From the NCBI RefSeq assembly GCF_016278385.1, contig NZ_JADQBY010000020.1, positions 1 through 64,000 on the forward strand: DNA of 64,000 nucleotides. The letters run 5' to 3'. Origin of the DNA: Methanolobus sp. (GTDB lineage Archaea; Halobacteriota; Methanosarcinia; Methanosarcinales; Methanosarcinaceae). Under the pieces are notes generated by a model. The model was not told the DNA's origin. It worked only from the letters and a program-made list of their open reading frames with translations, and did no database searches. Positions 1 through 64,000 of the stretch are shown piece after piece. How positions within the stretch are numbered: the stretch's first letter is position 1; the number at the start of each line of letters is the position of its first letter. A program made the position numbers and the translations under genes.

Positions 1-477
1 TCTTCGGGAACTCTGGATCGCTGCCAACTCACTCATTAAATTACTAATAACTTTTTTTTAAACTATTATTCTGATTAGTTTTACTGTTGTTGTTAATCTT
101 TCTAACTCTTCTCAAATATAAATATTTTATTTTCTATGGGTATGCATGCTTACCGCGATTCTTTCAGCCATTATTCATGATAGTTAATTTGTAAAATAAG
201 AAATGAATGTATCCCGCGCAAAGCGCGGCACACATTCAGATACGCAATTTAGAATATTCACTATATTGGATTTCCTCTCAGGATTGTGTGGATAAATTCA
301 CACAAGATCTTATTAAATGCTTGTTCAAATTTACTGATCAGACATTGGATAAAAATATGCATGATTTTTCGTGATATGGATTTCAAGTATCAACTTGTAT
401 TTAGCATCTAGAGAATTGATGAGATATTATTGTTGAGATTACCCACACAATGTTGAAGAGAACCATTTTATTTGATA
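1..477. other. Gene-poor left edge with a GC-rich hairpin
   Basis: No convincing gene lies here. The first ~90 bases carry a short open frame reaching a stop that could be the tail of a gene outside the window, but it is too short to assign. The rest is AT-rich and contains one strong hairpin (listed separately). It lies downstream of the minus-strand symporter gene whose stop is at 478. Confidence 0.5.
204..238. terminator. GC-rich two-part hairpin, possible terminator
   Basis: A perfect 6-bp stem CCGCGC/GCGCGG with an AAA loop (214-228) sits inside a second 7-bp stem TGAATGT/ACATTCA (204-210 and 232-238), separated by symmetric 3-nt internal loops. It stands out in an otherwise AT-rich stretch about 240 bases beyond the symporter stop codon. 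It could end transcription from either side or be part of a small RNA. The structure is seen directly; the function is inferred. Confidence 0.4.
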
Positions 478-1920
478 TTACTGTTCTTCTGGTGCAGTAA
501 CAATTACATCTTCATTAAGGACTCTTCTTTTTGCTTCGCGTTTTGCCACTTCAATAAATTCCTCATTAGCAGTTTTCTTGCCGCTTACCCATTTATCCAT
601 TACAACACAAGTGACAAGGTCTCCGGTTACATTGACAGCAGTACGGCTCATATCAAGTATCCTGTCAACTCCGATTATAAGTGCTATACCAGCAGTGGGT
701 ATTCCTACGCTGTTCAATATCAGCGCAAGAATAACGATACCTACTCCTGGTGTAGATGGGGTGCCTATTGAGGCTCCTACTACAGTTATCATTATCAGTA
801 CCAATTCCCCAAAGCCAAGGTCTATTCCAAATACCTGTGCCAGAAATACAGCTGCAATACTCTGGTAAAGGGCTGTGCCGTTCATGTTAATTGTAGCGCC
901 AAGGGGAATGACAAATTGGGATATAGATGGTCTGACCCCTATATTCTCTTCAGCCGTCTGAATTGACAGTGGCATAACTGCAGCAGAGCTTGATGTTGAA
1001 AATGCAAGCAACAATACATCTCTTATTGATCTCATGAAATTGATCGGATTTTTCCCTGTTACCACCAGAATTACTATCATATAGAATATCAGCATCATTA
1101 ACAGTCCCAACAATACTGTGCACACATAGACCAGCATTCCCAGTAACGCATCAATTCCAAGATTGATGGTGAATTTGCTCATAAGCCCAAAAACAGCAAT
1201 TGGGGCAAGCAACATGCTCCATTTTACAACTGTCATGCTAACCTCCTGCAAAGAACCTAACAACTCTAGCATTGGCTTTGATTGTACAGGTGACATCGAA
1301 ACAAGAGCCACCCCTATAATCACAGAGAAGAGTACTACCTGAAGCATCTCTCCAGTTGCAAGTGATCCCAGGGGATTGGTTGGAACAATGGTGGTTATCA
1401 TGCTGGGTAGCTCTGAAACATCAGGTGCGTTCATCTCATTACCTTTTACTGTCGTCACATCTGACATCATCGTGTCCTGAACAAGCTCGCTGCTGATGTA
1501 AGTTCCAGGATTTATCGTTAATGCAAGGGTAAGTCCGATGAGTATTGCAAGTGCAGTGGTGACAAGAAAATATGCAACTGTCCTGAGTCCTATCTTTTTC
1601 AGTTGTTCCATATCTTCGCCAGATGCGATTCCCCTGATAATGGATGCAAAAACAAGTGGTACAACTATCATTTGTAGAAGTGCAAGGAAGATATATCCCG
1701 GTAATGCCAGCCATTCACCAATGGTGTATGACATTTCCTTGCTTAAAATACTAGTAGAAGGACCGAGTACAAGTCCGGTGATAATTCCCAGCATCATCCC
1801 AATGAGAATCTTTAGCCAGAGTCTGCTTTTTACAAGTTCATGCAGATTATGATTCAAATGCTTTAGTGAACGTGGATGAATAAGTGTAAGAGGATCTGGT
1901 AAGTTATACCTGCTAGACAT
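478..1920 (-). CDS. Dicarboxylate/amino acid:cation symporter (DAACS family)
   Basis: A 480-residue integral membrane symporter of the glutamate/aspartate/C4-dicarboxylate family, importing an acidic substrate with Na+ or H+. Family marks are visible: the serine-rich SSSAAVMPLS hairpin region, the GTPSTPGVG re-entrant loop, and the last-helix motif DMSRTAVNVTGD, whose Arg normally binds the substrate side-chain carboxylate. The conserved NMDGT motif reads NMNGT here, so the Asp used for one cation site in characterised homologues is Asn, which may change ion coupling. The ~40-residue hydrophilic N-terminus is longer than usual. No clear Shine-Dalgarno precedes the ATG. It appears monocistronic. 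The substrate cannot be decided from sequence. Confidence 0.9.
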   Translation of the reverse strand: MSSRYNLPDPLTLIHPRSLKHLNHNLHELVKSRLWLKILIGMMLGIITGLVLGPSTSILSKEMSYTIGEWLALPGYIFLALLQMIVVPLVFASIIRGIASGEDMEQLKKIGLRTVAYFLVTTALAILIGLTLALTINPGTYISSELVQDTMMSDVTTVKGNEMNAPDVSELPSMITTIVPTNPLGSLATGEMLQVVLFSVIIGVALVSMSPVQSKPMLELLGSLQEVSMTVVKWSMLLAPIAVFGLMSKFTINLGIDALLGMLVYVCTVLLGLLMMLIFYMIVILVVTGKNPINFMRSIRDVLLLAFSTSSSAAVMPLSIQTAEENIGVRPSISQFVIPLGATINMNGTALYQSIAAVFLAQVFGIDLGFGELVLIMITVVGASIGTPSTPGVGIVILALILNSVGIPTAGIALIIGVDRILDMSRTAVNVTGDLVTCVVMDKWVSGKKTANEEFIEVAKREAKRRVLNEDVIVTAPEEQ

Positions 1921-1981
1921 AGCAGTTAATTAATTTTTACCTTTATATGGGTTTATGTTCTTTTCCAACAAATATCCCTGC

Positions 1982-2500
1982 TCATTTTCTTCGAAGTATG
2001 CTTTCATCTATTGGATAATACTCTGTTGCTGAACTGATCAGTTCTGCTGCAGTGTTTCTCTCAAAGGAATGTACTTCAACACGTATTCCACAGGCTTTAA
2101 GGTGTTCTACAAGGGCAGTGAAATCACCATCTCCACTGACAAGTACAACAGTATCTACTTTTTCAGATATGGCGATTGCATCGATGGCTATCCCCATATC
2201 CCAGTCGCCTTTAGTAGATCCATCCGGTCTGATCTTGAGTTGTTTGGATCGTACTTCCCAGCCAAAGTTTCTTAAATGATACTTGAATCCTGACTGGTCT
2301 ATATCATCTGTTTCAACCAGATAGGCAATTGCCCGTATGAGCTGTCTGCCTTTCAGTACCGTATTAAGCAATTTATCATAATCCAGCCGGCTGTCTGAAT
2401 AATTATTTCTTGCAGAATAGAACATATTCTGGACGTCAGCAAACACAGCAAGTCTCTGGCTTCTGAATATGTGTTGTTCATACTTATTTGAATTGACCAT
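1982..2500 (-). CDS. NYN/LabA-like (DUF88) PIN-fold nuclease domain protein
   Basis: A 172-residue protein of the NYN/LabA (DUF88) family, a PIN-like fold usually linked to RNA cleavage. The N-terminal FADVQNMFYSAR carries the first acidic position (FxDxxN), DWDMGIAIDAI the middle one, and VLVSGDGDFTALVEHL the GDxDF signature that completes the Asp cluster. I chose the ATG at 2500 because GGAG lies ~9 bases upstream; an in-frame GTG at 2515 is the alternative. It is transcribed divergently from pspA with ~140 bases between, so the two could share regulation, but no functional link is evident. The substrate RNA is unknown. Confidence 0.82.
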   Translation of the reverse strand: MVNSNKYEQHIFRSQRLAVFADVQNMFYSARNNYSDSRLDYDKLLNTVLKGRQLIRAIAYLVETDDIDQSGFKYHLRNFGWEVRSKQLKIRPDGSTKGDWDMGIAIDAIAISEKVDTVVLVSGDGDFTALVEHLKACGIRVEVHSFERNTAAELISSATEYYPIDESILRRK

Positions 2501-2643
2501 GTTTAGCTTCTCCACCTTAAATGATATTATAAGCAGGATATGATGTTTTCTTCCTATTTATTTGAACCTCCACAATGTTTGGGAAGGCATTTATGCAAGT
2601 TTGCACTTTATATCTTTATTTGTATGTCATCAGGAGGAATAAC

Positions 2644-3342
2644 ATGGGATTATTTAATAGAATGGGAACAGTAGTCAAGTCTAAAATGAATAAATTAATG
2701 GATCGAATGGAAGATCCCAGAGAGACACTGGACTATTCCTATGAGAAACAGCTTGAAATGCTCCAGAATGTTAAAAAAGGTGTTGCAGAGGTTACTACAT
2801 CTAAAAAAAGACTTCAGTTACAGCGATCTAAACTGGTACTGAATGTCGAAAAACTTGATGGACAGGCAAAGGAAGCCATTCAGGCTGACAGGGAGGACCT
2901 GGCACGTCTGGCACTTGAGAGGAAAAGTGCTCTTGCAACTCAGGTACAAGGTCTTGATCAGCAGATAGCTGACCTTGAAAAAGAACAGGAAAAGCTCATT
3001 GCAGCTGAAAAGCGCCTGTCAACCAAAGTAGAGGTATTCAGGACAAAGAAAGAGACTATCAAAGCCCAGTATTCAGCGGCTGAGGCACAGGTAAAGATCA
3101 GTGAGTCTGTTTCCGGTATCAGTGAAGAGATGGCAGATGTAGGCATGGCTGTAGAAAGAGCTGAGAACAAAACCGAAGAGCTGAAAGCCCGTGCATCAGC
3201 ACTCGATGAGCTTATAGAAGTCGGTGTACTTGATGATTTCACCAGCAGTGGAAATGATATTGACAGAGAACTTGCAAAGATAAGTGCAACCTCAAGTGTT
3301 GAGCTTGAACTTGAAAACCTCAAAAAGGAGGCAGGCAAATGA
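2644..3342 (+). CDS. pspA: PspA/IM30-family membrane-stress protein
   Basis: A 232-residue, almost wholly alpha-helical coiled-coil protein of the PspA/Vipp1 (ESCRT-III-related) family that coats and protects the cytoplasmic membrane. The start MGLFNRMGTVVKSKMNKLMDRMEDP matches the family's amphipathic N-terminal helix and following DPRETLDYSYEKQ segment. The ATG at 2644 is preceded by a perfect AGGAGG seven bases upstream; an upstream in-frame ATG at 2575 would add non-homologous residues. A TTTATATC box at 2608-2615 would give a very short leader. The stop overlaps the next gene by ATGA. Together with htpX and the PspAB-like gene it forms an envelope-stress block. Confidence 0.92.
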   Translation: MGLFNRMGTVVKSKMNKLMDRMEDPRETLDYSYEKQLEMLQNVKKGVAEVTTSKKRLQLQRSKLVLNVEKLDGQAKEAIQADREDLARLALERKSALATQVQGLDQQIADLEKEQEKLIAAEKRLSTKVEVFRTKKETIKAQYSAAEAQVKISESVSGISEEMADVGMAVERAENKTEELKARASALDELIEVGVLDDFTSSGNDIDRELAKISATSSVELELENLKKEAGK

Positions 3343-3617
3343 TTATAAGAATAGTTGGCGAAGGTCAGTATGAAGTACCTAGTGCTCTTTTTGATGAACT
3401 AAATGCCATTGACAACAAAATCGTGGATCTTGTTTCTCAGGATAATAAAGAGGAATATAATAATGAGCTATCAAAACTCATTTCTATGATAAAATCTAGT
3501 GGAAAACAACTTGATGATGTGGATATTGTAGAATCGGATATTATTGTTCCGCCAGGTGATCTTACCTTTGAGGAAGCAAAAGACATCTTCACAGGTGTCG
3601 GAATATTTGAAGATTAA
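3339..3617 (+). CDS. PspA-associated protein PspAA
   Basis: A 92-residue protein beginning MIIRIVGEGQYEVPSA and ending in an acidic tail with the PGDLTFEEAKDIFTGVGIF segment, the layout of the PspAA domain found next to pspA in archaea and actinobacteria. It overlaps pspA by ATGA, so the two are translationally coupled. PspAA is thought to act with PspA in membrane stress; its biochemical activity is unknown. It faces the PspAB-like gene end to end across 33 bases. Confidence 0.78.
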   Translation: MIIRIVGEGQYEVPSALFDELNAIDNKIVDLVSQDNKEEYNNELSKLISMIKSSGKQLDDVDIVESDIIVPPGDLTFEEAKDIFTGVGIFED

Positions 3618-3650
3618 AAGCCTGAATAAAATATTAAAATTGGTTTATGT

Positions 3651-4223
3651 CTAAAAGGGCATACTCCAAAGGGGATACCATTTCCCCACATCTTTTTCTA
3701 TAGGCAGTTCTTTTTCCATAAGAGATTTTAGTCTGAACTCCAGAGTGCTATCCCTGTTGTTCTTTCCCTGGGGCGCAAATGGGTAGTAATTTCCCTGTTT
3801 GAAATTATATATCCAATAGACAGGTCCGTTGCTCTCAAATTTATAAACAGCACACAGTATCTGTTCCCCGAATCCCTGTTCTATAAGTGTCTGGGATATC
3901 ATGTGTATGTTGGTTACAAGGTCTTCGAAGTCCTTGTCTTTCAGTATAACCCACAGGAAATTATATTCATCTTTCTCAATGTTGAACTCAGTGCCTGTTT
4001 CTTTAGTGCTGAATTGCAGTAATTGCTCAATTTCTTCCCGCGTGTTCTGGTATTTAGACATGTCTATGGATTTGAAGCATATTCCTGCAACTGCAGAAGG
4101 CTTCAGATTCAGGCTAAGTTCCAGGGTTATAACAGCTGTGGAAATAGCAAATATCCTGTCCGTTTTTGCCTCAGGTACTTTGCTTCTTCCAAGCACGGAG
4201 TTGAACATATCGCGAAAACCCAT
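3651..4223 (-). CDS. PspA-associated protein PspAB-like
   Basis: A 190-residue soluble protein starting MGFRDMFNSVLGRSKVPEAK, resembling the PspAB family (a short basic N-terminus, then a domain with the WVILKDKDFEDLVTNIH and YWIYNFKQGNYYPFAP stretches). The role is unknown beyond association with PspA and HtpX systems. Its ATG shares a base with the htpX stop codon (TGATG), so it is the second gene of an htpX operon. The convergent pspA-pspAA pair next door supports the assignment, which otherwise rests on recognition of the family pattern. Confidence 0.7.
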   Translation of the reverse strand: MGFRDMFNSVLGRSKVPEAKTDRIFAISTAVITLELSLNLKPSAVAGICFKSIDMSKYQNTREEIEQLLQFSTKETGTEFNIEKDEYNFLWVILKDKDFEDLVTNIHMISQTLIEQGFGEQILCAVYKFESNGPVYWIYNFKQGNYYPFAPQGKNNRDSTLEFRLKSLMEKELPIEKDVGKWYPLWSMPF

Positions 4224-5107
4224 CAGAGTTCGATCTCCCTCTGTATCTTCTCAAGGGCGGCAATCCTCTTCTCCATTGAAGGGTGTGTTGATATCAGGCT
4301 CATCACAGAGCCGGATATTGCAGGTATTATGAAAAATGCATTCATACCCTCTACCTTACGAAGGTCTTCAGTAGGAACGTTTGCCATGGTCCCGCTAATC
4401 TTTCGGAGTGCAGATATCAGATTTGTCGGCTCTCCTGTAATGAGAGCAGATCCTCTATCCGCTGCAAATTCTCTGTATCTGGAGAGGGCACGTATAAGCA
4501 AGAAACTGATGACCCATACCAATATGGAAACTATCCATATTGCTATCAAAGCACCACCATTTGAATCTCTGCGATTACCTCCAAACCCTCCGAAATAGAA
4601 ACTATATCTCACGATATAGAACGCCAGTGTCGAGATGAAACTTGCAATTGTCAATATTGCCATATCCCTGTTCTTGACGTGGCTTAGTTCGTGTGCAAGC
4701 ACTGCTTCCAGTTCACCCTGGTCAAGTTTATGCATGAGTCCGGTGGTTACAGCCACAACAGCACTTTTTGGTCCTCTCCCTGTTGCAAAGGCATTGGGTA
4801 CTGAGGTATTTACGACCGCAACAGTTGGCTTTGGCAGACCTGCTATAACACAGAGTCTGGTAATAGTTTCATGAAGTTTAGGTTCTTCTGATTCAGAAAC
4901 CACCTTTGCATTTGTGGTCCACAGAACAAGCTTATCAGAATAGTAATATTGTGCTCCCATGAACAATGCGATAAACAGGAGCATGAATACTGCCGGGGTT
5001 CCCATATATGACAGGAATATGAGAAAGCCAAGATAAACTGCAGCCAGCAGGAACATAGTAAAAATCATTCTTCCTTCCAGCCCAAGATCCTTTTTCCATT
5101 CTACCAT
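4223..5107 (-). CDS. htpX: HtpX-type M48 membrane metalloprotease
   Basis: A 294-residue integral membrane zinc metalloprotease that degrades misfolded membrane proteins. The zinc motif HELSH lies at residues 139-143 (VLAHELSHVKNRD). The glutamate in REFAADRGSAL is the expected third ligand. Two N-terminal membrane helices (about 15-33 and 38-54) and two after the active site (about 150-170 and 190-210) fit the family. It begins the htpX-pspAB operon, convergent with pspA-pspAA, a membrane quality-control unit. A second, truncated htpX 5' end is found at 42059-42184. Confidence 0.93.
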   Translation of the reverse strand: MVEWKKDLGLEGRMIFTMFLLAAVYLGFLIFLSYMGTPAVFMLLFIALFMGAQYYYSDKLVLWTTNAKVVSESEEPKLHETITRLCVIAGLPKPTVAVVNTSVPNAFATGRGPKSAVVAVTTGLMHKLDQGELEAVLAHELSHVKNRDMAILTIASFISTLAFYIVRYSFYFGGFGGNRRDSNGGALIAIWIVSILVWVISFLLIRALSRYREFAADRGSALITGEPTNLISALRKISGTMANVPTEDLRKVEGMNAFFIIPAISGSVMSLISTHPSMEKRIAALEKIQREIEL

Positions 5108-5161
5108 TTAAGCGCCTCACGTTTGAAATTTATACAATATATTGGACTTTTGGATTTATAG

Positions 5162-5929
5162 TTATTCTATCCTAAGTAATCCCTTTTGCCAGTCATGGAT
5201 TATTTTGACCGCGGCTCTGGTTTCATCAATTTCGCCTTTCTGTTTTAGGAAATTACTTTTCATACCTATCATCTCAAGAATGTCATAGGAATTCTCATCT
5301 CTGATACTAACATTGTAAAAGGCTTCAAGTATTTCCTTGTTTTCATCGATTAATTTCTCAATGATTTTCAGAGCGACACCAATAGTATCTTTAAGGTGAG
5401 TTGAATCTTTTATCCCCAACAGTCCCTGCATGTACTCATCATGTTCGTCTAGGGGAAACACGCCAGGACTATCCAGAAAAACAATACGTGAGCCTGCATT
5501 GATTATTTGTACACCTTTTGTATACCCGGAGATTGATGATGTTGGAGCTTTACCCCTTCCGACAACGCTGTTGATCACCGAGGATTTACCGGTATTTGGG
5601 TATCCTATACAACCAACTGTTATGTTCCGATCCTGTATATCTGCAACTTCCAGTATTTTATATCTTAACATTGTGGTCCCAAATTTCTCTTTTGAGGACA
5701 CAAAAATAGTCGGTGCTATTTTTGCCATGCGGTTTTTTGCCTTTTCAAGTTTTTCTTTTGATACAAGGTCACACTTGTTTAGTACTATTATGAATGGTTT
5801 GTTGAGGCGTTCTAGTTCACGTTCGATTTCACTGTTCCTTGTTTCATCGGGAAAACGGGCATCAACTACTTCCAGAAGAACATCAGCTTTTTTGATGATG
5901 TCCTTTACTATCATTTTTTGGCTTGCCAT
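5162..5929 (-). CDS. Circularly permuted YlqF/RbgA-family GTPase
   Basis: A 255-residue GTP-binding protein with the motifs in permuted order: G4 NKCD (51-54), then the P-loop GYPNTGKSS (109-117), then G3 DSPG (153-156). This order (G4-G5-G1-G2-G3) defines the YlqF/YawG/MTG1 group, whose members mostly help assemble the large ribosomal subunit. The C-terminal ~80 residues form the helical domain typical of the group. It lies alone on the minus strand, 54 bases from the htpX start. The ribosomal role is inferred from the family. Confidence 0.87.
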   Translation of the reverse strand: MASQKMIVKDIIKKADVLLEVVDARFPDETRNSEIERELERLNKPFIIVLNKCDLVSKEKLEKAKNRMAKIAPTIFVSSKEKFGTTMLRYKILEVADIQDRNITVGCIGYPNTGKSSVINSVVGRGKAPTSSISGYTKGVQIINAGSRIVFLDSPGVFPLDEHDEYMQGLLGIKDSTHLKDTIGVALKIIEKLIDENKEILEAFYNVSIRDENSYDILEMIGMKSNFLKQKGEIDETRAAVKIIHDWQKGLLRIE

Positions 5930-6107
5930 GATTAATTCTCAGTTAAAAAAAGTGCTATTATATATCTTGATGGTCCATACTCTTTGAAAGGATATATTAT
6001 CTTTGATGTAATTCTGGTGTCAGCGATAAATGTTAGATTGTTTTGAATACGTCTTAATAAATGGAGTGTGTTCTATAAAATGGCATGATATCTATAAATC
6101 CTCAACT

Positions 6108-6882
6108 ATGTACCCATCGCGGGATATGTGTCAATGTCCTTTTGGTATTATTCTTCCGGGAGGCGAGGATGAAATGCCTTTCATGCTGGATGCTAGGGGT
6201 GATATCTGTGTGAAATGTGGTAACTGCGAAGCTTTCTATCCCGAAGGTGCCATTTCCCCACAAAGCATTCTATTTTTTTGATTCCCTTTCTCATAATATT
6301 GGTCCGGAACATCTTGGTTATTATATGCGCAAACGCCGTTCTGTCCATAACTATAAACATGAGATTGTTGAGTGGAAAGCAATAGAGAATATACTTGATA
6401 TTGTTCTTTATGCTCCTTCAGGGATTAATATCCAACCGGTCAACTGGCTTATTGTCCATGATCCGGAAGAGGTACGTAAGATTACCTCCTTGGCAATTGA
6501 CTGGATGCGTGAATTTACTGAATCTGGTAGGGACCATTCATTAAAGCCCATCATGTTCTCTCTGACATCTGCTTATGCTAAAGGTTCTGATCCTATCTGC
6601 CGTGGCGCTCCTCACCTTGCAATAACCTATGGAACAGGTGTTCTGGTATATACGGATTGTGTCATTGCTCTTTCATGGTTCGAGATTGTCGCACCGTCAT
6701 TTGATGTCGGTTCCTGCTGGGCTGGTTTTTTGAAAGTGACAGCAACCACATATAAGCCACTGATGGAAGAACTTTCCCTTCCAGTAGGTCATGTTGTACA
6801 GCATGCTATGATGTTCGGTTATCCTGAATATAATGTACATAATATCCCTGGCAGGAATGCTCCAAAGATAAGCTGGAAGTAA
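6108..6882 (+). pseudogene. Decayed ferredoxin-nitroreductase fusion
   Basis: A broken paralogue of the intact gene at 37762-38586. The 5' part encodes MCQCPFGIILPGGEDEMPF and then CVKCGNCEAFYPEGAISP. The first [4Fe-4S] motif is missing and the fourth Cys of the second is Tyr (CEAFYP against CEAYCP in the intact copy). The frame then stops at 6279-6281 after a run of seven T (6272-6278); with six T it would read on into the nitroreductase domain (YYMRKRRSVHNY, APSGINIQPVNW, CRGAPHLAI, GSCWAGFLK), which is otherwise intact to the stop at 6882. The nitroreductase half might still be translated from an internal start, but a functional protein like the paralogue is unlikely. Confidence 0.78.
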
Positions 6883-7162
6883 ATCCTGTTACTTTATTTG
6901 GGCAAGGCTATATATCGGTGCATTAAACAGGAGGGAATAAAAGTCTTTTAATGATATATGTACGCGATGCATTCTTAATTAATAGTGTTTAATTAATTTA
7001 AATTACTATTTCTCCCGTTCTTGAACTAAAATCTAAATTTTAATAAAATTTAGTAATCCTTATGTATAATATGCCCTCTTAAGAGCAATCACTAATTATA
7101 ATTATTATTAGGCTAATGGATTGAAAATAACCTGTCCTTGAAAGAGTTTAAACAATTTGATT

Positions 7163-8995
7163 ATGGCCCTATCACATAAACCCCGCATCCTGATAGTAGA
7201 TGATGAGCCAATGAACGTTGAGTTGCTTCAGGCATATCTACAATTGGATTATGAAGTCCTCCCTGCATATGATGGACAAGAAGCACTGGAAATAGTTTCC
7301 AGGGAAACCCCTGATATTATACTTCTTGATGTAATGATGCCAGGTATTAGTGGCTATCAGGTCTGTAAAAGTATAAAAAGCTCGGAAAAGACCCGGTACA
7401 TACCTGTTGTTCTAGTCACTGCTTTATCCGGGAGGGAAGACCGGTTAAGGGGTATAGAGGCCGAAGCTGATGATTTTCTGACCAAACCTGTTGACAGGCT
7501 TGAACTTAAAATGAGGGTGAAGTCTTTACTCCGTATAAAAGAGCTTCAGGATAATCTAGTCAAAGAACGGGATCAGGCACAGAACTATCTTGATGTGGCA
7601 GCCGTAATGATGCTGGTTCTTGATTCAAATCACAATATTTCCCTTATAAACAAGAGGGGTATTGAGATTTTGGGTTATGAGGAAAATGAAGTATTGGGAA
7701 AAAACCTGTTTCAGGAGTTTATTCCCCCGGAGTTCAGGTCGGGGATAGAACGACATATTTTCGATACGTTTGACAATCGGGAAAATAACATCAATTATTA
7801 CGAATGTCCGGTAGTTACTATGCAAAATAATCAATGTGTTGTATCCTGGTATTCCAAGCCCTTTACAGATGAATCTGGAAATGTTGTGGGAATTCTTTGT
7901 TCCGGTCAGGATATAACAAAGAGAAAGAAGGCAGAAGATAAACTAAAAAAGCATACTCGTGCCATGGAAGCCTCTATAGATGGGATGGCTATTATGGATA
8001 AAGATGGCGTTTATACTTATGTCAACAATGCACATGCACGTATCTTTGGATATGATGGTCCTGATGAACTAATTGGTAAAACATGGGACACACTTTATGC
8101 TGCATCCGAGATGGAAAGATTTGCCAATGAAATATTACCTGAGTTCCGGTTAAATGGAAAATGGAAAGGTGAACTACCTGGGATAAAGAAAAATGGTGAT
8201 AGTTTTTTCCAGGAAGTATCTATAACGGCTCTTGATGATGGAATAATTTCTGTCGTGAGGGATATATCCGAGCGTAAAGAAGTAGAGTCTAAAATGAATC
8301 AGTATGCTTCACAACTTAAGAGTTCAAATGAGCTGAAAGACCTTTTTACCGATATACTTCGTCATGATCTATTGAATCCGGCAGGTATTGTTAAAGGATT
8401 CACTGATATGCTGCTATATGAAGAGTCTGACGAGAATAAGAAATACAAGCTCAAGCTGATTGACAGTAATGTTTCTCGTCTTATAGATATGATCGAATCG
8501 GCCGCAAAATTTGCAAGGCTTGAAGATATTGATGAACTGGAATTCAAATCTATGGATCTCATGGGCATACTGCGCAATGTGGTGGAAGAGTTTGAACCGC
8601 AATTCAAGGCAAAAAAAATAAGGCTTGATATAAGGGCAAGTGGTCCTCATCCTGCAATTTTGAATCCTCTGATTGAAGGTGTATTTGTCAATTTCATTTC
8701 GAATGCTATAAAATATGGTCCTTATGATAGTGTTGTTGTGGTCGATGTAAAGGATATTGGGGATGAATGGAAAGTAATGATTTCAGATTCAGGCGATGGC
8801 ATACCTGATAAAGATAAACAATTGATTTTTAACCGTTTTAACCGTCTTAGTTCAAAGAATAAAGCAGTTAAGGGCTCCGGTCTTGGGCTTGCAATTGCCA
8901 AGAGGATGATTGATCTGCACGGTGGCAGGATAGGTGTTGAAGATAACACTGAAGGAAAAGGAAGTGTTTTCTGGGCAGTAGTAAAAAAAGCATGA
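7163..8995 (+). CDS. Hybrid sensor kinase: receiver-PAS-PAS-histidine kinase
   Basis: A 610-residue signalling protein. Domains in order: a receiver (about 8-120; VDDEP, phosphoacceptor D56 in LLDVMMPG, TKP), two PAS domains (about 140-255 and 265-375, the latter ending in the PAC-like ISVVRDISERK), a dimerisation/phosphoacceptor domain (H401 in LRHDLLNPAG), and an ATPase domain (N-box ISNAIKYGP, DSGDGIPD, GSGLGLAIAKR). No membrane helix is visible, so it is cytosolic and probably senses a ligand or redox state through PAS. A receiver at the N-terminus of the kinase is common in methanogens. The ATG at 7163 is preferred over a TTG at 7157. No partner regulator is adjacent, and the signal is unknown. 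Confidence 0.9.
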   Translation: MALSHKPRILIVDDEPMNVELLQAYLQLDYEVLPAYDGQEALEIVSRETPDIILLDVMMPGISGYQVCKSIKSSEKTRYIPVVLVTALSGREDRLRGIEAEADDFLTKPVDRLELKMRVKSLLRIKELQDNLVKERDQAQNYLDVAAVMMLVLDSNHNISLINKRGIEILGYEENEVLGKNLFQEFIPPEFRSGIERHIFDTFDNRENNINYYECPVVTMQNNQCVVSWYSKPFTDESGNVVGILCSGQDITKRKKAEDKLKKHTRAMEASIDGMAIMDKDGVYTYVNNAHARIFGYDGPDELIGKTWDTLYAASEMERFANEILPEFRLNGKWKGELPGIKKNGDSFFQEVSITALDDGIISVVRDISERKEVESKMNQYASQLKSSNELKDLFTDILRHDLLNPAGIVKGFTDMLLYEESDENKKYKLKLIDSNVSRLIDMIESAAKFARLEDIDELEFKSMDLMGILRNVVEEFEPQFKAKKIRLDIRASGPHPAILNPLIEGVFVNFISNAIKYGPYDSVVVVDVKDIGDEWKVMISDSGDGIPDKDKQLIFNRFNRLSSKNKAVKGSGLGLAIAKRMIDLHGGRIGVEDNTEGKGSVFWAVVKKA

Positions 8996-8999
8996 CGGT

Positions 9000-9431
9000 C
9001 TATTTGCCGATATCCTCGTACCAGATGTCAGGTTTTTCATGAATGAACTTTTTCATTATCTCTTTACATTCATCAATGTCAAGATCGACCACTTCAACTC
9101 CATGTTCTCTCATAAAATCAGCAGCTCCGTCAAAAGTCTTAGATTCTCCTGCAATGACTTTTTTTATCCCGAATTGCACAATAGCTCCTGCACAAAGGTA
9201 ACATGGCATAAGTGTTGAGTAAATAATTGTATCTTTGTATTTTCCTATTCTTCCTGCACTTCGAATACAGTCAATTTCAGCGTGTGCCAGCGGGTCATCA
9301 TGTTGTACCCTTCTGTTATGTCCTCTGCCGATGATCTCTCTATTTTTAACGAGAACAGATCCGATTGGGATTCCTCCTTCTTCAAGTCCATTTTTAGCCT
9401 CTTCAATAGCTGCTTGCATAAATTTGTCCAT
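9000..9431 (-). CDS. Nucleoside/cytosine deaminase family protein
   Basis: A 143-residue zinc-dependent deaminase with H50-A-E52 and PCYLC (C77, C80), the catalytic zinc ligands and proton shuttle of the cytidine-deaminase-like fold. The C-terminal region (FDGAADFMREHGVEVVDL) and overall length resemble yeast-type cytosine deaminases and guanine/tRNA-adenosine deaminases, so the substrate is uncertain. Start ATG 9431 is preceded by AGAGGAAG; a longer frame upstream encodes an implausible hydrophobic leader. It is convergent with the kinase gene, with stops only four bases apart. Confidence 0.83.
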   Translation of the reverse strand: MDKFMQAAIEEAKNGLEEGGIPIGSVLVKNREIIGRGHNRRVQHDDPLAHAEIDCIRSAGRIGKYKDTIIYSTLMPCYLCAGAIVQFGIKKVIAGESKTFDGAADFMREHGVEVVDLDIDECKEIMKKFIHEKPDIWYEDIGK

Positions 9432-9560
9432 GTTCTTCCTCTTGTATACTAACAAACAGACTATAATATATTTGTATACAGATATATGGTTTGTTACTAT
9501 TACTGGATAATATCTAAGAAAAGCAGAAAAAATAGTTGTGCTTATGCATACTTTTACCAA

Positions 9561-9878
9561 TTATAATGTCAACATAAGGTTTCCAAGAAAACAGCTGTCT
9601 TCATGTACACTAATTGCTGCAGGTTTAAGTATTGAAATACCCTTGTTCATGGTTTTTGAAGCTGTAAGTACGTCTATCATTGACATTGTTCCTTCTTGGA
9701 ACCTGTTTCCTATGGTTTTCATCCCTTCTATGAAATCTTCTTCAATTATGTCTATAGAATCTATTTCTAATTGGATGGTTTCTATTGCTACGGTTGTTGC
9801 TTCAGCATCATTGAAATTGATTACGGAGTTTTTTGCTTTGCTGATAAGCTCTTTCTTCGTAGAATTGTTAAGATTCAT
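9561..9878 (-). pseudogene. Truncated methyltransferase corrinoid protein (cap domain only)
   Basis: A 105-codon frame matching the N-terminal helical cap of MtaC/MtbC/MttC-type corrinoid proteins (ELISKAKNSVINFN, ETIQLEIDSIDIIEEDFIEGMKTIG, FQEGTMSMIDVLTAS). Full-length proteins are ~210-250 residues and continue into a B12-binding domain with DxHxxG. Here the frame ends in TAA after a short unrelated tail, and no DxHxxG is found downstream in any frame. It is therefore read as a 3'-deleted gene. No methyltransferase or pylA-like gene lies nearby. Confidence 0.65.
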
Positions 9879-10086
9879 GATTTCATCATATCCTCATACT
9901 CTATTCTTTGAAATAATCGGTTTGTTTTCAGGATGTTTTTGTCTCATCCAGTGTTCCTACCTTTTGTTTTCATAAGAATATTATCTACCTAACATATATT
10001 TATTTCGTAAAATATATAGTTAATTTATTTTTAGAAAATCTATAGAGAATATGTCAAAAGGAGGAATATATAAATAAGGATCAAAA

Positions 10087-11310
10087 TCATTGTTCACCTT
10101 TGTTAATCCTGAAAACCCGATCATTTTTGCGGACAATATCATTCACTTCCAGACCTATTTCATTTCCTCTTTCAATTTCGGTAATTCTTTCGTCTTCGTG
10201 GAAAATAGAAGTCACTTCCTGTTCCATATAGGTTGTATTGCCTTCAATTATGATAGTGTCTCCTACTTTCAGTCCTTTTTCCAACAATTTGACTGCTGCT
10301 ACCGATTTCTTTGGGTAGTAATTTGTTACCACTCCCACAGCTTCACGTTTTACTGGGGAAGCATTCATGTCAAAATCATATGCCAGGCTGTCAGGCCCAG
10401 GATAGCCAAAATAGAATCCGGTTGAAAAACCCCTGTTATACTCAAGTGACATTTTTTCTTTCAAGGGAATTATTTTACTTTTCTCGTATGCTCCCTCTCT
10501 GAAAAGGTCAAGAGCCTGACGATAACATTTTGATACGGTGGCTGTGTATCCTGGGTTTTTAAGCCTTCCTTCAACTTTAAAAGCATCAACGCCTGCTTCC
10601 ACCAGTTCTGGTATGTGCTCTATCATGCAGAGATCTTTTGCACTCATAAGGTACTTACCTTCAATATCCACAATTGCTCCATTATCGGAGTGTAGAGACC
10701 ATTCCCAGCGGCATGGCTGGCTACATTCTCCACAGTTGCCTGACTTTCCAAGCAGGTAGGCTGAAAGGTAACATCTGCCGGAGATTGCCTGGCATACTGC
10801 TCCGTGCACAAATACTTCGATCTCTATTTTAGTATCGTTCTTGATCTCTTTAATTTGTTCAAGACTAAGCTCTCTTGCAAGTACGACTCTGCTGGCTCCC
10901 AGTGATCTGTAGAACTCTGCACTTACCTGATTTGATACGTTTGCCTGAGTTGATATATGAATTTTAAGGTCTTTGTCTGCAGCTTTGATTATAGTTGCGG
11001 GGTCCCATGCAATTACAGCATCTACATTTGCAGATGCAGCGGATTCAAGCACTTCATCCAGTTCTCCAAGGTCATCAGGGTAAATTACGGAGTTGACTGC
11101 AAGATATCCTTTCATTCCGTTCTTGTGTATCTCTTCAACAAAACTGGCAAGTTTTTCTGTTGTAATCTCCTGCGCTCTGGATCTGAGGCTAAGTCTGTCA
11201 AGCGAGAAATAAACAGCATCTGCATGTTCCTTGCATGCTTTAAGAGCTGCCAGATTTTTTACACCCATTGCAAGTTCCGGTATTTTGCTTTCGGTTTTAT
11301 TAAAGGACAT
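10087..11310 (-). CDS. U32 family peptidase / collagenase-like protein
   Basis: A 407-residue protein of peptidase family U32. The U32 core is clear: PELAMGVKNLAALKACKEHADAVYF at the N-terminus, an EVFVHGAVCQAISGRCYLS segment with nearby Cys clusters (GNCGECSQPCRW) and a DAFKVEGRLKNPGY signature, then a C-terminal beta domain. Several bacterial U32 proteins act in tRNA or 23S rRNA hydroxylation or quinone hydroxylation, so proteolysis should not be assumed. Start ATG 11310 (MSFNKTESK) agrees with the family; upstream codons are out of character. There is no Shine-Dalgarno, but a TTTAAAT box ~30 bases upstream suggests a leaderless transcript. Confidence 0.85.
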   Translation of the reverse strand: MSFNKTESKIPELAMGVKNLAALKACKEHADAVYFSLDRLSLRSRAQEITTEKLASFVEEIHKNGMKGYLAVNSVIYPDDLGELDEVLESAASANVDAVIAWDPATIIKAADKDLKIHISTQANVSNQVSAEFYRSLGASRVVLARELSLEQIKEIKNDTKIEIEVFVHGAVCQAISGRCYLSAYLLGKSGNCGECSQPCRWEWSLHSDNGAIVDIEGKYLMSAKDLCMIEHIPELVEAGVDAFKVEGRLKNPGYTATVSKCYRQALDLFREGAYEKSKIIPLKEKMSLEYNRGFSTGFYFGYPGPDSLAYDFDMNASPVKREAVGVVTNYYPKKSVAAVKLLEKGLKVGDTIIIEGNTTYMEQEVTSIFHEDERITEIERGNEIGLEVNDIVRKNDRVFRINKGEQ

Positions 11311-11521
11311 TGTTGTTAGGATTCGATAAAGATTTAAATCATTTGTGTTGGGAGGGCAAGTTAAATTGTTCAAAGGACAACTTTTGTTCAAAGCCGGGAA
11401 CATATATATAGAATAAAACACTATATCGTAATATCGAGCAATATTAGGGGTGCCTAATTTTGCAAGGGTTATTAAATATATTCACTTGGATGTTGCTTTC
11501 TAAAAAATGACAGAGGTAAAA

Positions 11522-11758
11522 ATGGCTCCGATTATACCGCTCGCAATGATGCCGGAAGGTAAGGATATTAAAATTATTTCTATTAATGCAGGTAACTCCC
11601 TGATTAATCGCCTCAGGTCCATGGGTTTTATAGAGAACGGTCTTATTAAGGTCAAAAAAGGAATTAGTGGTTCTCTGATTGTATCCATAAACGGATGTGA
11701 TTATGCACTTGGCAGGGGAATGGCTTCAAAGATCATGGTGCAGGAATGCTCTGCATAA
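11522..11758 (+). CDS. FeoA-type SH3-like iron transport accessory protein
   Basis: A 78-residue FeoA-domain protein: PLAMMPEGKDIKIISINAG, LINRLRSMGFIENGLIKV and ALGRGMASKIMV are the expected beta-barrel blocks. FeoA assists the FeoB ferrous iron GTPase-permease or, as a free-standing domain, binds DtxR-like regulators. AGAGGT four bases before ATG 11522 supports this start over ATG 11507. No feoB is present in the window, so it is an orphan here. Two copies of TTGTTCAAAG lie ~130-155 bases upstream and may be an operator. Confidence 0.82.
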   Translation: MAPIIPLAMMPEGKDIKIISINAGNSLINRLRSMGFIENGLIKVKKGISGSLIVSINGCDYALGRGMASKIMVQECSA

Positions 11759-12053
11759 TTAATACTTTTAGTCTTTTTTCAGCTCCATTAAGTTACCGGT
11801 AATATTAATTTAAGGACATATAATTCATTGAACTTTGTTTTTGTTTCCCATTATTTTATTGGATACAAATTTGAAAATGAAAGAAGAACTTCAGTAGAAC
11901 ATCTCGATATTCAGGTGCTAATATGAATCCATATTTATTTGCAATGTACTCAGGTGTATAGATAATTTTTGCCAATTTAGCATGGATGATATAATCTACA
12001 TATTTTCTCTAAAATGCTAAATAAAATATAAATAATTAATAAAAAAGTGAAAA
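11759..12053. other. AT-rich intergenic region without recognisable features
   Basis: Between feoA and the end of pyrK I see no gene longer than a dozen codons and no strong hairpin. The stretch before pyrK's stop is rich in A and T and could end transcription of the long minus-strand heme-pyr operon. Confidence 0.4.
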
Positions 12054-12833
12054 TTAAAACCGCTTTTTATTACCGCTTGGTCCTCTCATGTAATTACCGA
12101 ATTCAGAATCTATAAGTTGCAGTCCATTGAAAACCGGTCCATCCTTACAGACGCGTAATCCTTCTTTGTCCATGCAGCAGGCTCCACAAACACCAATCCC
12201 GCATTTGAAATACCGGTGGAGGCTGAACTCGGTCTTTTCAAGGGCATCCTCTTTTTCAAGCATTCCAAAGATACATTTCATCATCATTTCGGGGCCACAG
12301 GTGTATATCCTGTCGTAAGCTGCAATATCGGTTTCAGCAAGAACATCAGTTACAAAACCACATCTATGTGCAGAACCATCGTCCGTTGTAAGGTGCAGTT
12401 CACCACATGATATAAAATGATCTACAAAAAGCAATTCATCCGCATTTCTGGCTCCGTGTATAGTGCTCATGCAAATACCTGCAGAAGATGCATATTCTGC
12501 CAGAGGTGCAAGTGGTGCAGCACCTACTCCGCCTGCTATGAGCAGTATCTTCTCATCCTTGCCCGGAAGTGTGAAGCCTTTTCCGAAAGGTCCTCTTATA
12601 CCAAGGTTGTCTCCTTCCTCAAGCATGAATAACTTTTCAGTTGCATCTCCCACTTTTTGCACAGTGATGGAGTTCTTGCTTGACAGTCCCATTGGTATCT
12701 CATCAATACCTCTTATCCAGACCATTACGAACTGACCTGCAATTGCATCATTAAATGACCTGTCAAAGACAAAAGTTCTGGTTGATGGTGTTTCCCTGAT
12801 GATCTTAGTTATTTTGACATTGATGGGGTACAT
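12054..12833 (-). CDS. pyrK: Dihydroorotate dehydrogenase B electron transfer subunit
   Basis: A 259-residue iron-sulfur flavoprotein that passes electrons between PyrD and NAD(H) or another carrier. It has an N-terminal FAD-binding barrel (about 1-95), an NAD-binding region with [15 protein letters not shown], and a C-terminal [2Fe-2S] site [12 protein letters not shown] plus a later Cys (RVCKDGPVF). Its ATG overlaps the pyrD stop (TAATG), so the two subunits are co-translated. It is the last gene of the heme-pyr operon. Confidence 0.92.
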
Positions 12834-13735
12834 TATAGCCTCCCATGTGCAATTCCGATAATATCAGATATATCTCTGTATTCTCTTTCAGAAACGAACT
12901 CTTCTATTCCTTTGGCAATTGAGCTGAAAACTTCCAGTCCTTCATAGACTGCAGAACCTATCTGGACTGCGGTGGCCCCTGCCATCATCATCTCGATAGC
13001 ATCTTCCCATGTGTAAACGCCGCCAACGCCAATAATGGGTATATCGAGAGCAGTGTAAAGGTCATAGACGCATTTCAATGCAACCGGTTTCACAGCACGT
13101 CCGGATAGTCCTCCGAATCTGTTACCAAGTATGGGATAGCCACTGTTGATGTCGATTGCCATTCCCTTTACGGTATTGATGGCAACAACAGCATCAGCTC
13201 CACCTCTCTGTGCTGCTTCTCCTATTGTTACGATATCCGTGACATTGGGTGTGAGTTTTACCCATACAGGAATATTGACCGCATCTGTGACTGCTTTTGT
13301 GACGTTTTCCACAGCATCAGGATTGCTTCCAACAGAAGCTCCATATCCTAATGCATGAGGACAACTTACATTCAGCTCAAAAGCATCAGGTTTCGAGTCA
13401 ATAAGGCCCAGAGCGACCTCTACAAACTCTTCTTCATTGCCTCCGAATATACTTGCGATAACCGGGGTATTTGTTTCGTTCTTTGCGATTGCGAGCTCAT
13501 GCTTAAAATCAGGATATGAGGGGTTTGGCAATCCCATAGCATTTAAAAAACCATATCCAAGGTCAATCATGCTTGGATTCTTATGTCCTTCTTTTGGTTC
13601 AGGGCCGATAGACTTTGTAACAACCGCTCCTGCTCCTTCTTTAGCAACACGGACAAGAGATGCTCCTGTGGTGCCCATTATACCTGCAGCCAGGATAGTC
13701 GGATTCTCAAACTCAATTCCGGTGATATTGATCAT
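12833..13735 (-). CDS. pyrD: Dihydroorotate dehydrogenase B catalytic subunit
   Basis: A 300-residue FMN TIM-barrel enzyme oxidising dihydroorotate to orotate in pyrimidine synthesis. The active-site loop [14 protein letters not shown] contains the catalytic Cys of class 1B enzymes, which work with Pyr[13 protein letters not shown] and the [13 protein letters not shown] and [11 protein letters not shown] phosphate-binding loops are intact. Start ATG 13735 has AAGGA just upstream, overlapping the hemC stop; a longer frame from 13753 would overlap hemC and lacks family residues. Placing pyrD-pyrK behind hem genes couples pyrimidine and heme synthesis in one transcript. Confidence 0.93.
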
Positions 13736-13742
13736 ATTGTCC

Positions 13743-14675
13743 TTACACCTCATCAGGCAGTGATGATGCTAGCTGGCACACAGCTCTCTGTACGAGTTCC
13801 TTCCCGCCCATCTGTACAAGTTCTCTTCCAATTATCCTTGCATATTCCTGGCACCTATCAGCCGGGATAACTTCATCGATACGCACATGCTCCGAACCAT
13901 CTAGTGCCAATACTTCACAACAGATGCTGATCTCATCATCATTGATGAACTGTGCAAAGGAGCCTATTGGTGCTGTGCATCCTCCTTCTACGTCAGTAAT
14001 TACTATGCGTTCGATCTCTGTTTCTATTCTGGTTCTCTGGTGATCAAGGTTAGATGTTACTTCCTCAGCCTCTGTTCCGGCAGGAGTGACCACAGCAATG
14101 GTTCCCTGGTTTGCAGAAGGGCAGAAGAATTGTGGATTAAGACGTTCAACGTCCATTTCCCAACCCATTCTCTGAAGACCTGCTTCTGCAAGCAGGATAC
14201 CGTCATAAAGTCCCTCTTCGAGTTTCCTTATTCGGGTGTTGATGTTCCCTCTCAGGTCGTGAACATGAAGATCCGGTCGATATCTGAGTATCTGCGCTCT
14301 TCGGCGCATGGATGTGGTACCAAGTACAGCTCCTTCGGGAAGATCGTCCATTCTGGAGCCATCGGTAGTAAGCAGTACATCATATGGTGAATCACGTTTC
14401 AGTACTGCAGATATAGAGAGTTCTTCCGGGCGGACGGTTGGCAGGTCCTTCATAGAGTGGACCGAGATATCGATCTCACCTTCAAGCATTCTGTCATCGA
14501 GTTCCCTGACAAATGCACCGACACCAGCCACCTCATGCAGTGGCCTGTCTGTAAAAGTGTCTCCTGATGTTGTGATTATTTTCCTGGTAGTGCTTACTCC
14601 AAGTCTTGACAAGAGGCCTTCAATGGTCTCTGTCTGTGCAAGGGCCAGGGCACTTCCGCGGGTTCCTATTATCAT
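13743..14675 (-). CDS. hemC: Hydroxymethylbilane synthase (porphobilinogen deaminase)
   Basis: A 310-residue enzyme that joins four porphobilinogens into hydroxymethylbilane. It opens with IGTRGSALALAQT, carries HSMKDLPT and the LGTTSMRRRAQ substrate-binding Arg block, and has the dipyrromethane cofactor cysteine C233 in GGCTAPIG. The length is normal. A GGTGA lies eight bases before the ATG. It sits between hemL and pyrD in the operon. No uroporphyrinogen III synthase gene (hemD) is visible in the window, so that step is encoded elsewhere. Confidence 0.96.
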   Translation of the reverse strand: MIIGTRGSALALAQTETIEGLLSRLGVSTTRKIITTSGDTFTDRPLHEVAGVGAFVRELDDRMLEGEIDISVHSMKDLPTVRPEELSISAVLKRDSPYDVLLTTDGSRMDDLPEGAVLGTTSMRRRAQILRYRPDLHVHDLRGNINTRIRKLEEGLYDGILLAEAGLQRMGWEMDVERLNPQFFCPSANQGTIAVVTPAGTEAEEVTSNLDHQRTRIETEIERIVITDVEGGCTAPIGSFAQFINDDEISICCEVLALDGSEHVRIDEVIPADRCQEYARIIGRELVQMGGKELVQRAVCQLASSLPDEV

Positions 14676-14688
14676 GTGAGTTCACCGC

Positions 14689-15954
14689 TTATTTCAGATT
14701 TGCTTCGTAAGCAAGTAGTGTCTTCTCAATATCATCTTCGGTGTGTGCAGTTGAAATGAAATTCGTCTCGAACTGTGATGGTGGAACAAAAACACCGCTT
14801 TCAAGCATCTTAAAGAAGAATTTCAGGTATCCTTCCTTATCACATTTGAGGACATCCTGGTAATTCAATGGCTTGTCACCAAAGAATATCTTGAACATGG
14901 ATGCAATACCAACGACATTGTAATCAAGTCCCATGTCTGCTACAATTTCGGATAATCTGTTCCTCATCATACTGCCTGTTGCATCGAGCTTTTTATGCAC
15001 TTCTTCCTTCTTCAGTATATCAAGAACAGTGAGTCCAGCAGCAACCGATGCCGGACTTCCACTGAAGGTTCCTGCCTGGTACACACTTCCGGAAGGTGCT
15101 ACCATCTCAATGATCTCTTTCATTCCTCCGAAAACACCAATAGGAAGTCCGCCACCGATAATTTTTCCAAGGGTTGTCATATCAGGTGTTACGCCGAAAT
15201 ATTCCTGTGCTCCACCCATTGCCAGCCTGAATCCGGTAATTACTTCGTCGAAGATAAGCACTACATCGTTCTCTTCGGTAACTTTACGTACATCTTTCAG
15301 GTAATCACCCTTAGGAAGTACGGGTCCTATGTTGCCCATTACTGGTTCCATGATGAGTGCAGCAAGGTCATCCTGATTATTTTCAATTACCTGGGTAAGA
15401 GCTTCTATATCGTTAAATGGTACTTGAAGCGTGTTTTTTGTAAAGTCCTCTGGTATTCCAAGAGAATCAGGTTTACCAAGTGTTGTTGCACCGGAACCTG
15501 CTTTTACCAGTACTGCATCGTGTGCTCCGTGGAACCCACCTTCTATCTTGATGAACTTGTTCTTACCTGTGAATCCCCTTGCTGCACGAAGCGCGCTCAT
15601 GGTTGCTTCTGTCCCTGTGGATACAAACCTAAGCATGTCAATACTTGGGTATAGTCCTGCTATCTTTTCAGCAAGATTCACTTCAAGTTCAGTTGGAGTG
15701 CCGTACAACCATCCTTTTTCAAGCTGGGAGATGATTGCCTGCTTGATAGTTGGGTTTGCGTGTCCGAGTATGTTCGGACCGTATGCAAGACAGTAATCTA
15801 TGTACTCATTACCGTCGATATCTTTGATCTTCGAACCACTTGCTGATTCAGTGTAGAATGGGTATGGTTTGATAGCTCGTACCGGACTGCTGACCCCACC
15901 TGGGAGGAGGGTCCTTGCTTTGTTGTATAGGTCTCTGGACTTATCTAATGACAT
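14689..15954 (-). CDS. hemL: Glutamate-1-semialdehyde 2,1-aminomutase
   Basis: A 421-residue PLP enzyme converting glutamate-1-semialdehyde to 5-aminolevulinate. Seen: [12 protein letters not shown] start region, [16 protein letters not shown] cofactor-phosphate loop, FDEVITGFR and the Schiff-base lysine K264 in [23 protein letters not shown] lies five bases before the ATG. It is in the same operon as hemA, its upstream partner in the C5 pathway, and the two enzymes usually channel the reactive semialdehyde. Confidence 0.97.
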
Positions 15955-15969
15955 AAAAACACCTTGTAA

Positions 15970-16944
15970 TCATTTTAACATCTGCGCCATATCCTTGGCA
16001 AAATAGGTAATTATCATATCGGCGCCTGCACGTTTTATTGATAGGAGGGATTCATACATGACCGCTTTTTCGTCAAGCCAGCCGTTCTGGGCTGCTGCCT
16101 TGAGCATAGCATACTCTCCGCTGACATTATAGGCTGCAGTTGGAATCTCAAATTCGGTCTTGAGGCGGTATATTATATCTAAGTATGGAAGTGCTGGTTT
16201 AACCATAATTATATCGGCACCTTCTTCGATATCAAGAGCTGCTTCCATGAGTGCTTCATCTGAGTTTGCAGGGTCCATCTGGTGGGTAGACCGGTCTCCA
16301 AAGCAACATCCTGATCCCGCTGCATCCCTGAAAGGTCCATAGAATGATGAAGAGTACTTTGCAGCATAAGACATAATGGGGATATTCTGGAAATTATTCT
16401 CGTCAAGTGCACTGCGAATTGCAGTTATCATGCCATCCATCATTCCTGATGGTGCCACCATATCTGCACCAGCCTTTACATGGCTTACTGCTGTTTTTCC
16501 CAGCAGTGGCAGTGTGGGATCGTTCATTATTTCTTCTGTATCATAGTCGACCATTCCGCAGTGCCCGTGGCTTGTATATTCGCAGAGGCAGACGTCGGTG
16601 ATTACAAGCATGTCCTTGCCGAGTTCATTCTTGATCTCGCGTATGGCACGCTGTACAACATCGTCATCTCCCCAGGCACTGCTACCATGTTCATCTTTTG
16701 TTTCTGGGATGCCAAAAAGTATCATTGCTGGTATGCCAAGGTCCGCAGCTTCCTTTGCATCGTCTGCAATTTTTTCCACAGGTATATTGAAGACACCAGG
16801 CATGGATGATACTTCCCGGGCAGAGTCGATTGTTTCATTCACAAATACTGGATATATCAGGTCATTGGCAGATAACGATGTTTCACGTACCAGGTCTCTA
16901 ATCTTGCCGCTTCTCAGCCTTCTCATTCTGCGCTCGGGGAACAT
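15970..16944 (-). CDS. hemB: Delta-aminolevulinic acid dehydratase (porphobilinogen synthase)
   Basis: A 324-residue enzyme condensing two 5-aminolevulinates to porphobilinogen. It begins [11 protein letters not shown] as archaeal homologues do. [14 protein letters not shown] has the cysteine set of zinc-dependent HemB, and the two Schiff-base lysines lie in [14 protein letters not shown] and [11 protein letters not shown]. It overlaps the 3' end of hemA by 22 bases, implying translational coupling. Confidence 0.96.
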
Positions 16945-18221
16945 TTCACCATCTCATCATTTACTTTTGTGTTTAAGCTGGATTTATTAACGTTAAATAA
17001 TTTTGCAACAGCGTTCAGCAGTTCATCATCGCCAATTTCTGCTGCATATCTCAGGACCTTTGTGGGCTCTGCAAGTATTTTATTTACTATTGAGTGAGTC
17101 AGGTCTTCAATTATTCTACTCTCAGTCTCGCCAATGGTGTGGTATGCACTCAATTTAGTTATTGCCTTATCCTTTTCATGTATTCGAAGCTTGTATGATT
17201 GTGCATACAGTTCAGATACAAGATTGTCTGCTTTTTGCCTCTTGTATTGTTTGTTGAGCAAATCGAACTCCTCGTCAATGATCGCCTGGGCTTTTTTTGC
17301 CTCTTCCATTCTCAGCTCGAGGTTCTTCTCATTGATTACCCTCAGATTGTCTATATTGTATAGTGTAACATGGGGTATATCTATGATTGAAGGGTCAATG
17401 TCCCTTGGATTTGCGATATCAATCAACAGAATTTCTTTATCTCTTAAACTCATAGCCTTTTTGACCTGTTCGTATTTCAGTACATAGTGAGGCGCACCGG
17501 TTGCACTAATGACTACATCTGCTTTTCTCAGGTTCTCGTCTATCTGGTCAAAGTGTACTGCATGTCCTCCCATCTCATCAGCAAGTTCTTTTGCTGCTTC
17601 ATATGTACGGTTTGCAATGTACATTAACTCTATTTCCCGGTGAGAGAGCGCACGTGTGACAAGTGCTCCCATTTCTCCTGTGCCTATAACAAGTACCATT
17701 TTGTCCTTGAGGTCTCCGACAGTTTCTTCGGCAAGGTCCACAGAGGCAGATGCGATTGAAAGTGCTCCATGGTTGATCTCTGTTTCAGTTCTCACACGTT
17801 TGCCAACCTGGATGGCTTTACTGAATGCAGTATCTAGCATCCTTCCAGTCGTTCCAAGCTTCTGCGCAACCAGATAAAGGTCTTTTATCTGGCCAAGTAT
17901 TTGATCTTCTCCGATTATCATGGACTGAAGACCACATGCTAACTTTAACAGATGCATTATAGATTCGTCATGGTCAAAAAAATCAATAATGTTTGAAGAA
18001 AGTCCCATTTTCTTTGCGAACTGGAATAAAACACTGTTTCCTTTCGGGGAAACTATGTATATTTCCACACGGTTGCAGGTTTTTAATACAACACATTCAC
18101 AGACCAGATCATTGGAATACAGGTCCTTCAGCATATTTTCGATGTCCCCATCCCATGCTTCTTCGATTTCCTCTACTGTTGCTTTGGAATGGGTAATCAC
18201 CATACTGGTTATTTCGGTCAT
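16923..18221 (-). CDS. hemA: Glutamyl-tRNA reductase
   Basis: A 432-residue NADPH-dependent enzyme that reduces glutamyl-tRNA(Glu) to the semialdehyde, the first committed step of tetrapyrrole synthesis in the C5 pathway. The catalytic cysteine is in [10 protein letters not shown]; the [10 protein letters not shown] block and the NADP fold [13 protein letters not shown] follow, with a long helical C-terminal dimerisation domain. ATG 18221 has GAGGTG four bases upstream and is preferred to the GTG at 18227. It lies 52 bases after the precorrin-2 dehydrogenase gene. Confidence 0.97.
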
Positions 18222-18273
18222 GGGCACCTCATGTCTATATAGTAATTCGAATGGCAGTGGATATGGTACGTGT

Positions 18274-18948
18274 TCATCTGACTTTCTCGCTTATTTTCTT
18301 CCTTACAATATCCTGTGCTATCTTAAACCCTTTTTCATAGGATTCTTTCAGCGCAGCCCATACCTCTTCATTTTCGAGTATATTCCATAATATCTCTTTT
18401 CTTTCTATCTGGTCAGTAACTTCACTCTTCAGGTATGTCCTCATTTCATCCTGTATTTTGATCATGTCTGCAAATTCAGGAATGATGATTTTCTCTACTT
18501 GCTGCCGTGTAAACCTGGAAAATGCAGGGCTTGATCCGGTTGTAGATATGCTGATGGTCAGTCCTCCACGTTTAATTACCGCAGGTATTGTGACATCGCC
18601 AATGGCATCCACTTCATTAGTAAGTATTCCAACGGATTTTGATAGACTCACTATTCTTTCGTTTATAGTTCTGTCATTTGTTGCAGGTATCACAAGGAAA
18701 GCTTCCTTTATGATATCGTTGATATCTGCATCAGTGAGCTTACTGGCATCTGCTTTAATAAGTGTAATCCCATTCTTACGTTCCAGTTCAAAAAAAGTAT
18801 CGTTAAAATTGCGGCTCACAACGGTCACTGGCGCATATGCTGAGAACAGGTTAACTTTCCTTTCTCCAACCGATCCACTTCCAAAAATAACGACCTTCTT
18901 ATCGTTCATATCTATCAGCAGTGGCAGGAAGTGGTTCTTGTCTTTCAT
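18274..18948 (-). CDS. Precorrin-2 dehydrogenase (siroheme synthase, N-terminal type)
   Basis: A 224-residue NAD-dependent enzyme oxidising precorrin-2 to sirohydrochlorin; some members also insert iron. The Rossmann motif is VVIFGSGSVGERKV, followed by PATNDRTINERI and the GGLTISISTTGSSPAFSRFTRQQVE block, which includes the catalytic-domain signature of CysG-N/Met8p. It precedes hemA and follows ahbB, fitting the archaeal route uroporphyrinogen III - precorrin-2 - sirohydrochlorin - siroheme - heme. Confidence 0.92.
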   Translation of the reverse strand: MKDKNHFLPLLIDMNDKKVVIFGSGSVGERKVNLFSAYAPVTVVSRNFNDTFFELERKNGITLIKADASKLTDADINDIIKEAFLVIPATNDRTINERIVSLSKSVGILTNEVDAIGDVTIPAVIKRGGLTISISTTGSSPAFSRFTRQQVEKIIIPEFADMIKIQDEMRTYLKSEVTDQIERKEILWNILENEEVWAALKESYEKGFKIAQDIVRKKISEKVR

Positions 18949-19008
18949 ATCTCCATCTCCGGGAATGATTGCCTTCTGCTTTTTCTGTAAGTTAGTTAAA
19001 GATTGCGA

Positions 19009-19467
19009 TTATAATCTAACTCCAGTTTTCTTGAATTCCCTGTCACTAAAAAGAAGTTTATAATCATTTATGTTGGTGGCTTCGGATATGTTTGCTGCAA
19101 TTTCCTCACAGTCTTCTTTTGTGTAGGAGTGCACCATTGTGAAAAGGTTATAGTTCCATCCGGGAGCACGTGGTCTTTCATAGCAGTGTGTAACCTCTGA
19201 AAACCCTGTCATTATCGTTCCTACTTCTTCTGTTCTCTCATCGGGCACGTTCCAGACACACATTGCATTTGCAACAATTCCTATATCTCTGTGTCCAATG
19301 GATGCACCAAACCTGCGGATGACTTTTTTTTCCTTCATCTTTTTGAGGCGGTCGATTATTTCCTGCTCACTTATGCCGAGTTCATTGGCAATGTCTGCAA
19401 AAGGTGATTTTTGAAGGGGGATTCCGTTCTGTGTCAGTCTTATTATCTTCTCATCAATGTCATCCAT
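19009..19467 (-). CDS. ahbB: Siroheme decarboxylase subunit AhbB (Lrp/AsnC-like)
   Basis: A 152-residue protein with an N-terminal winged helix (ELGISEQEIIDRLKKMKEKKVIRRFGA) and a C-terminal ferredoxin-like domain, resembling AsnC/Lrp regulators. In the alternative heme pathway this family decarboxylates siroheme to 12,18-didecarboxysiroheme. The HCYERPRAPGWNYNLFTM segment is typical. It forms a pair with ahbA (four bases upstream) behind ahbD, which excludes an ordinary Lrp regulator. A/B subunit naming is by position and similarity. Confidence 0.88.
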   Translation of the reverse strand: MDDIDEKIIRLTQNGIPLQKSPFADIANELGISEQEIIDRLKKMKEKKVIRRFGASIGHRDIGIVANAMCVWNVPDERTEEVGTIMTGFSEVTHCYERPRAPGWNYNLFTMVHSYTKEDCEEIAANISEATNINDYKLLFSDREFKKTGVRL

Positions 19468-19471
19468 ATTA

Positions 19472-19927
19472 TCACCTGATGTTGAACCTGACTCCTATCT
19501 TGAATAGTCTTTTTGTAGGCAGATCTACAAACTCAAGCCCTGTCTTTTCATGGAGTTCATCTAATATAGTATCTATTCTTTCTCTGCTGGGTGCAGATAT
19601 TGTGAACCAGATGTTGAATTTCTCAGGACGATGGTAGTTGTGGGATACTTCCTGATATTCATTGATGTAGTCTGCAACCTCGTCTACTCTTTCTTCGGGA
19701 ACGGTAGCTGCTACAAGGGTACTTGTGCCTCCAACTCCCTGACGGTTGATGATTGGTCCTATTTTTCGGACTGCTCCTTCATTTTGCAGTCTCTCAAGCC
19801 TTTCGATTACTTCCTCTTCACTGATACCCAATTGCTCTCCAAGTTTTTGAAACGGCTCGTTTTCAAGTGGGAAATCAAATTGAATTGTATTGAGTATCTT
19901 TTTATCTGCATCATCAAGAATTATCAT
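19472..19927 (-). CDS. ahbA: Siroheme decarboxylase subunit AhbA (Lrp/AsnC-like)
   Basis: A 151-residue partner of AhbB with the same two-domain layout: QLGISEEEVIERLERLQNEGAVRKIGP helix-turn-helix, then HNYHRPEKFNIWFTIS. The two subunits form the siroheme decarboxylase heterodimer. I prefer ATG 19927 (MIILDDADKK); a GTG at 19936 would overlap the ahbD stop. Homologues NirDLGH act in heme d1 synthesis, but hemA/B/C/L and ahbD around it favour heme b. Confidence 0.88.
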   Translation of the reverse strand: MIILDDADKKILNTIQFDFPLENEPFQKLGEQLGISEEEVIERLERLQNEGAVRKIGPIINRQGVGGTSTLVAATVPEERVDEVADYINEYQEVSHNYHRPEKFNIWFTISAPSRERIDTILDELHEKTGLEFVDLPTKRLFKIGVRFNIR

Positions 19928-19932
19928 TGAAA

Positions 19933-20979
19933 TCACTGTTTTTTAGGTACATATATACAGTACGGTTCTTCTTCCAGATAATCTCCGGTGGCAGCATATG
20001 CACGTGCACGGCAGCCTCCGCATACTGTATTATATTCACATCTTCCACATTTTCCTTTAAGTTTAGAAACATCACGCAAATCGTTGAATACCTTTGAGTT
20101 TTCCCAGACATCTTTGAAACTCTGCTTTTTTATGTTTCCGGCCAGCACAGGAAGGTATCCGCATGGGAAAACATCTCCTGTACTTGATACAAAACAAAAA
20201 CCAGTTCCTCCGAGGCAACCTTTTGTCATTGCTTCGTAACCGTGTGTCTTTACACTTATCTCGGTACCTTCTTTTTCTGCTCTCTGGCGCATTATCCTGA
20301 AGTAATGTGGTGCACAGGTGGCTTTGAGCTGGATTCCTGCATCCTTCTGCCTGTCGTAGAACCAGTTTAGTATCCTTTCATATTCTACTGGGGGTATCTC
20401 GTCGTTCTCAAGTTCCTTGCCCCTGCCTGTGGGGACCAGGAGGAATATATGAAGTGCATCGGCAGCAAGGCCTTTTGCCATTTCCAGTATGGCAGGAATT
20501 TCATCAATGGTGCGTTTTGTAATGGTGGGGTTGATCTGAAATCCTACTCCTGCTTCTTTCAGATTTTCTATTCCGGACAATGCACCGTCAAATGCTCCTG
20601 GCATGCATCGAAAATCATCGTGTGTCTGCGGACTTGAGCCGTCGAGACTGATGCTGACTCTCTGTATGCCGACACTTTTTATTTTCTCTGCTATCTCAGG
20701 TGTCACAAGTGTTCCGTTGGTTGCCATAGCAACACGCAGGCCTTTTTCCGTGGCATATCTTGCTATATCAAAGATGTCATCCCTGACAAGCGGTTCACCA
20801 CCGCTCAGTATAAGAATGGGGTTTCCTATTTTTTTGATTTCATCTATGAAATGGAATGCTTCATCAGTTGTAAGTTCACCTTCGGGTTTTTTCTCAGTAG
20901 ATGAGCCTCTGCAGTGCTTGCATGAAAGGTTACATCCTGCTGTTGTTTCCCAGGCAATGAGTCTTGGAGGTTTTACCAT
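19933..20979 (-). CDS. ahbD: Radical SAM heme synthase AhbD
   Basis: A 348-residue radical SAM/SPASM enzyme, probably the last step of the archaeal heme pathway (iron-coproporphyrin III to heme by oxidative decarboxylation of two propionates). The SAM cluster ligands are C16-x3-C20-x2-C23 (AGCNLSCKHCRG), with LSGGEPLVR as the SAM-binding GGE. The C-terminal SPASM cysteines lie in CGRCEYNTVCGGCRA. It is the first gene of the operon; a TATA-like palindrome lies ~43-54 bases upstream. AhbC, the preceding deacetylase, is not seen in the window. Confidence 0.86.
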   Translation of the reverse strand: MVKPPRLIAWETTAGCNLSCKHCRGSSTEKKPEGELTTDEAFHFIDEIKKIGNPILILSGGEPLVRDDIFDIARYATEKGLRVAMATNGTLVTPEIAEKIKSVGIQRVSISLDGSSPQTHDDFRCMPGAFDGALSGIENLKEAGVGFQINPTITKRTIDEIPAILEMAKGLAADALHIFLLVPTGRGKELENDEIPPVEYERILNWFYDRQKDAGIQLKATCAPHYFRIMRQRAEKEGTEISVKTHGYEAMTKGCLGGTGFCFVSSTGDVFPCGYLPVLAGNIKKQSFKDVWENSKVFNDLRDVSKLKGKCGRCEYNTVCGGCRARAYAATGDYLEEEPYCIYVPKKQ

Positions 20980-21021
20980 AATTGATCATAAGGTTTTTTG
21001 TTCGTATATCTATCTATATTA

Positions 21022-21033
21022 CCTATTTATAGG
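21022..21033 (-). promoter_or_regulatory. Probable TATA box of the ahb-hem-pyr operon
   Basis: On the minus strand the sequence CCTATAAATAGG lies 43-54 bases upstream of the ahbD ATG, which would give a transcript with a ~20-base leader. The element is itself a near-palindrome and AT-rich on both sides. It is the best TATA candidate for the ten-gene operon. No heme- or iron-responsive operator is obvious around it. Confidence 0.45.
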
Positions 21034-21189
21034 ATGGAACTATACTACTGCACACCCATATTAATACTTGATTATCAGATACAGGCCTCCAATGTATAAA
21101 TTGGTTCATCCGTGTTCGTTTATTGTTGCAGGGGTTCGTCTTAATGCCCATGACGGATAAAGGTTAAACTGATATAGAGGTGATTCTTT

Positions 21190-21306
21190 ATAGGCGCGTT
21201 AGAAGTTGCATTCGCGATTACATTGATTACATTGTCCGCATACGTTGCATATCAGTTGCGTTCTCGTAAGGGGCTACTGCAGCAATGTCGCAAAGTGGCA
21301 AAATAA
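21190..21306 (+). CDS. CcmD-like small membrane peptide with ATA as apparent start
   Basis: A 38-codon frame encodes one membrane helix (ALEVAFAITLITLSAYVAY) followed by a basic amphipathic tail (QLRSRKGLLQQCRKVAK), the layout of CcmD, the small heme-exporter subunit that helps release holo-CcmE. It ends 20 bases before ccmE. A strong GAGGTGAT (21177-21184) is spaced correctly, but the codon in start position is ATA (21190), not ATG, GTG or TTG, and a TGA lies just upstream in frame. Either ATA is used as a rare start or a start mutation has silenced the gene. The ccmA, ccmB, ccmC and ccmF genes are absent nearby. Confidence 0.5.
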   Translation: MGALEVAFAITLITLSAYVAYQLRSRKGLLQQCRKVAK

Positions 21307-21326
21307 TGTTGTAATGAGGTACTTTT

Positions 21327-21707
21327 ATGGATAAAAAACAGAAAACTGTTCTTGCAGTTGTTTTCATTGCCATCGTTGGTTTTGTAGGTCTCTGGAATGT
21401 GGACCTGTCTCAGGGTTATCCTATGATATCGGAGCTGTCAGATAATTCCGATAAATACGTGGGACATGATATTAACACTATGGGGACTATAAAGAACGGA
21501 ACTCTGGAGATATCCACAGATGGTACTTCTTTTGTACTGCAGGATCTTGAAGATTCCTCTTTTGAACTGGATGTTGAATACGTAGGTTCTATTCCGGCTA
21601 ATCTTGTGGAAGGGCAAAGTATTAGCATTAGTGGTAAAATGGTGTCAGAAAATATGGTTGAGGCTAACCAGATAGTAGTTAGTTGTCCTTCTAAATATTC
21701 GGAGTGA
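21327..21707 (+). CDS. ccmE: CcmE-family heme chaperone, CxxxY type
   Basis: A 126-residue periplasm-facing heme chaperone of cytochrome c maturation system I. It has one N-terminal membrane anchor (about 7-25) and an OB-fold domain with FVLQDLEDSSFELDVEYVGSIP and VEGQSISISGKM. The heme-attachment site is C120-P-S-K-Y124, the CxxxY form described for archaea and some sulfate reducers, in place of the usual HxxxY. GAGGTAC lies before the ATG. It is preceded by the ccmD-like frame and followed after 12 bases by a polyprenyl synthase. Confidence 0.85.
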   Translation: MDKKQKTVLAVVFIAIVGFVGLWNVDLSQGYPMISELSDNSDKYVGHDINTMGTIKNGTLEISTDGTSFVLQDLEDSSFELDVEYVGSIPANLVEGQSISISGKMVSENMVEANQIVVSCPSKYSE

Positions 21708-21719
21708 GCAGGCGGAAAT

Positions 21720-22589
21720 ATGATTCAAATAGAAGATCTGGCGGAATACCAGCTTATAAAAGCTTCTAAGGATGAGATGGTCTGTTCCATGGATGATCGC
21801 TCTCTGATGAAAAAGATGCTAATACATATCTGCAGTTCTGGTGGGAAAAATATCCGTCCTGTTATGCTTGTATTATGTACCGAGATGTGCGGTGGTAATT
21901 CAGAAAGTAGTATCAATGCTGCATTGGCTATTGAGTTTATTCATTCGGCTTCTCTTATACATGATGATGTGCTGGATGGAGGTCTTGTACGCAGGGGTGT
22001 GGAATCCGCACATAAGAAATATGGCATTCCTGCAGCTATTCTCTGCGGGGATTTTTTGATATCCAAGGCTATATCTCTGATATCTGGATATGGTAATAAT
22101 GCTGTAAATGAATTTGGCAGGGCTGGAATGTATATGGCAGAAGGTGAAACGATTGACATTTCCAGTGTGGACGAGGAGTTCAGGGAAAGAAACTATTTTG
22201 AGTGCATCAGTAAGAAAACCGGTTCTCTTTTTGCAGCAAGTGCTGCAATCGGTGCATATGTCGCAGAAGCTGATGAAGGGACTGCCCTGAAACTAAGGGC
22301 TTTTGGGGAAAATGTTGGTAATGCATACCAGATAGTTGATGATCTGCTTGAGTATCTTAACAAACTTGAAGATAAAAGTTCTACTTATGAATCCGTCACG
22401 TTACCTCTTATTTATAGGAAGGTAATGGGGCATGATGATGCTGTTGAAAAGACTGTACAGCAGGTATGTATCTGCGTTCAGAATGCAAAAGATATCCTTG
22501 CTTATTTCCCCTCATCAGAAGCAAAGGATAAACTGGAGCTTGTAACTGATCTTATTACAGTTGATATGCTCCCTGGGGATATATTTTAA
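21720..22589 (+). CDS. Polyprenyl diphosphate synthase family protein (divergent)
   Basis: A 289-residue trans-prenyltransferase. The first aspartate motif is canonical (LIHDDVLDGGLVRRG, DDxxD). The second is DDLLE (QIVDDLLEYL) rather than DDxxD, and the following loop lacks the usual GKP lysine. The residues four and five before the first motif are Ser and Ala; small side chains there usually allow long products (C25 or more). In Methanosarcinaceae such a chain could serve methanophenazine, but the main chain synthase may lie elsewhere. Its position between ccmE and a radical SAM gene is unusual. Product not determinable here. Confidence 0.85.
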   Translation: MIQIEDLAEYQLIKASKDEMVCSMDDRSLMKKMLIHICSSGGKNIRPVMLVLCTEMCGGNSESSINAALAIEFIHSASLIHDDVLDGGLVRRGVESAHKKYGIPAAILCGDFLISKAISLISGYGNNAVNEFGRAGMYMAEGETIDISSVDEEFRERNYFECISKKTGSLFAASAAIGAYVAEADEGTALKLRAFGENVGNAYQIVDDLLEYLNKLEDKSSTYESVTLPLIYRKVMGHDDAVEKTVQQVCICVQNAKDILAYFPSSEAKDKLELVTDLITVDMLPGDIF

Positions 22590-22614
22590 TGTTATTTAAT
22601 TGTCAGGTGACTTC

Positions 22615-23805
22615 ATGAGGGTTTATGATAAATCAGTAGTTAAAGTAAATGCAAGCACTGAGGGCGGAAAAGTAGTTCTTGATGCAGAAGGTCCGTTAGC
22701 TCCTGTTGCAAAACCAATTTTGAAAAGGATCAACAAGATCTTCCTGGAAGAAAAACCGATCTATGCAGATGAGGAGAATATAATTTTCTCCACATGGGCT
22801 CCTCCTATGCCTGGTGAGGTATTCAATAGGATGATCAGTGCGCAGGTTGCTTCTATTTTAAAGAAGAGGGTGCCTGATCAGTTCTCGATAGGTATTACCA
22901 CACACTGCCCCTATGATTGTATCCACTGTGGTGCGGCTGGTATTGTGGCAGATCCTATTGTTACTTATGATGAGGTCAATAGCGCCATACAGCAGGCAAT
23001 CGATCTGGGTTCTTACTATATAGCCTTCGATGGTGGAGAGACTCTGCTCAGAAAGGATCTTGAGCAAATGGTGGCAAATGTGGATAAGACTCGTGCGGTA
23101 GCTGCATGTTTCACATCAGGGTTTGGTTTAACTGAGCAAAGGGCCAGGGATTTGAAGGCAGCAGGTCTTTTTGCTGCACACATGAGCCTTGACAGTCCAG
23201 ATGAGAAAGAACATGATCGTGTAAGGGGACGTGAAGGTGCTTTCAAGAACACTGTGGTTGGTATAGAGCACATGGTGAATGCGGGTATTCTTGCTGATCT
23301 TTTTGTGGTAGTGTCTCCTGATAATATAGATGATCTTGATCGTTTCTACAATTTTGCAGTGGATATGGGTATGCAGGAGATGTCTATATATGAGATCATA
23401 GCTGTTGGACGTTGGATGGAGCATGAGGATGAAGTCATTACCTCTAAGGATGTTGATCGCCTTGGCAAGTTCCAGAGTTCAATGAACAAAAAAGAAGATG
23501 GTCCAAGGGTCACTTCATTCCCCAATTTCATGGGTCCTGATCAGTTCGGTTGCTTTGCAGGCAGGAGATGGATGCATGCAACAGCTGGTGGCGATATTCT
23601 TCCATGTGCATATACTCCTCTTTCATTTGGAAATATTCGCGAGGAAAAGCTTGCTGCAATATGGGCCAGGATGGGTCAGCATGAAGCATACAAATGTTCT
23701 GCTGAATACTGTATGATGCGCAACCCTGAATTCAGGAATAATTATATTCATACTATTCCAGAAGGAACCTCACTTCCGCTCAGGCTTGATAAATCTATGC
23801 ATTGA
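22615..23805 (+). CDS. Radical SAM/SPASM protein of unknown substrate
   Basis: A 396-residue radical SAM enzyme with an extra N-terminal domain (about 1-90), cluster ligands C98-x3-C102-x2-C105 (THCPYDCIHCGAA), AFDGGETLLR in the SAM-binding position, and C-terminal cysteines (FGCFAGRR, LPCAYTP, KCSAEYCM) suggesting a SPASM-type auxiliary cluster. It lacks the N-terminal features I expect of AhbC (12,18-didecarboxysiroheme deacetylase), so I do not assign that role. ATG 22615 follows AGGTGA. It probably belongs to the ccmE-prenyl synthase transcript. Possible roles are methanophenazine or modified-heme synthesis; both are inference. Confidence 0.8.
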   Translation: MRVYDKSVVKVNASTEGGKVVLDAEGPLAPVAKPILKRINKIFLEEKPIYADEENIIFSTWAPPMPGEVFNRMISAQVASILKKRVPDQFSIGITTHCPYDCIHCGAAGIVADPIVTYDEVNSAIQQAIDLGSYYIAFDGGETLLRKDLEQMVANVDKTRAVAACFTSGFGLTEQRARDLKAAGLFAAHMSLDSPDEKEHDRVRGREGAFKNTVVGIEHMVNAGILADLFVVVSPDNIDDLDRFYNFAVDMGMQEMSIYEIIAVGRWMEHEDEVITSKDVDRLGKFQSSMNKKEDGPRVTSFPNFMGPDQFGCFAGRRWMHATAGGDILPCAYTPLSFGNIREEKLAAIWARMGQHEAYKCSAEYCMMRNPEFRNNYIHTIPEGTSLPLRLDKSMH

Positions 23806-23950
23806 CTTACATTAATTGTTATTAGTTATAAATAGTCCGAAATCAATGCCTAAAGGCAACATTAATAATATTTAAAAGTGGACAATTCCTGTCATATTAA
23901 TGATAAATCATTACCATTTATGGCTCGCTGGTATCTGGAAAACCGAATAC

Positions 23951-23958
23951 TTTATATG
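23951..23958 (+). promoter_or_regulatory. Candidate TATA box upstream of the ATP synthase operon
   Basis: TTTATATG, preceded by CCGAATAC, lies ~66-73 bases before the ahaH ATG in the 218-base gap after the radical SAM gene. The spacing would give a leader of ~40-45 bases carrying the GAGG ribosome site. No other strong TATA candidate lies closer. Recognition by pattern only. Confidence 0.35.
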
Positions 23959-24023
23959 TGAGTTAGCAATAGGAAAGGATGATTTATTCGGGATAATAAG
24001 CAATTCATCACATGAGGATTAGC

Positions 24024-24342
24024 ATGGCCAAAGAGAAAATCTTGTCGGAAATCAAAGAGGCAGAAGACAATGCACACAAAATGGTTGACGACGGTAACAA
24101 AAGAAAAAATGACCGTATCGCCAGTGCACGTGCCGAGGCCAGAGAGATAATAAAACAGGCCGAGGTTGATGCACAGAAATCTGCACAAAGTGCAATGAAA
24201 TCTGCAGAAGAGTCTATCGCTTCAGATAAAGCGAAAATCATCGAGAATGGTGCAAGTGAGGCTAAATCTATTGCCAGCTCCGCTTCATCAAATGTCGATG
24301 AAGCTGTTAATATAATTATAAACGAGTTCGAGAGGGCAATAC

Positions 24343-24350
<8 letters not shown>
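24024..24350 (+). CDS. ahaH: A1Ao ATP synthase subunit H (peripheral stalk)
   Basis: A 108-residue, strongly helical, charged protein (long runs of Ala/Lys/Glu with right-handed coiled-coil character) that pairs with subunit E to form the peripheral stalks of the archaeal ATP synthase. I prefer ATG 24024, preceded by GAGG, to ATG 24012. It is the first gene of ahaHIKECFABD(G), the order known from Methanosarcina. Its 3' end overlaps ahaI by eight bases. Confidence 0.88.
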
Positions 24351-26531
<2,181 letters not shown>

Positions 26532-26533
<2 letters not shown>

Positions 26534-26561
26534 TTTAAGAGCGCATATTCGCTCTTAAATT
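26532..26561 (+). promoter_or_regulatory. Perfect 12-bp intercistronic hairpin after ahaK
   Basis: Stem AATTTAAGAGCG (26532-26543) pairs without mismatch with CGCTCTTAAATT (26550-26561) around a six-base loop. It begins inside the ahaK stop codon and ends just before the ahaE ribosome site (AAAGGTG). No long U-run follows, so complete termination is unlikely. A role in protecting the ahaK message from 3' decay, or partial termination, would help make the many K subunits needed per complex. Structure seen; function inferred. Confidence 0.7.
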
Positions 26562-26578
26562 TTCCAAAGGTGTTGAGC

Positions 26579-27130
26579 ATGGGACTTGAAACTGTTGTAA
26601 AAGATATTATGGATGCTGCAAAGGCAGATGTTTCCAAAACGGATTCTGAAGCAGAAGCAGAGGTTTCCCTGATTCTGGATGAAGCAAAACAGAATGCTAA
26701 GAGGATTATGGGTGAACGTCTTGCAAAAGCAGAGGATGATATTAAAAAAGTCAGGAAGCAAGAAATATCCAGTGCAAACCTTGAAGTGAAGCGCACATTG
26801 CTCAATGCACGCAAGGAAGTACTCGAAAAAGTATATGTCCAGGCTGTAGAAACCATATCAGCGTTTTCTCCTGAGAAAAACGAAGAACTCCTCAAAGAGC
26901 TCATAACAAAAAATGAGTCAAATGGTAGCAGAATTTATTCAAATGCTGAATCCGAGGAGCTTGTTAAAAAGTTGTCTTCACTCGAATACGCCGGTAATAT
27001 CAATTGTCTTGGTGGCGTTATCATCGAGAATGAAGATGCTACTATCAGATTGGATTATACCTACGATGTTATCCTTAAAAGCGTGAATGAGCGGTTGTTG
27101 AAACAGACATCTGATACCTTATTCGGGTGA
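26579..27130 (+). CDS. ahaE: A1Ao ATP synthase subunit E (peripheral stalk)
   Basis: A 183-residue peripheral stalk subunit: a long N-terminal helix (KDIMDAAKADVSKTDSEAEAEV and on to about residue 85) that pairs with subunit H, and a C-terminal globular part ending in NCLGGVIIENEDATIRLDYTYDVIL, the family signature. ATG 26579 follows AAAGGTG by seven bases; GTG 26570 and TTG 26573 are less likely. Confidence 0.92.
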   Translation: MGLETVVKDIMDAAKADVSKTDSEAEAEVSLILDEAKQNAKRIMGERLAKAEDDIKKVRKQEISSANLEVKRTLLNARKEVLEKVYVQAVETISAFSPEKNEELLKELITKNESNGSRIYSNAESEELVKKLSSLEYAGNINCLGGVIIENEDATIRLDYTYDVILKSVNERLLKQTSDTLFG

Positions 27131-27137
27131 TTTCTAA

Positions 27138-28214
27138 ATGCAGCTGTTGCAGAAATTTAAGCGTGGTAATTCTAAGAAATCCCCTTCGAAGGGGCATGCA
27201 AACTACGCATATACTACAGCACGTGTACGTGCAATGAAAAGTAAGATTCTGCCAAAGGAGACATATCCTCGGCTCATGAATATGAGCATTGATGAAATTA
27301 CCAGATTCATTGGAGAGTCTGAGTACAAAGAGGATATCGATGAATTGGCAAGGAATTACGAAGGCGTAGATCTTATTGAGCATGCTCTTAACAGGAATCT
27401 TGCTGTAACCTTCACAAAACTACTCAGCATTTCAGAAGGTGACGTTAATTTCCTTGTGGGTGAGCAGCTCCAAAAGTATGATATCTGGAATATAAAGACC
27501 ATTCTTCGTGGAAAATACTGTAATGCTTCCACAGATGAGATCCTTGATGCTATTGTTGCAGCAGGAAGGTTAAATTACACTTTCCTTTCAGAATTGGCTG
27601 CAAAAAATACTTACGAGGAAGTCATTTCTGAGCTTGCGAACACAGAATATCACTCCATACTGAAGAATTATGATGGTACAAATCTTTCTGATATTGAGAA
27701 TCAGCTTGATAAAATTTATTATGTCGGGTTATTTGGCGCAATCGGAGAATCCAAATCCAAGGATCGCAAGCTTTTTGCGGAATTTACCCGGATGGGCATT
27801 GATCTGAAAAACCTTATGACACTTTTCCGTTTGAAGAAATCCGGAATCACAGATCCTGAAATGATGAATCTGATGATTGACGGCGGACTCAAATTGAAGC
27901 TTAAGGATATCCAGAGATTGTTATCTCTGTCATTTGCAGATTTTGTCTCTGAACTTGAGAAAAATTATTACTGGGACGTAATCTCAGATGTTGTAAGTCC
28001 GGATATGGTTTCGTTGATCGATGTCGAGAACCGACTGAAAAAACACAGGCTTAAATCTGCAGCAAGCTTTTCACATGTTTATCCGATCTCAATTGTACCA
28101 ATCATGGACTACATGCTAAGCAAAAAGAATGAGATAAACAACTTGCGGATAGTAATACGTGGCAAAGCCGCCAACCTCGATGATGATATTATCAAGGAAC
28201 AGTTGGTGATCTGA
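27138..28214 (+). CDS. ahaC: A1Ao ATP synthase subunit C (rotor-axle coupling)
   Basis: A 358-residue, mainly helical V/A-type subunit C (d-type) that sits as a funnel on the rotor ring. It begins ~20 residues before the conserved [16 protein letters not shown] segment; [13 protein letters not shown] and the late [14 protein letters not shown] are the repeated family motifs. Its stop overlaps the ahaF ATG (TGATG). Confidence 0.93.
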
Positions 28215-28513
28215 TGGAATTAGCAGTGGTCGGAAGCGGCGAGTTTGTAACAGGTTTCAGACTGGCCGGTATCAAAAAGATATTTGAAGTTAATGATGGC
28301 GAACTTGAACTTACTGTAGAAAAAATACTTGAGGATCGAGAAGTCGGCATTCTGGTAATGCACGGTGATGATCTGATTAAACTACCGGAGATGTTGAGAA
28401 ACACTATCAACGATTCTGTTGAGCCAACTGTTGTGACTCTCGGGGGTAGTGGTGAAAGTTCGAACTTAAGGGAAAAAATAAAACAATCGGTAGGTGTAGA
28501 TCTGTGGAAATGA
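28214..28513 (+). CDS. ahaF: A1Ao ATP synthase subunit F (central stalk)
   Basis: A 99-residue central-stalk subunit with the start [20 protein letters not shown] and a [10 protein letters not shown] strand characteristic of V/A-type F. It overlaps ahaC at its start and ahaA at its stop (ATGA), so three genes are translationally coupled. Confidence 0.92.
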
Positions 28514-30240
28514 AAGGTGAAATTTATCGTGTGGCCGGACCAGTCGTTACGATTATGGGTATCAAGCCAAAGATGTACGATGTGGTACATATTGGTCACG
28601 AAGGTCTGATGGGCGAAGTTATCAGAATTCAACGTGACAAAGCTACTGTTCAGGTATATGAGGATACATCTGGTATCAAACCAGGTGAACCTGTAGTGAA
28701 CACTGGAAAGTCTCTCTCTGTAGAACTCGGTCCAGGTTTATTAGAAAGTATTTATGATGGTATTCAGAGACCTCTGAAAGTACTCCAGGAAAAGATGGGA
28801 GACTTCATTGACAGAGGTGTTACTGCAAACGGTCTTGACCGTGAAAAAGTCTGGGAGTTCAAGCCAGTAGTATTAATTGGCGATTTCGTAAAGGGCGGTG
28901 CAGTAATTGGTACTGTACAGGAAACAATGAACATTGAGCACAAGATCATGGTGCCACCAACAGTTTCCGGTACAGTTGAAGAAATAAAGTCCGGAAAATT
29001 CAAGGTTGACGAAACCGTATGTGTCCTTACGGATGGCACAGAAATTTCCATGATGCAGAAGTGGCCTGTAAGAATGCCACGTCCAGTCGAGAAGAAGTTC
29101 ATTCCAAACAGACCTCTCATTACAGGTCAGAGGATCCTTGACGGTCTCTTCCCAGTTGCAAAAGGTGGTACTGCAGCTATTCCTGGTCCATTCGGTTCAG
29201 GAAAGACAGTTACCCAGCAGCAGCTTGCAAAGTGGAGTGACACTGATATTGTAGTTTATATTGGATGTGGAGAACGTGGAAACGAGATGGCTGATGTACT
29301 GAACGAGTTCCCTGAACTCCAGGATCCACAGACCGGTCGTCCACTCATGGAACGTACAGTTCTTATCGCAAACACATCTAACATGCCTGTAGCTGCTCGT
29401 GAAGCATCTGTTTACACAGGTATCACAATTGCAGAATATTACCGTGACATGGGGTACGATGTATCACTCATGGCTGATTCCTCATCCAGATGGGCAGAAG
29501 CAATGAGGGAAATTTCCTCAAGACTTGAAGAGATGCCTGGTGAAGAAGGTTATCCAGCATACCTCTCTGCAAGGCTCTCTGAGTTCTATGAGCGCGCAGG
29601 TTTAGTAAAATCACTTGCAGGCGAGGAAGGTTCTATTACTGTTATTGGTGCAGTATCACCACCTGGTGGTGACTTCTCAGAGCCTGTTACACAGAACACC
29701 CTCCGTATTGTAAAAGTGTTCTGGGCACTGGATGCAAAACTCGCACAGAGGAGGCACTTCCCATCCATAGACTGGCTTACAAGTTACAGTTTGTACACTA
29801 AGGGTCTTTCTGGCTGGTTCGCAGAGAACGTTGCACCTGATTGGGTGCCACTCAGAGATCATGCAATGGAGCTTCTCCAGCAGGAATCCGAACTTCAGGA
29901 GATCGTACAGCTCGTTGGTTCCGATGCACTTCCTGAAGACCAGCAGTTGATTCTTGAGATCTGCCGTATGCTCAGGGAATATTTCCTTCAGCAGAATGCG
30001 TTCCACCCTGTTGACACATACTGTCCATTTGACAAGCAGTACAAATTATTAAAAGCAATCTCCAAGTACAGTGACATGGCACAGGCATCACTGGAAGCAG
30101 GTATTCCAATGAAGGATATCCTGTCCATTGAGTCAAAGGACGAACTTGCAAAGGTCAAGTTTGAAGAGGACTTTGAGGGTGCGCTGAATGTTGTAATGGA
30201 AAAGATGGACAAGGAATTTGCAGCACTTGGAGGCAACTAA
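28510..30240 (+). CDS. ahaA: A1Ao ATP synthase catalytic subunit A
   Basis: A 576-residue catalytic subunit. The P-loop is PGPFGSGKT, with the bulge domain (about 90-200) specific to A/V-type subunits before it, then [12 protein letters not shown] and the Walker B region [19 protein letters not shown] choose ATG 28510, which overlaps the ahaF stop as ATGA, over GTG 28504. No intein interrupts the P-loop, unlike some archaeal homologues. Codon use is typical of highly expressed genes. Confidence 0.97.
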
Positions 30241-30241
30241 A

Positions 30242-31621
30242 ATGACCAAGGAATATAAGACGATCATAGAAATCTCCGGACCATTGATGTTCATCGAGAA
30301 GACCGAACCGGTAGGCTATGGTGAACTTGTTCACATCAACCTTCCAGACGGTACAACAAAGAGGGGTCAGGTCCTTGATACTTCTGCCGATGTTGTAGCA
30401 GTTCAGGTATTCGAAGGAACAGGTGGACTGAATGAGGAATCCGGCGTAGTATTCTCCGGCGAGACAATCAAACTGGCTGTATCAAAAGACATGCTTGGTC
30501 GTATCCTTTCCGGTTCAGGAGAACCATTGGACGGCGGACCACGTATCATCCCTGAAGACAGGCTTGATGTTAACGGTTCATCAATGAACCCTTATTCAAG
30601 GATGCCACCAGAGGACTTCATTCAGACAGGTATCTCAACCATTGACGGAACAAACACACTTGTCCGTGGACAGAAGCTTCCTATCTTCTCCGGATCAGGT
30701 CTTCCACACAATGAGATTGCACTTCAGATCGCACGTCAGGCAAAAGTTCCAGGTTCAGAAGAACCTTTTGCAGTAGTATTCGCTGCAATGGGTATCACAA
30801 ACGAAGAAGCCCAGTATTTCATGCAGGACTTCGAGAAGACTGGTGCTCTTGAAAGAGCTGTGGTTTTCCTTAACCTTGCAGACGACCCTGCTGTAGAACG
30901 TATCATCACGCCAAGGATGGCTCTTACAGCTGCAGAGTATCTTGCATACGAGCATGATATGCACGTACTCGTAATTCTTACTGACATCACAAACTACTGT
31001 GAAGCTCTTCGTCAGATGGGTGCAGCTCGTGAAGAAGTTCCAGGAAGACGTGGTTACCCAGGTTACATGTACACTGACCTTGCATCACTCTATGAGCGTG
31101 CAGGTGTTATCAAGGGAAGGAAAGGATCTGTTACTCAGTTCTCAATCCTGACCATGCCTGGTGACGATATTACTCACCCGATTCCTGATCTGTCAGGATA
31201 TATCACAGAAGGTCAGATCGTAGTTTCCAGGGAACTTCACATGAAGGGTATCTACCCGCCAATCAATGTGCTTCCATCCCTGTCACGTCTGATGAACTCA
31301 GGTATCGGTGAAGGAAAGACCAGAGATGACCATAAAGCAGTATCTGACCAGATGTATGCTGGTTATGCAGAAGGTCGTGACCTCAGAGGTCTTGTAGCCA
31401 TTGTAGGTAAAGAGGCATTATCCGATAGAGACCAGAGAATTCTTGAGTTTGCTGACCTTTTCGAGAGTAGGTTTGTTCGCCAGGGAAGAGATGAAGACAG
31501 GTCAATTGAAGAAACTCTTACAATTGGCTGGGAAATTCTCTCCGAGCTTCCAGAAGCCCTGCTTACCAGGATTGATAACAAGTATATCGACAAATACCAT
31601 CCTGCTCACAAGAGCAACTAA
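30242..31621 (+). CDS. ahaB: A1Ao ATP synthase regulatory subunit B
   Basis: A 459-residue non-catalytic nucleotide-binding subunit. The P-loop position reads SGSGLPHNE, the degenerate form expected for [20 protein letters not shown] and [15 protein letters not shown] are diagnostic. ATG 30242 follows GGAGG near the end of ahaA. It alternates with subunit A in the A3B3 head. Confidence 0.96.
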
Positions 31622-31638
31622 TTGAAAGGTGATCCAAC

Positions 31639-32256
31639 ATGGGCGTGAAAGATGTAAAACCAACTCGTTCAGAACTTATTGAGTTCAAGAGAAAGATCAA
31701 GCTCTCTCAGAGTGGTCACAAGCTGCTCAAAATGAAAAGGGATGGTCTTATCCTTGAGTTCTTTGAGATCCTCAACAAAGCAAAGGATGTCAGAACAGAG
31801 CTGGATGCCGCCTATGAAGGTGCTTCCCGGAAGATAGGTATTGCAAATGCTGTTGACGGTACCATTACCGTCAAATCCACAGCTTTTGCACTTAAGAGCA
31901 AACCTGAGATTGAGCTGGAAAGCCGTAACATCATGGGTGTTGTCGTTCCAAAGATCGAGTCATCCAGTGTTAAGAAATCCATAACCGAACGTGGTTATGG
32001 CATTCTTGGTACAAGTTCATATACAGATGAGGCAGCAGATGCCTATGAGGATCTTGTAGAAAAGATTATCCTTGCTGCAGAGATCGAGACAACCATGAAA
32101 AAACTTCTTGATGATATCGAGAAGACCAAAAGGCGTGTCAATGCTCTTGAATTTAAGGTAATACCGGAATATCAGGAAGCAATGGCCTTCATTAGGCTCC
32201 GTCTTGAAGAGATGGAAAGGGAAAACACCTTCAGACTAAAGAGGATCAAGGGATAA
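31639..32256 (+). CDS. ahaD: A1Ao ATP synthase subunit D (central shaft)
   Basis: A 205-residue coiled-coil shaft subunit: [30 protein letters not shown] at the N-terminus and the complementary [17 protein letters not shown] helix at the C-terminus pair as an antiparallel coiled coil inside the A3B3 head. AAGGTGA lies six bases before the ATG. Confidence 0.95.
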
Positions 32257-32276
32257 TCCTTTGATATTCTTTTTTT

Positions 32277-32450
32277 ATGAATGATGATTCGGAAGATCGA
32301 CCAAATATGGTCGATCGTTTTTTTCTTAAACTACTTTTACCTAAAAACCTTGGCAGGATTCTGAGGTGGGCGTGGATTATCTCATTATTGATGCTGGCAC
32401 TGGGGTATATTATAATCTTTAGTACGATATCCGAATATCTTAACTTATAA
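32277..32450 (+). CDS. ahaG: Candidate ATP synthase subunit G (small membrane protein)
   Basis: A 57-residue frame 20 bases after ahaD encodes a charged, polar N-terminus (MNDDSEDRPN), a basic amphipathic stretch (FFLKLLLPKNLGRILRW) and one membrane helix (AWIISLLMLALGYIIIF). Methanosarcina aha operons end with a small hydrophobic gene, ahaG, of this size in this place, which is the basis for the call. The Shine-Dalgarno is weak and the upstream T-rich stretch (32268-32276) could reduce its expression. Its role in the enzyme is not established. Confidence 0.65.
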   Translation: MNDDSEDRPNMVDRFFLKLLLPKNLGRILRWAWIISLLMLALGYIIIFSTISEYLNL

Positions 32451-32473
32451 TCTATTTATAGTGTATATGGTAC

Positions 32474-32954
32474 TCAGTTTTTTATTTCTCTGAGAGTGTC
32501 AAGTACTTTTTGTGCATGTTCGTTTGTCCTGATGTTGTCCCATATCTTAGCAATGTTGCCGTCAGTATCTATGAGGAAGGTTGATCTCACAGTTCCAAGA
32601 TACTCCTTGCCATAGTTTTTTTTTCGTCCTCCAGACATCATACTTCTGGTGGACACTGGTATCTTCATCTGATAGCAGGTTTATTCCCAATTCTTTCTTC
32701 TCGATGAACCTTATGTGTGACTTGATGCTATCCTTGCTGACTCCCAGTATCGTTGCACCCTCTGCTTCAAAATCATGTTTGAGGGCTGTGAAATCCTGTG
32801 CTTCTTTTGTACACCCCGAAGTGTTATCTTTTGGGTAGAAGTAAAGTACGATCCATTTACCTGCAAGATATTTCAGGCATACTTCATTGTCATTCTGGTC
32901 CGGGAGGCAAAATTCGGGAGCTTTTTGTCCTTCTGTAAGTGAATTTTTACTCAT
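32474..32954 (-). pseudogene. bcp: Bcp-type peroxiredoxin with homopolymer frameshift
   Basis: A thioredoxin-dependent thiol peroxidase split into two frames. The first encodes GQKAPEFCLPDQNDNEVCL to SDEDTSVHQKYDVWRTKK, including the peroxidatic Cys in FYPKDNTSGCTKEA (the usual second Cys five residues on is absent). The second resumes with KKNYGKEYLGTVRSTFLID to LREIKN. The switch lies at a run of nine A on the coding strand (32616-32624 on the plus strand); eight A would restore YDVWRTKKNYGKEYLG. It may be a true mutation, a sequencing error at the homopolymer, or slippage that still yields some protein. Confidence 0.85.
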
Positions 32955-33223
32955 GGTATATCCTATGTGTGTTTTCACTTAAAGACTTTAACTAGGTAGT
33001 ATTACAAACATAAGTAAGGAAGGTATTGGGCTGGCTTCAAGAATCGGGGGCAGAGTTGTAAGCTATTTTTAGACCAACCCGTTTCTTACAAAGTAATAGT
33101 TCCATATATATTTGAGCATCATTATGTATATAGTACCCAATATTCTATATTGGTAAGTTATATTTGAGCATAGCTTGTGCCATTAAACAAATACATCAAC
33201 CTGCACCTCCGGAGCAAATAAAA

Positions 33224-33856
33224 ATGGGAATACTGGATATCCAAAATCTTTCAATTAGTTATGATGGGAGTTCGATCTTGTCAGAGTTCGATCTCTCTGT
33301 TTCAAAAGGAGAGAAGATTCTCATAAAAGGTAGGTCAGGCATTGGAAAATCAACGATATTCAGGTTGATAATGGGATTCGGTGTACGAAGCTCAGGGGAA
33401 ATATCCCTGGATGGAGTTCCTGTGGATGCTGAGAATATATGGAACCTGAGGAAAAGAGTCGCTTACGTATCCCAGGATACGGATATTGCAGAGGGTAAAG
33501 TAACTGATCTTATTGAGGAGATATTTTCATTCAAAGCAAACAGGGCTGCATATGAAAGGGAAGGTCTTCAGCGAATAATATCTGACCTGTCTTTGTCCCC
33601 CGGGATACTGAACAAGGAATACACGAAGCTTTCAGGTGGGGAAAAACAGAGGATATGCCTTATGCTGGCATTGTTATCCGGGAAGGATTTCTTCCTGCTT
33701 GATGAGGTTACAGCTGAACTTGATGTTGGGTTGAAGCAGAAGGTTGTGGGTATGTTCTTTGACAACCCTCAGTGGACAGTACTTTCCATATCCCACGACA
33801 GGGAATGGGCAGAAAAGGCCACGAAGGTCATTGATCTTTCCGGTAAGGTGAACTGA
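33224..33856 (+). CDS. ABC transporter ATPase, FetA (YbbL)-like
   Basis: A 210-residue ABC ATPase: Walker A GRSGIGKST, signature LSGGEKQR, Walker B FFLLDEVTAELD, H-loop SISHDREW. The small size and direct coupling (TGATG) to a UPF0014-family permease match the E. coli FetAB exporter linked to iron homeostasis and peroxide resistance. GGAG lies ten bases before ATG 33224; the upstream in-frame start at 33164 adds unrelated residues. The substrate is inferred, not shown. Confidence 0.85.
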   Translation: MGILDIQNLSISYDGSSILSEFDLSVSKGEKILIKGRSGIGKSTIFRLIMGFGVRSSGEISLDGVPVDAENIWNLRKRVAYVSQDTDIAEGKVTDLIEEIFSFKANRAAYEREGLQRIISDLSLSPGILNKEYTKLSGGEKQRICLMLALLSGKDFFLLDEVTAELDVGLKQKVVGMFFDNPQWTVLSISHDREWAEKATKVIDLSGKVN

Positions 33857-34647
33857 TGGAAAGCTATGATGTCAGTGTGGAAGGCATGTTATTTTCATTC
33901 CTTCTCCTGCTAATTCCGGTTCTTATAAGCTATTATCTGGGTCTGAACTTAATATCACCGACTATTGAAAGTGCTTTTCGTATGGTTATTCAGCTTCTTT
34001 TTGTGGGTGTTTTCCTTACCTTTGTTTTTGACCTGAACAATGCACTGCTAAACATTGCATGGGTACTTTTAATGATCTTTGTTGCATCGCACACGGTACT
34101 GAAGAACGCAGAACTAAAAACTGGTAAGCTACTTCCTATGCTTACGCTTTTCATGGCAGTTACAAACTATGCTATGCTGCTCTATTTCAACAGGTTCATA
34201 ATAAACCTGAACGACCTTTTTGATGCAAGGTATTTCATACCCATTGGGGGTATGGTACTTGGCAATTCTCTGAGAGCCAATATTATAGGCATAGAGAATT
34301 TCTGCAGCGAGATTCAGAGGAACGAGAATAGGTACCTTTTTCGTTTATCAATGGGTGCCGAAAAGACAGAGGCACTTATTCCATACCTGCGTAAAAGTAT
34401 GGGGGTTGCATTAAAACCAACCATTGCAAATATGGCTACCATAGGTATTGTCTTCATTCCGGGAATGATGACCGGACAGATACTTGCTGGCGCAAGCCCG
34501 TTGGTTGCCATAGAATACCAGATAACCATTATGATCGCCATTTATGTGGCAACAACTGTAAATGTACTACTGGGTGTACTTGTCCTGGTACACAGGGGAT
34601 TTGATGAATATGGTATGTTCAAAAAGGATCTGCTTAGAAACGTTTGA
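33856..34647 (+). CDS. UPF0014 permease, FetB (YbbM)-like
   Basis: A 263-residue membrane protein with about seven helices. GGMVLGNSLRANIIGIENFCSEIQ and the GADKTEAL-like GAEKTEALIPYLRKSM, followed by TIGIVFIPGMMTGQILAGASP, are the recognisable UPF0014 blocks. It is the partner of the ABC ATPase just upstream; together they probably export a metal such as iron. It is followed by a ~165-base gap before the Kup gene. Confidence 0.87.
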   Translation: MESYDVSVEGMLFSFLLLLIPVLISYYLGLNLISPTIESAFRMVIQLLFVGVFLTFVFDLNNALLNIAWVLLMIFVASHTVLKNAELKTGKLLPMLTLFMAVTNYAMLLYFNRFIINLNDLFDARYFIPIGGMVLGNSLRANIIGIENFCSEIQRNENRYLFRLSMGAEKTEALIPYLRKSMGVALKPTIANMATIGIVFIPGMMTGQILAGASPLVAIEYQITIMIAIYVATTVNVLLGVLVLVHRGFDEYGMFKKDLLRNV

Positions 34648-34814
34648 ACTCATTAGTTCACATGCTTATTGTTAAAGATATACAGGATTGACTGTTCATT
34701 TTCAGAAAAATGTGCCAGCGATTATATTTGTTGATTGCAGGGGATTTTGTACCAAATGCCTTTTGTATCACGCCTGTATCTAGAGGGGATACATATTTAT
34801 CAGGAAGTCCTTCT

Positions 34815-36626
34815 ATGAGCAGGAACATAGATATAAGAGGGGTAATGAACTCCATGGGTCTTGTCTTTGGAGATATCGGTACAAGTCCAATATACACTCT
34901 GACAGTCATATTTCTTATAACCCGTCTGACGGAGGAACACATGCTTGGTGTTCTGTCCTTGATATTCTGGACCCTTATCATACTTGTAACTGTCGAGTAT
35001 TCCTGGCTTGCCATGAGCCTTGGTAAAAAAGGTGAAGGCGGAACGATTGTACTGAAGGAGATACTTGTTCCCTTGCTCAGGTCAGGCAGGAACGTAAGTA
35101 TTATCACTTTTTTATCTTATGTTGGTATTTCTCTTCTTCTGGGGGATGGTGTTATCACACCCGCTATCAGTATCCTAAGTGCTGTGGAGGGATTGCGTGT
35201 CGTTCCCGGTCTTGAGACCATACACCAGAATACATTGATACTGATCGCTGGAATTATTGCGATAGCTCTTTTTTCCATACAAAGGAAAGGCACTGAAAAG
35301 ATCGCATGGGTCTTTGGTCCTTTAATGGTTCTGTGGTTTGTAACACTCGCTTTTTCAGGAACAATTTCTATTTTGCAGACACCTGAAGTGGTAAAGGCCA
35401 TTAATCCTTACTATGCAATTGAATTCCTTCTAAATAATGGATGGACGGGTTTTTTCGTACTATCTGAAGTGATCCTCTGTGCTACAGGTGGTGAAGCATT
35501 GTATGCCGATATGGGTCATCTGGGAAAGGAACCTATCATAAAGGCATGGCGCATAGTATTCGTTGCCCTGGTCCTGAATTACTTGGGTCAGGGAGCATTC
35601 ATGCTCCGTAATCCTGAATCAACGAGTGTGCTTTTTGATATGATCTATCAGCAGGCACCTGCAATATATATTCCATTCCTTATTCTGAGTGTTATTGCCA
35701 CTATTATAGCTTCACAGGCAATGATAAGCGGTATGTTCTCTATAGTATATCAGGGAATAAGCACAAGGATCGCTCCTCTCCTGAAGATCGATTACACTTC
35801 AGAGGAGATGAGATCTCAGATATATATCAGTGTGGTCAACTGGTTGCTCCTGTTATCTGTGTTGTTTGTGATGTATGGATTCAAGGAATCCCACAAATTA
35901 GCTGCAGCTTACGGGTTGACTGTGACCGGCAGTATGGCGATTACAGGGATCATGATGACCATAATCTTTTACATTAGAAAGCAGATGTTCATATCAGTTA
36001 TCTCATTCCTAGTAACAGTGGTCGATATTGTGTTCCTGCTCTCCAATATGTATAAGATACCACACGGTGGTTACTGGTCAATCACAATAGCATCTATCCT
36101 TCTCAGTATGATACTAATCTATACTTCCGGGCAGAAAAAGTTATACAGGTTGTTAAGGCCAATATTGCTTGATGATTTTCTCCTAAAGTACAATGTGGCT
36201 TACACGAGGGCATCTAAAATAAAAGGAACAGCTCTTTTCTTTGCAAGGGATATTTCCTTTGTTCCGCAGTATATCACGCACACGATGTTCGAGAACGGGA
36301 TAATCTATGAGAACAATGTTGTGATTTCTATCTTTGTAGGTGATGAGCCGTTTGGTATCAAGAGTGTCTTTAAAGAGGAAATTGCCAGGGGTATGAGAGT
36401 GTTCGAGCTCAAAGTGGGATACATGGAGGTCATCGATCTGGTGGGGATGCTCAAGGCCGAAGGAATAGACGAAAGAACAATATTCTATGGTGAAGAAGAG
36501 ATTATTACTGATAATATCGTCTGGAAGATATTCGCTCTTATGAAGAAATTGTCCCCTTCATTTGTTAAGTTCTATGAGCTCCCATCAGACAAGCTCCATG
36601 GCGTTGTCACCAGATTTGAGATGTAA
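34815..36626 (+). CDS. kup: KUP/HAK/KT-type potassium uptake permease
   Basis: A 603-residue transporter: about twelve membrane helices in the first ~450 residues, then a cytosolic C-terminal domain. The start of the first helix, LVFGDIGTSPIYTLTV, is the KUP signature; LLGDGVITPAISILSAVEG and FVLSEVILCATGGEALYADMGHLG follow. ATG 34815 has AGGAAG upstream and gives a family-like start. With TrkAH (55-58 kb) and the CPA2 antiporter it forms a substantial potassium/osmotic set, as expected for a marine or saline methanogen. Confidence 0.93.
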   Translation: MSRNIDIRGVMNSMGLVFGDIGTSPIYTLTVIFLITRLTEEHMLGVLSLIFWTLIILVTVEYSWLAMSLGKKGEGGTIVLKEILVPLLRSGRNVSIITFLSYVGISLLLGDGVITPAISILSAVEGLRVVPGLETIHQNTLILIAGIIAIALFSIQRKGTEKIAWVFGPLMVLWFVTLAFSGTISILQTPEVVKAINPYYAIEFLLNNGWTGFFVLSEVILCATGGEALYADMGHLGKEPIIKAWRIVFVALVLNYLGQGAFMLRNPESTSVLFDMIYQQAPAIYIPFLILSVIATIIASQAMISGMFSIVYQGISTRIAPLLKIDYTSEEMRSQIYISVVNWLLLLSVLFVMYGFKESHKLAAAYGLTVTGSMAITGIMMTIIFYIRKQMFISVISFLVTVVDIVFLLSNMYKIPHGGYWSITIASILLSMILIYTSGQKKLYRLLRPILLDDFLLKYNVAYTRASKIKGTALFFARDISFVPQYITHTMFENGIIYENNVVISIFVGDEPFGIKSVFKEEIARGMRVFELKVGYMEVIDLVGMLKAEGIDERTIFYGEEEIITDNIVWKIFALMKKLSPSFVKFYELPSDKLHGVVTRFEM

Positions 36627-36737
36627 GTTCATCCTCTTATCATTTACGATAAAGTTCTTCATTCTTTTTCATATGGTTAAATTCTAATAACATGTGGTCT
36701 CACATAAACCAATATCTTTTTGTCGGAGTGTGGATCG

Positions 36738-37523
36738 GTGCCAGTAATAACCTTCATTGCCTGCCGGATGTTTGAGGATGAGATTGTACATATCGCTGAA
36801 ATAGATGATTCAATAAAGAGCCTGCTAGTGGTGGATAGTGCTGATAGTGGAGGGCTCGCTGATAAATTGGATGATGCGGGTTGTGCTTATACGCTGGTAT
36901 CGGGAAACAGGCTTTCAGATCACCTGCAGGAAGATGGCCTTATCCTTGTGGTGGAAATGCTTGAGCTTGCTCTGCATGCCAAACCTGAGCATCTCAAAGA
37001 GGTTGTTTACGACAAGGCACGTGAGATGTCAGAGTTTTCAGATGGCATCCTGCTTTTCTATGGTCTCTGTGGTAATGTCCTCGGTAAGGTAGACACAGAA
37101 CTTGCGGAACTTCCCTGTCCTGTGCGTATACTGAAAGAGGACAATGGTGATGTCATCGACGACTGTATAGGTGCGGTGCTAGGTGGCAGGGCTGCATATC
37201 TTGAGAAACTGAAGAGTTTTCATGGGGTGGGTACCTTCTTCATGACACCTATGTGGGCAGCCCACTGGCGTGAGATGTTGGTATCGGCGGGAATGACACC
37301 CAACCCTGACGACATCAAGTTGTCAAAGTTCGTTTTTGACTACGCAGGATACAAAAATGTAGCTAAAATGGACACCGGACTGCATTATGAGAAGAATTTC
37401 GAGCCCATGGTAGAGGAGTTTGCAAGTCTCTTCGATTTTGATATTATTGATATGAAAGCAAGTCCTGATCTGATGCTGTGCTGCTACAAACAGATGAAAG
37501 ATGAAATTGTGGGTTGTGAATAG
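36738..37523 (+). CDS. DUF1638 family protein
   Basis: A 261-residue soluble protein resembling DUF1638 (ITFIACRMFEDEI at the start; DGILLFYGLCGNVLG and GTFFMTPMWAAHWREM in the middle). Conserved Cys residues at ACRMFEDEI, GLCGN, LPCPVRI and IDDCIG suggest a metal or cofactor site. DUF1638 genes often accompany methylamine and corrinoid metabolism in methanogens, but none is adjacent here. GTG 36738 with GGAG nine bases upstream is preferred to TTG 36720. It ends with TAG. Confidence 0.8.
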   Translation: MPVITFIACRMFEDEIVHIAEIDDSIKSLLVVDSADSGGLADKLDDAGCAYTLVSGNRLSDHLQEDGLILVVEMLELALHAKPEHLKEVVYDKAREMSEFSDGILLFYGLCGNVLGKVDTELAELPCPVRILKEDNGDVIDDCIGAVLGGRAAYLEKLKSFHGVGTFFMTPMWAAHWREMLVSAGMTPNPDDIKLSKFVFDYAGYKNVAKMDTGLHYEKNFEPMVEEFASLFDFDIIDMKASPDLMLCCYKQMKDEIVGCE

Positions 37524-37585
37524 TTTCTTTTTTGAAACCTTTGTCTAAAAAATAAGTGGATAATGAAGCATTATCCATTATTCTA

Positions 37586-37726
37586 TTATCCAGGGAGATT
37601 ATTCCCCTTTGTGTAAGTTCTTACAGATTCGACTTTCTCCCAGTCATAGTAGGTATTGACCTTCTGACCGGCTTCTTCCTCTGTGATACGTACGAACTGT
37701 TCTCCCAGGAAAAGTCAGGCAATCAT
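37586..37726 (-). pseudogene. Gene fragment of unknown family
   Basis: A short coding-like stretch immediately downstream of the nitroreductase gene on the same strand. It begins MIA, then a TGA (37715-37717), then about 42 residues including LGEQFVRITEEEAGQKVNTY and YDWEKVESVRTYTKGNNLPG before TAA. Composition and reading-frame quality resemble a protein C-terminus rather than random sequence. The missing 5' portion and the internal stop suggest the remains of a deleted gene. I do not recognise the family. Confidence 0.4.
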
Positions 37727-37761
37727 TTTGTCTGCATTTTTCTTTCATACTTTCTTGATAA

Positions 37762-38586
37762 TTATATCCATTTAATCTTTGCAGGATTCCTTCCAGGAAC
37801 ACTCTTTGCTTTGTACTTGGGATATCCGAACATCATGGCATACTGTACTGCATGACCCTCGGGCAGACCGAGTTCTTCTCTTATAGGCTCATATGAGTCT
37901 GCAGCTATTTTCAGGAAACCTGCCCAGCAGGCTCCAAGACCAAAACCGGGGGCTGCAAGTTCGAACCATGTTAGGGCGATAATGGAATCCGTAAAAGCCA
38001 TAGGGTTTTCAGCAGGAGCATGAGCTATTGCAATATGAGGAGCACCACGGCAGATCGGGTCATTGCCTGCTTCAAAGCTGCCAATGAGTGCTGGCATGAA
38101 TGGTTTTACCGGATGATCAACATCGCTTTCCAGTACGTTACGCATCCATTCGATCGAATGGGCTGTGAGTTTTTTCACCCTTTCAGTATCATGGACAATT
38201 GTCCAGTTCACAGGCTGGCTATTCATTCCTGACGGGGAATAGCGGACTATGTCCAGCATACTCTTTATTGTAGCCTTATCAACGGGCTTGCCCAGATAGT
38301 TGCGAATGGAACGGCGGTTGACCATGTAAGTGCCAAGTTGTTCCGAAGTGATGCCCGCAGTTCCAATTTCTGTTGTATCATAGTGTTCTGTCTCAAAAAT
38401 GGGTGAGATACATTCAGTGGGACAATATGCCTCGCAAGCACCGCACTCTGAGCAGAAAGTTTCAGCCTCTGCAGGAATGAATGGTACATTGTCTTCTGCT
38501 CCAGGGATGATTATTCCAACCGGGCAGATCTTCATACATATTCCACAGTGTGTACAGGATTCAGGATCAATTGATATTTTAGTCAT
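37762..38586 (-). CDS. Ferredoxin-nitroreductase fusion protein
   Basis: A 274-residue protein with an N-terminal 2[4Fe-4S] ferredoxin domain (CTHCGICMKICPVG and CSECGACEAYCP, about residues 10-55) joined to an FMN nitroreductase domain (MVNRRSIRNY, SPSGMNSQPVNW, CRGAPHIAIAHAP, GLGACWAGFLK). It probably uses reduced ferredoxin clusters to reduce a flavin-bound substrate; the physiological substrate is unknown. ATG 38586 is preferred over an upstream in-frame start at 38655 because the ferredoxin fold begins there. A broken paralogue lies at 6108-6882. Confidence 0.9.
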   Translation of the reverse strand: MTKISIDPESCTHCGICMKICPVGIIIPGAEDNVPFIPAEAETFCSECGACEAYCPTECISPIFETEHYDTTEIGTAGITSEQLGTYMVNRRSIRNYLGKPVDKATIKSMLDIVRYSPSGMNSQPVNWTIVHDTERVKKLTAHSIEWMRNVLESDVDHPVKPFMPALIGSFEAGNDPICRGAPHIAIAHAPAENPMAFTDSIIALTWFELAAPGFGLGACWAGFLKIAADSYEPIREELGLPEGHAVQYAMMFGYPKYKAKSVPGRNPAKIKWI

Positions 38587-38935
38587 AGTAATACTTTCCC
38601 CGTTTTTGAATAAGCCGTTCTCTTTTTCATTGGGTAATTCAACTATATAGGTCATACGATTTGTCAGTGTGTGTCCTGTGCAGGTATAAAGTATCCATAA
38701 ACGTAAGTTTAAAAAAAGGGGTTATTCATGAAAATTATAAATACCCTATTTTTACTTAACTATCTCAGATATTGAGATAATTAGTGGATAAAAGTATGAG
38801 GATGATAATTTCCTTACCTTTTGCAGGTAAGGAATGATTTTCACCTCTTCTTTCTCTGATTAGTAAACGCTGAAGGAAGGTTTTAAAAACCCAACAGCAG
38901 GCGGGGCTTTTTTTGATGCAAGATGCATATGGTTT

Positions 38936-39118
38936 TCATGGCTTTTTGCTGCCTGTTCCAATTCTTTCCAAACTCTGAAATGTCTGAAACGCTGTTGCGT
39001 CTTTCTTGACAATTTCCATTCCATTTTTTTCTCTCCAAATTTTCAGACTTAAAGCATTATTTTTAGTGGACCCACCACGAAGTTTCCCTATCGTTCCTGT
39101 GGTTCTATCTTTTCCCAT
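38936..39118 (-). CDS. Small basic protein, possible leaderless gene
   Basis: A 60-residue frame rich in Lys, Arg, Gly and Thr (TTGTIGKLRGGSTKNNALSL, KIWREKNGMEIVKKDATAF). No family is recognised. Support comes from a TATATAAAT box centred ~24-28 bases upstream of the ATG on the coding strand, the spacing expected if transcription starts at the ATG (leaderless); there is no Shine-Dalgarno. It lies in an otherwise gene-poor stretch of 850 bases. It could be a nucleic-acid-binding peptide or chance. Confidence 0.4.
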   Translation of the reverse strand: MGKDRTTGTIGKLRGGSTKNNALSLKIWREKNGMEIVKKDATAFQTFQSLERIGTGSKKP

Positions 39119-39433
39119 ATAAGGTAAATCTATGTAATTTATATAGACTATTAATATTTCCTTCTATTTACATATATTTTAATGTTTCGCACATGACATC
39201 CTCTGCTATGACCAGAAATGCAGTAAATATGGTCATACATTTGAAAATGGTGCAGGTTCTAAGAGAAATATGCATCTGGAAAACATTTTAGTGATCTTTA
39301 TTGATGTGAAGGATTATTACAAAAAATCCCTGCTGAAAAATCCCTTATATTTTTTGAGAATGATCTTTGAAGATACATAGTCTAAAAAGTAATGAGGGAA
39401 TATATCTTCTCTCACCTATGTTCAACAGTTCCT
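39119..39433. other. Gene-poor AT-rich stretch
   Basis: Apart from the probable promoter of the preceding small gene at its left edge (near 39138-39146), I find no gene, tRNA or strong hairpin here. It separates the small basic gene from the MerR remnant and lies at the margin of the decaying region. Confidence 0.4.
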
Positions 39434-39801
39434 TCACTGTGCTTCAACAGGTATCTGTACCTCGGTCATAAGTTTTTCCTCGGGAACCTCATTCGGATCG
39501 TTAAAGTAAAGTGACCTTGAAGGGCCTGCTATCCGAAATCCGCTCTCCTCCATGCATTCAAATAAGCGGGTATAGACAACACTCTCTTCCTGATAAGGTC
39601 CTTGTAGATCGTTGAAACAACCTTTGCAGCCGGGAGTGTTGTCAGGTAAAACCCCATCCACGAAAGAGTACGTATTTTGCTACCTCTTTCTATCTGGTCA
39701 TAAGTATAGCAACGATAATTTGTGAATGCATCCTTTTCCTCGGGCACAAGAAGACCTTTCCTGTCATAGAGGCGAAGAACTTTAGGGGTCAATTGTGTCA
39801 T
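39434..39801 (-). pseudogene. Broken MerR-family regulator with GyrI-like domain
   Basis: Two out-of-frame parts of one gene. The first (to ~39529) encodes a MerR helix-turn-helix (LTPKVLRLYDRKGLLVPEEK, NYRCYTYDQIERGSKIRTLSWMGF). The second, ending at 39434, encodes the end of a GyrI-like effector domain (GPYQEESVVYTRLFECMEES, GFRIAGPSRSLYFNDPNEVP). About 120 residues between them are missing compared with the usual ~270-residue layout, and the first few residues of the helix-turn-helix domain are missing. It lies 16 bases outside the left 146-bp inverted repeat, so it was probably damaged by the same rearrangements. Confidence 0.75.
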
Positions 39802-39817
39802 CAGTAGAAATCTTCAC

Positions 39818-39963
39818 ATTGTTAGTAGGTAATAAGCGACAACTTACCACAAATTGCACTTTAATAACAGTAGCAAAAGACATAATATAAGATATCTGCA
39901 AAATTAAGAGTTTAAATCATTCTGTCCAATAAGTTACAGGTTTATAAATAGAAAAGAAAAAAG
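39818..39963 (+). repeat. Left copy of a 146-bp inverted repeat
   Basis: This segment, from ATTGTTAGTAGG to the A-rich end at 39963, matches the reverse complement of 42411-42556 over 146 bases with about five substitutions (~97%). It ends 10 bases before a truncated ATP-grasp gene on one side and 16 bases after the broken MerR gene on the other. It contains a TTTATAAAT TATA-like element and no terminal inverted repeats of its own. Confidence 0.9.
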
Positions 39964-39973
39964 ATATAGGTAT

Positions 39974-40255
39974 TCAATAACCTAATGAATATCCATTACT
40001 TTCGGTCACATAAGCAAAGGTTGGAATTGCAATATCAATTTGGTCTGCTATTACTCCGTTAACCTGCTCTATTCGAGCGATTTCCAGTACTTTCTCTTTG
40101 TTCCTTACGTCAACTTCACATATCTTATCTGCAACCTTAAAACCCGGATAGTCACCTGGGATACTGGCAACTATTGTTTTAAATCCACTATTTTTTGCTA
40201 AATTAATAATTGGAACCTGGCCTTTACCTGCTCCAAGGATCATTACCTTTTTCAT
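39974..40255 (-). pseudogene. Truncated ATP-grasp family gene (N-terminal domain)
   Basis: A 93-codon frame matching only the N-terminal Rossmann-like preATP-grasp domain (KKVMILGAGKGQVPIINLAK, DQIDIAIPTFAYVTESNG), close in style to the neighbouring full gene (MILGGSNFQLPIIARAKEMG). The protein ends 10 bases before the 146-bp repeat, where the ATP-grasp fold should begin, so the repeat probably marks the deletion or inversion point that removed ~300 codons. Confidence 0.72.
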
Positions 40256-40312
40256 ACGAATGTCCCCCTAGTTGATAGTGTCCAACGCTTTTATGTTTAT
40301 ACTACTATAATC

Positions 40313-41560
40313 TCAATATATCATGGTGCTTTTGTTCATTTTAAGTTCGAACATATCGTATTGTAGAATTATTACCTGAATGAAATCACTGATATCAGGC
40401 ATAAAAAAATCACGTTCACTTATACTATCAAACTCCAGAAGTACAACTCCAATCGTAGTATTTGATCCCACATATTCATGTACAGCATCTCCCTGATTCT
40501 GAAATATTTTGTGGAAAAATATATGATCCTTGATTTTATCGCTTATTCTGACATCCTGAAAGATGCCTTCCTTTTCAGAATGCAGTATATAGTAAGCACC
40601 TACTTTTGTGTTATACAATCGATCAGTGATTTGCAGGTTCAATCCAAGTGAGGAATATATTATTTTACTCATAAAATCGAACCCTGTAAGACGTTCCTGG
40701 ATAATAGGGACATAGTTACCCCCATTTCTGGGGCTTACTTCTATAATATATACTTCTCCTAAATCAGTCACCCTTGCTTCAATATTTACAGGCCCGTCCA
40801 TGTATCCGATGGCATTGCAGATGCCTTCAACCTGGTTTATAATTACATCTAATGTTCTAGTACCATAGTATTTACAGGGCCACCTTGTTGAAATTGGAAT
40901 GAAATTCCTTGTTTTTGTATAAAAAAAGTGGTCACCTAAATATTTATAAATAAGTTTTCCATTCTGCACATATCCATCACCATGAATCTGGTCCCCGTCA
41001 ATGTATTCTTCGATGATGCATCTCTTTGCTCTGGAATTCTCCAAGGCATATTCTATCGCATGATTCAATTCAGACGTATTTGCAGATGAATATGTAATTC
41101 CTTTACTACCACTGGAATCAACAGGTTTTACAACAAATTTTGAATTGCTGTTCATTAGTTCTTCAGGAATGACTGCCGAATTGACGACGTAGCTTTTTGG
41201 CACATTAAAACCGAGCTTTGAAAGTAAAGCCCGGAATTTGTCTTTTTCAGACAGGATGGTTACTGCATCCAGCGAAGGACCGCTCAGACCCAACGCATTG
41301 GCAACATAAGCAACCGTCGATATGGCAGGATCAGAAGAAAATGTTACTATTGCATCAATGTTAAGTTTCGTTGCTAATGCAAGTACTCCTTCTTTATCAG
41401 TTGTGCTCACATTATAGTACTCGTCTGATAATCGATGACCCGGATTGTCTGGCAAATAATCGCAAGTTATTACGTATAATCCCATCTCTTTAGCACGCGC
41501 TATTATGGGTAATTGAAAATTAGATCCACCAAGGATCATTATTTTTTTGCATGTAAACAT
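40313..41560 (-). CDS. ATP-grasp carboxylate-amine ligase-type protein
   Basis: A 415-residue ATP-grasp enzyme of the carbamoyl-phosphate synthase/biotin carboxylase-like group. It has a preATP-grasp domain (about 5-100), ATP-binding Lys and Gly-rich loop (FVVKPVDSSGSKGI), CIIEEYIDGDQIHGDGYV, and metal-binding VYIIEVSPRNGGNY. Such enzymes join a carboxylate to an amine using ATP; the substrate is unknown. It is next to a DegT aminotransferase remnant and a second ATP-grasp fragment, a combination often found in surface-glycan or nucleotide-sugar clusters. It is the only full-length gene inside the inverted-repeat island. The start could also be the internal ATG at 41539. Confidence 0.82.
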   Translation of the reverse strand: MFTCKKIMILGGSNFQLPIIARAKEMGLYVITCDYLPDNPGHRLSDEYYNVSTTDKEGVLALATKLNIDAIVTFSSDPAISTVAYVANALGLSGPSLDAVTILSEKDKFRALLSKLGFNVPKSYVVNSAVIPEELMNSNSKFVVKPVDSSGSKGITYSSANTSELNHAIEYALENSRAKRCIIEEYIDGDQIHGDGYVQNGKLIYKYLGDHFFYTKTRNFIPISTRWPCKYYGTRTLDVIINQVEGICNAIGYMDGPVNIEARVTDLGEVYIIEVSPRNGGNYVPIIQERLTGFDFMSKIIYSSLGLNLQITDRLYNTKVGAYYILHSEKEGIFQDVRISDKIKDHIFFHKIFQNQGDAVHEYVGSNTTIGVVLLEFDSISERDFFMPDISDFIQVIILQYDMFELKMNKSTMIY

Positions 41561-41751
41561 GATTTAACCACATCAATACATTATGTACTTCTAATTCTTT
41601 CATTCCAGGGTAAGTAGGCAAGCACAGTATTCTTCTTGAAATGTCCTGGGAGATTTCTTTTTTTATCTGTCACTTTCAAATATGCCAGTGTGTTCGGGGG
41701 GTAAAAGTACCCTCTTGGGTTTATGTTGTTTTCCTTCAGCGTTTCCTGAAC
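41520..41751 (-). pseudogene. DegT/DnrJ/StrS aminotransferase C-terminal remnant
   Basis: Reading the minus strand from 41751, one frame gives QETLKENNINPRGYFYPPNT and LAYLKVTDKK; after a frame change near 41645 another gives DISRRILCLPTYPGMKELEV. These are the typical C-terminal blocks of sugar aminotransferases (RRYFYP..., SxxILCLPxYPG...). The 5' two thirds are missing and the sequence abuts an IS5 transposase fragment. The last 41 bases overlap the start of the ATP-grasp gene, suggesting the two were once coupled in an operon. Confidence 0.62.
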
Positions 41752-42023
41752 GATATTCTATCGATACATTGCCTTTCAAGTTCGGCATCAGAAAGATTAT
41801 GCCATTGTTGCAAAACAAGTATTTTGAACATAACGATAACATCAGCTTCAGGCTTTCCGGCTGAAGCTGTTCTATTGTTATATATGGGTTCGAGAATCAG
41901 ACGGAAAAGTTCCCAATTGATCAGTGATTCTATTTCGGCAAGCCTGTCTCCAACAGATTGAAGGCGTTTATATTCTTTATTGAGATCAAAATCAGTAAGT
42001 TTCTCCCTAAATATCAATTTCAT
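41736..42023 (-). mobile_element. IS5-family transposase remnant (N-terminal DUF772 part)
   Basis: A 95-codon frame encodes the N-terminal domain of an IS5-type DDE transposase (LAEIESLINWELFRLILEPI, KPEADVIVMFKILVLQQWHN, LSDAELERQCIDRISFRK). It stops where the DDE catalytic core should continue, and the DegT remnant begins at the same point. No terminal inverted repeat or target duplication of the element can be recognised, so it is a dead fragment left by deletion. Confidence 0.75.
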
Positions 42024-42058
42024 TTGATTATATTTATATTTAATTAGGCAGTACTCTT

Positions 42059-42184
42059 TTATTGAAGGGGTTTATCGGAATTCTCTCTAATCATTCCAGA
42101 TGGACCTCCTACAAGCCTCCCCACTATAACCAGTAAACCGGTCAAAGATGCCAATAACAAAGTTGTTTTTAGCGTGTTTCCCAT
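42059..42184 (-). pseudogene. htpX 5' remnant
   Basis: A 41-codon frame with a GAGG site upstream starts MGNTLKTTLLLASLTGLLVI and continues VGRLVGGPSGMI, the first membrane segment and GG.xGM motif of HtpX proteases (a subfamily different from the 4223-5107 gene). After residue ~32 the sequence becomes unrelated and stops. The catalytic part is gone. The promoter-proximal end may still be transcribed. Confidence 0.6.
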
Positions 42185-42410
42185 TTTATATTTCCTCAAT
42201 ATCCCTCATTATCTGGGATCATGAGTTCTCATAAATGATCATATCTTATTGGAGTATTCATCTATAAAAGGCTAGTGGATACCTAGTAGAATCCTCGATG
42301 TTTAAGCTATAAACCCAGTTAGCAATTGTTTTAAATGCGCTTCACAGTATTGATAGTAACTGCAGATTTTAGCCCAATGATGTTGATTTAGATAGTTTTT
42401 CTACAGAACC

Positions 42411-42556
42411 CTTTTTTCTTTTTTATTTATAAACCTGTAACTTATTGGGCAGAATGATTTAAACTCTTAATTTTGCAGATATCTTATATTATGTCTTTTG
42501 CTACTGTTATTAAAGTGCAATTTGTGGTAAGTTGTCATTTATTACCTATTAACAAT
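42411..42556 (-). repeat. Right copy of the 146-bp inverted repeat
   Basis: Reverse complement of 39818-39963 with about five substitutions. The two copies enclose ~2.45 kb and point away from each other with ATTGTTA at both outer ends. No direct target duplication is apparent next to the outer ends. The copies could be ends of a former composite element, or sites of homologous inversion of the island. Confidence 0.9.
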
Positions 42557-42647
42557 TGGTATTCAATCGAGTTTCATCTTGCTCAACACACAATTGGACT
42601 GTATCTATAGAATATAATTTTTTTACATTGGGGTATAGTTCGTTAAC

Positions 42648-44654
42648 TTATGTGTCATCGGATGACTCTTTGAACAATTCTCTGATGCTGTGCAGTTTTT
42701 CCGGTTTCCCAAGTACGATACAGACATCTCCTGAATATATAGGAACATCACCGTCCGGATTTGTGATTGTAGCGTCATCTCTGCGTATGGCCAGAATTGT
42801 TGCCTTATGTTTTGTCCTTATATTGAGTTCTTTGAGTGTTCTTCCGTCCACAGGGCAGTTTTCTCCAACTTTAAAAGTACTTACTTCCATACCTGGAAGC
42901 TCATCTTTTAAGTTAAAGCTCATTTCCTGTTCTTCTGAATAGGATTTCCTCAACATGCTGTATCCATTTGCCCGAATTTCCTTGGTAAAATTATCAATAT
43001 CATCCTCAGGAACGAGGTACTTTTTCAGTAGGCGTACAAATATCTCAACAGATGTTTCGTATTCCTCTGGAATCACTTCATCAGCACCAAGGTCATTGAG
43101 TCTTTTCATTTCATTTATATAACGGGTTCTGGCGATGATGTATATATCTGGATTCAGCCTTTTTGCCGTATCGATTATTTTTCTTGTGCCAACAAGATCT
43201 GATATACCTACGATTAGTATTCTTGCAGAATCAATGTTTGCAGAATTAAGTACTGCTTCGTGGCTAGCATCACCATAGTGTATCTTTTCACCTTTCTTCT
43301 TTTCCTGACGTACCGTTTCAGGGTTTGTTTCTATTATCACATATGGTATTCCTGCATTCCTTGCTGCATGTGATAAAGTCTTGCCATTAAATCCATACCC
43401 GATTATGATCAAGTGGTCTTTTATTTTTTCATCTTCATTCTTTGCAGTGAGACCGTTCGCGTAGAATCCATTGATGAGTTTCTGGAATGGGACTGTCTTG
43501 ATTACCTTGTCTGAAACTCCATGTGAAGATGCTGTTATGAAGGGAGTTAGTGCCATTGTGATGATGGAAACTGCCAGGAATTGCTGGTACATGTTCTGGT
43601 CAAGAAGGGAATATTCAAGACCGACGGTAGAGAGTACGAATGAGAACTCTCCTACCTGTGCAAGTGCCAGTCCTGTGATGATTATTGTACGCAGGGGATA
43701 TCCCAGGATGAATGTTGCAAGACCAGCAGTGGCAGATTTTATAATTATCACAGCAATTGCCAGAACCAGCAGGTAAACTAAATTACTGGTAAAGAAACTG
43801 ATATCAAGCAACATGCCAATGGAAACAAAGAAAAAGCTCATGAAGATGTCCCTGAATGGCATTATGTTACCCATGGCCTGATGGCTGTACTCTGATTCTG
43901 AAATTATAAGACCTGCCATGAAAGCTCCAAGGGCAAGTGATAGTCCTATACTGGAAGTGAGCCAGGCAGTAGCCAGACAAATAAACACGATACTTAAAAG
44001 GAATAATTCCCTGTTTCTTGTTTTTACTATCTGGAACAGCAGGGCCGGAATTATCCACTTTGCACTTGCAAGGACCAGTACTATTGTCCCGACGGCTTTG
44101 AGCAGGAATAGGGTCAATGTGTCAGTAGATTCTGTAGGAGCACCTGCTATAATTGGTGTTATGAGTATCATCGGGACGATGATTACGTCCTGAAATATCA
44201 GTATTCCAAGCGATGTTTTTCCGTGTGGTGTATCAATCTCCGCTTTTTCCTGAAGTAGTTTGAGAACAATAGCAGTACTGCTCAATGATATAAGAAAACC
44301 TATGAATAGGGCTGTTCCTGAACTTAGTCCGAAAAAGATGCAAATGTAGTAGACAAGCAGAATAGTTATTGCTATCTGCAGAGTTCCACCAAGCAGGACA
44401 GACCTTTTGATATCCCAGAGTTCCTTGATGGACATTTCTACGCCAATGGTGAAGAGGAGGAGAATAATGCCTATCTCTGCAAGTGCTTCTACTTCATGCA
44501 CACTGCTGATTATTCCTAACCAGTGTGGCCCTGCCAGCATACCGGTGACAAGGAATCCCAATACAGAAGGCAATTTCATCTTGTTGAATAAAAGCAATAT
44601 GATTATAGAGAGTCCGAATATTATCCCGATGTCTGTGAATAAGGTTAGTTCCAT
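42648..44654 (-). CDS. CPA2-family cation:proton antiporter with TrkA domains
   Basis: A 668-residue KefB/Kch-type protein. It has about twelve membrane helices (FGLSIIILLLFNKMKLPSVL, GLALAQVGEFSFVL) in the first ~385 residues, a TrkA-N/RCK domain (HLIIIGYGFNGKTLSHAARN, with GDASHEAVL) and a C-terminal TrkA-C domain from about residue 575 (EVSTFKVGENCPVDG). It probably exchanges K+ or Na+ for H+ under nucleotide control. The region upstream of its ATG contains TATA-like sequences. It is the first intact gene to the right of the inverted-repeat island. Confidence 0.92.
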   Translation of the reverse strand: MELTLFTDIGIIFGLSIIILLLFNKMKLPSVLGFLVTGMLAGPHWLGIISSVHEVEALAEIGIILLLFTIGVEMSIKELWDIKRSVLLGGTLQIAITILLVYYICIFFGLSSGTALFIGFLISLSSTAIVLKLLQEKAEIDTPHGKTSLGILIFQDVIIVPMILITPIIAGAPTESTDTLTLFLLKAVGTIVLVLASAKWIIPALLFQIVKTRNRELFLLSIVFICLATAWLTSSIGLSLALGAFMAGLIISESEYSHQAMGNIMPFRDIFMSFFFVSIGMLLDISFFTSNLVYLLVLAIAVIIIKSATAGLATFILGYPLRTIIITGLALAQVGEFSFVLSTVGLEYSLLDQNMYQQFLAVSIITMALTPFITASSHGVSDKVIKTVPFQKLINGFYANGLTAKNEDEKIKDHLIIIGYGFNGKTLSHAARNAGIPYVIIETNPETVRQEKKKGEKIHYGDASHEAVLNSANIDSARILIVGISDLVGTRKIIDTAKRLNPDIYIIARTRYINEMKRLNDLGADEVIPEEYETSVEIFVRLLKKYLVPEDDIDNFTKEIRANGYSMLRKSYSEEQEMSFNLKDELPGMEVSTFKVGENCPVDGRTLKELNIRTKHKATILAIRRDDATITNPDGDVPIYSGDVCIVLGKPEKLHSIRELFKESSDDT

Positions 44655-44898
44655 GGTTTTTCACAACTTCCAGTATATATCATTGTATTTTTTATTTATT
44701 AACAGTGGTTGTTAGAATTTAAAATAGATTGTGTATGATGGGTTAGCAGTATTTATTCAGCTCTGAATCCTTCAAAGGCTGATGAAAAAGATAATGTACA
44801 CCTTTTAGTTTTCCTTTATTTATTTTCCCTTCTTTTCTCAACGTTAATGATATCACAGCGATTACCGTGAGCGATATACTTGTTGCAAAGCCGGATGT

Positions 44899-45558
44899 TC
44901 AATTATGTTCTTCACTGCTACCACCTGTTCCTTCTGCTATTAAAGAATTGAACAGTTTTTCCGCCATTTCCGGCATATTATCTTCACTTCGGTCATACAG
45001 GCTAACATCCTCAATGTTCAGTATGGTACCTTCTGTGTTTTTACAGGACATACAGGTACTGAAGTTAAGCACAATGCTATCTTCAATATATGAGGGTTCT
45101 GAATGACTCATCATTGATTATGGGTCAAAGTCATTACTGCTATATTCGTTCCACTCATTGTAGATATCTTCATGTTGCCCTGTATGGCAGTTTCCGCAAA
45201 GTTCTGCAGATATGTATGATTGTGGTATTGCTTCAGAAGGGGTTGTGATATGTGAGTCAAAACCCTCCATCGGAGGCTGGTGACATATTTTACACTCTGG
45301 TGCTTCCAGCACCACCTCTCCATACTATCTGCTGTAAAGGTGTGATGTACTGGCGCCATGACATCGAAAACATGATTCTACACTCGGTTTATTACTTATA
45401 ACTGTTTTAGTGAAGTGAGGAGATGTATCCCATGCATCATATTCTCCCGAATGGCAGGTTTTACAATCTCCTGTAAATGCCGCATTTACAGTAGTTACTG
45501 ATGTAACTGTCAATATAAGAGCAATGAAAATCCTCAGCGCCAACATCATACATATCAC
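44899..45558 (-). pseudogene. Multiheme cytochrome c gene with in-frame TAG and TAA
   Basis: One continuous frame of 220 codons. It starts with a signal peptide (LALRIFIALILTVTSVTTVNA), then CKTCH and CFRCH, an in-frame TAG (45325-45327), CKICH and CGNCH, an in-frame TAA (45118-45120), then CMSCK before a final TGA. If TAG were decoded (as pyrrolysine, an option in Methanosarcinaceae), the product to TAA would be a 146-residue exported tetraheme cytochrome. The conserved heme motifs on both sides of TAG show that the gene was recently intact. The coding quality beyond TAA suggests a once longer protein. Without proof of readthrough I call it a pseudogene. CcmE for heme attachment lies at 21327. 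Confidence 0.72.
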
Positions 45559-45733
45559 TCACAAAGCTATAAAAAACATGGAAATGCCTTGTATATAGTT
45601 GTTTGTACGTGGATGATCTATGAACAATGGTCTATCTGTAATGAAATATAATATTGGAAAAAGAGTATTGGGCAAAGCATGCGAATACTTTGCCTCGGTT
45701 TTTAAAATTAGTTGAATATCAGATCAAGTGGGT

Positions 45734-46006
45734 CTAATATCTCTTTGGTGGCCTGTGGTTCTGGAAACATTCCCTGCAGTACACAGGTCTGCCTTCAGTT
45801 GGCTTAAATGGTACTTCAGTTTCCTGATTACAGTCTGCGCAGGTTGCCTTGTGCATCTCTCTTGGGCCGGTTGACCTGAAGTTTCCGCCTCCGTTTCCGC
45901 CTCTGAAACCTCCGCTTCCACCTCTGGAGCCTCCGTTTCCGCCTCTGAAACCGCCTTCGCTTCTGTCGCTTCCGCCTCTTGATCCACTGCTTCTATTATC
46001 TCTCAT
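45734..46006 (-). CDS. Gly/Arg/Ser-rich protein with CxxC-x17-CxxC zinc motif
   Basis: A 90-residue protein: an RGG-like N-terminal half (repeats of GGFRGGNGG and GSRGGSGG, about residues 5-47), then a zinc-ribbon with CADC, exactly 17 residues, and CREC, ending HRPPKRY. This spacing matches the CxxC-x17-CxxC domain family first noted in Methanosarcina barkeri. RGG tracts suggest RNA binding. It is monocistronic, next to a region full of hairpins. A parallel frame over the same bases is an artefact of the repeats. Confidence 0.85.
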   Translation of the reverse strand: MRDNRSSGSRGGSDRSEGGFRGGNGGSRGGSGGFRGGNGGGNFRSTGPREMHKATCADCNQETEVPFKPTEGRPVYCRECFQNHRPPKRY

Positions 46007-46198
46007 TTATTTGATTTCCTTTGTTGTTTATTTGACATATTAACATCGAGTTAAGATAATTCGCATGATTCGTTCTATGATTCTTACTAAGTCTACAATT
46101 TTGCAGCCGGAACAAACCCACTAATCATAGGACACAAGTAATTGTATAATTTACCTTGTTATTTCTTTGATCGTGACAATGTAGCAGTTTCTATTGAG

Positions 46199-46311
46199 AC
46201 GGGAATCTTTATCCCGTAATCCATACGATGTACCCTTTGCTTTAGCAATAAGCTAAAAGGAGTAGCCCAATGGAATTTACCTTTGCTTAACCCGACAGTA
46301 AGTTAACTGTC
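46199..46311 (+). ncRNA. Cluster of three hairpins, candidate non-coding RNA
   Basis: Three perfect 6-bp stems lie in 113 bases: ACGGGA/TCCCGT (46199-46217), TTTAGC/GCTAAA (46241-46257, extendable by CCT/AGG across a bulge) and GACAGT/ACTGTC (46294-46311). The surrounding 560 bases (46007-46569) hold no gene. About 170 bases further on a tRNA-like T-arm sequence (GGTTCAAATACC on the minus strand, near 46459-46470) and a hairpin ACGTT/AACGT (46479-46491) occur, but no full cloverleaf. Strand and extent are uncertain. Confidence 0.35.
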
Positions 46312-46569
46312 AATAACTTCAAGGATTCTTTGATATAAAAAACTATGTTCCGGTTTTGGAGTAGGACTTCAGAAAAAGGAATTCTTTTTTGGTTGGTATA
46401 TGCAATAGATAATAGTAAAATAGAAGACTCTCCGGAATCTATTGCTCTTAACCGGCGGTATTTGAACCCTCCACCTTAACGTTGCGAACGTACTGACCTT
46501 TTTCTACATAACAGGTTCAAAAAATACAAAAGTTACAAAAAAGAATGAAAAAAGAAATTATGGAGAGGT

Positions 46570-46839
46570 TTAGACAGGTCTTCCGACTTCTGTTACAGTT
46601 ACGCTCTCAACACCTTCAACTGCTGCAAAAGCCTGCTCTACGGATTCAGTGCCGCCTTCAAGGTCACCTACGATTACAACCATTTTGATGGCCTTAAGTC
46701 CGAATGCTATAGGCTCTTCCATGTGGGTACCGTATTCTGCGCCCTCAGGAAGTGATGCGATAAGTTTGTCTTTAAGTTCCTCGAGGTTTGTATCGACATC
46801 CACAGGCATAATTTTAATAGTTGCTGCTACTTCGCCCAT
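46570..46839 (-). CDS. Translation elongation factor 1-beta (aEF-1beta)
   Basis: An 89-residue guanine nucleotide exchange factor for EF-1alpha with an alpha-beta sandwich fold. It starts MGEVAATIKIMPVDVDTNLE; the conserved AFGLKAIKMVVIVGDLEGGT segment and the terminal valine-rich strand are present. It follows the small zinc-ribbon gene by 10 bases in an arrangement common in Archaea. Confidence 0.93.
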   Translation of the reverse strand: MGEVAATIKIMPVDVDTNLEELKDKLIASLPEGAEYGTHMEEPIAFGLKAIKMVVIVGDLEGGTESVEQAFAAVEGVESVTVTEVGRPV

Positions 46840-46849
46840 TCAATCTACC

Positions 46850-47017
46850 TCATGCACCTGTGAAGCCACATTTAGGGCATTTATATGGGTTGCTCTGCTG
46901 TCTGCAGCTTATACATCTTCCAAGCTCTCCGCCACAAACAGGGCATGGGAAACGTACATAACCTGCTTCCACAAGCCTCTTGTTGCATGTGGTACAATTA
47001 TCAACTTTATTTGCCAT
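46850..47017 (-). CDS. Small zinc-ribbon protein (HVO_2753-like)
   Basis: A 55-residue protein with four CxxC pairs: CTTC, CPVC, CISC and CPKC ([20 protein letters not shown] at the start; CPKCGFTGA at the end). Zinc-finger proteins of this type precede the EF-1beta gene in many archaea; the haloarchaeal member HVO_2753 affects swarming and biofilm formation. GGAG lies upstream of ATG 47017. It forms an operon with aEF-1beta. Confidence 0.85.
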
Positions 47018-47107
47018 TTAGAATCTCCTTACTGTAATAATATGTGATAAATATAAATACTGAAAAATCAACATGTCAGTGATTTCAGTACATACGCAGT
47101 ATATAAT

Positions 47108-47743
47108 TTAAATATTCCCCTTGATATGCGTCCCGATTACATTCTTTCCGATAACAGCATCAATAACTCTTTCGGGGTACATTCCGTTGACAACGACACA
47201 GTCCATCATGTTTTCCATCAAAAATCCTGGTAGTGAGCTATCTATGCATGTAATTCCCATTCTTGAAAGTTCCTTTGCAGTCATCCACTTCTGGACAATG
47301 TCATCTGCCATTACTCCATCCACATCTGTGACCTTTACAAAACGCGCTCCTGTCTCTTTGGCTATCCATGCTCCTATCGTGTCAGAGGTAACATTCCATG
47401 AATGCGGCAATCCATCGCTTTCTTTGAGTACCCTGTAAGGCAAGAGTACAGAAACCCCAGGGGGGACATTTGTAATGCTTTCGATTGAGTTCACTCCTGT
47501 CTTATCTACAATATAATGAGCATATTGTTCCATTGAAAGGATAGCCATCCAGTGAGCTGCATCATCACCGATCTCGAACTTTTCGCAAATCATTCGGATA
47601 GAATCAGCAAACATTCCACCGCCAGGAACGATCAGTATGGAATAATCGTTGCCATTGTTCCCCTCCAAATGTTTCTGAAGGGAGTCAATAATGGAAGGCG
47701 AATACCTTATAATACTTCCTCCAAGTTTTAAGACAACCCTCAT
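47108..47743 (-). CDS. mfnE: Aminomethylfuranylmethyl phosphate kinase MfnE
   Basis: A 211-residue amino-acid-kinase-fold enzyme: VVLKLGGSIIRYS, IVPGGGMFADSIR, and VTSDTIGAWIAKETGARFVKVTDVDG. In methanofuran synthesis MfnE phosphorylates the furan alcohol phosphate to the diphosphate needed for coupling to glutamyl-tyramine. The adjacent mfnF and mfnD genes separate it from other amino acid kinases. It lies 56 bases after mfnF and is the last gene of the operon. Confidence 0.88.
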   Translation of the reverse strand: MRVVLKLGGSIIRYSPSIIDSLQKHLEGNNGNDYSILIVPGGGMFADSIRMICEKFEIGDDAAHWMAILSMEQYAHYIVDKTGVNSIESITNVPPGVSVLLPYRVLKESDGLPHSWNVTSDTIGAWIAKETGARFVKVTDVDGVMADDIVQKWMTAKELSRMGITCIDSSLPGFLMENMMDCVVVNGMYPERVIDAVIGKNVIGTHIKGNI

Positions 47744-47799
47744 AACATTTGCACCTTTTTCCCTTAGAATCCCTATTAACTATATTATTTCAATCAGAC

Positions 47800-48789
47800 T
47801 TATTCTTTTCTTGAAATATTCACTTCCTCTTCCATTATCTTCGCTGCAGCATATGCAGGGAATACCTTTGAAATATCAGGTCCCCATCTAGCGGCAACAG
47901 AAATGCACTCGAATCCGAGTCTTTCTGCTGCTTCCTTTATGAGAAATTCCCCAAGCCCTGCCGAAGCTATTCTGTCAAGACCGTTTCGTTCAGAAACCAC
48001 TGATATTGCCTGAGTCAGAAGGTTTACCTGTCTTTCCTTGACTTGTTGGGCGATATGATATATTTCATCTGCAGAGATCTCTGTCAGATCTGCGCACACA
48101 ACACGTGCCAGTCGTCTCATGGCAGCTGTCTTATTTTTGCCTGCACCATCGGCTGTTTCGCACGTATACAACTCTTCTGATATATCTCCCAGCAGCAAGT
48201 ATGCATCTGCAGTAGTCGAAAATAGTTCCGATGCGATGTGGCACTCTCCATTTGCAACGTTTACTTTTTCAAGCAGGTATACGAGATTTGTTCTGAGTGT
48301 TCCTGCATAGAACAGTTCACTGCGAACAAGCCTTGAGAAATCTGTAAGTCCTGCTACATGTTTTCCATCTTTGATTGGTATTATGTCACTGGTAGTACTT
48401 CCTACGTCTACAAAGATGCAATCTCCTATTTCAGAACCTATTAGTCTGGAAGATGCCGCCCAGTTTGCTGCTGCAAGGTCACGCAGGTTACTTGAACTTT
48501 CGGTGAAGTACCCACTACTATCAATATACTTCACTTCGCAATCAAAAGCATCATTAACAGAGCGCATAATAAAATCTATGCCCTGCAGCTTGTCTTCAAA
48601 ACAATCTGCAAGTTCGCCTGTCATGACCACACTAACTTTATCAGGTTGCAATTCTTCTGCGATATCTTCCAGTGAAGTGGGTAATGTTGTATCCTTCCAC
48701 AGCGGTATATAATGCAATTCTATTATTTCTCCGTCGGATGATGCAATTTTTGTATTGGCACCACCAATATCGATTCCGATTATTTTCAT
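47800..48789 (-). CDS. mfnF: Methanofuran synthase-type enzyme MfnF
   Basis: A 329-residue ASKHA-fold protein (hydantoinase/oxoprolinase type): MKIIGIDIGGANTKIASSDG at the start, FVDVGSTTSDIIPIKDG as the phosphate-2 loop and ASAGLGEFLIKEAAERLG near the end. MfnF couples the furan diphosphate to gamma-glutamyltyramine. It overlaps mfnD by four bases (ATGA). Confidence 0.88.
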   Translation of the reverse strand: MKIIGIDIGGANTKIASSDGEIIELHYIPLWKDTTLPTSLEDIAEELQPDKVSVVMTGELADCFEDKLQGIDFIMRSVNDAFDCEVKYIDSSGYFTESSSNLRDLAAANWAASSRLIGSEIGDCIFVDVGSTTSDIIPIKDGKHVAGLTDFSRLVRSELFYAGTLRTNLVYLLEKVNVANGECHIASELFSTTADAYLLLGDISEELYTCETADGAGKNKTAAMRRLARVVCADLTEISADEIYHIAQQVKERQVNLLTQAISVVSERNGLDRIASAGLGEFLIKEAAERLGFECISVAARWGPDISKVFPAYAAAKIMEEEVNISRKE

Positions 48790-49715
48790 ATGATGTCCTC
48801 AATGTCATCTTTTGTGAAAGAACATTCCCCTTCAAGGATTACTGAGTCGGGAAGTTTTCCAAATATGTTCATTAGCAAAAGTTCTCCAATTTCGCCTTTA
48901 AGGGTCTTCACCAGGCCAAAGATTGCAGTTGTGGGGCGGGGATTAACATCAATAACATAGGGTCTGTCTCCATAGACGACGTCAATTCCTACGTAACCAT
49001 TACATCCAAGCGTTTCAACAGTTCTTTTTGCAATCTGGAATACTTCATCTTCATAGTCTGTTTTGTATGGTACCTGATTTCCTTTGTAATCGAAGATTGT
49101 ATCTCCATTATCTTCTTTTATTTCGATAAATTGTTTATTAAGGCTTAGCAGAAGTACACTCTGACCGCACACCAGACTTACACTGAGGTGTTCCCCTTCT
49201 ATGTATTCGGTTGCAATGTATCCCTTTTTCTCAGCTTCCATCTTTTCCGGGAATGTCATTCTTACTCCTTCAGATGCACATCCAAACCTTGGTTTAATGA
49301 CATACCTTCCTTGGTATCCTTCACTGACTATTTTTGGTGTACTTATGGAATTAGAGTCAAGGATCTGTGTACACATCAGTTTATCTGCGCATAGTCGCAC
49401 AGACTCTGCCGAACATCCAAGGTTAACTGTGCATGATTCCACAATCTCTGTCAGGTTTCCGAGAAGTTCATCAGGCCCGATAACAAGACCTGCATCATTA
49501 TTCTTTGCCGCGTTTTCAAGTGTTGATTCAAACGTATTCTTATCAGATATGATAGCAGTTCCGTTTTTGAGCTTGCTTCCTGCAGTGAGGTATGTAACTT
49601 CATGTCCAAGTTGGGTGAAACTGTCAGCAAGAGTGCTAAGCATAGCTCTCCCTTCCAGTAACAGTGTGCCTCCCAGTCCTATTCCCATTGCATATTCAGC
49701 AAGCAGTATTTTCAT
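48786..49715 (-). CDS. mfnD: Tyramine-L-glutamate ligase MfnD
   Basis: A 309-residue ATP-grasp enzyme joining glutamate to tyramine in methanofuran synthesis. It starts MKILLAEYAMGIGLGGTLLLEGRAM; YVIKPRFGCASEGVRM is the ATP-binding loop, IATEYIEGEHLSVSLV the next strand and VIDVNPRPTTAIFG the metal site. It is the first gene of mfnDFE. TATA-like stretches are seen in the AT-rich leader upstream of 49715. Confidence 0.9.
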   Translation of the reverse strand: MKILLAEYAMGIGLGGTLLLEGRAMLSTLADSFTQLGHEVTYLTAGSKLKNGTAIISDKNTFESTLENAAKNNDAGLVIGPDELLGNLTEIVESCTVNLGCSAESVRLCADKLMCTQILDSNSISTPKIVSEGYQGRYVIKPRFGCASEGVRMTFPEKMEAEKKGYIATEYIEGEHLSVSLVCGQSVLLLSLNKQFIEIKEDNGDTIFDYKGNQVPYKTDYEDEVFQIAKRTVETLGCNGYVGIDVVYGDRPYVIDVNPRPTTAIFGLVKTLKGEIGELLLMNIFGKLPDSVILEGECSFTKDDIEDII

Positions 49716-49982
49716 GTTGGATGCAACTGCATTATTCGATATATCCTTTGCTATTATATGTATGGTTGTAGATGGGTATTTATGTATGATGGGAATTAAT
49801 TCCAGATGAAATCCTTTATATATGAGTTTTGTATCGTATATAATACCTACAGTTCTTCAAATTACTTATCTAATGGTTTCTTGATAATGCTTTTTGAAAT
49901 TATAACGGCTTTATAATTTGATACAACATCGTAATTTTTACTGGATTTATGTTATATATCACTATTACTAATTTGACTAATG

Positions 49983-50223
49983 TCGATTGAACACAGTCAG
50001 TTTCAATCGAAAACATCTGCGGGTTGGGGACTGGGAGTTTCTCAACAGTGAGTGGGGTTAAAGAAAATGGTATCATCCATGAGGAGATACCATCTAAACA
50101 AATGCAAGGCCATTGGGGTGGAATTGCATAAAAGGGCAAACAATGGTGGGAAATCTACATTTTTTGTAGGTGGTACGAAAGGGTAGACTACAAAGAGGCA
50201 GGATGGTTCTGATTCGTCCTGCC
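49983..50223 (+). ncRNA. Candidate structured RNA with three strong hairpins
   Basis: In the 575-base gap upstream of the small zinc-ribbon genes lie three perfect stems in a row: TCGATTGA/TCAATCGA (49983-50010, 12-nt loop), ATGGTATC/GATACCAT (50067-50093, 11-nt loop containing GAGGA) and GGCAGGA/TCCTGCC (50197-50223), the last followed by GTTTTCC and resembling a terminator. A TATA-like TTATATAT lies ~30 bases before the first stem. A 39-codon frame starts at 50067 in the second stem and ends with TAG; it could be a peptide but has no family features. The rest of the gap (49716-49980 and 50224-50290) shows nothing. Confidence 0.42.
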
Positions 50224-50290
50224 GTTTTCCATCCGGTTTGTGGTAAAAAAGCTCAATATGATTTTGAGTCTTAATAACGGGGTATAAAAA

Positions 50291-50449
50291 ATGGGGTCAT
50301 TAAATAAGTGTCCGGAATGTCATGGTGAATTCCATGCTGATGTAATGAGTGTACAGATTTGCAAAATATGTGGGTACTGGACAAAGCTAAACACCGTAAG
50401 GATGGAATCCCTGATGTTGTATGAGGAATCAGTAATGCTTTATGAGTGA
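50291..50449 (+). CDS. Small zinc-ribbon protein
   Basis: A 52-residue frame: MGSLNKCPECHGEFHADVMS, then CKICGYW and an acidic Met-rich tail (ESLMLYEESVMLYE). The two CxxC pairs 18-20 residues apart form a likely zinc ribbon. TTAATAACGGGGTATAAAAA precedes the ATG, so the ribosome site is weak or the transcript short. It is followed 10 bases on by another zinc-ribbon gene; both are shorter than 60 residues. Function unknown. Confidence 0.6.
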   Translation: MGSLNKCPECHGEFHADVMSVQICKICGYWTKLNTVRMESLMLYEESVMLYE

Positions 50450-50459
50450 GGGTTAAAAA

Positions 50460-50591
50460 ATGGAAAACAAAACACAAAGATTATGTGTACGTTGCAGAAA
50501 ATCGTTGAAAAGACTAACATTAGGCATGAACCTCTTTTATTATTGTCCGCAATGTGGTTGTATGACCAGTATGCAGGCAATTCAAACTTAA
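50460..50591 (+). CDS. Second small zinc-ribbon protein
   Basis: A 43-residue frame: MENKTQRLCVRCRKSLKRLT, then NLFYYCPQCGCMTSMQAIQT. Two CxxC pairs (CVRC, CPQC) suggest a single zinc site. It lies 10 bases after the preceding zinc-ribbon gene; GTGAGGG in the intergenic stretch can serve as the ribosome site. The pair probably forms a two-gene transcript downstream of the structured region. Function unknown. Confidence 0.6.
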   Translation: MENKTQRLCVRCRKSLKRLTLGMNLFYYCPQCGCMTSMQAIQT

Positions 50592-50860
50592 GCGATATAA
50601 TATCATTTATCGCTGTTTCTCTATTTTTTAACAATTCTATGTTTTAATATGTTCGATGATATTCTTCATTTCATCCGGTTTTTTCTTCATTTTTCATGTG
50701 TTCTGCGAAAAGTGAGGATTGATGATTCTATTTATTTGAGTACTGATGCATTTCACTGGGATGTTTGGGTTTGGAAGCGAGATAATTAGTTTAGTAATAT
50801 ATAGTTCATATCTATATATTAACAATAACTATATACTATGATTACTGATAGAGGACTGGG

Positions 50861-51271
50861 ATGAATATGGATGTAAATACTGAAAACCCATTTGTGCAGG
50901 CACTGGTAGTTTCTACTACAATGGCAGTCTTTATGGTAGGTGTAGCTTTTGGTTTAATGAACATGGTAACAAGTGGTCTGGACGTTCCAATGCCCGCAAT
51001 GCTTCTTATTTTTGCGGTGATTTTTATAGCAGGTTCAGTCTATTTTGAATCGCGAGGTGCAGATTATATGGGTTCTCTTGCGGGCGGTGCAATAGTTTCT
51101 TTAGTGGCAACTTTCTCAACAACAGCATTTTTCAGCGGTGTAAAATATGCGGTTGAAGGCGGTATCTCAGTTCTTGGATGGGAGCAAGTCATTTCTGCAC
51201 TTGCGGTGTGTATGATTGCAAGTATGTTTTTGATTCGTGTTTTACAGCATAAGTTAAAGGGTGCTTTTTGA
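50861..51271 (+). CDS. Four-helix membrane protein of unknown function
   Basis: A 136-residue hydrophobic protein with about four membrane helices (approximately 12-32, 42-60, 66-90 and 103-124) and short polar ends. No family is recognised. GAGGA lies five bases before ATG 50861, and a TATA-like ATATATAGTTCATATC precedes it. It lies ~155 bases before grpE in the same direction, so it might be induced with the heat-shock genes, but the gap is large enough for a separate promoter. Confidence 0.75.
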   Translation: MNMDVNTENPFVQALVVSTTMAVFMVGVAFGLMNMVTSGLDVPMPAMLLIFAVIFIAGSVYFESRGADYMGSLAGGAIVSLVATFSTTAFFSGVKYAVEGGISVLGWEQVISALAVCMIASMFLIRVLQHKLKGAF

Positions 51272-51426
51272 AAAGCCATGTTTGTGATGTAGATGGATTC
51301 GATTTCTTTTTTGTTAACTTATTTCTTGTAAAACAAGGTCAAGGTGCAAAAGCTTTTTATAGAACATCAAACAATCACTAAACTGAATGCACATTACCGC
51401 GCATAGAAAATGCGGAGATATCTATA

Positions 51427-51945
51427 ATGGCTGATGGACCAGAGATTTGTGAAGATTTAGATTCAAAACCAGTTGACGAAGAGGTAGTCACAGAATCTCC
51501 TGTGAAGGACGAGGCTGTAGAGCTTCGGGACAAACTTTTACGTCTTACTGCAGAATTTGATAATTTCCGGAAACGAAGTTCTCGGGAAAAAGAAGAGTAT
51601 CGTAAATTTGCAGTTGAGCAGATTATTATAGAACTTCTAGAGGTCTATGATAATTTCGAACGTGCACTGGAATCTGCAAGACAGACCGATGATATATCGT
51701 CTGTGATCACAGGCGTTGAAATGGTCTTCAAACAGTTTACAGGGATACTTGAAAAGGAAGGCCTGCAAAAAATCGAGTGTGAAGGCACTGAATTTGATCC
51801 ATTCCTTCACGAAGCGATGATGCATGTGGAACATCCTGAACACGACGAAAACACAGTTGTGGATGTCTGCAAGCCAGGGTATTACCTGCATACAAAGGTC
51901 ATAAGACCTGCAATGGTAACCGTTTCAAAGAAACCTGAGAACTAG
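51427..51945 (+). CDS. grpE: GrpE nucleotide exchange factor
   Basis: A 172-residue co-chaperone releasing ADP from DnaK. An acidic N-terminus is followed by the long coiled-coil helix (LRDKLLRLTAEFDNFRKRSS) and the beta-wing domain ending FLHEAMMHVEHPEHDENTVV and LHTKVIRPAMVTVSK. It ends with TAG. First of grpE-dnaK-dnaJ, a system that entered Methanosarcinales from bacteria. Confidence 0.95.
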   Translation: MADGPEICEDLDSKPVDEEVVTESPVKDEAVELRDKLLRLTAEFDNFRKRSSREKEEYRKFAVEQIIIELLEVYDNFERALESARQTDDISSVITGVEMVFKQFTGILEKEGLQKIECEGTEFDPFLHEAMMHVEHPEHDENTVVDVCKPGYYLHTKVIRPAMVTVSKKPEN

Positions 51946-52053
51946 CACGCAAGAATTACAATGCTTTTTGCGCTTGTAGAAGGATATCTTCAATATAAAT
52001 GACGTATAATAACTAATTACATACTACACTAATTCATATAAGAGGTAATAAAG

Positions 52054-53907
52054 ATGGGAAAAATATTGGGAATTGATCTGGGAACTACAAACTCCTGTAT
52101 GGCTGTGATCGAAGGTGGGGAACCTACAATTATTCCTAACGCAGAAGGAGGGAGAACAACACCTTCTGTTGTAGGTTTCTCAAAGAAGGGTGAGAAACTT
52201 GTAGGTCAGGTTGCAAAGAGGCAGCTTATCACCAACTCCGAGAACAGTGTAAGCTCTATCAAAAGGCACATCGGCGAGTCTAATTATAATGTAACTCTCA
52301 ATGGCAAGGAATATTCTCCTCAGGAGATATCTGCAATGATCTTGCGCAAGTTGAAGGAAGATGCAGAATCATACCTTGGAGAAACCATCACACAGGCGGT
52401 AATCACTGTTCCTGCATACTTTAATGACTCACAGAGACAAGCTACAAAGGATGCCGGTACAATTGCCGGTCTTGACGTAATGAGGATTATCAATGAGCCT
52501 ACCGCGGCCTCTCTTGCATATGGTCTTGACAGGGATGATGAAGACCATAAAATACTCATCTATGATCTCGGAGGCGGTACCTTTGATGTATCTATCCTTG
52601 AGCTTGGAGGGGGTGTTTTTGAGGTACTCTCAACTGCCGGTGACACACATCTGGGTGGCGATGACTTTGACCAGAGAATTGTAGATTATCTTTTCGAGGA
52701 ATTCAGAAAGAACGAAGGTATTGATCTTTCCAAGGATAAGGCAGCTCTTCAGCGTCTAAAGGATGCTGCTGAGAAGGCAAAGGTCGAACTTTCAGGTGTA
52801 ACTTCCACTAACATCAACCTTCCGTTCATCACAGCAGATGCTAACGGCCAGCCAAAGCATATTGACATTGATCTTACAAGGGCGCAGTTTGAAAAGATGA
52901 CTGCTGACCTGCTTGATAAGACAATGGTGGCTGTTAACCAGGCAATGAAAGATGCAAAGGTAAGTTCAAATGATCTTGACAGGGTTCTTCTTGTAGGGGG
53001 TTCCACAAGGATGCCTGCTGTGGGAGAACTAGTAAAGAAAGCAACAGGAAAGGATCCATATAAGAACATAAATCCTGATGAAGCTGTAGCAGTTGGTGCA
53101 GCGATACAGGCAGGTGTCCTTGGAGGTGAGGTCCATGATGTGCTTCTGCTTGACGTTACACCACTTACACTCGGTATCGAAACCCTTGGAGGCGTATCAA
53201 CACCTCTTATTGAAAGGAACACAACCATTCCAACAAAGAAAAGTCAGATATTCTCTACTGCAGCTGACAGCCAGCCATCTGTGGAGATACATGTACTTCA
53301 GGGTGAAAGAGGTATTGCATCTGGTAACAAGACTCTCGGAAGATTCACTCTTGACGGTATTCCACCAGCACCAAGAGGACTCCCACAAATAGAGGTTACA
53401 TTTGACATTGATGCAAATGGAATCTTGCATGTCACTGCAACTGATAAAGGAACAGGTAAGGAGCAGTCCATCTCTATCCAGAAACCAGGTGGTCTTTCCG
53501 ATGAGGAAATTGACCAGATGGTGAAGGATGCGGAAATGCATGCTGAAGAGGACAAGAAGCGTAAGGAAGAGGTTGAGGTCAAGAACACGGCTGAATCTCT
53601 TGTAAATGCAGCTGAAAAGACCATCAAGGAAGCAGATGAAATAGCAACCGATGAGCAGAAGTCAAAGGTTGAAGCTGCAGTCTCTGATCTGAAGGCTGCT
53701 CTTGAAGGTGATGATCTCGAAGATATTAAGGCAAAGGCCGAAGTTCTTCAGACAGCTATCTATGATGTATCCGCTGCAATGTACCAGAAGGCCCAGGAAG
53801 AAGCTGCAGCTGCAGCATCTACTGGTGAAGAACCAGCTTCATCAGATGATTCGGGCGACGAAACCATTGTGGATGCAGACTACGAAGTAGTTGATGACGA
53901 CAAGTAA
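52054..53907 (+). CDS. dnaK: Hsp70 chaperone DnaK
   Basis: A 617-residue Hsp70. ATPase domain: [19 protein letters not shown], the [15 protein letters not shown] and [14 protein letters not shown] signatures, and [11 protein letters not shown]. Then come the linker [19 protein letters not shown], the substrate-binding domain and a helical lid with an Ala-rich tail ending [11 protein letters not shown]. It is about 20 residues shorter than E. coli DnaK, missing a loop in the ATPase domain like Gram-positive versions. AGAGGT precedes the ATG. Confidence 0.98.
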
Positions 53908-54008
53908 GTAGAACATGGATAAATGCGGTAAGATACTTTAATATTGAAGTATCTTACTAGCTTTAGTTTTAATCCGATAAACATCATACATTACAACAGG
54001 AATCATCC

Positions 54009-55169
54009 ATGTCCACAACACGTGATTATTACGAAATATTAGGCTTATCCAAGGATGCCACTGAGTCCGAGATAAAGAAAGCTTACAGAAAGCTTGCAAT
54101 GCAATATCATCCTGACAAGAATAAGGAAGAGGATGCTGAAGCGAAGTTCAAGGAAATATCAGAGGCGTATGCTGTTCTTTCTGACACTGAGAAGAGGGAG
54201 CAGTACGATAGATTTGGTCATGCAGGTATTGATGGTCGTTACAGCCAGGAGGATATCTTCAGAGGAGCTGATTTCGGTGGCTTTGATGACCTTGGGGACA
54301 TACTTGGAAACATATTCGGTGGTGGCTTTGGTGGTTTTGGTGGCGGGCAAAGAAGACAGGGTCCGGCAAGAGGTTCTGACCTCCGCTATGACCTTGGAAT
54401 AACTCTTGAACAGGCAGCTGAAGGAGTGGAAACCACTCTTAATATTCCGCGTGCTGAGAATTGTGAGGCATGTGGTGGAACCGGTGCAAAAGCAGGAACA
54501 AGCCCAAAAACCTGTTCAACATGTCATGGTTCGGGACAGGTTACCCAGGCACGCAATACTCCATTTGGAAGATTCATGTCAACCAGTACATGTAATGCAT
54601 GTCATGGACGTGGTAATGTTATCGAGGAACCATGTCCTGCCTGTAAGGGTACAGGCAAGATGAAGAAGGTTCGCAAGATATCTGTTAAAGTGCCAAAAGG
54701 TACTGATAATGGACTTCGTCTGAAAGTACGTGGTGAAGGCGAAGAAGGAAGTCCAGGTGCACCATCAGGTGATCTCTATGTGGTCATCCATGTAGAGCCT
54801 CATGACAAGTTCCAGCGTGTTGGTGACGATATTCTTTACGAACAGCCTATATCTTTCTCAATGGCTGCACTTGGAGGAGATGTAATGGTTCCTACACTCC
54901 ATGGTAAAGTTAAAATGAGCATTAAACCCGGAACTCAAACACATTCCATCCTACGTCTGAAGGGAAAGGGTATGCCTCACCTTCATGGGAATTCACATGG
55001 GGACCAACTTGTCAAAATTATTATCAGAACGCCTACAAAGCTTACCGGGGAGCAAAAAGATCTTCTCAATAAGTTTCAGGAGCTCGAAAGTGGTTCTGAT
55101 GCTAAAAATCCAAAAGGTGGCAAAGGCATCTTTGGGAAGATGAAAGGCGCTTTTGAGGCCGGGATATAG
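54009..55169 (+). CDS. dnaJ: Hsp40 co-chaperone DnaJ
   Basis: A 386-residue type I DnaJ. The J domain (about 5-70) has the HPD triad in [12 protein letters not shown] Gly/Phe linker ([20 protein letters not shown]) and four CxxCxGxG zinc repeats follow ([32 protein letters not shown]), then the C-terminal client-binding domains. It stimulates DnaK ATPase. It ends with TAG. Confidence 0.97.
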
Positions 55170-55342
55170 TTGCTTTTCTAACTTACCCGGCTTCAATCTT
55201 ATCCTTTTCACCTCTTTTTTGGACAGTTATTTATATAGTTGCTTCACTCATATGGTAAGATTTAAAAACCAATAAGGACATTATGCGGTTTTGCTTTCAG
55301 TTTCATTAAAATATCCTGTTCATGATGTTTTGTAGGTATATT

Positions 55343-56677
55343 ATGAAAATCGTAATAATTGGTGCTGGTGAAGTTGGTTATCATATTGCTAAAGCTCTTT
55401 ACAAGACAAATGATGTTGTTGTTGTAGACAAGAGTGAAAGTGCATGTGCACGTGCCGATGAACTCGATGTTCATGTTATGCAGGGCAATGGTGCAAATGT
55501 GTCAATTCTCCATGATCTTTTGGAGCGAGCCGACCTGTTGGTAGCTGTGACCGGGTCTGATGAGGTGAATATAGTTGCCTGCATGGCTTCCAAACTCATT
55601 GTCAAAGATAAAGATAAGTTGAAGACCGTAGCAAGGGTTAGTAATCCTGATTATATTGATAAACCTGTAGCCAAGAGACCCCAGATAGGCATAGATATCA
55701 TGGTATGCCCTGAACTGTCTCTTGCTTCTGAGGTTGCAAAGATACTTGCAATTCCTTCTGCTATTGATGCTGAGTACTTTGCTGATGGCAAAGTTGAGAT
55801 GATGGAATTCGTAGTTCCAGATGACCATTCTCTTGTAGGTAAACAGATGCAGGAACTCCATCTTGCAAACTGTTGTATCGTCAGTGCTCTTTTCAGGAAT
55901 GCAGAGGTCATAATTCCACATGGTGAGGATATGATAGAAGGCAATGACCACATAGTTGTCATTGGAAAACCTGCTTCTATGAAAGAAGTGCGTGATCTCT
56001 TCGGTGAAAAAGAAGGAAAAAGAAGCAAAGTCATGATAATTGGTGGCGGAGTTGTAGGCTTCTATCTTGCAAAAATGGTTGCAAAGAGTGATTTTGACCT
56101 GAAGATAATCGAGTCTGATAAAGAAAGATCTGCTATCATTGCCCAAGAGCTTCCTGAGGTTCTTGTTCTTCATGGTGATGGTACTGATCTTAGCCTCTTA
56201 AAGGAAGAAGGGGTTTCTGAAATGGACGTGGTCATATCAGTGACCAATAGTGATGAAAAGAATCTCTTGTGTGCTTTGCTCGCCAAACAGCTCGGTGTGA
56301 AAAAAGTCATAGCAAGATCAGACCGAGCAGAATATGTCTCCCTTTTTGAGATGGTTGGTGTTGACAGTGCTGTAAGTCCAAGACAGGCGACTATTAATGA
56401 AGTCCTGAAACTTACTTTCGGACAGGGGATAGAATCCATCACTACTATTGAAGGCGAGCAGGCAGAGATCATTGAGTACACCACTTCTAAGAAATCAAAA
56501 ATAGTAGGAAATCCTCTGAAAAATGTGAAGTTCCCTGCCGGTGCTATTGTCAGTATGGTGGTTCACAAAGGCAATACTGTAGTTCCTCGGGGCGAGTATG
56601 TTATCGAGGAGGGTGACAGGGTAGTTGTGTTCGCCTTGCAATCCGCAAATGCAGAGGTTGAAAGACTGTTTAAATAA
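55343..56677 (+). CDS. trkA: TrkA potassium channel regulatory subunit
   Basis: A 444-residue cytosolic protein with two RCK/TrkA modules. The first NAD-binding domain starts MKIVIIGAGEVGYHIAKALY with GNGANVSIL; the second, VMIIGGGVVGFYLAKMVAK with HGDGTDLSLL. Each is followed by a TrkA-C domain (about 140-225 and 360-444). It gates TrkH in response to nucleotides. ATG 55343 has AGGT upstream; an in-frame ATG at 55322 adds unrelated residues. Confidence 0.94.
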   Translation: MKIVIIGAGEVGYHIAKALYKTNDVVVVDKSESACARADELDVHVMQGNGANVSILHDLLERADLLVAVTGSDEVNIVACMASKLIVKDKDKLKTVARVSNPDYIDKPVAKRPQIGIDIMVCPELSLASEVAKILAIPSAIDAEYFADGKVEMMEFVVPDDHSLVGKQMQELHLANCCIVSALFRNAEVIIPHGEDMIEGNDHIVVIGKPASMKEVRDLFGEKEGKRSKVMIIGGGVVGFYLAKMVAKSDFDLKIIESDKERSAIIAQELPEVLVLHGDGTDLSLLKEEGVSEMDVVISVTNSDEKNLLCALLAKQLGVKKVIARSDRAEYVSLFEMVGVDSAVSPRQATINEVLKLTFGQGIESITTIEGEQAEIIEYTTSKKSKIVGNPLKNVKFPAGAIVSMVVHKGNTVVPRGEYVIEEGDRVVVFALQSANAEVERLFK

Positions 56678-56700
56678 CAGTCATTTTAGGGGGTATACAT

Positions 56701-58134
56701 TTGAATTATGGTGTTATTTTAAATGTTCTTGGCGGTCTTTTAAGGTTTCTGGGACTTATAATGATAGTTCCTTTACTTGTAGCTTTTTACTATGGTGATT
56801 CTTTATATCCGTTTTTAGTAGCAGTCCTTGTCACCGGTGGTATCGGTACTCTTTTTTTAAAACGCTATGGAGCTTCGGATGAATGGAAGATAAGGGAAGG
56901 ATTTGCCATCGTTGCTTTTGGATGGCTTGCTGCTGCCGTCTTTGGCTCAATTCCTTTTATGCTGGATGGGATCTCTCCTATAAATGCTGTTTTTGAGTCA
57001 ATGTCCGGTTTTACAACAACCGGAGCTACTGTTCTGCTGGATATAGAAGCCCATTCAAGGAGCATATTATTCTGGCGCAGTATGACTCAGTGGATAGGTG
57101 GAATGGGTATCATCATGCTTTTTATTGCTATTCTTCCAAAACTCGGGGTTGCCGGTCGACAGTTGTTCAGGGCAGAGGCTCCAGGTCCTACCGAAGATAA
57201 GCTTAAACCCAGGATAAGGGAAACGGCAAAGATTTTGTGGTTGGTCTATTTCTTTATTTCTCTTGCAGAGGTTGTGGCTCTGTTGCTGGCTAAAATGTCT
57301 TTGTATGATGCTGTCACTCATACTTTTACAACAATGGCGTGTGGTGGCTTTTCTCCATATGCTCAAAGCATAGCTGCATTTAACAGTCCTCTGATTGAGG
57401 GAATTATCACTCTCTTTATGTTTATTGCAGGGGCCAATTTCGCGCTTCACTATAGGACCTTGTACACTGACCGTTCCAGTCTTCTAAAGGATGATGAATT
57501 CAAATTCTATTCACTTGTTGTTATTATTGCAACACTTATACTGACACTAAGCCTCTGGACTTATATGGGCGAAACAATTTTAACTTCTTTCAGGTACGCA
57601 GTTTTCCAGGTAGTTTCCATAACTACTACCACCGGCTTTGCAACAGTGGACTTTAACCTGTGGACAGATTCTGCAAAAGTGGTGTTGCTGGCTGTAATGT
57701 TTATAGGCGGATGTGCTGGCTCAACTTCAGGTGGTATTAAAGTAGTAAGAGTACTTTTACTCTTCAAATATGCTAAGCGTGCTTTATTCAAATCCATACA
57801 CCCAAAGGCTGTAAAGCCAATAAAATTCAACAACAAGGCAGTTCCTGATGATGTAATGCAGGCAATTGTTTCTTTTGTTGTCATTTACATTATGATATTC
57901 GCCATATCTGCTGGCCTTCTTTCACTTATGGGCATGGATCTTATAAGTTCTATTACATCTTCCATAGCTACACTTGGCAACATTGGCCCTGGGTTTGGTG
58001 TTGTCGGTCCAATGGCAAGTTTTGATGGAGTGCCATTTCTGGGAAAACTGTTACTTATAGCAAATATGTGGATTGGTAGGCTTGAAGTATTTACGGTTAT
58101 AGTGCTTTTTACTCCTGAATTCTGGAAACGCTGA
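56701..58134 (+). CDS. trkH: TrkH potassium uptake transmembrane subunit
   Basis: A 477-residue K+ transporter with four pore-repeat (M1-P-M2) units. Selectivity-filter glycines are seen in SMSGFTTTGATVL, MACGGFSPYA, TTTGFATVDF and ATLGNIGPGFG. A TTG start at 56701 with AGGGGG six bases upstream is the best choice, 23 bases after trkA. The C-terminus AVIVLFTPEFWKR type (here FTVIVLFTPEFWKR) is characteristic. It probably works with TrkA. Confidence 0.94.
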   Translation: MNYGVILNVLGGLLRFLGLIMIVPLLVAFYYGDSLYPFLVAVLVTGGIGTLFLKRYGASDEWKIREGFAIVAFGWLAAAVFGSIPFMLDGISPINAVFESMSGFTTTGATVLLDIEAHSRSILFWRSMTQWIGGMGIIMLFIAILPKLGVAGRQLFRAEAPGPTEDKLKPRIRETAKILWLVYFFISLAEVVALLLAKMSLYDAVTHTFTTMACGGFSPYAQSIAAFNSPLIEGIITLFMFIAGANFALHYRTLYTDRSSLLKDDEFKFYSLVVIIATLILTLSLWTYMGETILTSFRYAVFQVVSITTTTGFATVDFNLWTDSAKVVLLAVMFIGGCAGSTSGGIKVVRVLLLFKYAKRALFKSIHPKAVKPIKFNNKAVPDDVMQAIVSFVVIYIMIFAISAGLLSLMGMDLISSITSSIATLGNIGPGFGVVGPMASFDGVPFLGKLLLIANMWIGRLEVFTVIVLFTPEFWKR

Positions 58135-58159
58135 TATCCATTTAGTTTATGTTTTTCTT

Positions 58160-59006
58160 GCCGTTCCAAGACATAAACTACATGTTTTCTTGTTTTCCTG
58201 CTGTTAAACAATATTCGTTTTCCTTTATCGAGCCTCAAAAATCGTATTCTTATTTTTTTACTCATGATTATGTATTTCAGCATTTTCCTATTAGGCCTGT
58301 AGTATCCAGAGCACCGCCTATGGCTTTAAAGCTGGCAAATATGTCTTTGAAACCTTGAAACGGGCGGTGCTCATGGAGTCTTATATCTGTAAACTCGGCA
58401 TTCTAAAAATAATGTTGCCATTCTTCCGGTGTGTTCATCTGGAAAGTCAATCCAGTCACTTCTGTGGAGATGTTTCAGCTTCATCTATCTTTGATTTAAG
58501 ATGAGGTTCTATCTTTTTATCTCTGTACATTTCATTTATGCCTGTATATCCTCCTGTGTTTAGCAAACATCTGAACTCATTGAAAGCCCGGCTCTTATCA
58601 AGGAATAGTGATACAAATTCGGTAATTACAACATCAAATGAAGATTCTCTGAAAGGAAGATTTTAAGCATCACCTGTTATGAATTCTGTCAGTTCCTATA
58701 TATTTTTTTCAACGGTTTCTGTCGTGCATTCTCCACAGATGTGCTTGCAATATCTATTCCTACCACATGACCTCCTTTTCTTTTTGCCAGGTAGCAGGCA
58801 CTGAATCCGCTTCCACATCCAACCATCAGTATCTTGCTGTTTTTGTCTATGTGGCATAATTCTGCAAGTTTCTCTGTTGCTAGGGGTCCTCCTATATGAA
58901 AATAAGGTACTCCTAAATAGCTCATTAAAGTGTAGTATTCCATTTCCTCAATTTCATTAATCATAGGTTTTCTTTTACCCATATCATATTCCATAGATTC
59001 CGCCAT
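58160..59006 (-). pseudogene. SAM-dependent methyltransferase pseudogene
   Basis: Pieces of one class I methyltransferase can be read in order on the minus strand. From 59006, MINEIEEMEYYTLMSYLGVP and the SAM motif ILMVGCGSGFSACYLAKRKG are intact. After a stop (58689) and frame change come LTEFITGDA, a TAA, then NLPFRESSFDVVITEFVSLF and LNTGGYTGINEMYRDKK. After another frame change come VTGLTFQMNTPEEWQHYF, a TAG, then DIRLHEHRPFQGFKDIFASF and ALDTTGLIGK. A last frame change leads to KMLKYIIMSKKIRIRFLRLD. At least three frameshifts and two nonsense codons make it clearly dead; the parent was ~280 residues. Confidence 0.82.
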
Positions 59007-59105
59007 GCTAATCTCTGTGACAGAAGTTAAAAAATCGCATGCAGAAAATCAGGCATAAAAAAAGAAGTGGAAAAAGAGAATAAAGTGATAAATCAAATCA
59101 CTTTA

Positions 59106-60320
59106 TCAACGTTCAAAGTCAAGTTCGTACTTAACAACATTCTTGAAAAGTACTCTCAGGTCCCACAGGAGTTTCTTGTTTGCTCTAAAAAGTGCATACA
59201 AAAGGTCAAGAAGACTCATACTGGTAAAGTTTACTCCTTCCAGTGAGTGTGCTAGGGAATTTATTTCGTTATCTGTGAAATCGGTAAATGTCTCTTTGAC
59301 TATCAGACTATTATTTATCTCATATCCTATTGATCCACGCCATCTGTCTTCGTATTCCTGAAGAGCTTTTGTTGAAACATCACCTTTGGTGATTGCATTA
59401 TATGCAACTTCTCCTGCTATCTTTCCGGCTTCCATTGCGTTAATAATACCTCCACCGGTTATTGGGTCTGATTGTCTGGCTGCATCTCCTACAAGCATAA
59501 GTCCATTGACAATTGTCTTTTTAATAGAACCACTGACTGGTACGCCTCCAACGTCAATTTCCAGAATGCTGGCATCAGGATAATGTTTTTGCACGAAATC
59601 ATTAAGGTAATCAATGGCATGTTTTTCACCTGATTTACTTCCCAGAATTCCAATTCCCACATTTGCAATATCCCTGCCCTTTGGGAATACCCAAATGTAA
59701 CCTGCTGGTGCTATTTCATTTCCAAGGTAGAAATGACAATAGTTCTGATCGACTCCTGTTCCACTCATAAGGTACTGGGCACAGGTTTCAAGGTCTGCCG
59801 GTTTAAGGGATGTATTAATTCCTGCCCATCTGCCAATTTTTGATTCTACACCGTCTGCACCTATAACAATTTTTGCACGGATGTCATATGCTTCTCCAAG
59901 GTGCATAACCTTAACACCTTTTACAAAACCATTTTCAATAATGAGGTCAGTAGCTCTGGTTTTAACCATTACTTCTGCACCGGCCTTTGCACTTTCATAT
60001 GCCAGCGCCCTGTCAAAGAGCTTGCGTTCAAGGACGTATCCTACTTCTCCTCCGGCAATCTCTTCAGCCATTTCTATCATTGTGCCGTCTGGTGCGAATA
60101 TGCGGGATCCTTTTAGATCTGCACATATCCATCGGTAGTCAGGCTCTATGTGCTTTCTTAGCCATATCTTACTGACTCCTTCTGCACATCTGACAGGATC
60201 GCCTATCTCCTGCCTTTTTTCTATCATGAGGACGTTAAGACCTTTCTCAGCAGCAGTTTTTGCTGCAATCGAACCAGCAGGACCGGCACCTATAACCACG
60301 ACATCGTACTCGCTCTTCAC
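59106..60320 (-). CDS. Geranylgeranyl reductase (archaeal lipid saturation)
   Basis: A 404-residue FAD enzyme that saturates the isoprenoid chains of archaeal membrane lipids. FAD fold: [33 protein letters not shown] and the later [20 protein letters not shown] are family signatures. It starts with GTG overlapping the stop of the ferredoxin gene (GTGA). In M. acetivorans the corresponding enzyme needs the adjacent ferredoxin for full reduction, which explains the coupling here. Confidence 0.92.
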
Positions 60321-60490
60321 TTTTTCACCTCAATAGCTCCAACCGGACATATCTTTGCGCAAATGCCACAAGAAGTACATTTTTCATCGACTTCTATCCA
60401 GGTTTCGACCAATTCAAGTGCGCTAGTTGGACATACACTTACGCATGCGCCGCAATATCCGCATTTAAACTTGTTTACGTTGATGGTCAC
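60317..60490 (-). CDS. 2[4Fe-4S] ferredoxin, partner of geranylgeranyl reductase
   Basis: A 57-residue ferredoxin with two complete cluster motifs ([12 protein letters not shown] and [12 protein letters not shown]). The second in-frame GTG (60490) is chosen because AGGTGAT lies four bases before it; a GTG at 60499 is possible. It is translationally coupled to the reductase gene and most probably delivers electrons for lipid chain saturation. Confidence 0.9.
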
Positions 60491-60614
60491 AATTATCACC
60501 TATATAATTTGTATATTTTGTCCATAATAGTTTAAGAGGAAATATATCTTTCTGATGCTTAAATTAGAATAACATTACTAAGGGAGCCATTATGGCATAA
60601 GCACTATATGTGAT

Positions 60615-61247
60615 TTATGCATCTGAATAAGCAATTTTCGCTCTTGCCATGCCCGTTTCCATGTCAAATCTTTCTGTTACGTATTCCCGGGAATTCCCAT
60701 GTCCATGAAGTATTATTTCTACAAGGTCATGAGGCTCATCTATATCCGTACTTAATAGAAAAGAATCATAAACATATACTGAACATTTCCGATCATTTGC
60801 TATATTGCAGTGGTTAAGGAAACTGGAGCCATAATATTTTACGTGGAAATTGGAAGGATCTTTTACAAAAATAATGTTGGTACCTCCTCCTTTCCCCGGG
60901 ACAATCACGACATCTTCTGTTTTGGATATTATTTCCTTTATGTGTTCTGCTCTAACAAGTGGGAGATCTGCCATAATTATCAATATGGGTTTCTGTTCAT
61001 GGCTAAGGTATTCATTAATAGCTTCATTAAGATCATGTTCGTTAAGCACGACCGTTGCTTGAAGATCCTTTGGTACGCCGTTGTCTGGAGTTGTAAGTAT
61101 GTCAATCTCCTTAACTCCTGCTTCCTGGAGACTACTGACAACGTCTCTTAGCATGAGTTCTACAAATTCTTCCCGTTCTTCAAGCGTAAGTGCGGGTGAA
61201 AGCCTTGACTTGGCGTTTTTCTTTTTATAAGGGATCAATGCCTTCAT
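60615..61247 (-). CDS. cofC: 2-phospho-L-lactate guanylyltransferase CofC
   Basis: A 210-residue nucleotidyltransferase activating 2-phospholactate (or a related acid) with GTP in coenzyme F420 synthesis. The start MKALIPYKKKNAKSRLSPAL contains the nucleotide-binding Lys/Arg block; ILIIMADLPLVRAEHI and VVIVPGKGGGTNIIFV are typical CofC motifs. ATG 61247 shares a base with the cofH stop, so both are co-translated. Confidence 0.92.
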   Translation of the reverse strand: MKALIPYKKKNAKSRLSPALTLEEREEFVELMLRDVVSSLQEAGVKEIDILTTPDNGVPKDLQATVVLNEHDLNEAINEYLSHEQKPILIIMADLPLVRAEHIKEIISKTEDVVIVPGKGGGTNIIFVKDPSNFHVKYYGSSFLNHCNIANDRKCSVYVYDSFLLSTDIDEPHDLVEIILHGHGNSREYVTERFDMETGMARAKIAYSDA

Positions 61248-62323
61248 TATACTGCCTCGTAAAGTGCATTTCTCTGTTTTGGTGTTCTGCTTGATTGGTT
61301 TATTATCCATTCAATCTCGCTTGCAGGAGTATGTTCTCCATTTGTTCCTCCAGAAGCAACTGTTATTTTGTCTTCCATAAGAGTTCCACCAAGGTCATTA
61401 GCTCCGCAGAACAATGCAACCTGTGCCAGCTTCTTTCCAAGCTTCACCCAGGGTGCCTGTATATTATCTATGTGTTTATGTAATATTATTCTTGATAAGG
61501 CCTGCAACTGGAGATCATCAATACCTGTGGTCATGAATTTTCCACCTTGCATCATTTCTTCTCCGATCCTGTTATTATACGGCATAAAAGGCATTGGTAT
61601 GAGTTCGGTGAATCCGCCTGTTCGCTGCTGTATGTCGCGAATAGTAAAGATGTGTTCCAGTCTTTCCTCAACCGTTTCAACATGACCGTACATTATAGTT
61701 GAGTTTGTCCTAAGGCCTGTATTATGTGAAGCTTCAATTGTGTCTATCCACTGTTGCCTTGTCAGTTTTCCGGGGCATATTATTTCTCGGACACGGTCCA
61801 CAAGTATCTCTGCAGATGTTCCGGTTAAAGTGCCTACACCACATTCCTTCAATGTGCTGAAAGCTTCATCCAGTGGAATATTATCCATGCCAGCAGCATA
61901 AAATACTTCCATGGGGGAAAGTGCATGTATGTTCATTGCAGGATAATTGGAGCTTATGGCATCAAATATCTCAGTATAGTAATCCATGTTGAGCTGGGGG
62001 ATGTAGCCTCCCTGGACACATACCTCTATGGCTCCTGCATTTTGCGCTTTGTCAACTTCTTTAATTACATCCTCTGTAGAAAGAATGTAACCTTTATTAT
62101 CTTTGAAGGCACAAAATCCACAGTTTCCTGCACACATGTTTGTGAGGTAGATGTTACGGTTAACAACATATGTGACATCATCTCCTACTGCATCATAACG
62201 CAGATCATTTGCAAGAGTGAAAAGTTCAAAGGGATTTGCATTCATTAAGAAAATTGCTTCATCTTTGCAGATTTCTCCCTTGTATGCACTTTCAATAATA
62301 TCGTCAGTAATAGTAGAACCCAT
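61247..62323 (-). CDS. cofH: FO synthase subunit 2 (CofH), copy 1
   Basis: A 358-residue radical SAM enzyme that transfers a tyrosine-derived fragment to the ribityl-diaminouracil to make the FO precursor. Cluster ligands are C64-x3-C68-x2-C71 (NMCAGNCGFCAFK). VCVQGGYIPQL and the ALSPMEVFYAA and LTGTSAEIL segments are typical. ATG 62323 follows GAGGAAAG that overlaps the stop of the next cofH; an in-frame start at 62338 is less likely. Confidence 0.9.
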   Translation of the reverse strand: MGSTITDDIIESAYKGEICKDEAIFLMNANPFELFTLANDLRYDAVGDDVTYVVNRNIYLTNMCAGNCGFCAFKDNKGYILSTEDVIKEVDKAQNAGAIEVCVQGGYIPQLNMDYYTEIFDAISSNYPAMNIHALSPMEVFYAAGMDNIPLDEAFSTLKECGVGTLTGTSAEILVDRVREIICPGKLTRQQWIDTIEASHNTGLRTNSTIMYGHVETVEERLEHIFTIRDIQQRTGGFTELIPMPFMPYNNRIGEEMMQGGKFMTTGIDDLQLQALSRIILHKHIDNIQAPWVKLGKKLAQVALFCGANDLGGTLMEDKITVASGGTNGEHTPASEIEWIINQSSRTPKQRNALYEAV

Positions 62324-62330
62324 TCTTTCC

Positions 62331-63449
62331 TCAGGCAATTTTGAGTTTCATTTGTTCATGGATGCCGCTGAGGATTGGTTTATACGTGGTGTTCCTCTGA
62401 AGTGGTTTCCTTCCTGATGAATTGATGAACCATTCAAGTTCCTGTGCGGACATGAACTGGCCATTTGTTGAACCGGCTGAACTGGATATCTTTTCTTCCA
62501 TAAGTGTCCCGCCAAGGTCATTGACACCGCAGAATAGTGCAACTTGTGCGAGTTTCTTTCCAAGTTTAACCCAGCTTGCCTGAATGTTCTCTATGTGTGT
62601 GTTAAGTATTATGCGTGCAAGTGCATACAATTGCAGATCCTGTATGCCAGGTGTGGCATATTTTCCGACCTTTATCATTTCGTCACCAATTTTGTTATTG
62701 TATGGCATAAAGGTCAATGGTACAAATTCAAGGAACCCGCCTGTCTTTTTCTGAATGTCCCTGATGAGCATTATGTGGTCGATACGTTCCTCGATGGTTT
62801 CAATATGCCCATACATGATTGTTGCTGTGGTGTTAATTCCTGCCTGGTGTGCCTGGCTAATAACATCTATCCATTCGCTAGTTTTGAGCTTGTTGGGGCA
62901 GATTATATCTCTGACCCTGTCGGAGAGGATCTCAGCAGCCGTTCCTGGCATTGTGTCAAGGCCTGCTTCCTTTAGGCACATAAGGGCTTCACCAACAGTT
63001 ATTCCGCTTTTCTTTGCAGCATGGTATACTTCCATGGGTGAAAATGCATGTGTGTGGATGTGTGGAAACTCAGTTTTTACTGCTTTTATTATGCCTGTGT
63101 AAAAGTCGATGTTTACATCCGGGAGTAATCCTCCCTGAATACAGACTTCTGTGGCTCCAAGGCTTTCCGCTTCTTTCACTTTTTCAAGTATCTGCGGGAT
63201 ATCTAATATGTAGCCTGTATTATCCTTGAATGCACAGAAACCACAGGTTCCAATGCAGCGATTTGTAAAATTAATGTTACGATTAACCACGTAGGTTACA
63301 GTATCTCCTACTGTTTCATAGCGCAACCTGTCGGCAAGTTCAAAAAGCTTGAACGGAGGTATTTCCAGCAGAAAGAGAGCGTCTTCCTTTGTGATCTTAC
63401 CTTCGTAGGCACGTTCTATGATCTCCTCTGGGATATTAGTAGGGTCCAT
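62331..63449 (-). CDS. cofH: FO synthase subunit 2 (CofH), copy 2
   Basis: A 372-residue paralogue of the preceding gene, 7 bases upstream of it in the operon. Ligands C65-x3-C69-x2-C72 (NRCIGTCGFCAFK) and the VCIQGGLLPDV, AFSPMEVYHAA and MPGTAAEIL blocks align throughout, and both appear functional. Tandem cofH genes are known in Methanosarcinaceae; one may be specialised or act as a heteromer. Confidence 0.9.
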   Translation of the reverse strand: MDPTNIPEEIIERAYEGKITKEDALFLLEIPPFKLFELADRLRYETVGDTVTYVVNRNINFTNRCIGTCGFCAFKDNTGYILDIPQILEKVKEAESLGATEVCIQGGLLPDVNIDFYTGIIKAVKTEFPHIHTHAFSPMEVYHAAKKSGITVGEALMCLKEAGLDTMPGTAAEILSDRVRDIICPNKLKTSEWIDVISQAHQAGINTTATIMYGHIETIEERIDHIMLIRDIQKKTGGFLEFVPLTFMPYNNKIGDEMIKVGKYATPGIQDLQLYALARIILNTHIENIQASWVKLGKKLAQVALFCGVNDLGGTLMEEKISSSAGSTNGQFMSAQELEWFINSSGRKPLQRNTTYKPILSGIHEQMKLKIA

Positions 63450-63500
63450 ATTTTCCTCCGATACATGTCATTCCTATTTAAAACGTGTGCCCATCGTAAA

Positions 63501-64000
63501 TTATTTACGATACCCGTCTTCATCTGCTAAGCTATCTATCAGATTTTTTAGAGTATCGCTGTACCAACCTTTCTTTATATATTGCGGATATATTGGCAAC
63601 CTTTCCTTCAGCGTCATTTCGCGTACCATTTCTTTCAGTCCTGAAACGCTGGGCCATTCTTTTTCCGGATTTATCCAGTCTATTGTTGTGGGCGAAACTC
63701 CTCCAAGGTCATTGGCACCACACTGTATCAAAAGATACGGATCAATAAGATTAGGTGCAACCTGGATTGCAATGTCATCGGGGAGTATTTCCCTTGCTAT
63801 CAGGATTGTCTGCATCATTTCTTCTTCGGTAGGTGAAGGCATATCTGCCATGAGAGTATCCGGCTTTGGCGTGAAGTTCTGTATGATCACTTCCTGGATG
63901 TGTCCGTATTCTTCATGTAAATCTGCAATAGAGAGCAGGGAATTTATCCTATCGTCCAGATTTTCACCGATGCCAATAAGCAGTCCTGTTGTAAAAGGTA
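63501..64000 (-). CDS. cofG: FO synthase subunit 1 (CofG), 5' end outside the window
   Basis: The C-terminal ~166 codons of a radical SAM enzyme; the frame is open to the window edge, so the start and Cys cluster lie beyond 64000. Visible: TTGLLIGIGENLDDRINSLL, HEEYGHIQEVIIQNFTPKP and LIQCGANDLGGVSPTTIDWI, which match CofG. CofG and CofH together make the deazaflavin FO. It is the upstream-most visible gene of cofG-cofH-cofH-cofC. Confidence 0.93.
   Translation of the reverse strand, partial: PFTTGLLIGIGENLDDRINSLLSIADLHEEYGHIQEVIIQNFTPKPDTLMADMPSPTEEEMMQTILIAREILPDDIAIQVAPNLIDPYLLIQCGANDLGGVSPTTIDWINPEKEWPSVSGLKEMVREMTLKERLPIYPQYIKKGWYSDTLKNLIDSLADEDGYRK

Follow-up and report, generated by a model that had tools for sequence, protein, structure and literature searches.

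The question raised by this locus is to which product a heme chaperone gene, an isoprenoid synthase gene and a radical SAM gene contribute when they lie side by side. In the window (the whole 64,000-nucleotide stretch of Methanolobus sp. DNA that was analysed), ccmE, a polyprenyl synthase gene and a radical SAM gene form the tight co-directional trio that a previous sequence-only reading had described, on the + strand and separated by 12 and 10 nt. The trio is divergent from the heme operon, as that reading also held, and the nearest heme gene encodes AhbD (TIGR04545, 595.6 bits; cut-off 500). Two products had been suggested, a prenylated heme or part of methanophenazine, the membrane carrier that moves electrons along the respiratory chain of cytochrome-containing methanogens. 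It is argued here that the uncharacterized radical SAM protein, referred to as A, probably helps build methanophenazine because its gene set tracks the sampled carrier-type genomes and is absent where the menaquinone pathway is present. The features of the locus are as follows.

21327..21707, + strand: ccmE, cytochrome c heme chaperone of the archaeal CXXXY type, an optional neighbor outside the proposed guild (PF03100, 51 bits)
21684..21698, + strand: CXXXY heme-binding motif C-P-S-K-Y, Cys120 of CcmE (from the sequence; motif described in the available part of PMC9084895)
21720..22589, + strand: all-trans polyprenyl diphosphate synthase, apparently orthologous to the geranylfarnesyl diphosphate synthase of M. 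mazei, which makes the C25 tail of methanophenazine (NF040627, 330.8 bits; 3ipi, 292 bits)
21963..21977, + strand: first aspartate-rich motif of the synthase, DDVLD (from the sequence)
22338..22352, + strand: second aspartate-rich motif of the synthase, DDLLE (from the sequence; orthologs compared)
22615..23805, + strand: radical SAM/SPASM protein A, 396 aa, or 401 aa if started at TTG 22600 (PF04055, 66 bits; PF13186, 31.7 bits)
22615..22870, + strand: conserved N-terminal domain of A (family alignment; predicted structure)
22906..22929, + strand: CxxxCxxC [4Fe-4S] motif of A, C103, C107 and C110 (invariant in 59/59 family rows)
23551..23712, + strand: reduced SPASM region of A, auxiliary C318, C336 and C371 (invariant in 59/59 family rows)

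The stable unit within this trio is the synthase together with A, and CcmE is optional. The synthase gene lies directly upstream of the gene for A in 21 of the 23 A loci that were read, compared to 14 of 23 with ccmE adjacent. The arrangement of the synthase beside ccmE, heme genes and the ATP synthase has been published previously, and the new part of the locus is A.

The synthase was recognized by PF00348 (178 bits), and the best of 16 models for it was NF040627, the geranylfarnesyl diphosphate synthase family, ahead by 173 bits. Its 330.8 bits fall below the curated cut-off of 600 for that family, a threshold that is reached by 1 of the 56 genomes in our panel. The enzyme had been called divergent on account of the second motif, DDLLE. 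The motif is indeed present beside DDVLD, but it is not an anomaly because nearly all of the orthologs read, as well as the closest solved chain, 3ipi (DDILE), have DDxxE at this position; DDLLE was therefore rejected as an oddity of this protein, and the description as divergent no longer holds. Sequence comparison instead points to an apparent ortholog of MM_0789, the M. mazei geranylfarnesyl diphosphate synthase that Ogawa reportedly described in 2010, and thus to a predicted C25 tail enzyme. The two enzymes share NF040627 as the best family model, both aspartate motifs including DDxxE, and, in Methanosarcina-like genomes, the same position beside the genes for A and for the A1Ao ATP synthase; in M. 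acetivorans, A is encoded between the synthase gene and the operon of the ATP synthase. The M. mazei study is cited in the consulted portions of PMC3017947 and PMC8546582, and a geranylfarnesyl synthase homolog is reported for Methylarchaeales in the accessible text of PMC9478090.

Protein A probably starts at ATG 22615 rather than at the ORF start TTG 22600, since AGGTGA lies upstream of the ATG and this start fits the orthologs better. Both PF04055 and PF13186 score above their gathering scores, and the CxxxCxxC motif is conserved together with three auxiliary cysteines in all 59 family rows; with three cysteine ligands, the auxiliary cluster would be predicted to have an open iron site. The unusual N-terminal domain of about 90 residues noticed from the sequence is real and is conserved in the paralogs, with the signature G31, S64, P68, P69, P71, F75 and R77 (numbered from TTG 22600). 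It is predicted to form a three-strand meander and a helix followed by a second helix, and among the matches listed most structural matches to A begin at residue 69 or later. An AlphaFold2 model (pLDDT 82.8) matched SkfB with a Z of 26.2 (rmsd 3.9, 297 aligned). A resembles AhbC, AhbD, NirJ and PqqE-type enzymes, its nearest profiles and folds, in having a radical SAM core and a SPASM-like C-terminus; it differs from them in its own N-terminal domain, in having only three invariant auxiliary cysteines, and in missing every equivalog cut-off widely. The scores were 117.6/500 bits for AhbD, 113.6/500 for NirJ2, 71.4/650 for AhbC and 70.9/650 for NirJ1 among the tetrapyrrole models, and 96.9/381.35 for PqqE, 63.2/265 for mycofactocin and 45.8/300 for SkfB among the maturase models. 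The earlier view that A is not AhbC (TIGR04546) is thus borne out, and the family of A also forms a clade separate from the AhbD of the window (support 99/96).

A is one of three radical SAM/SPASM paralogs, A, B and C, and this family was found in 197 of 237 Methanosarcinia genomes. The 40 negative genomes are 33 from family f36, every one of the 6 from f34, and a single f2 genome of 57% completeness. Wide occurrence in archaea without the carrier, the outcome that had been named as counting against a methanophenazine link, was not seen, as the family is missing from 226 of 294 sampled genomes of the phylum. In the phylum of record L063 (398 genomes), full-length matches occur only in L063's own genome; matches in 31 other genomes start at query residue 82 or later, most of them in proteins of about 700 aa. 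The distribution was compared with that of the menaquinone enzyme MqnE (TIGR03700 above cut-off) in a panel of 56 genomes that were hand-chosen with family presence known. MqnE was found in 23 of 24 family-negative genomes and in 1 of 32 family-positive genomes. The single exception, G082, has one B-like match, which lies on a contig of 12 kb and groups with a sequence from f35. None of the nine named genomes that carry the compact clusters discussed below has MqnE above cut-off. The Fisher p of 1.8e-13 overstates the evidence, because few independent switches (f34, part of f36 and perhaps f17) underlie the profiles and the panel was picked knowing family presence. The MqnE-positive families are presumed to be Methanoperedens and ethane oxidizers. 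The gene set accordingly occurs with methanophenazine-type lineages and is absent from menaquinone lineages, where the physiology of a lineage is taken from the literature or inferred, and this inverse relation to MqnE supports the methanophenazine link more strongly than did the sequence alone.

The same data bear on the other suggested product, a prenylated or otherwise modified heme made by the synthase, A and CcmE. CcmE lies only 12 nt upstream of the synthase and the trio is divergent from the heme operon, and AhbD, heme b synthase, is the nearest NCBIfam profile to A, although far below its cut-off. CcmE itself is clearly of the archaeal type, with a PF03100 score well above the gathering score of 24.6 and with CXXXY in place of HXXXY in the C-P-S-K-Y that ends the protein. 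In these respects it does not differ from M. acetivorans ccmE (MA4149), which is described in the consulted part of PMC9084895 as encoding a CXXXY protein and as sharing a putative operon with the gene for a geranylfarnesyl diphosphate synthase. However, 9 of the 23 loci keep A without CcmE, including the Methanosarcina-like G162 and three f3 loci, the AhbD of the window already scores as a heme b synthase, and a role in heme would not predict the inverse pattern with MqnE. A function of the module in heme or with CcmE was dropped because of this variable linkage and inverse pattern, and we regard a modified heme as very improbable. The A/B/C family is also absent from the lineage taken, by inference, as the cytochrome-rich Methanoperedens.

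A and its paralogs belong to a larger proposed guild, in which radical SAM A, B and C are joined by D (a radical SAM protein of the MoaA-like type), by a membrane prenyltransferase of the UbiA family and by a protein resembling geranylgeranyl reductase; the C25 synthase is a further member in most Methanosarcinia. In the panel, the UbiA was found in 24/24 family-positive Methanosarcinia and in 0/24 family-negative genomes, and the reductase-like protein (at least 193 bits) in 23/24 positive Methanosarcinia, 6/8 other positives and 0/24 negatives. D (E <= 1e-25) was found in 13 of the 16 family-positive genomes of a 25-genome panel, the three in which it was not found being G367 (67% complete), G294 and G149, and among the nine family-negative genomes only weakly in G025 (94.6 bits). 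The UbiA, reductase and B genes are linked in all six Methanosarcinaceae loci read and also in G367, and UbiA adjoins the reductase in 5/5 f2 genomes. The synthase is not recognizable in 6 of the 24 family-positive Methanosarcinia of the panel (all five f2 genomes and G329) or in the clustered guild members outside Methanosarcinia, so that tail length or carrier may differ there; the MqnE-positive f17 yet carries a synthase. Two further candidates were considered. An NMT1/THI5-like protein (AlphaFold2 mean pLDDT 56.7, a poor model) was rejected as a general component in Methanosarcinia, where it has no strong counterpart; in the 25-genome panel its strong matches are confined to genomes of f8, f12 and f14. 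Tandem cofH as a guild member was not supported, as f3 genomes show one full-length CofH-type match.

From gene anatomy, orthology, linkage and distribution we infer the pathway assignment and each of the individual reactions. It is likely that the synthase and A belong to a guild whose product is methanophenazine, the electron carrier of the Methanosarcinia membrane, or, in the other lineages, a closely similar compound. The synthase would supply the C25 tail, as published for M. mazei, the UbiA would join the tail to the phenazine headgroup, and the reductase-like flavoprotein would saturate the single isoprene unit that is reduced. Making or modifying the headgroup may fall to the four radical SAM enzymes, which would replace the Phz enzymes of bacteria, with the closely related A and B possibly catalyzing two chemically alike steps. 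In outline this resembles the futalosine (Mqn) pathway, where radical SAM enzymes build the aromatic headgroup and a UbiA-family enzyme prenylates it, but 31 of the 32 family-positive panel genomes are without MqnE above cut-off. It differs from the bacterial phenazine pathway in that no Phz enzyme was seen among the guild genes. The C25 unit of methanophenazine is ether-linked, and Mpz10 attaches a C5 unit to carbon instead. According to the available portion of PMC4044012, Mpz10 is likewise a UbiA-like enzyme of the membrane, with a phenazine as its prenylation substrate.

It is also conceivable that the radical SAM enzymes act on the isoprenoid tail, or on lipids of the membrane, and not on the aromatic head, as their gene neighbors encode a prenyl synthase and a polyprenyl reductase, and radical SAM lipid enzymes exist, of which GDGT-MAS is a structural match with a Z of about 19. 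The methanophenazine tail needs only chain synthesis and one reduction, so the synthase and the reductase leave no tail steps for four radical SAM enzymes, and the family is absent from MqnE-positive relatives that presumably have archaeal lipids too; a role in the tail or in lipids is thus improbable. We attach equally little likelihood to the idea that these enzymes take no part in building the carrier and share its distribution because they mature a partner, protein or peptide, of the complexes linked to methanophenazine (HdrDE, Vht, Fpo, Rnf), much as SPASM enzymes act in peptide maturation. The closest folds and solved relatives of A are largely peptide maturases (SkfB, SuiB), beside PqqE, BlsE and MoaA. 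However, the radical SAM genes sit with those for the UbiA, polyprenyl reductase and prenyl synthase, no gene for a small precursor peptide was noticed in the compact clusters, and Met12 (G006) retains all four radical SAM genes although, in the consulted part of its genome paper, no Mcr, Hdr-linked bifurcation, Fpo complex or HyaC/VhtC is reported (PMC11176372).

The genes of the guild are compactly clustered in Methanonatronarchaeia and in a number of Methanocellales MAGs. Methanohalarchaeum, Met12 and their relatives have divergent forms of the UbiA, the reductase and the four radical SAM genes, gathered into one compact cluster or two. C is orthologous to the cluster protein rSAM2 (support 100/99). 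AU tests on the pairings of A reject both the clade with rSAM1 and that with rSAM3, and a simple one-to-one correspondence between the A/B pair and rSAM1 and rSAM3 was therefore rejected; A and B, which are closely related, appear from their sequences to have duplicated separately from rSAM1 and rSAM3 in the two lineages. This separate duplication, the extra NMT1/THI5-like gene in the clusters and the lack of a recognizable C25 synthase there would fit clusters of the Methanonatronarchaeia and Methanocellales type that make a different redox lipid and share with Methanosarcinia only chemistry. The orthology of C and rSAM2 and the presence of D, a reductase and a UbiA in both lineages argue against this, and we consider a different lipid rather unlikely, although its probability is not negligible. 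A broader proposal can be offered tentatively, as one that may well hold but on which we would not quite rely. The phenazine headgroup would be built by the four radical SAM enzymes along a route unrelated to Phz, with the A/B twin pair carrying out two equivalent steps that either form bonds or decarboxylate. This route, ancient and still clustered, would provide Methanonatronarchaeia and Met12-type serpentinite archaea, which are not methanogens, with a redox lipid for their membranes, and would have been swapped for menaquinone in the MqnE-positive Methanoperedens-like lineages.

The biosynthesis of methanophenazine is described as not deciphered in the accessible part of PMC8546582. Published suggestions, each taken from a portion of the source, include UbiX/UbiD/AcoX (PMC5852551), Ubi-like genes raised in DIET cultures (PMC6315138) and PhzF, the domains of which are not general among methanophenazine producers (both PMC5244752). 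In open-access literature, which excludes preprints and most subscription journals, we found no published methanophenazine pathway and no named role for A. The guild suggests that serpentinite archaea of the Met12 type keep a membrane redox lipid, a point that is not discussed in the consulted part of their genome paper (PMC11176372), and it offers a gene test for which archaea use methanophenazine. A short list of four radical SAM proteins, one UbiA, one reductase and one synthase tracks the carrier by profile and linkage, so that the part of each gene in its biosynthesis can be tested in Methanosarcina, which is tractable.

The three genes that the sequence-only reading described as close-set and co-directional are borne out by the open reading frames of the window, with intergenic gaps of 12 and 10 nt:

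21327-21707, plus strand, ccmE (CcmE), archaeal CXXXY motif present
21720-22589, plus strand, all-trans polyprenyl diphosphate synthase
22615-23805, plus strand, radical SAM/SPASM protein A, probably starting at ATG 22615 rather than TTG 22600

Upstream and in the opposite direction lies a heme operon with AhbD (TIGR04545, 595.6 bits, cut-off 500); the ORFs on the downstream side were identified by eye as the A1Ao ATP synthase operon. The neighbourhood of the synthase with ccmE, heme genes and ATP synthase is already known: two papers describe M. acetivorans ccmE in a putative operon with geranylfarnesyl diphosphate synthase (PMC9084895) and, in the Methanohalophilus mahii genome, that synthase near heme genes and ATP synthase (PMC3017947).

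CcmE is an optional neighbour of protein A. A script recognised A in 23 of 24 loci (no match in L084); the synthase adjoins it in 21/23 and CcmE in 14/23, two of the 14 being short pieces (L036, at the locus end, and L033, 64 aa). The loci lacking CcmE include that of G162, whose synthase exceeds the Methanosarcina model cut-off, those of the small genomes G376 and G386, and three from f3, probably the Methanothrix group. The proposal of a prenylated heme falls. In L033 (G226, Methanosarcina-like) the CcmE remnant adjoins an intact synthase and A, and it resembles the truncated ccmE described for some Methanosarcina in PMC9084895. In L056:8015-9607 (G191, f2) A directly adjoins ccmE and the synthase is gone.

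The best model for the synthase is NF040627, the Methanosarcina geranylfarnesyl diphosphate synthase (330.8 bits; second-best model 157.5), below a cut-off of 600 bits that is reached in only 1 of 56 panel genomes; the nearest solved chain is 3ipi (292 bits). The second motif was thought to mark a divergent enzyme. Nearly all orthologs read share DDxxE there (DDLLE, DDILE, DDVLE, DDLEE), whereas lower-scoring general prenyl synthases have DDxxD, so DDLLE is a family mark and the idea of divergence is withdrawn. From its sequence we take the window synthase to be an ortholog making a C25 tail, with chain length presumed. In L135:6148-7029 (G376, Methanosarcinaceae) the synthase gene contains an in-frame TAG, either a pyrrolysine codon or a sign of a broken gene.

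The genome of the window encodes two full-length paralogs of A, namely B (40%) and C (35%), which share its N-terminal domain; a UbiA prenyltransferase gene and a geranylgeranyl-reductase-like gene lie upstream of B. Together with the synthase and D, a fourth, MoaA-like radical SAM protein, these form the guild proposed here for methanophenazine. The AlphaFold2 model of A (pLDDT 82.8) resembles SkfB (Z 26.2, rmsd 3.9, 297 aligned), with further likenesses to SuiB, PqqE, BlsE and MoaA. CxxxCxxC and three auxiliary cysteines are kept in 59/59 rows of the A/B/C family, which an IQ-TREE tree of 61 rows separates from AhbD and D (support 99/96).

Within the phylum, the family was found at E <= 1e-40 in 68 of 294 genomes drawn, comprising 53 Methanosarcinia (three copies each) and 15 genomes from six other families. 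It occurs in 197/237 Methanosarcinia genomes; the 40 lacking it comprise 6 from f34 (probably an ethane-oxidising group), 33 from f36 and a single f2 genome that is 57% complete. f36, with many large genomes carrying the futalosine enzyme, is probably Methanoperedenaceae; PMC5244752 describes enrichments that have genes for menaquinone but no methanophenazine. The menaquinone enzyme MqnE (TIGR03700) was scored in a panel of 56 hand-picked genomes (32 family-positive, 24 negative) and was above cut-off in 1/32 positives and 23/24 negatives. The negative without it is the 57%-complete genome; the positive with it, G082, owes its status to a lone B-type gene, possibly misbinned, which sits on a 12-kb contig and clusters with f35. 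In the same panel the guild UbiA is present in 24/24 positive Methanosarcinia, 0/24 negatives and 0/8 other positives, six of the eight coming from lineages whose cluster includes a divergent UbiA, and the reductase (at least 193 bits) in 23/24, 0/24 and 6/8, respectively. D occurs in 13/16 positives of a 25-genome panel; among its 9 negatives, eight gave no match and G025 a weak one. The synthase is the least faithful member by distribution: at 180 bits or more it is found in 18/24 positive Methanosarcinia of the 56-genome panel and also in MqnE-positive f17, and is missing from G329 and all five f2 genomes. The f2 genomes keep UbiA and reductase, and the tail of their carrier may therefore be a different one. 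All of these counts are clumped by ancestry, with few independent switches.

TIGR03700 also matches two tandem CofH-type paralogs (F420 biosynthesis), seen by eye as well, that are followed by a CofC-like gene:

61247-62338, minus strand, CofH-type
62331-63449, minus strand, CofH-type
60615-61310, CofC-like

Two such matches of similar score occur in G162, G157 and G032, and one in f3 genomes. In G149 (f27) a lone long-branched family member adjoins a BchE/HpnJ-like B12-binding radical SAM gene (L041:8708-11295); that genome gave no MqnE above cut-off, no UbiA or reductase orthologs and no D.

When genomes were scanned for the cluster UbiA, nine loci in named records were found. Seven are from Methanocellales-type MAGs (Met33H among these carries the label Methanosarcinales), one is from a record assigned to Bathyarchaeota and one from Ca. 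Methanohalarchaeum thermophilum. MqnE was above cut-off in 0/9. In Met12 the cluster, with radical SAM genes rSAM1-rSAM4, is seven consecutive genes:

one strand: rSAM2, rSAM3, rSAM4
other strand: reductase, rSAM1, UbiA, NMT1-like

In Methanohalarchaeum the genes lie in two groups, NMT1-UbiA-rSAM1 and rSAM2-rSAM3-rSAM4, and the reductase gene is close by. An NMT1/THI5-like gene precedes the UbiA-rSAM1 part where complete on the locus (L038-L046, L058-L066); its product (nearest solved relative yeast THI5, E 6.5e-13) could, as a cytosolic enzyme, provide a precursor that is aromatic or pyrimidine-like.

The tree places A beside B as its sister within Methanosarcinia (100/97), pairs rSAM1 with rSAM3 (100/99) and makes C the ortholog of rSAM2 (100/99); AU tests rejected both A+rSAM1 and A+rSAM3 clades. 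Both lineages therefore have two A/B-type, one C-type and one D-type gene, the A/B-type pair having apparently either arisen separately or been homogenised.

In the proposed pathway the synthase would make the methanophenazine tail, an activity reportedly published for the M. mazei enzyme. The reductase would saturate one isoprene unit, methanophenazine being a 2,3-dihydropentaprenyl ether; a regiospecific M. acetivorans reductase is said to be in print. The four radical SAM enzymes would make the headgroup. An auxiliary cluster with three cysteine ligands points to an iron site left free for substrate, by analogy with MoaA, which has one, and we speculate that the A/B twins perform two like reactions, e.g. 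two carbon-nitrogen bonds or two decarboxylations. UbiA would join head and tail, a UbiA-like phenazine prenyltransferase being known (PMC4044012). A less likely alternative is that the radical SAM enzymes mature HdrDE or Fpo. Met12, as described in PMC11176372, has a multiheme cytochrome and Rnf and is without Mcr, Fpo complex and HyaC/VhtC; the guild is thus kept without methanogenesis, which argues against maturation and for making a membrane carrier. No published account of a methanophenazine guild was found in the open-access papers searched. The suggested link to methanophenazine is strengthened by the inverse distribution of the family and MqnE in the 56-genome panel and widens from one module to a gene set that is now open to testing.

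Follow-up and report, generated by a model that had tools for sequence, protein, structure and literature searches.

Nearly all established pyrrolysine sites lie in methylamine methyltransferases. The methyltransferases MtmB, MtbB and MttB keep a single in-frame UAG in different species and genera, in genomes that have the pyl genes; they are enzymes of the cytosol whose active site contains pyrrolysine. The cytochrome c family described here likewise carries one in-frame UAG across species and genera, with pyl genes in the genome, but it is an exported heme protein, and Met, Glu or Asp can occupy the site. One copy lies in the window, i.e., the 64,000-nucleotide stretch of Methanolobus sp. 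DNA that we analyzed (contig NZ_JADQBY010000020.1, positions 1 to 64,000).

The UAG genes named in the papers that we read are those for methyltransferases, transposases, a TetR regulator and Thg1 (PMC1914089, PMC2933860, PMC3639795, PMC8211752); a cytochrome of a methanogen is not among them. Thg1 of Methanosarcina acetivorans, the UAG transposases and the TetR gene MA2902 are, like the cytochrome, UAG genes outside methylamine metabolism, and the pyrrolysine residue of Thg1 is not essential (PMC2933860). However, the UAG of Thg1 occurs in one species and those of the TetR and transposase genes in one to three, and they seem to be products of drift within single species or small sets of species, whereas the cytochrome UAG occurs in seven species of two genera.

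MmcA of Methanosarcina is also an exported multiheme c-type cytochrome from the same archaeal family (PMC9084895), but it has seven hemes and belongs with the Rnf complex, whereas the cytochrome here has nine or ten motifs; the two are likened by description, not by sequence. No rnf genes were seen in the cytochrome neighbourhoods that we read. NrfA-type and OcwA-type multiheme cytochromes share common Pfam domains with the family and a CxxCK motif in most members, although their similarity to it is low. The Pfam models Cytochrom_C552 and Cytochrome_C7 score above cut-off, NCBIfam nitrite reductase models score far below theirs, and solved multiheme cytochromes give weak matches only. Two AlphaFold2 models had mean pLDDT values of 43 and 50 and were set aside.

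We know of no earlier conserved pyrrolysine site outside methylamine chemistry. Our literature check, outside which falls a 2025 Science paper reportedly on an archaeal pyrrolysine code, returned no earlier report of a pyrrolysine cytochrome. If read as pyrrolysine, the cytochrome UAG would be the first such conserved site known to us, in an exported, heme-binding protein and in two genera. Annotation pipelines can be expected to split UAG genes of this type, or to drop them as pseudogenes. Because M. bombayensis is cultured and genetics exist for Methanosarcina, the question of whether pyrrolysine was ever kept for something else is directly testable.

A decaying cytochrome gene in the window

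The window locus is a dead, decaying copy of a gene for a cytochrome, a predicted electron carrier of the cell surface, with several disabling lesions relative to intact orthologues. Its features are the following:

44824 to 45558, minus strand: whole multiheme cytochrome c remnant (pseudogene), from the start region to the C-terminal anchor remains, by alignment with intact orthologues and gene neighbourhood
45484 to 45549, minus strand: N-terminal hydrophobic signal sequence, by translation and alignment
45451 to 45465, minus strand: heme motif 1, CKTCH, from the sequence
45358 to 45372, minus strand: heme motif 2, CFRCH, from the sequence
45325 to 45327, minus strand: in-frame TAG, kept in six intact homologues of two genera, by homologue alignment
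45214 to 45324, minus strand: possible PYLIS-like RNA element, the 111 nt directly 3' of the TAG, from low synonymous change and folding z
45280 to 45294, minus strand: heme motif 3, CKICH, from the sequence
45184 to 45198, minus strand: heme motif 4, CGNCH, from the sequence
45118 to 45120, minus strand: TAA, a lesion private to the window copy; every intact orthologue has a sense codon there
45040 to 45054, minus strand: CMSCK, what is left of heme motif 5, a conserved CxxCK, by orthologue alignment
44964 to 44965, minus strand: in-frame deletion junction, the break exact to within a few codons, by orthologue alignment
44899 to 44901, minus strand: TGA, second private stop, from the sequence and orthologue comparison
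44824 to 44898, minus strand: C-terminal transmembrane anchor remains (TSGFATSISLTVIAVISLTLRKEGK), in frame past the TGA, by comparison with G002

The initial annotation had described a single frame that runs from a signal peptide through CKTCH and CFRCH, crosses the TAG, and continues through CKICH and CGNCH to the TAA. This layout is correct on the minus strand, with candidate starts at GTG 45558 or ATG 45549/45546. The coding-like sequence with CMSCK that it had pointed out past the TAA is real as well, and runs to the TGA at 44901-44899 and then into TSGFATSISLTVIAVISLTLRKEGK. By contrast, the proposal that decoding of the TAG would give a complete 146-residue tetraheme protein is ruled out by alignment with full-length orthologues, which are three times longer. 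The deletion has removed 208 codons relative to G002 and 210 relative to G016, and five heme motifs are gone with it. The window copy is a pseudogene because of the TAA, this deletion of 208-210 codons and the TGA, and not because of the TAG. A pyrrolysine candidate and a fresh pseudogene had been offered as alternatives; they are not, since pseudogene holds for the window copy and pyrrolysine candidate for the family.

The window copy is the sole match to the family in its own genome (G000). Intact orthologues (G002, G016, M. bombayensis G010, M. vulcani G025, G007, G019 and G001) are 429-459 residues long; each has nine or ten CxxCH/K motifs and ends in a transmembrane anchor at the C-terminus. 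The features of an exported multiheme cytochrome c are present, namely a signal peptide, several CxxCH motifs, and Ccm maturation genes in the genome. In most family members CxxCK replaces CxxCH at heme motif 5; the segment bearing this motif is deleted in M. bombayensis and in the four species with ATG at the TAG column. The locus is syntenic across all Methanolobus copies, flanked by the genes of a small zinc-finger protein and, at the opposite end, a Kef-type antiporter. Two small conserved genes lie between cytochrome and antiporter in most species and are absent in the window.

The cytochrome gene is often lost within Methanolobus. A much more decayed copy, with several stops and shifted frames, occupies the same syntenic place in G005 (L095, C1:2039946-2040359, minus strand). 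Near the window cytochrome, a 90-residue ORF (39529-39801, minus strand) matches only part of a 282-residue G007 protein and therefore looks truncated, a sign of further decay there. Loss of cytochrome maturation was considered as a cause of the decay and rejected, as PF01578 (Ccm) proteins are present in 32/32 genomes checked, including that of the window.

The TAG column in two genera

In the intact orthologues of G002, G016 and G010, the only stop codon inside the gene is a single TAG, whose position is shared by all three. A search of 112 family genomes added three TAG homologues from one genus, which we call Methanosarcina-like because its PylRS catalytic domain is about 83% identical (counted on the alignment) to solved Methanosarcina PylRS. 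With the window's genome, seven species of two genera have TAG at this column. Identity between the Methanosarcina-like TAG proteins and those of the Methanolobus genomes G002 and G016 is about 40%, and the contexts of the column are ..KWDR-TAG-YANV.. and ..LYSR-TAG-YGEV.., respectively. In intact genes the TAG is at codon 76-79, between heme motifs 2 and 3 and 11 residues before motif 3, and the intact TAG frames, of 429-513 codons, contain no stop besides it. The cytochrome frame of G066 (L209) lacks the usual end of its sisters (...RPGK-TAA) and runs on for about 55 residues; N stretches are nearby.

The initial annotation had asked which residue homologues carry at the TAG, and the answer is mixed. 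Besides the seven TAG species, four Methanolobus have ATG, the codon is GAA, GAG or GAT in paralogues from Methanolobus and genus g8, and in genera g3 and g5 the segment around the column is missing or divergent. Because the column is shared by six otherwise intact homologues of two genera, the TAG is more than chance, and its conservation makes the family a good pyrrolysine candidate. As judged from the alignment, the TAG is older than the decay of the window copy and is not its lesion. One g8 paralogue (L194, G084) has a TAG where other members conserve a Trp, at a position three columns ahead of the site, together with an early TGA, and is probably a broken copy.

Selection on the region after the TAG was assessed from those of its codons that differ by a single change. 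Among these, nonsynonymous changes were far below the neutral share in 5/5 pairs (p 7.5e-8 to 2.4e-32). The dN/dS after the TAG was 0.15 for G002-G016, 0.13-0.19 for G010 against the ATG species, and 0.25-0.31 within the Methanosarcina-like trio, compared with 0.13-0.21 for pairs of ATG genes. Therefore, the region after the TAG appears to be translated and selected.

In the gene tree, one Methanolobus clade consists of G000, G002 and G016, all with TAG, and a second of M. bombayensis (TAG) and four ATG species. The TAG genes of the Methanosarcina-like genus are separated from these clades by the deepest branch and are closer to the Glu-bearing paralogues. With gaps treated as missing data, a TAG ancestor needs two changes and a Glu ancestor three, so that we lean toward TAG as the ancestral state at the site. 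The G016 cytochrome (L089) clusters with those of G000 and G002, whereas G016 rpoA1 is placed elsewhere in Methanolobus, with other species; this conflict suggests that the UAG gene has passed from one Methanolobus species to another.

How the UAG is read

Taken together, we are fairly confident that the window contains the decaying gene of an exported, membrane-anchored 9-10-heme cytochrome c, in whose family the UAG would be an inherited sense codon read as pyrrolysine. On comparative grounds, the UAG of the intact orthologues very probably specifies pyrrolysine instead of a stop; this identity of the residue is what we infer from the machinery described below.

It is very improbable that the TAG is a plain nonsense mutation and that all TAG copies are pseudogenes being lost. 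The window and G005 copies are indeed broken, the gene is frequently lost in the genus, and another gene of the window's genome, for a phosphoesterase, carries a private TAG. However, six diverged homologues share one TAG at the same codon with no other stop or frameshift and with strong purifying selection after it, whereas the true pseudogene of the family, in G005, shows several stops and shifted frames.

Equally hard to sustain is the idea of two proteins, an N-terminal diheme part ending at the UAG and a C-terminal multiheme part restarted just 3' of it. An ATG or GTG does stand four codons past the TAG in the Methanolobus TAG genes, but the Methanosarcina-like genes offer no start until 32 codons after the TAG, beyond heme motif 3, and the stretch before it is still conserved. 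The second part would also lack the signal peptide needed for export and heme attachment, and the ATG and Glu homologues are single proteins.

Least probable of all is insertion of an ordinary amino acid by another suppressor or near-cognate tRNA: PylRS is encoded in the TAG genomes, and so is its cognate CUA tRNA in those searched for it, and M. acetivorans made 20-30% full-length product bearing pyrrolysine from a gene into which a UAG had been introduced (PMC2933860).

Methanolobus belongs to the Methanosarcinaceae, the family whose UAG decoding the initial annotation had raised. The pyrrolysine machinery that it had named as the thing to look for is present in the window's genome, where PylS, PylB, PylC and PylD score above NCBIfam cut-offs and pylT is found; pylBCD were checked in this genome only. 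PylS occurs in 27/27 Methanolobus and in all three Methanosarcina-like TAG genomes. The pylT gene was found in each of the four Methanolobus TAG genomes searched (G000, G002, G016 and G010) by BLAST with an M. barkeri pylT query.

TAG also ends the DUF1638, grpE and dnaJ genes, as had been noted, and in a 211-kb sample of the window's genome it is the stop of 16/153 ORFs of at least 150 aa (~10%). A genome-wide pyrrolysine code, with every TAG decoded, is rejected on these counts. Since UAG still terminates other genes, the code at UAG is ambiguous, like that described for Methanosarcina (PMC2933860).

RNA after the TAG and cytochrome output

Among G000, G002 and G016, synonymous differences in the 35 codons after the TAG number 7/70, against 202/473 elsewhere (permutation p < 0.0002), with ordinary amino-acid divergence in the same codons. 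The most stable consensus-fold window is directly 3' of the site in all four gene groups, a result confounded by sequence conservation, and synonymous-codon shuffles were therefore used instead. In these, the first 37 codons after the site fold beyond expectation (z < -2) in 5/7 TAG genes, with z about -2.1 for the window copy and no excess in G002 and G065, and in 0/13 genes with ATG or GAA/GAG/GAT at the site (Fisher p 0.0014, relatedness ignored). Some Glu-bearing g8 genes reach z of about -1.9. A repeat shuffle of the six intact TAG genes agreed: the site window stood out in 4/6, and the remainder of these genes yielded a single such window. No shared RNA structure was found by covariation among the TAG genes, and an Rfam PYLIS search on the TAG loci gave no match; Rfam PYLIS_1 has two matching sites in the window's genome, both mtmB-type. 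These results are a weak hint that the RNA after the UAG is a PYLIS-like signal. The PYLIS element is helpful, but not required, for pyrrolysine proteins.

If the UAG is read as pyrrolysine, a ribosome in the intact species would reach it at codon 76-79, and tRNA-Pyl(CUA)/PylRS would decode it part of the time. The 9-10-heme, membrane-anchored cytochrome would then be finished and exported, and the Ccm system (PF01578 present) would attach its hemes, whereas ribosomes stopping at the UAG would presumably leave a diheme fragment with no anchor. Output of full-length cytochrome may therefore track pyrrolysine supply. The residue at the UAG is probably tolerated rather than catalytic, because relatives have Met, Glu or Asp there; as the site accepts these residues, nothing shows that pyrrolysine is required.

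The UAG may have been retained by drift while suppression made it tolerable, or because it couples the amount of cytochrome made to the supply of pyrrolysine. In the more specific form of the latter, the UAG and the adjacent RNA element would be a translational switch tying the full-length anchored cytochrome to pyrrolysine supply. We regard this as a speculative and rather unlikely proposal; if it were true, surface electron transfer would be built mainly during methylamine use.

Two other TAG codons of the window's genome, both outside the window, may be mentioned. On contig C3, a DHH/RecJ-like phosphoesterase gene (L102:6503-7543, minus strand) has TAG where 29/29 homologues have Gln (CAG); this TAG, private to the genome, could have arisen recently, as a codon for pyrrolysine or as a nonsense mutation, or else be an error of sequencing. 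On contig C4 (L103:11052-14375, plus strand), TAG is the stop codon of arlI, a gene of the archaellum motor, and the reading frame is open from there into arlJ, such that reading of the TAG would give an ArlI-ArlJ fusion.
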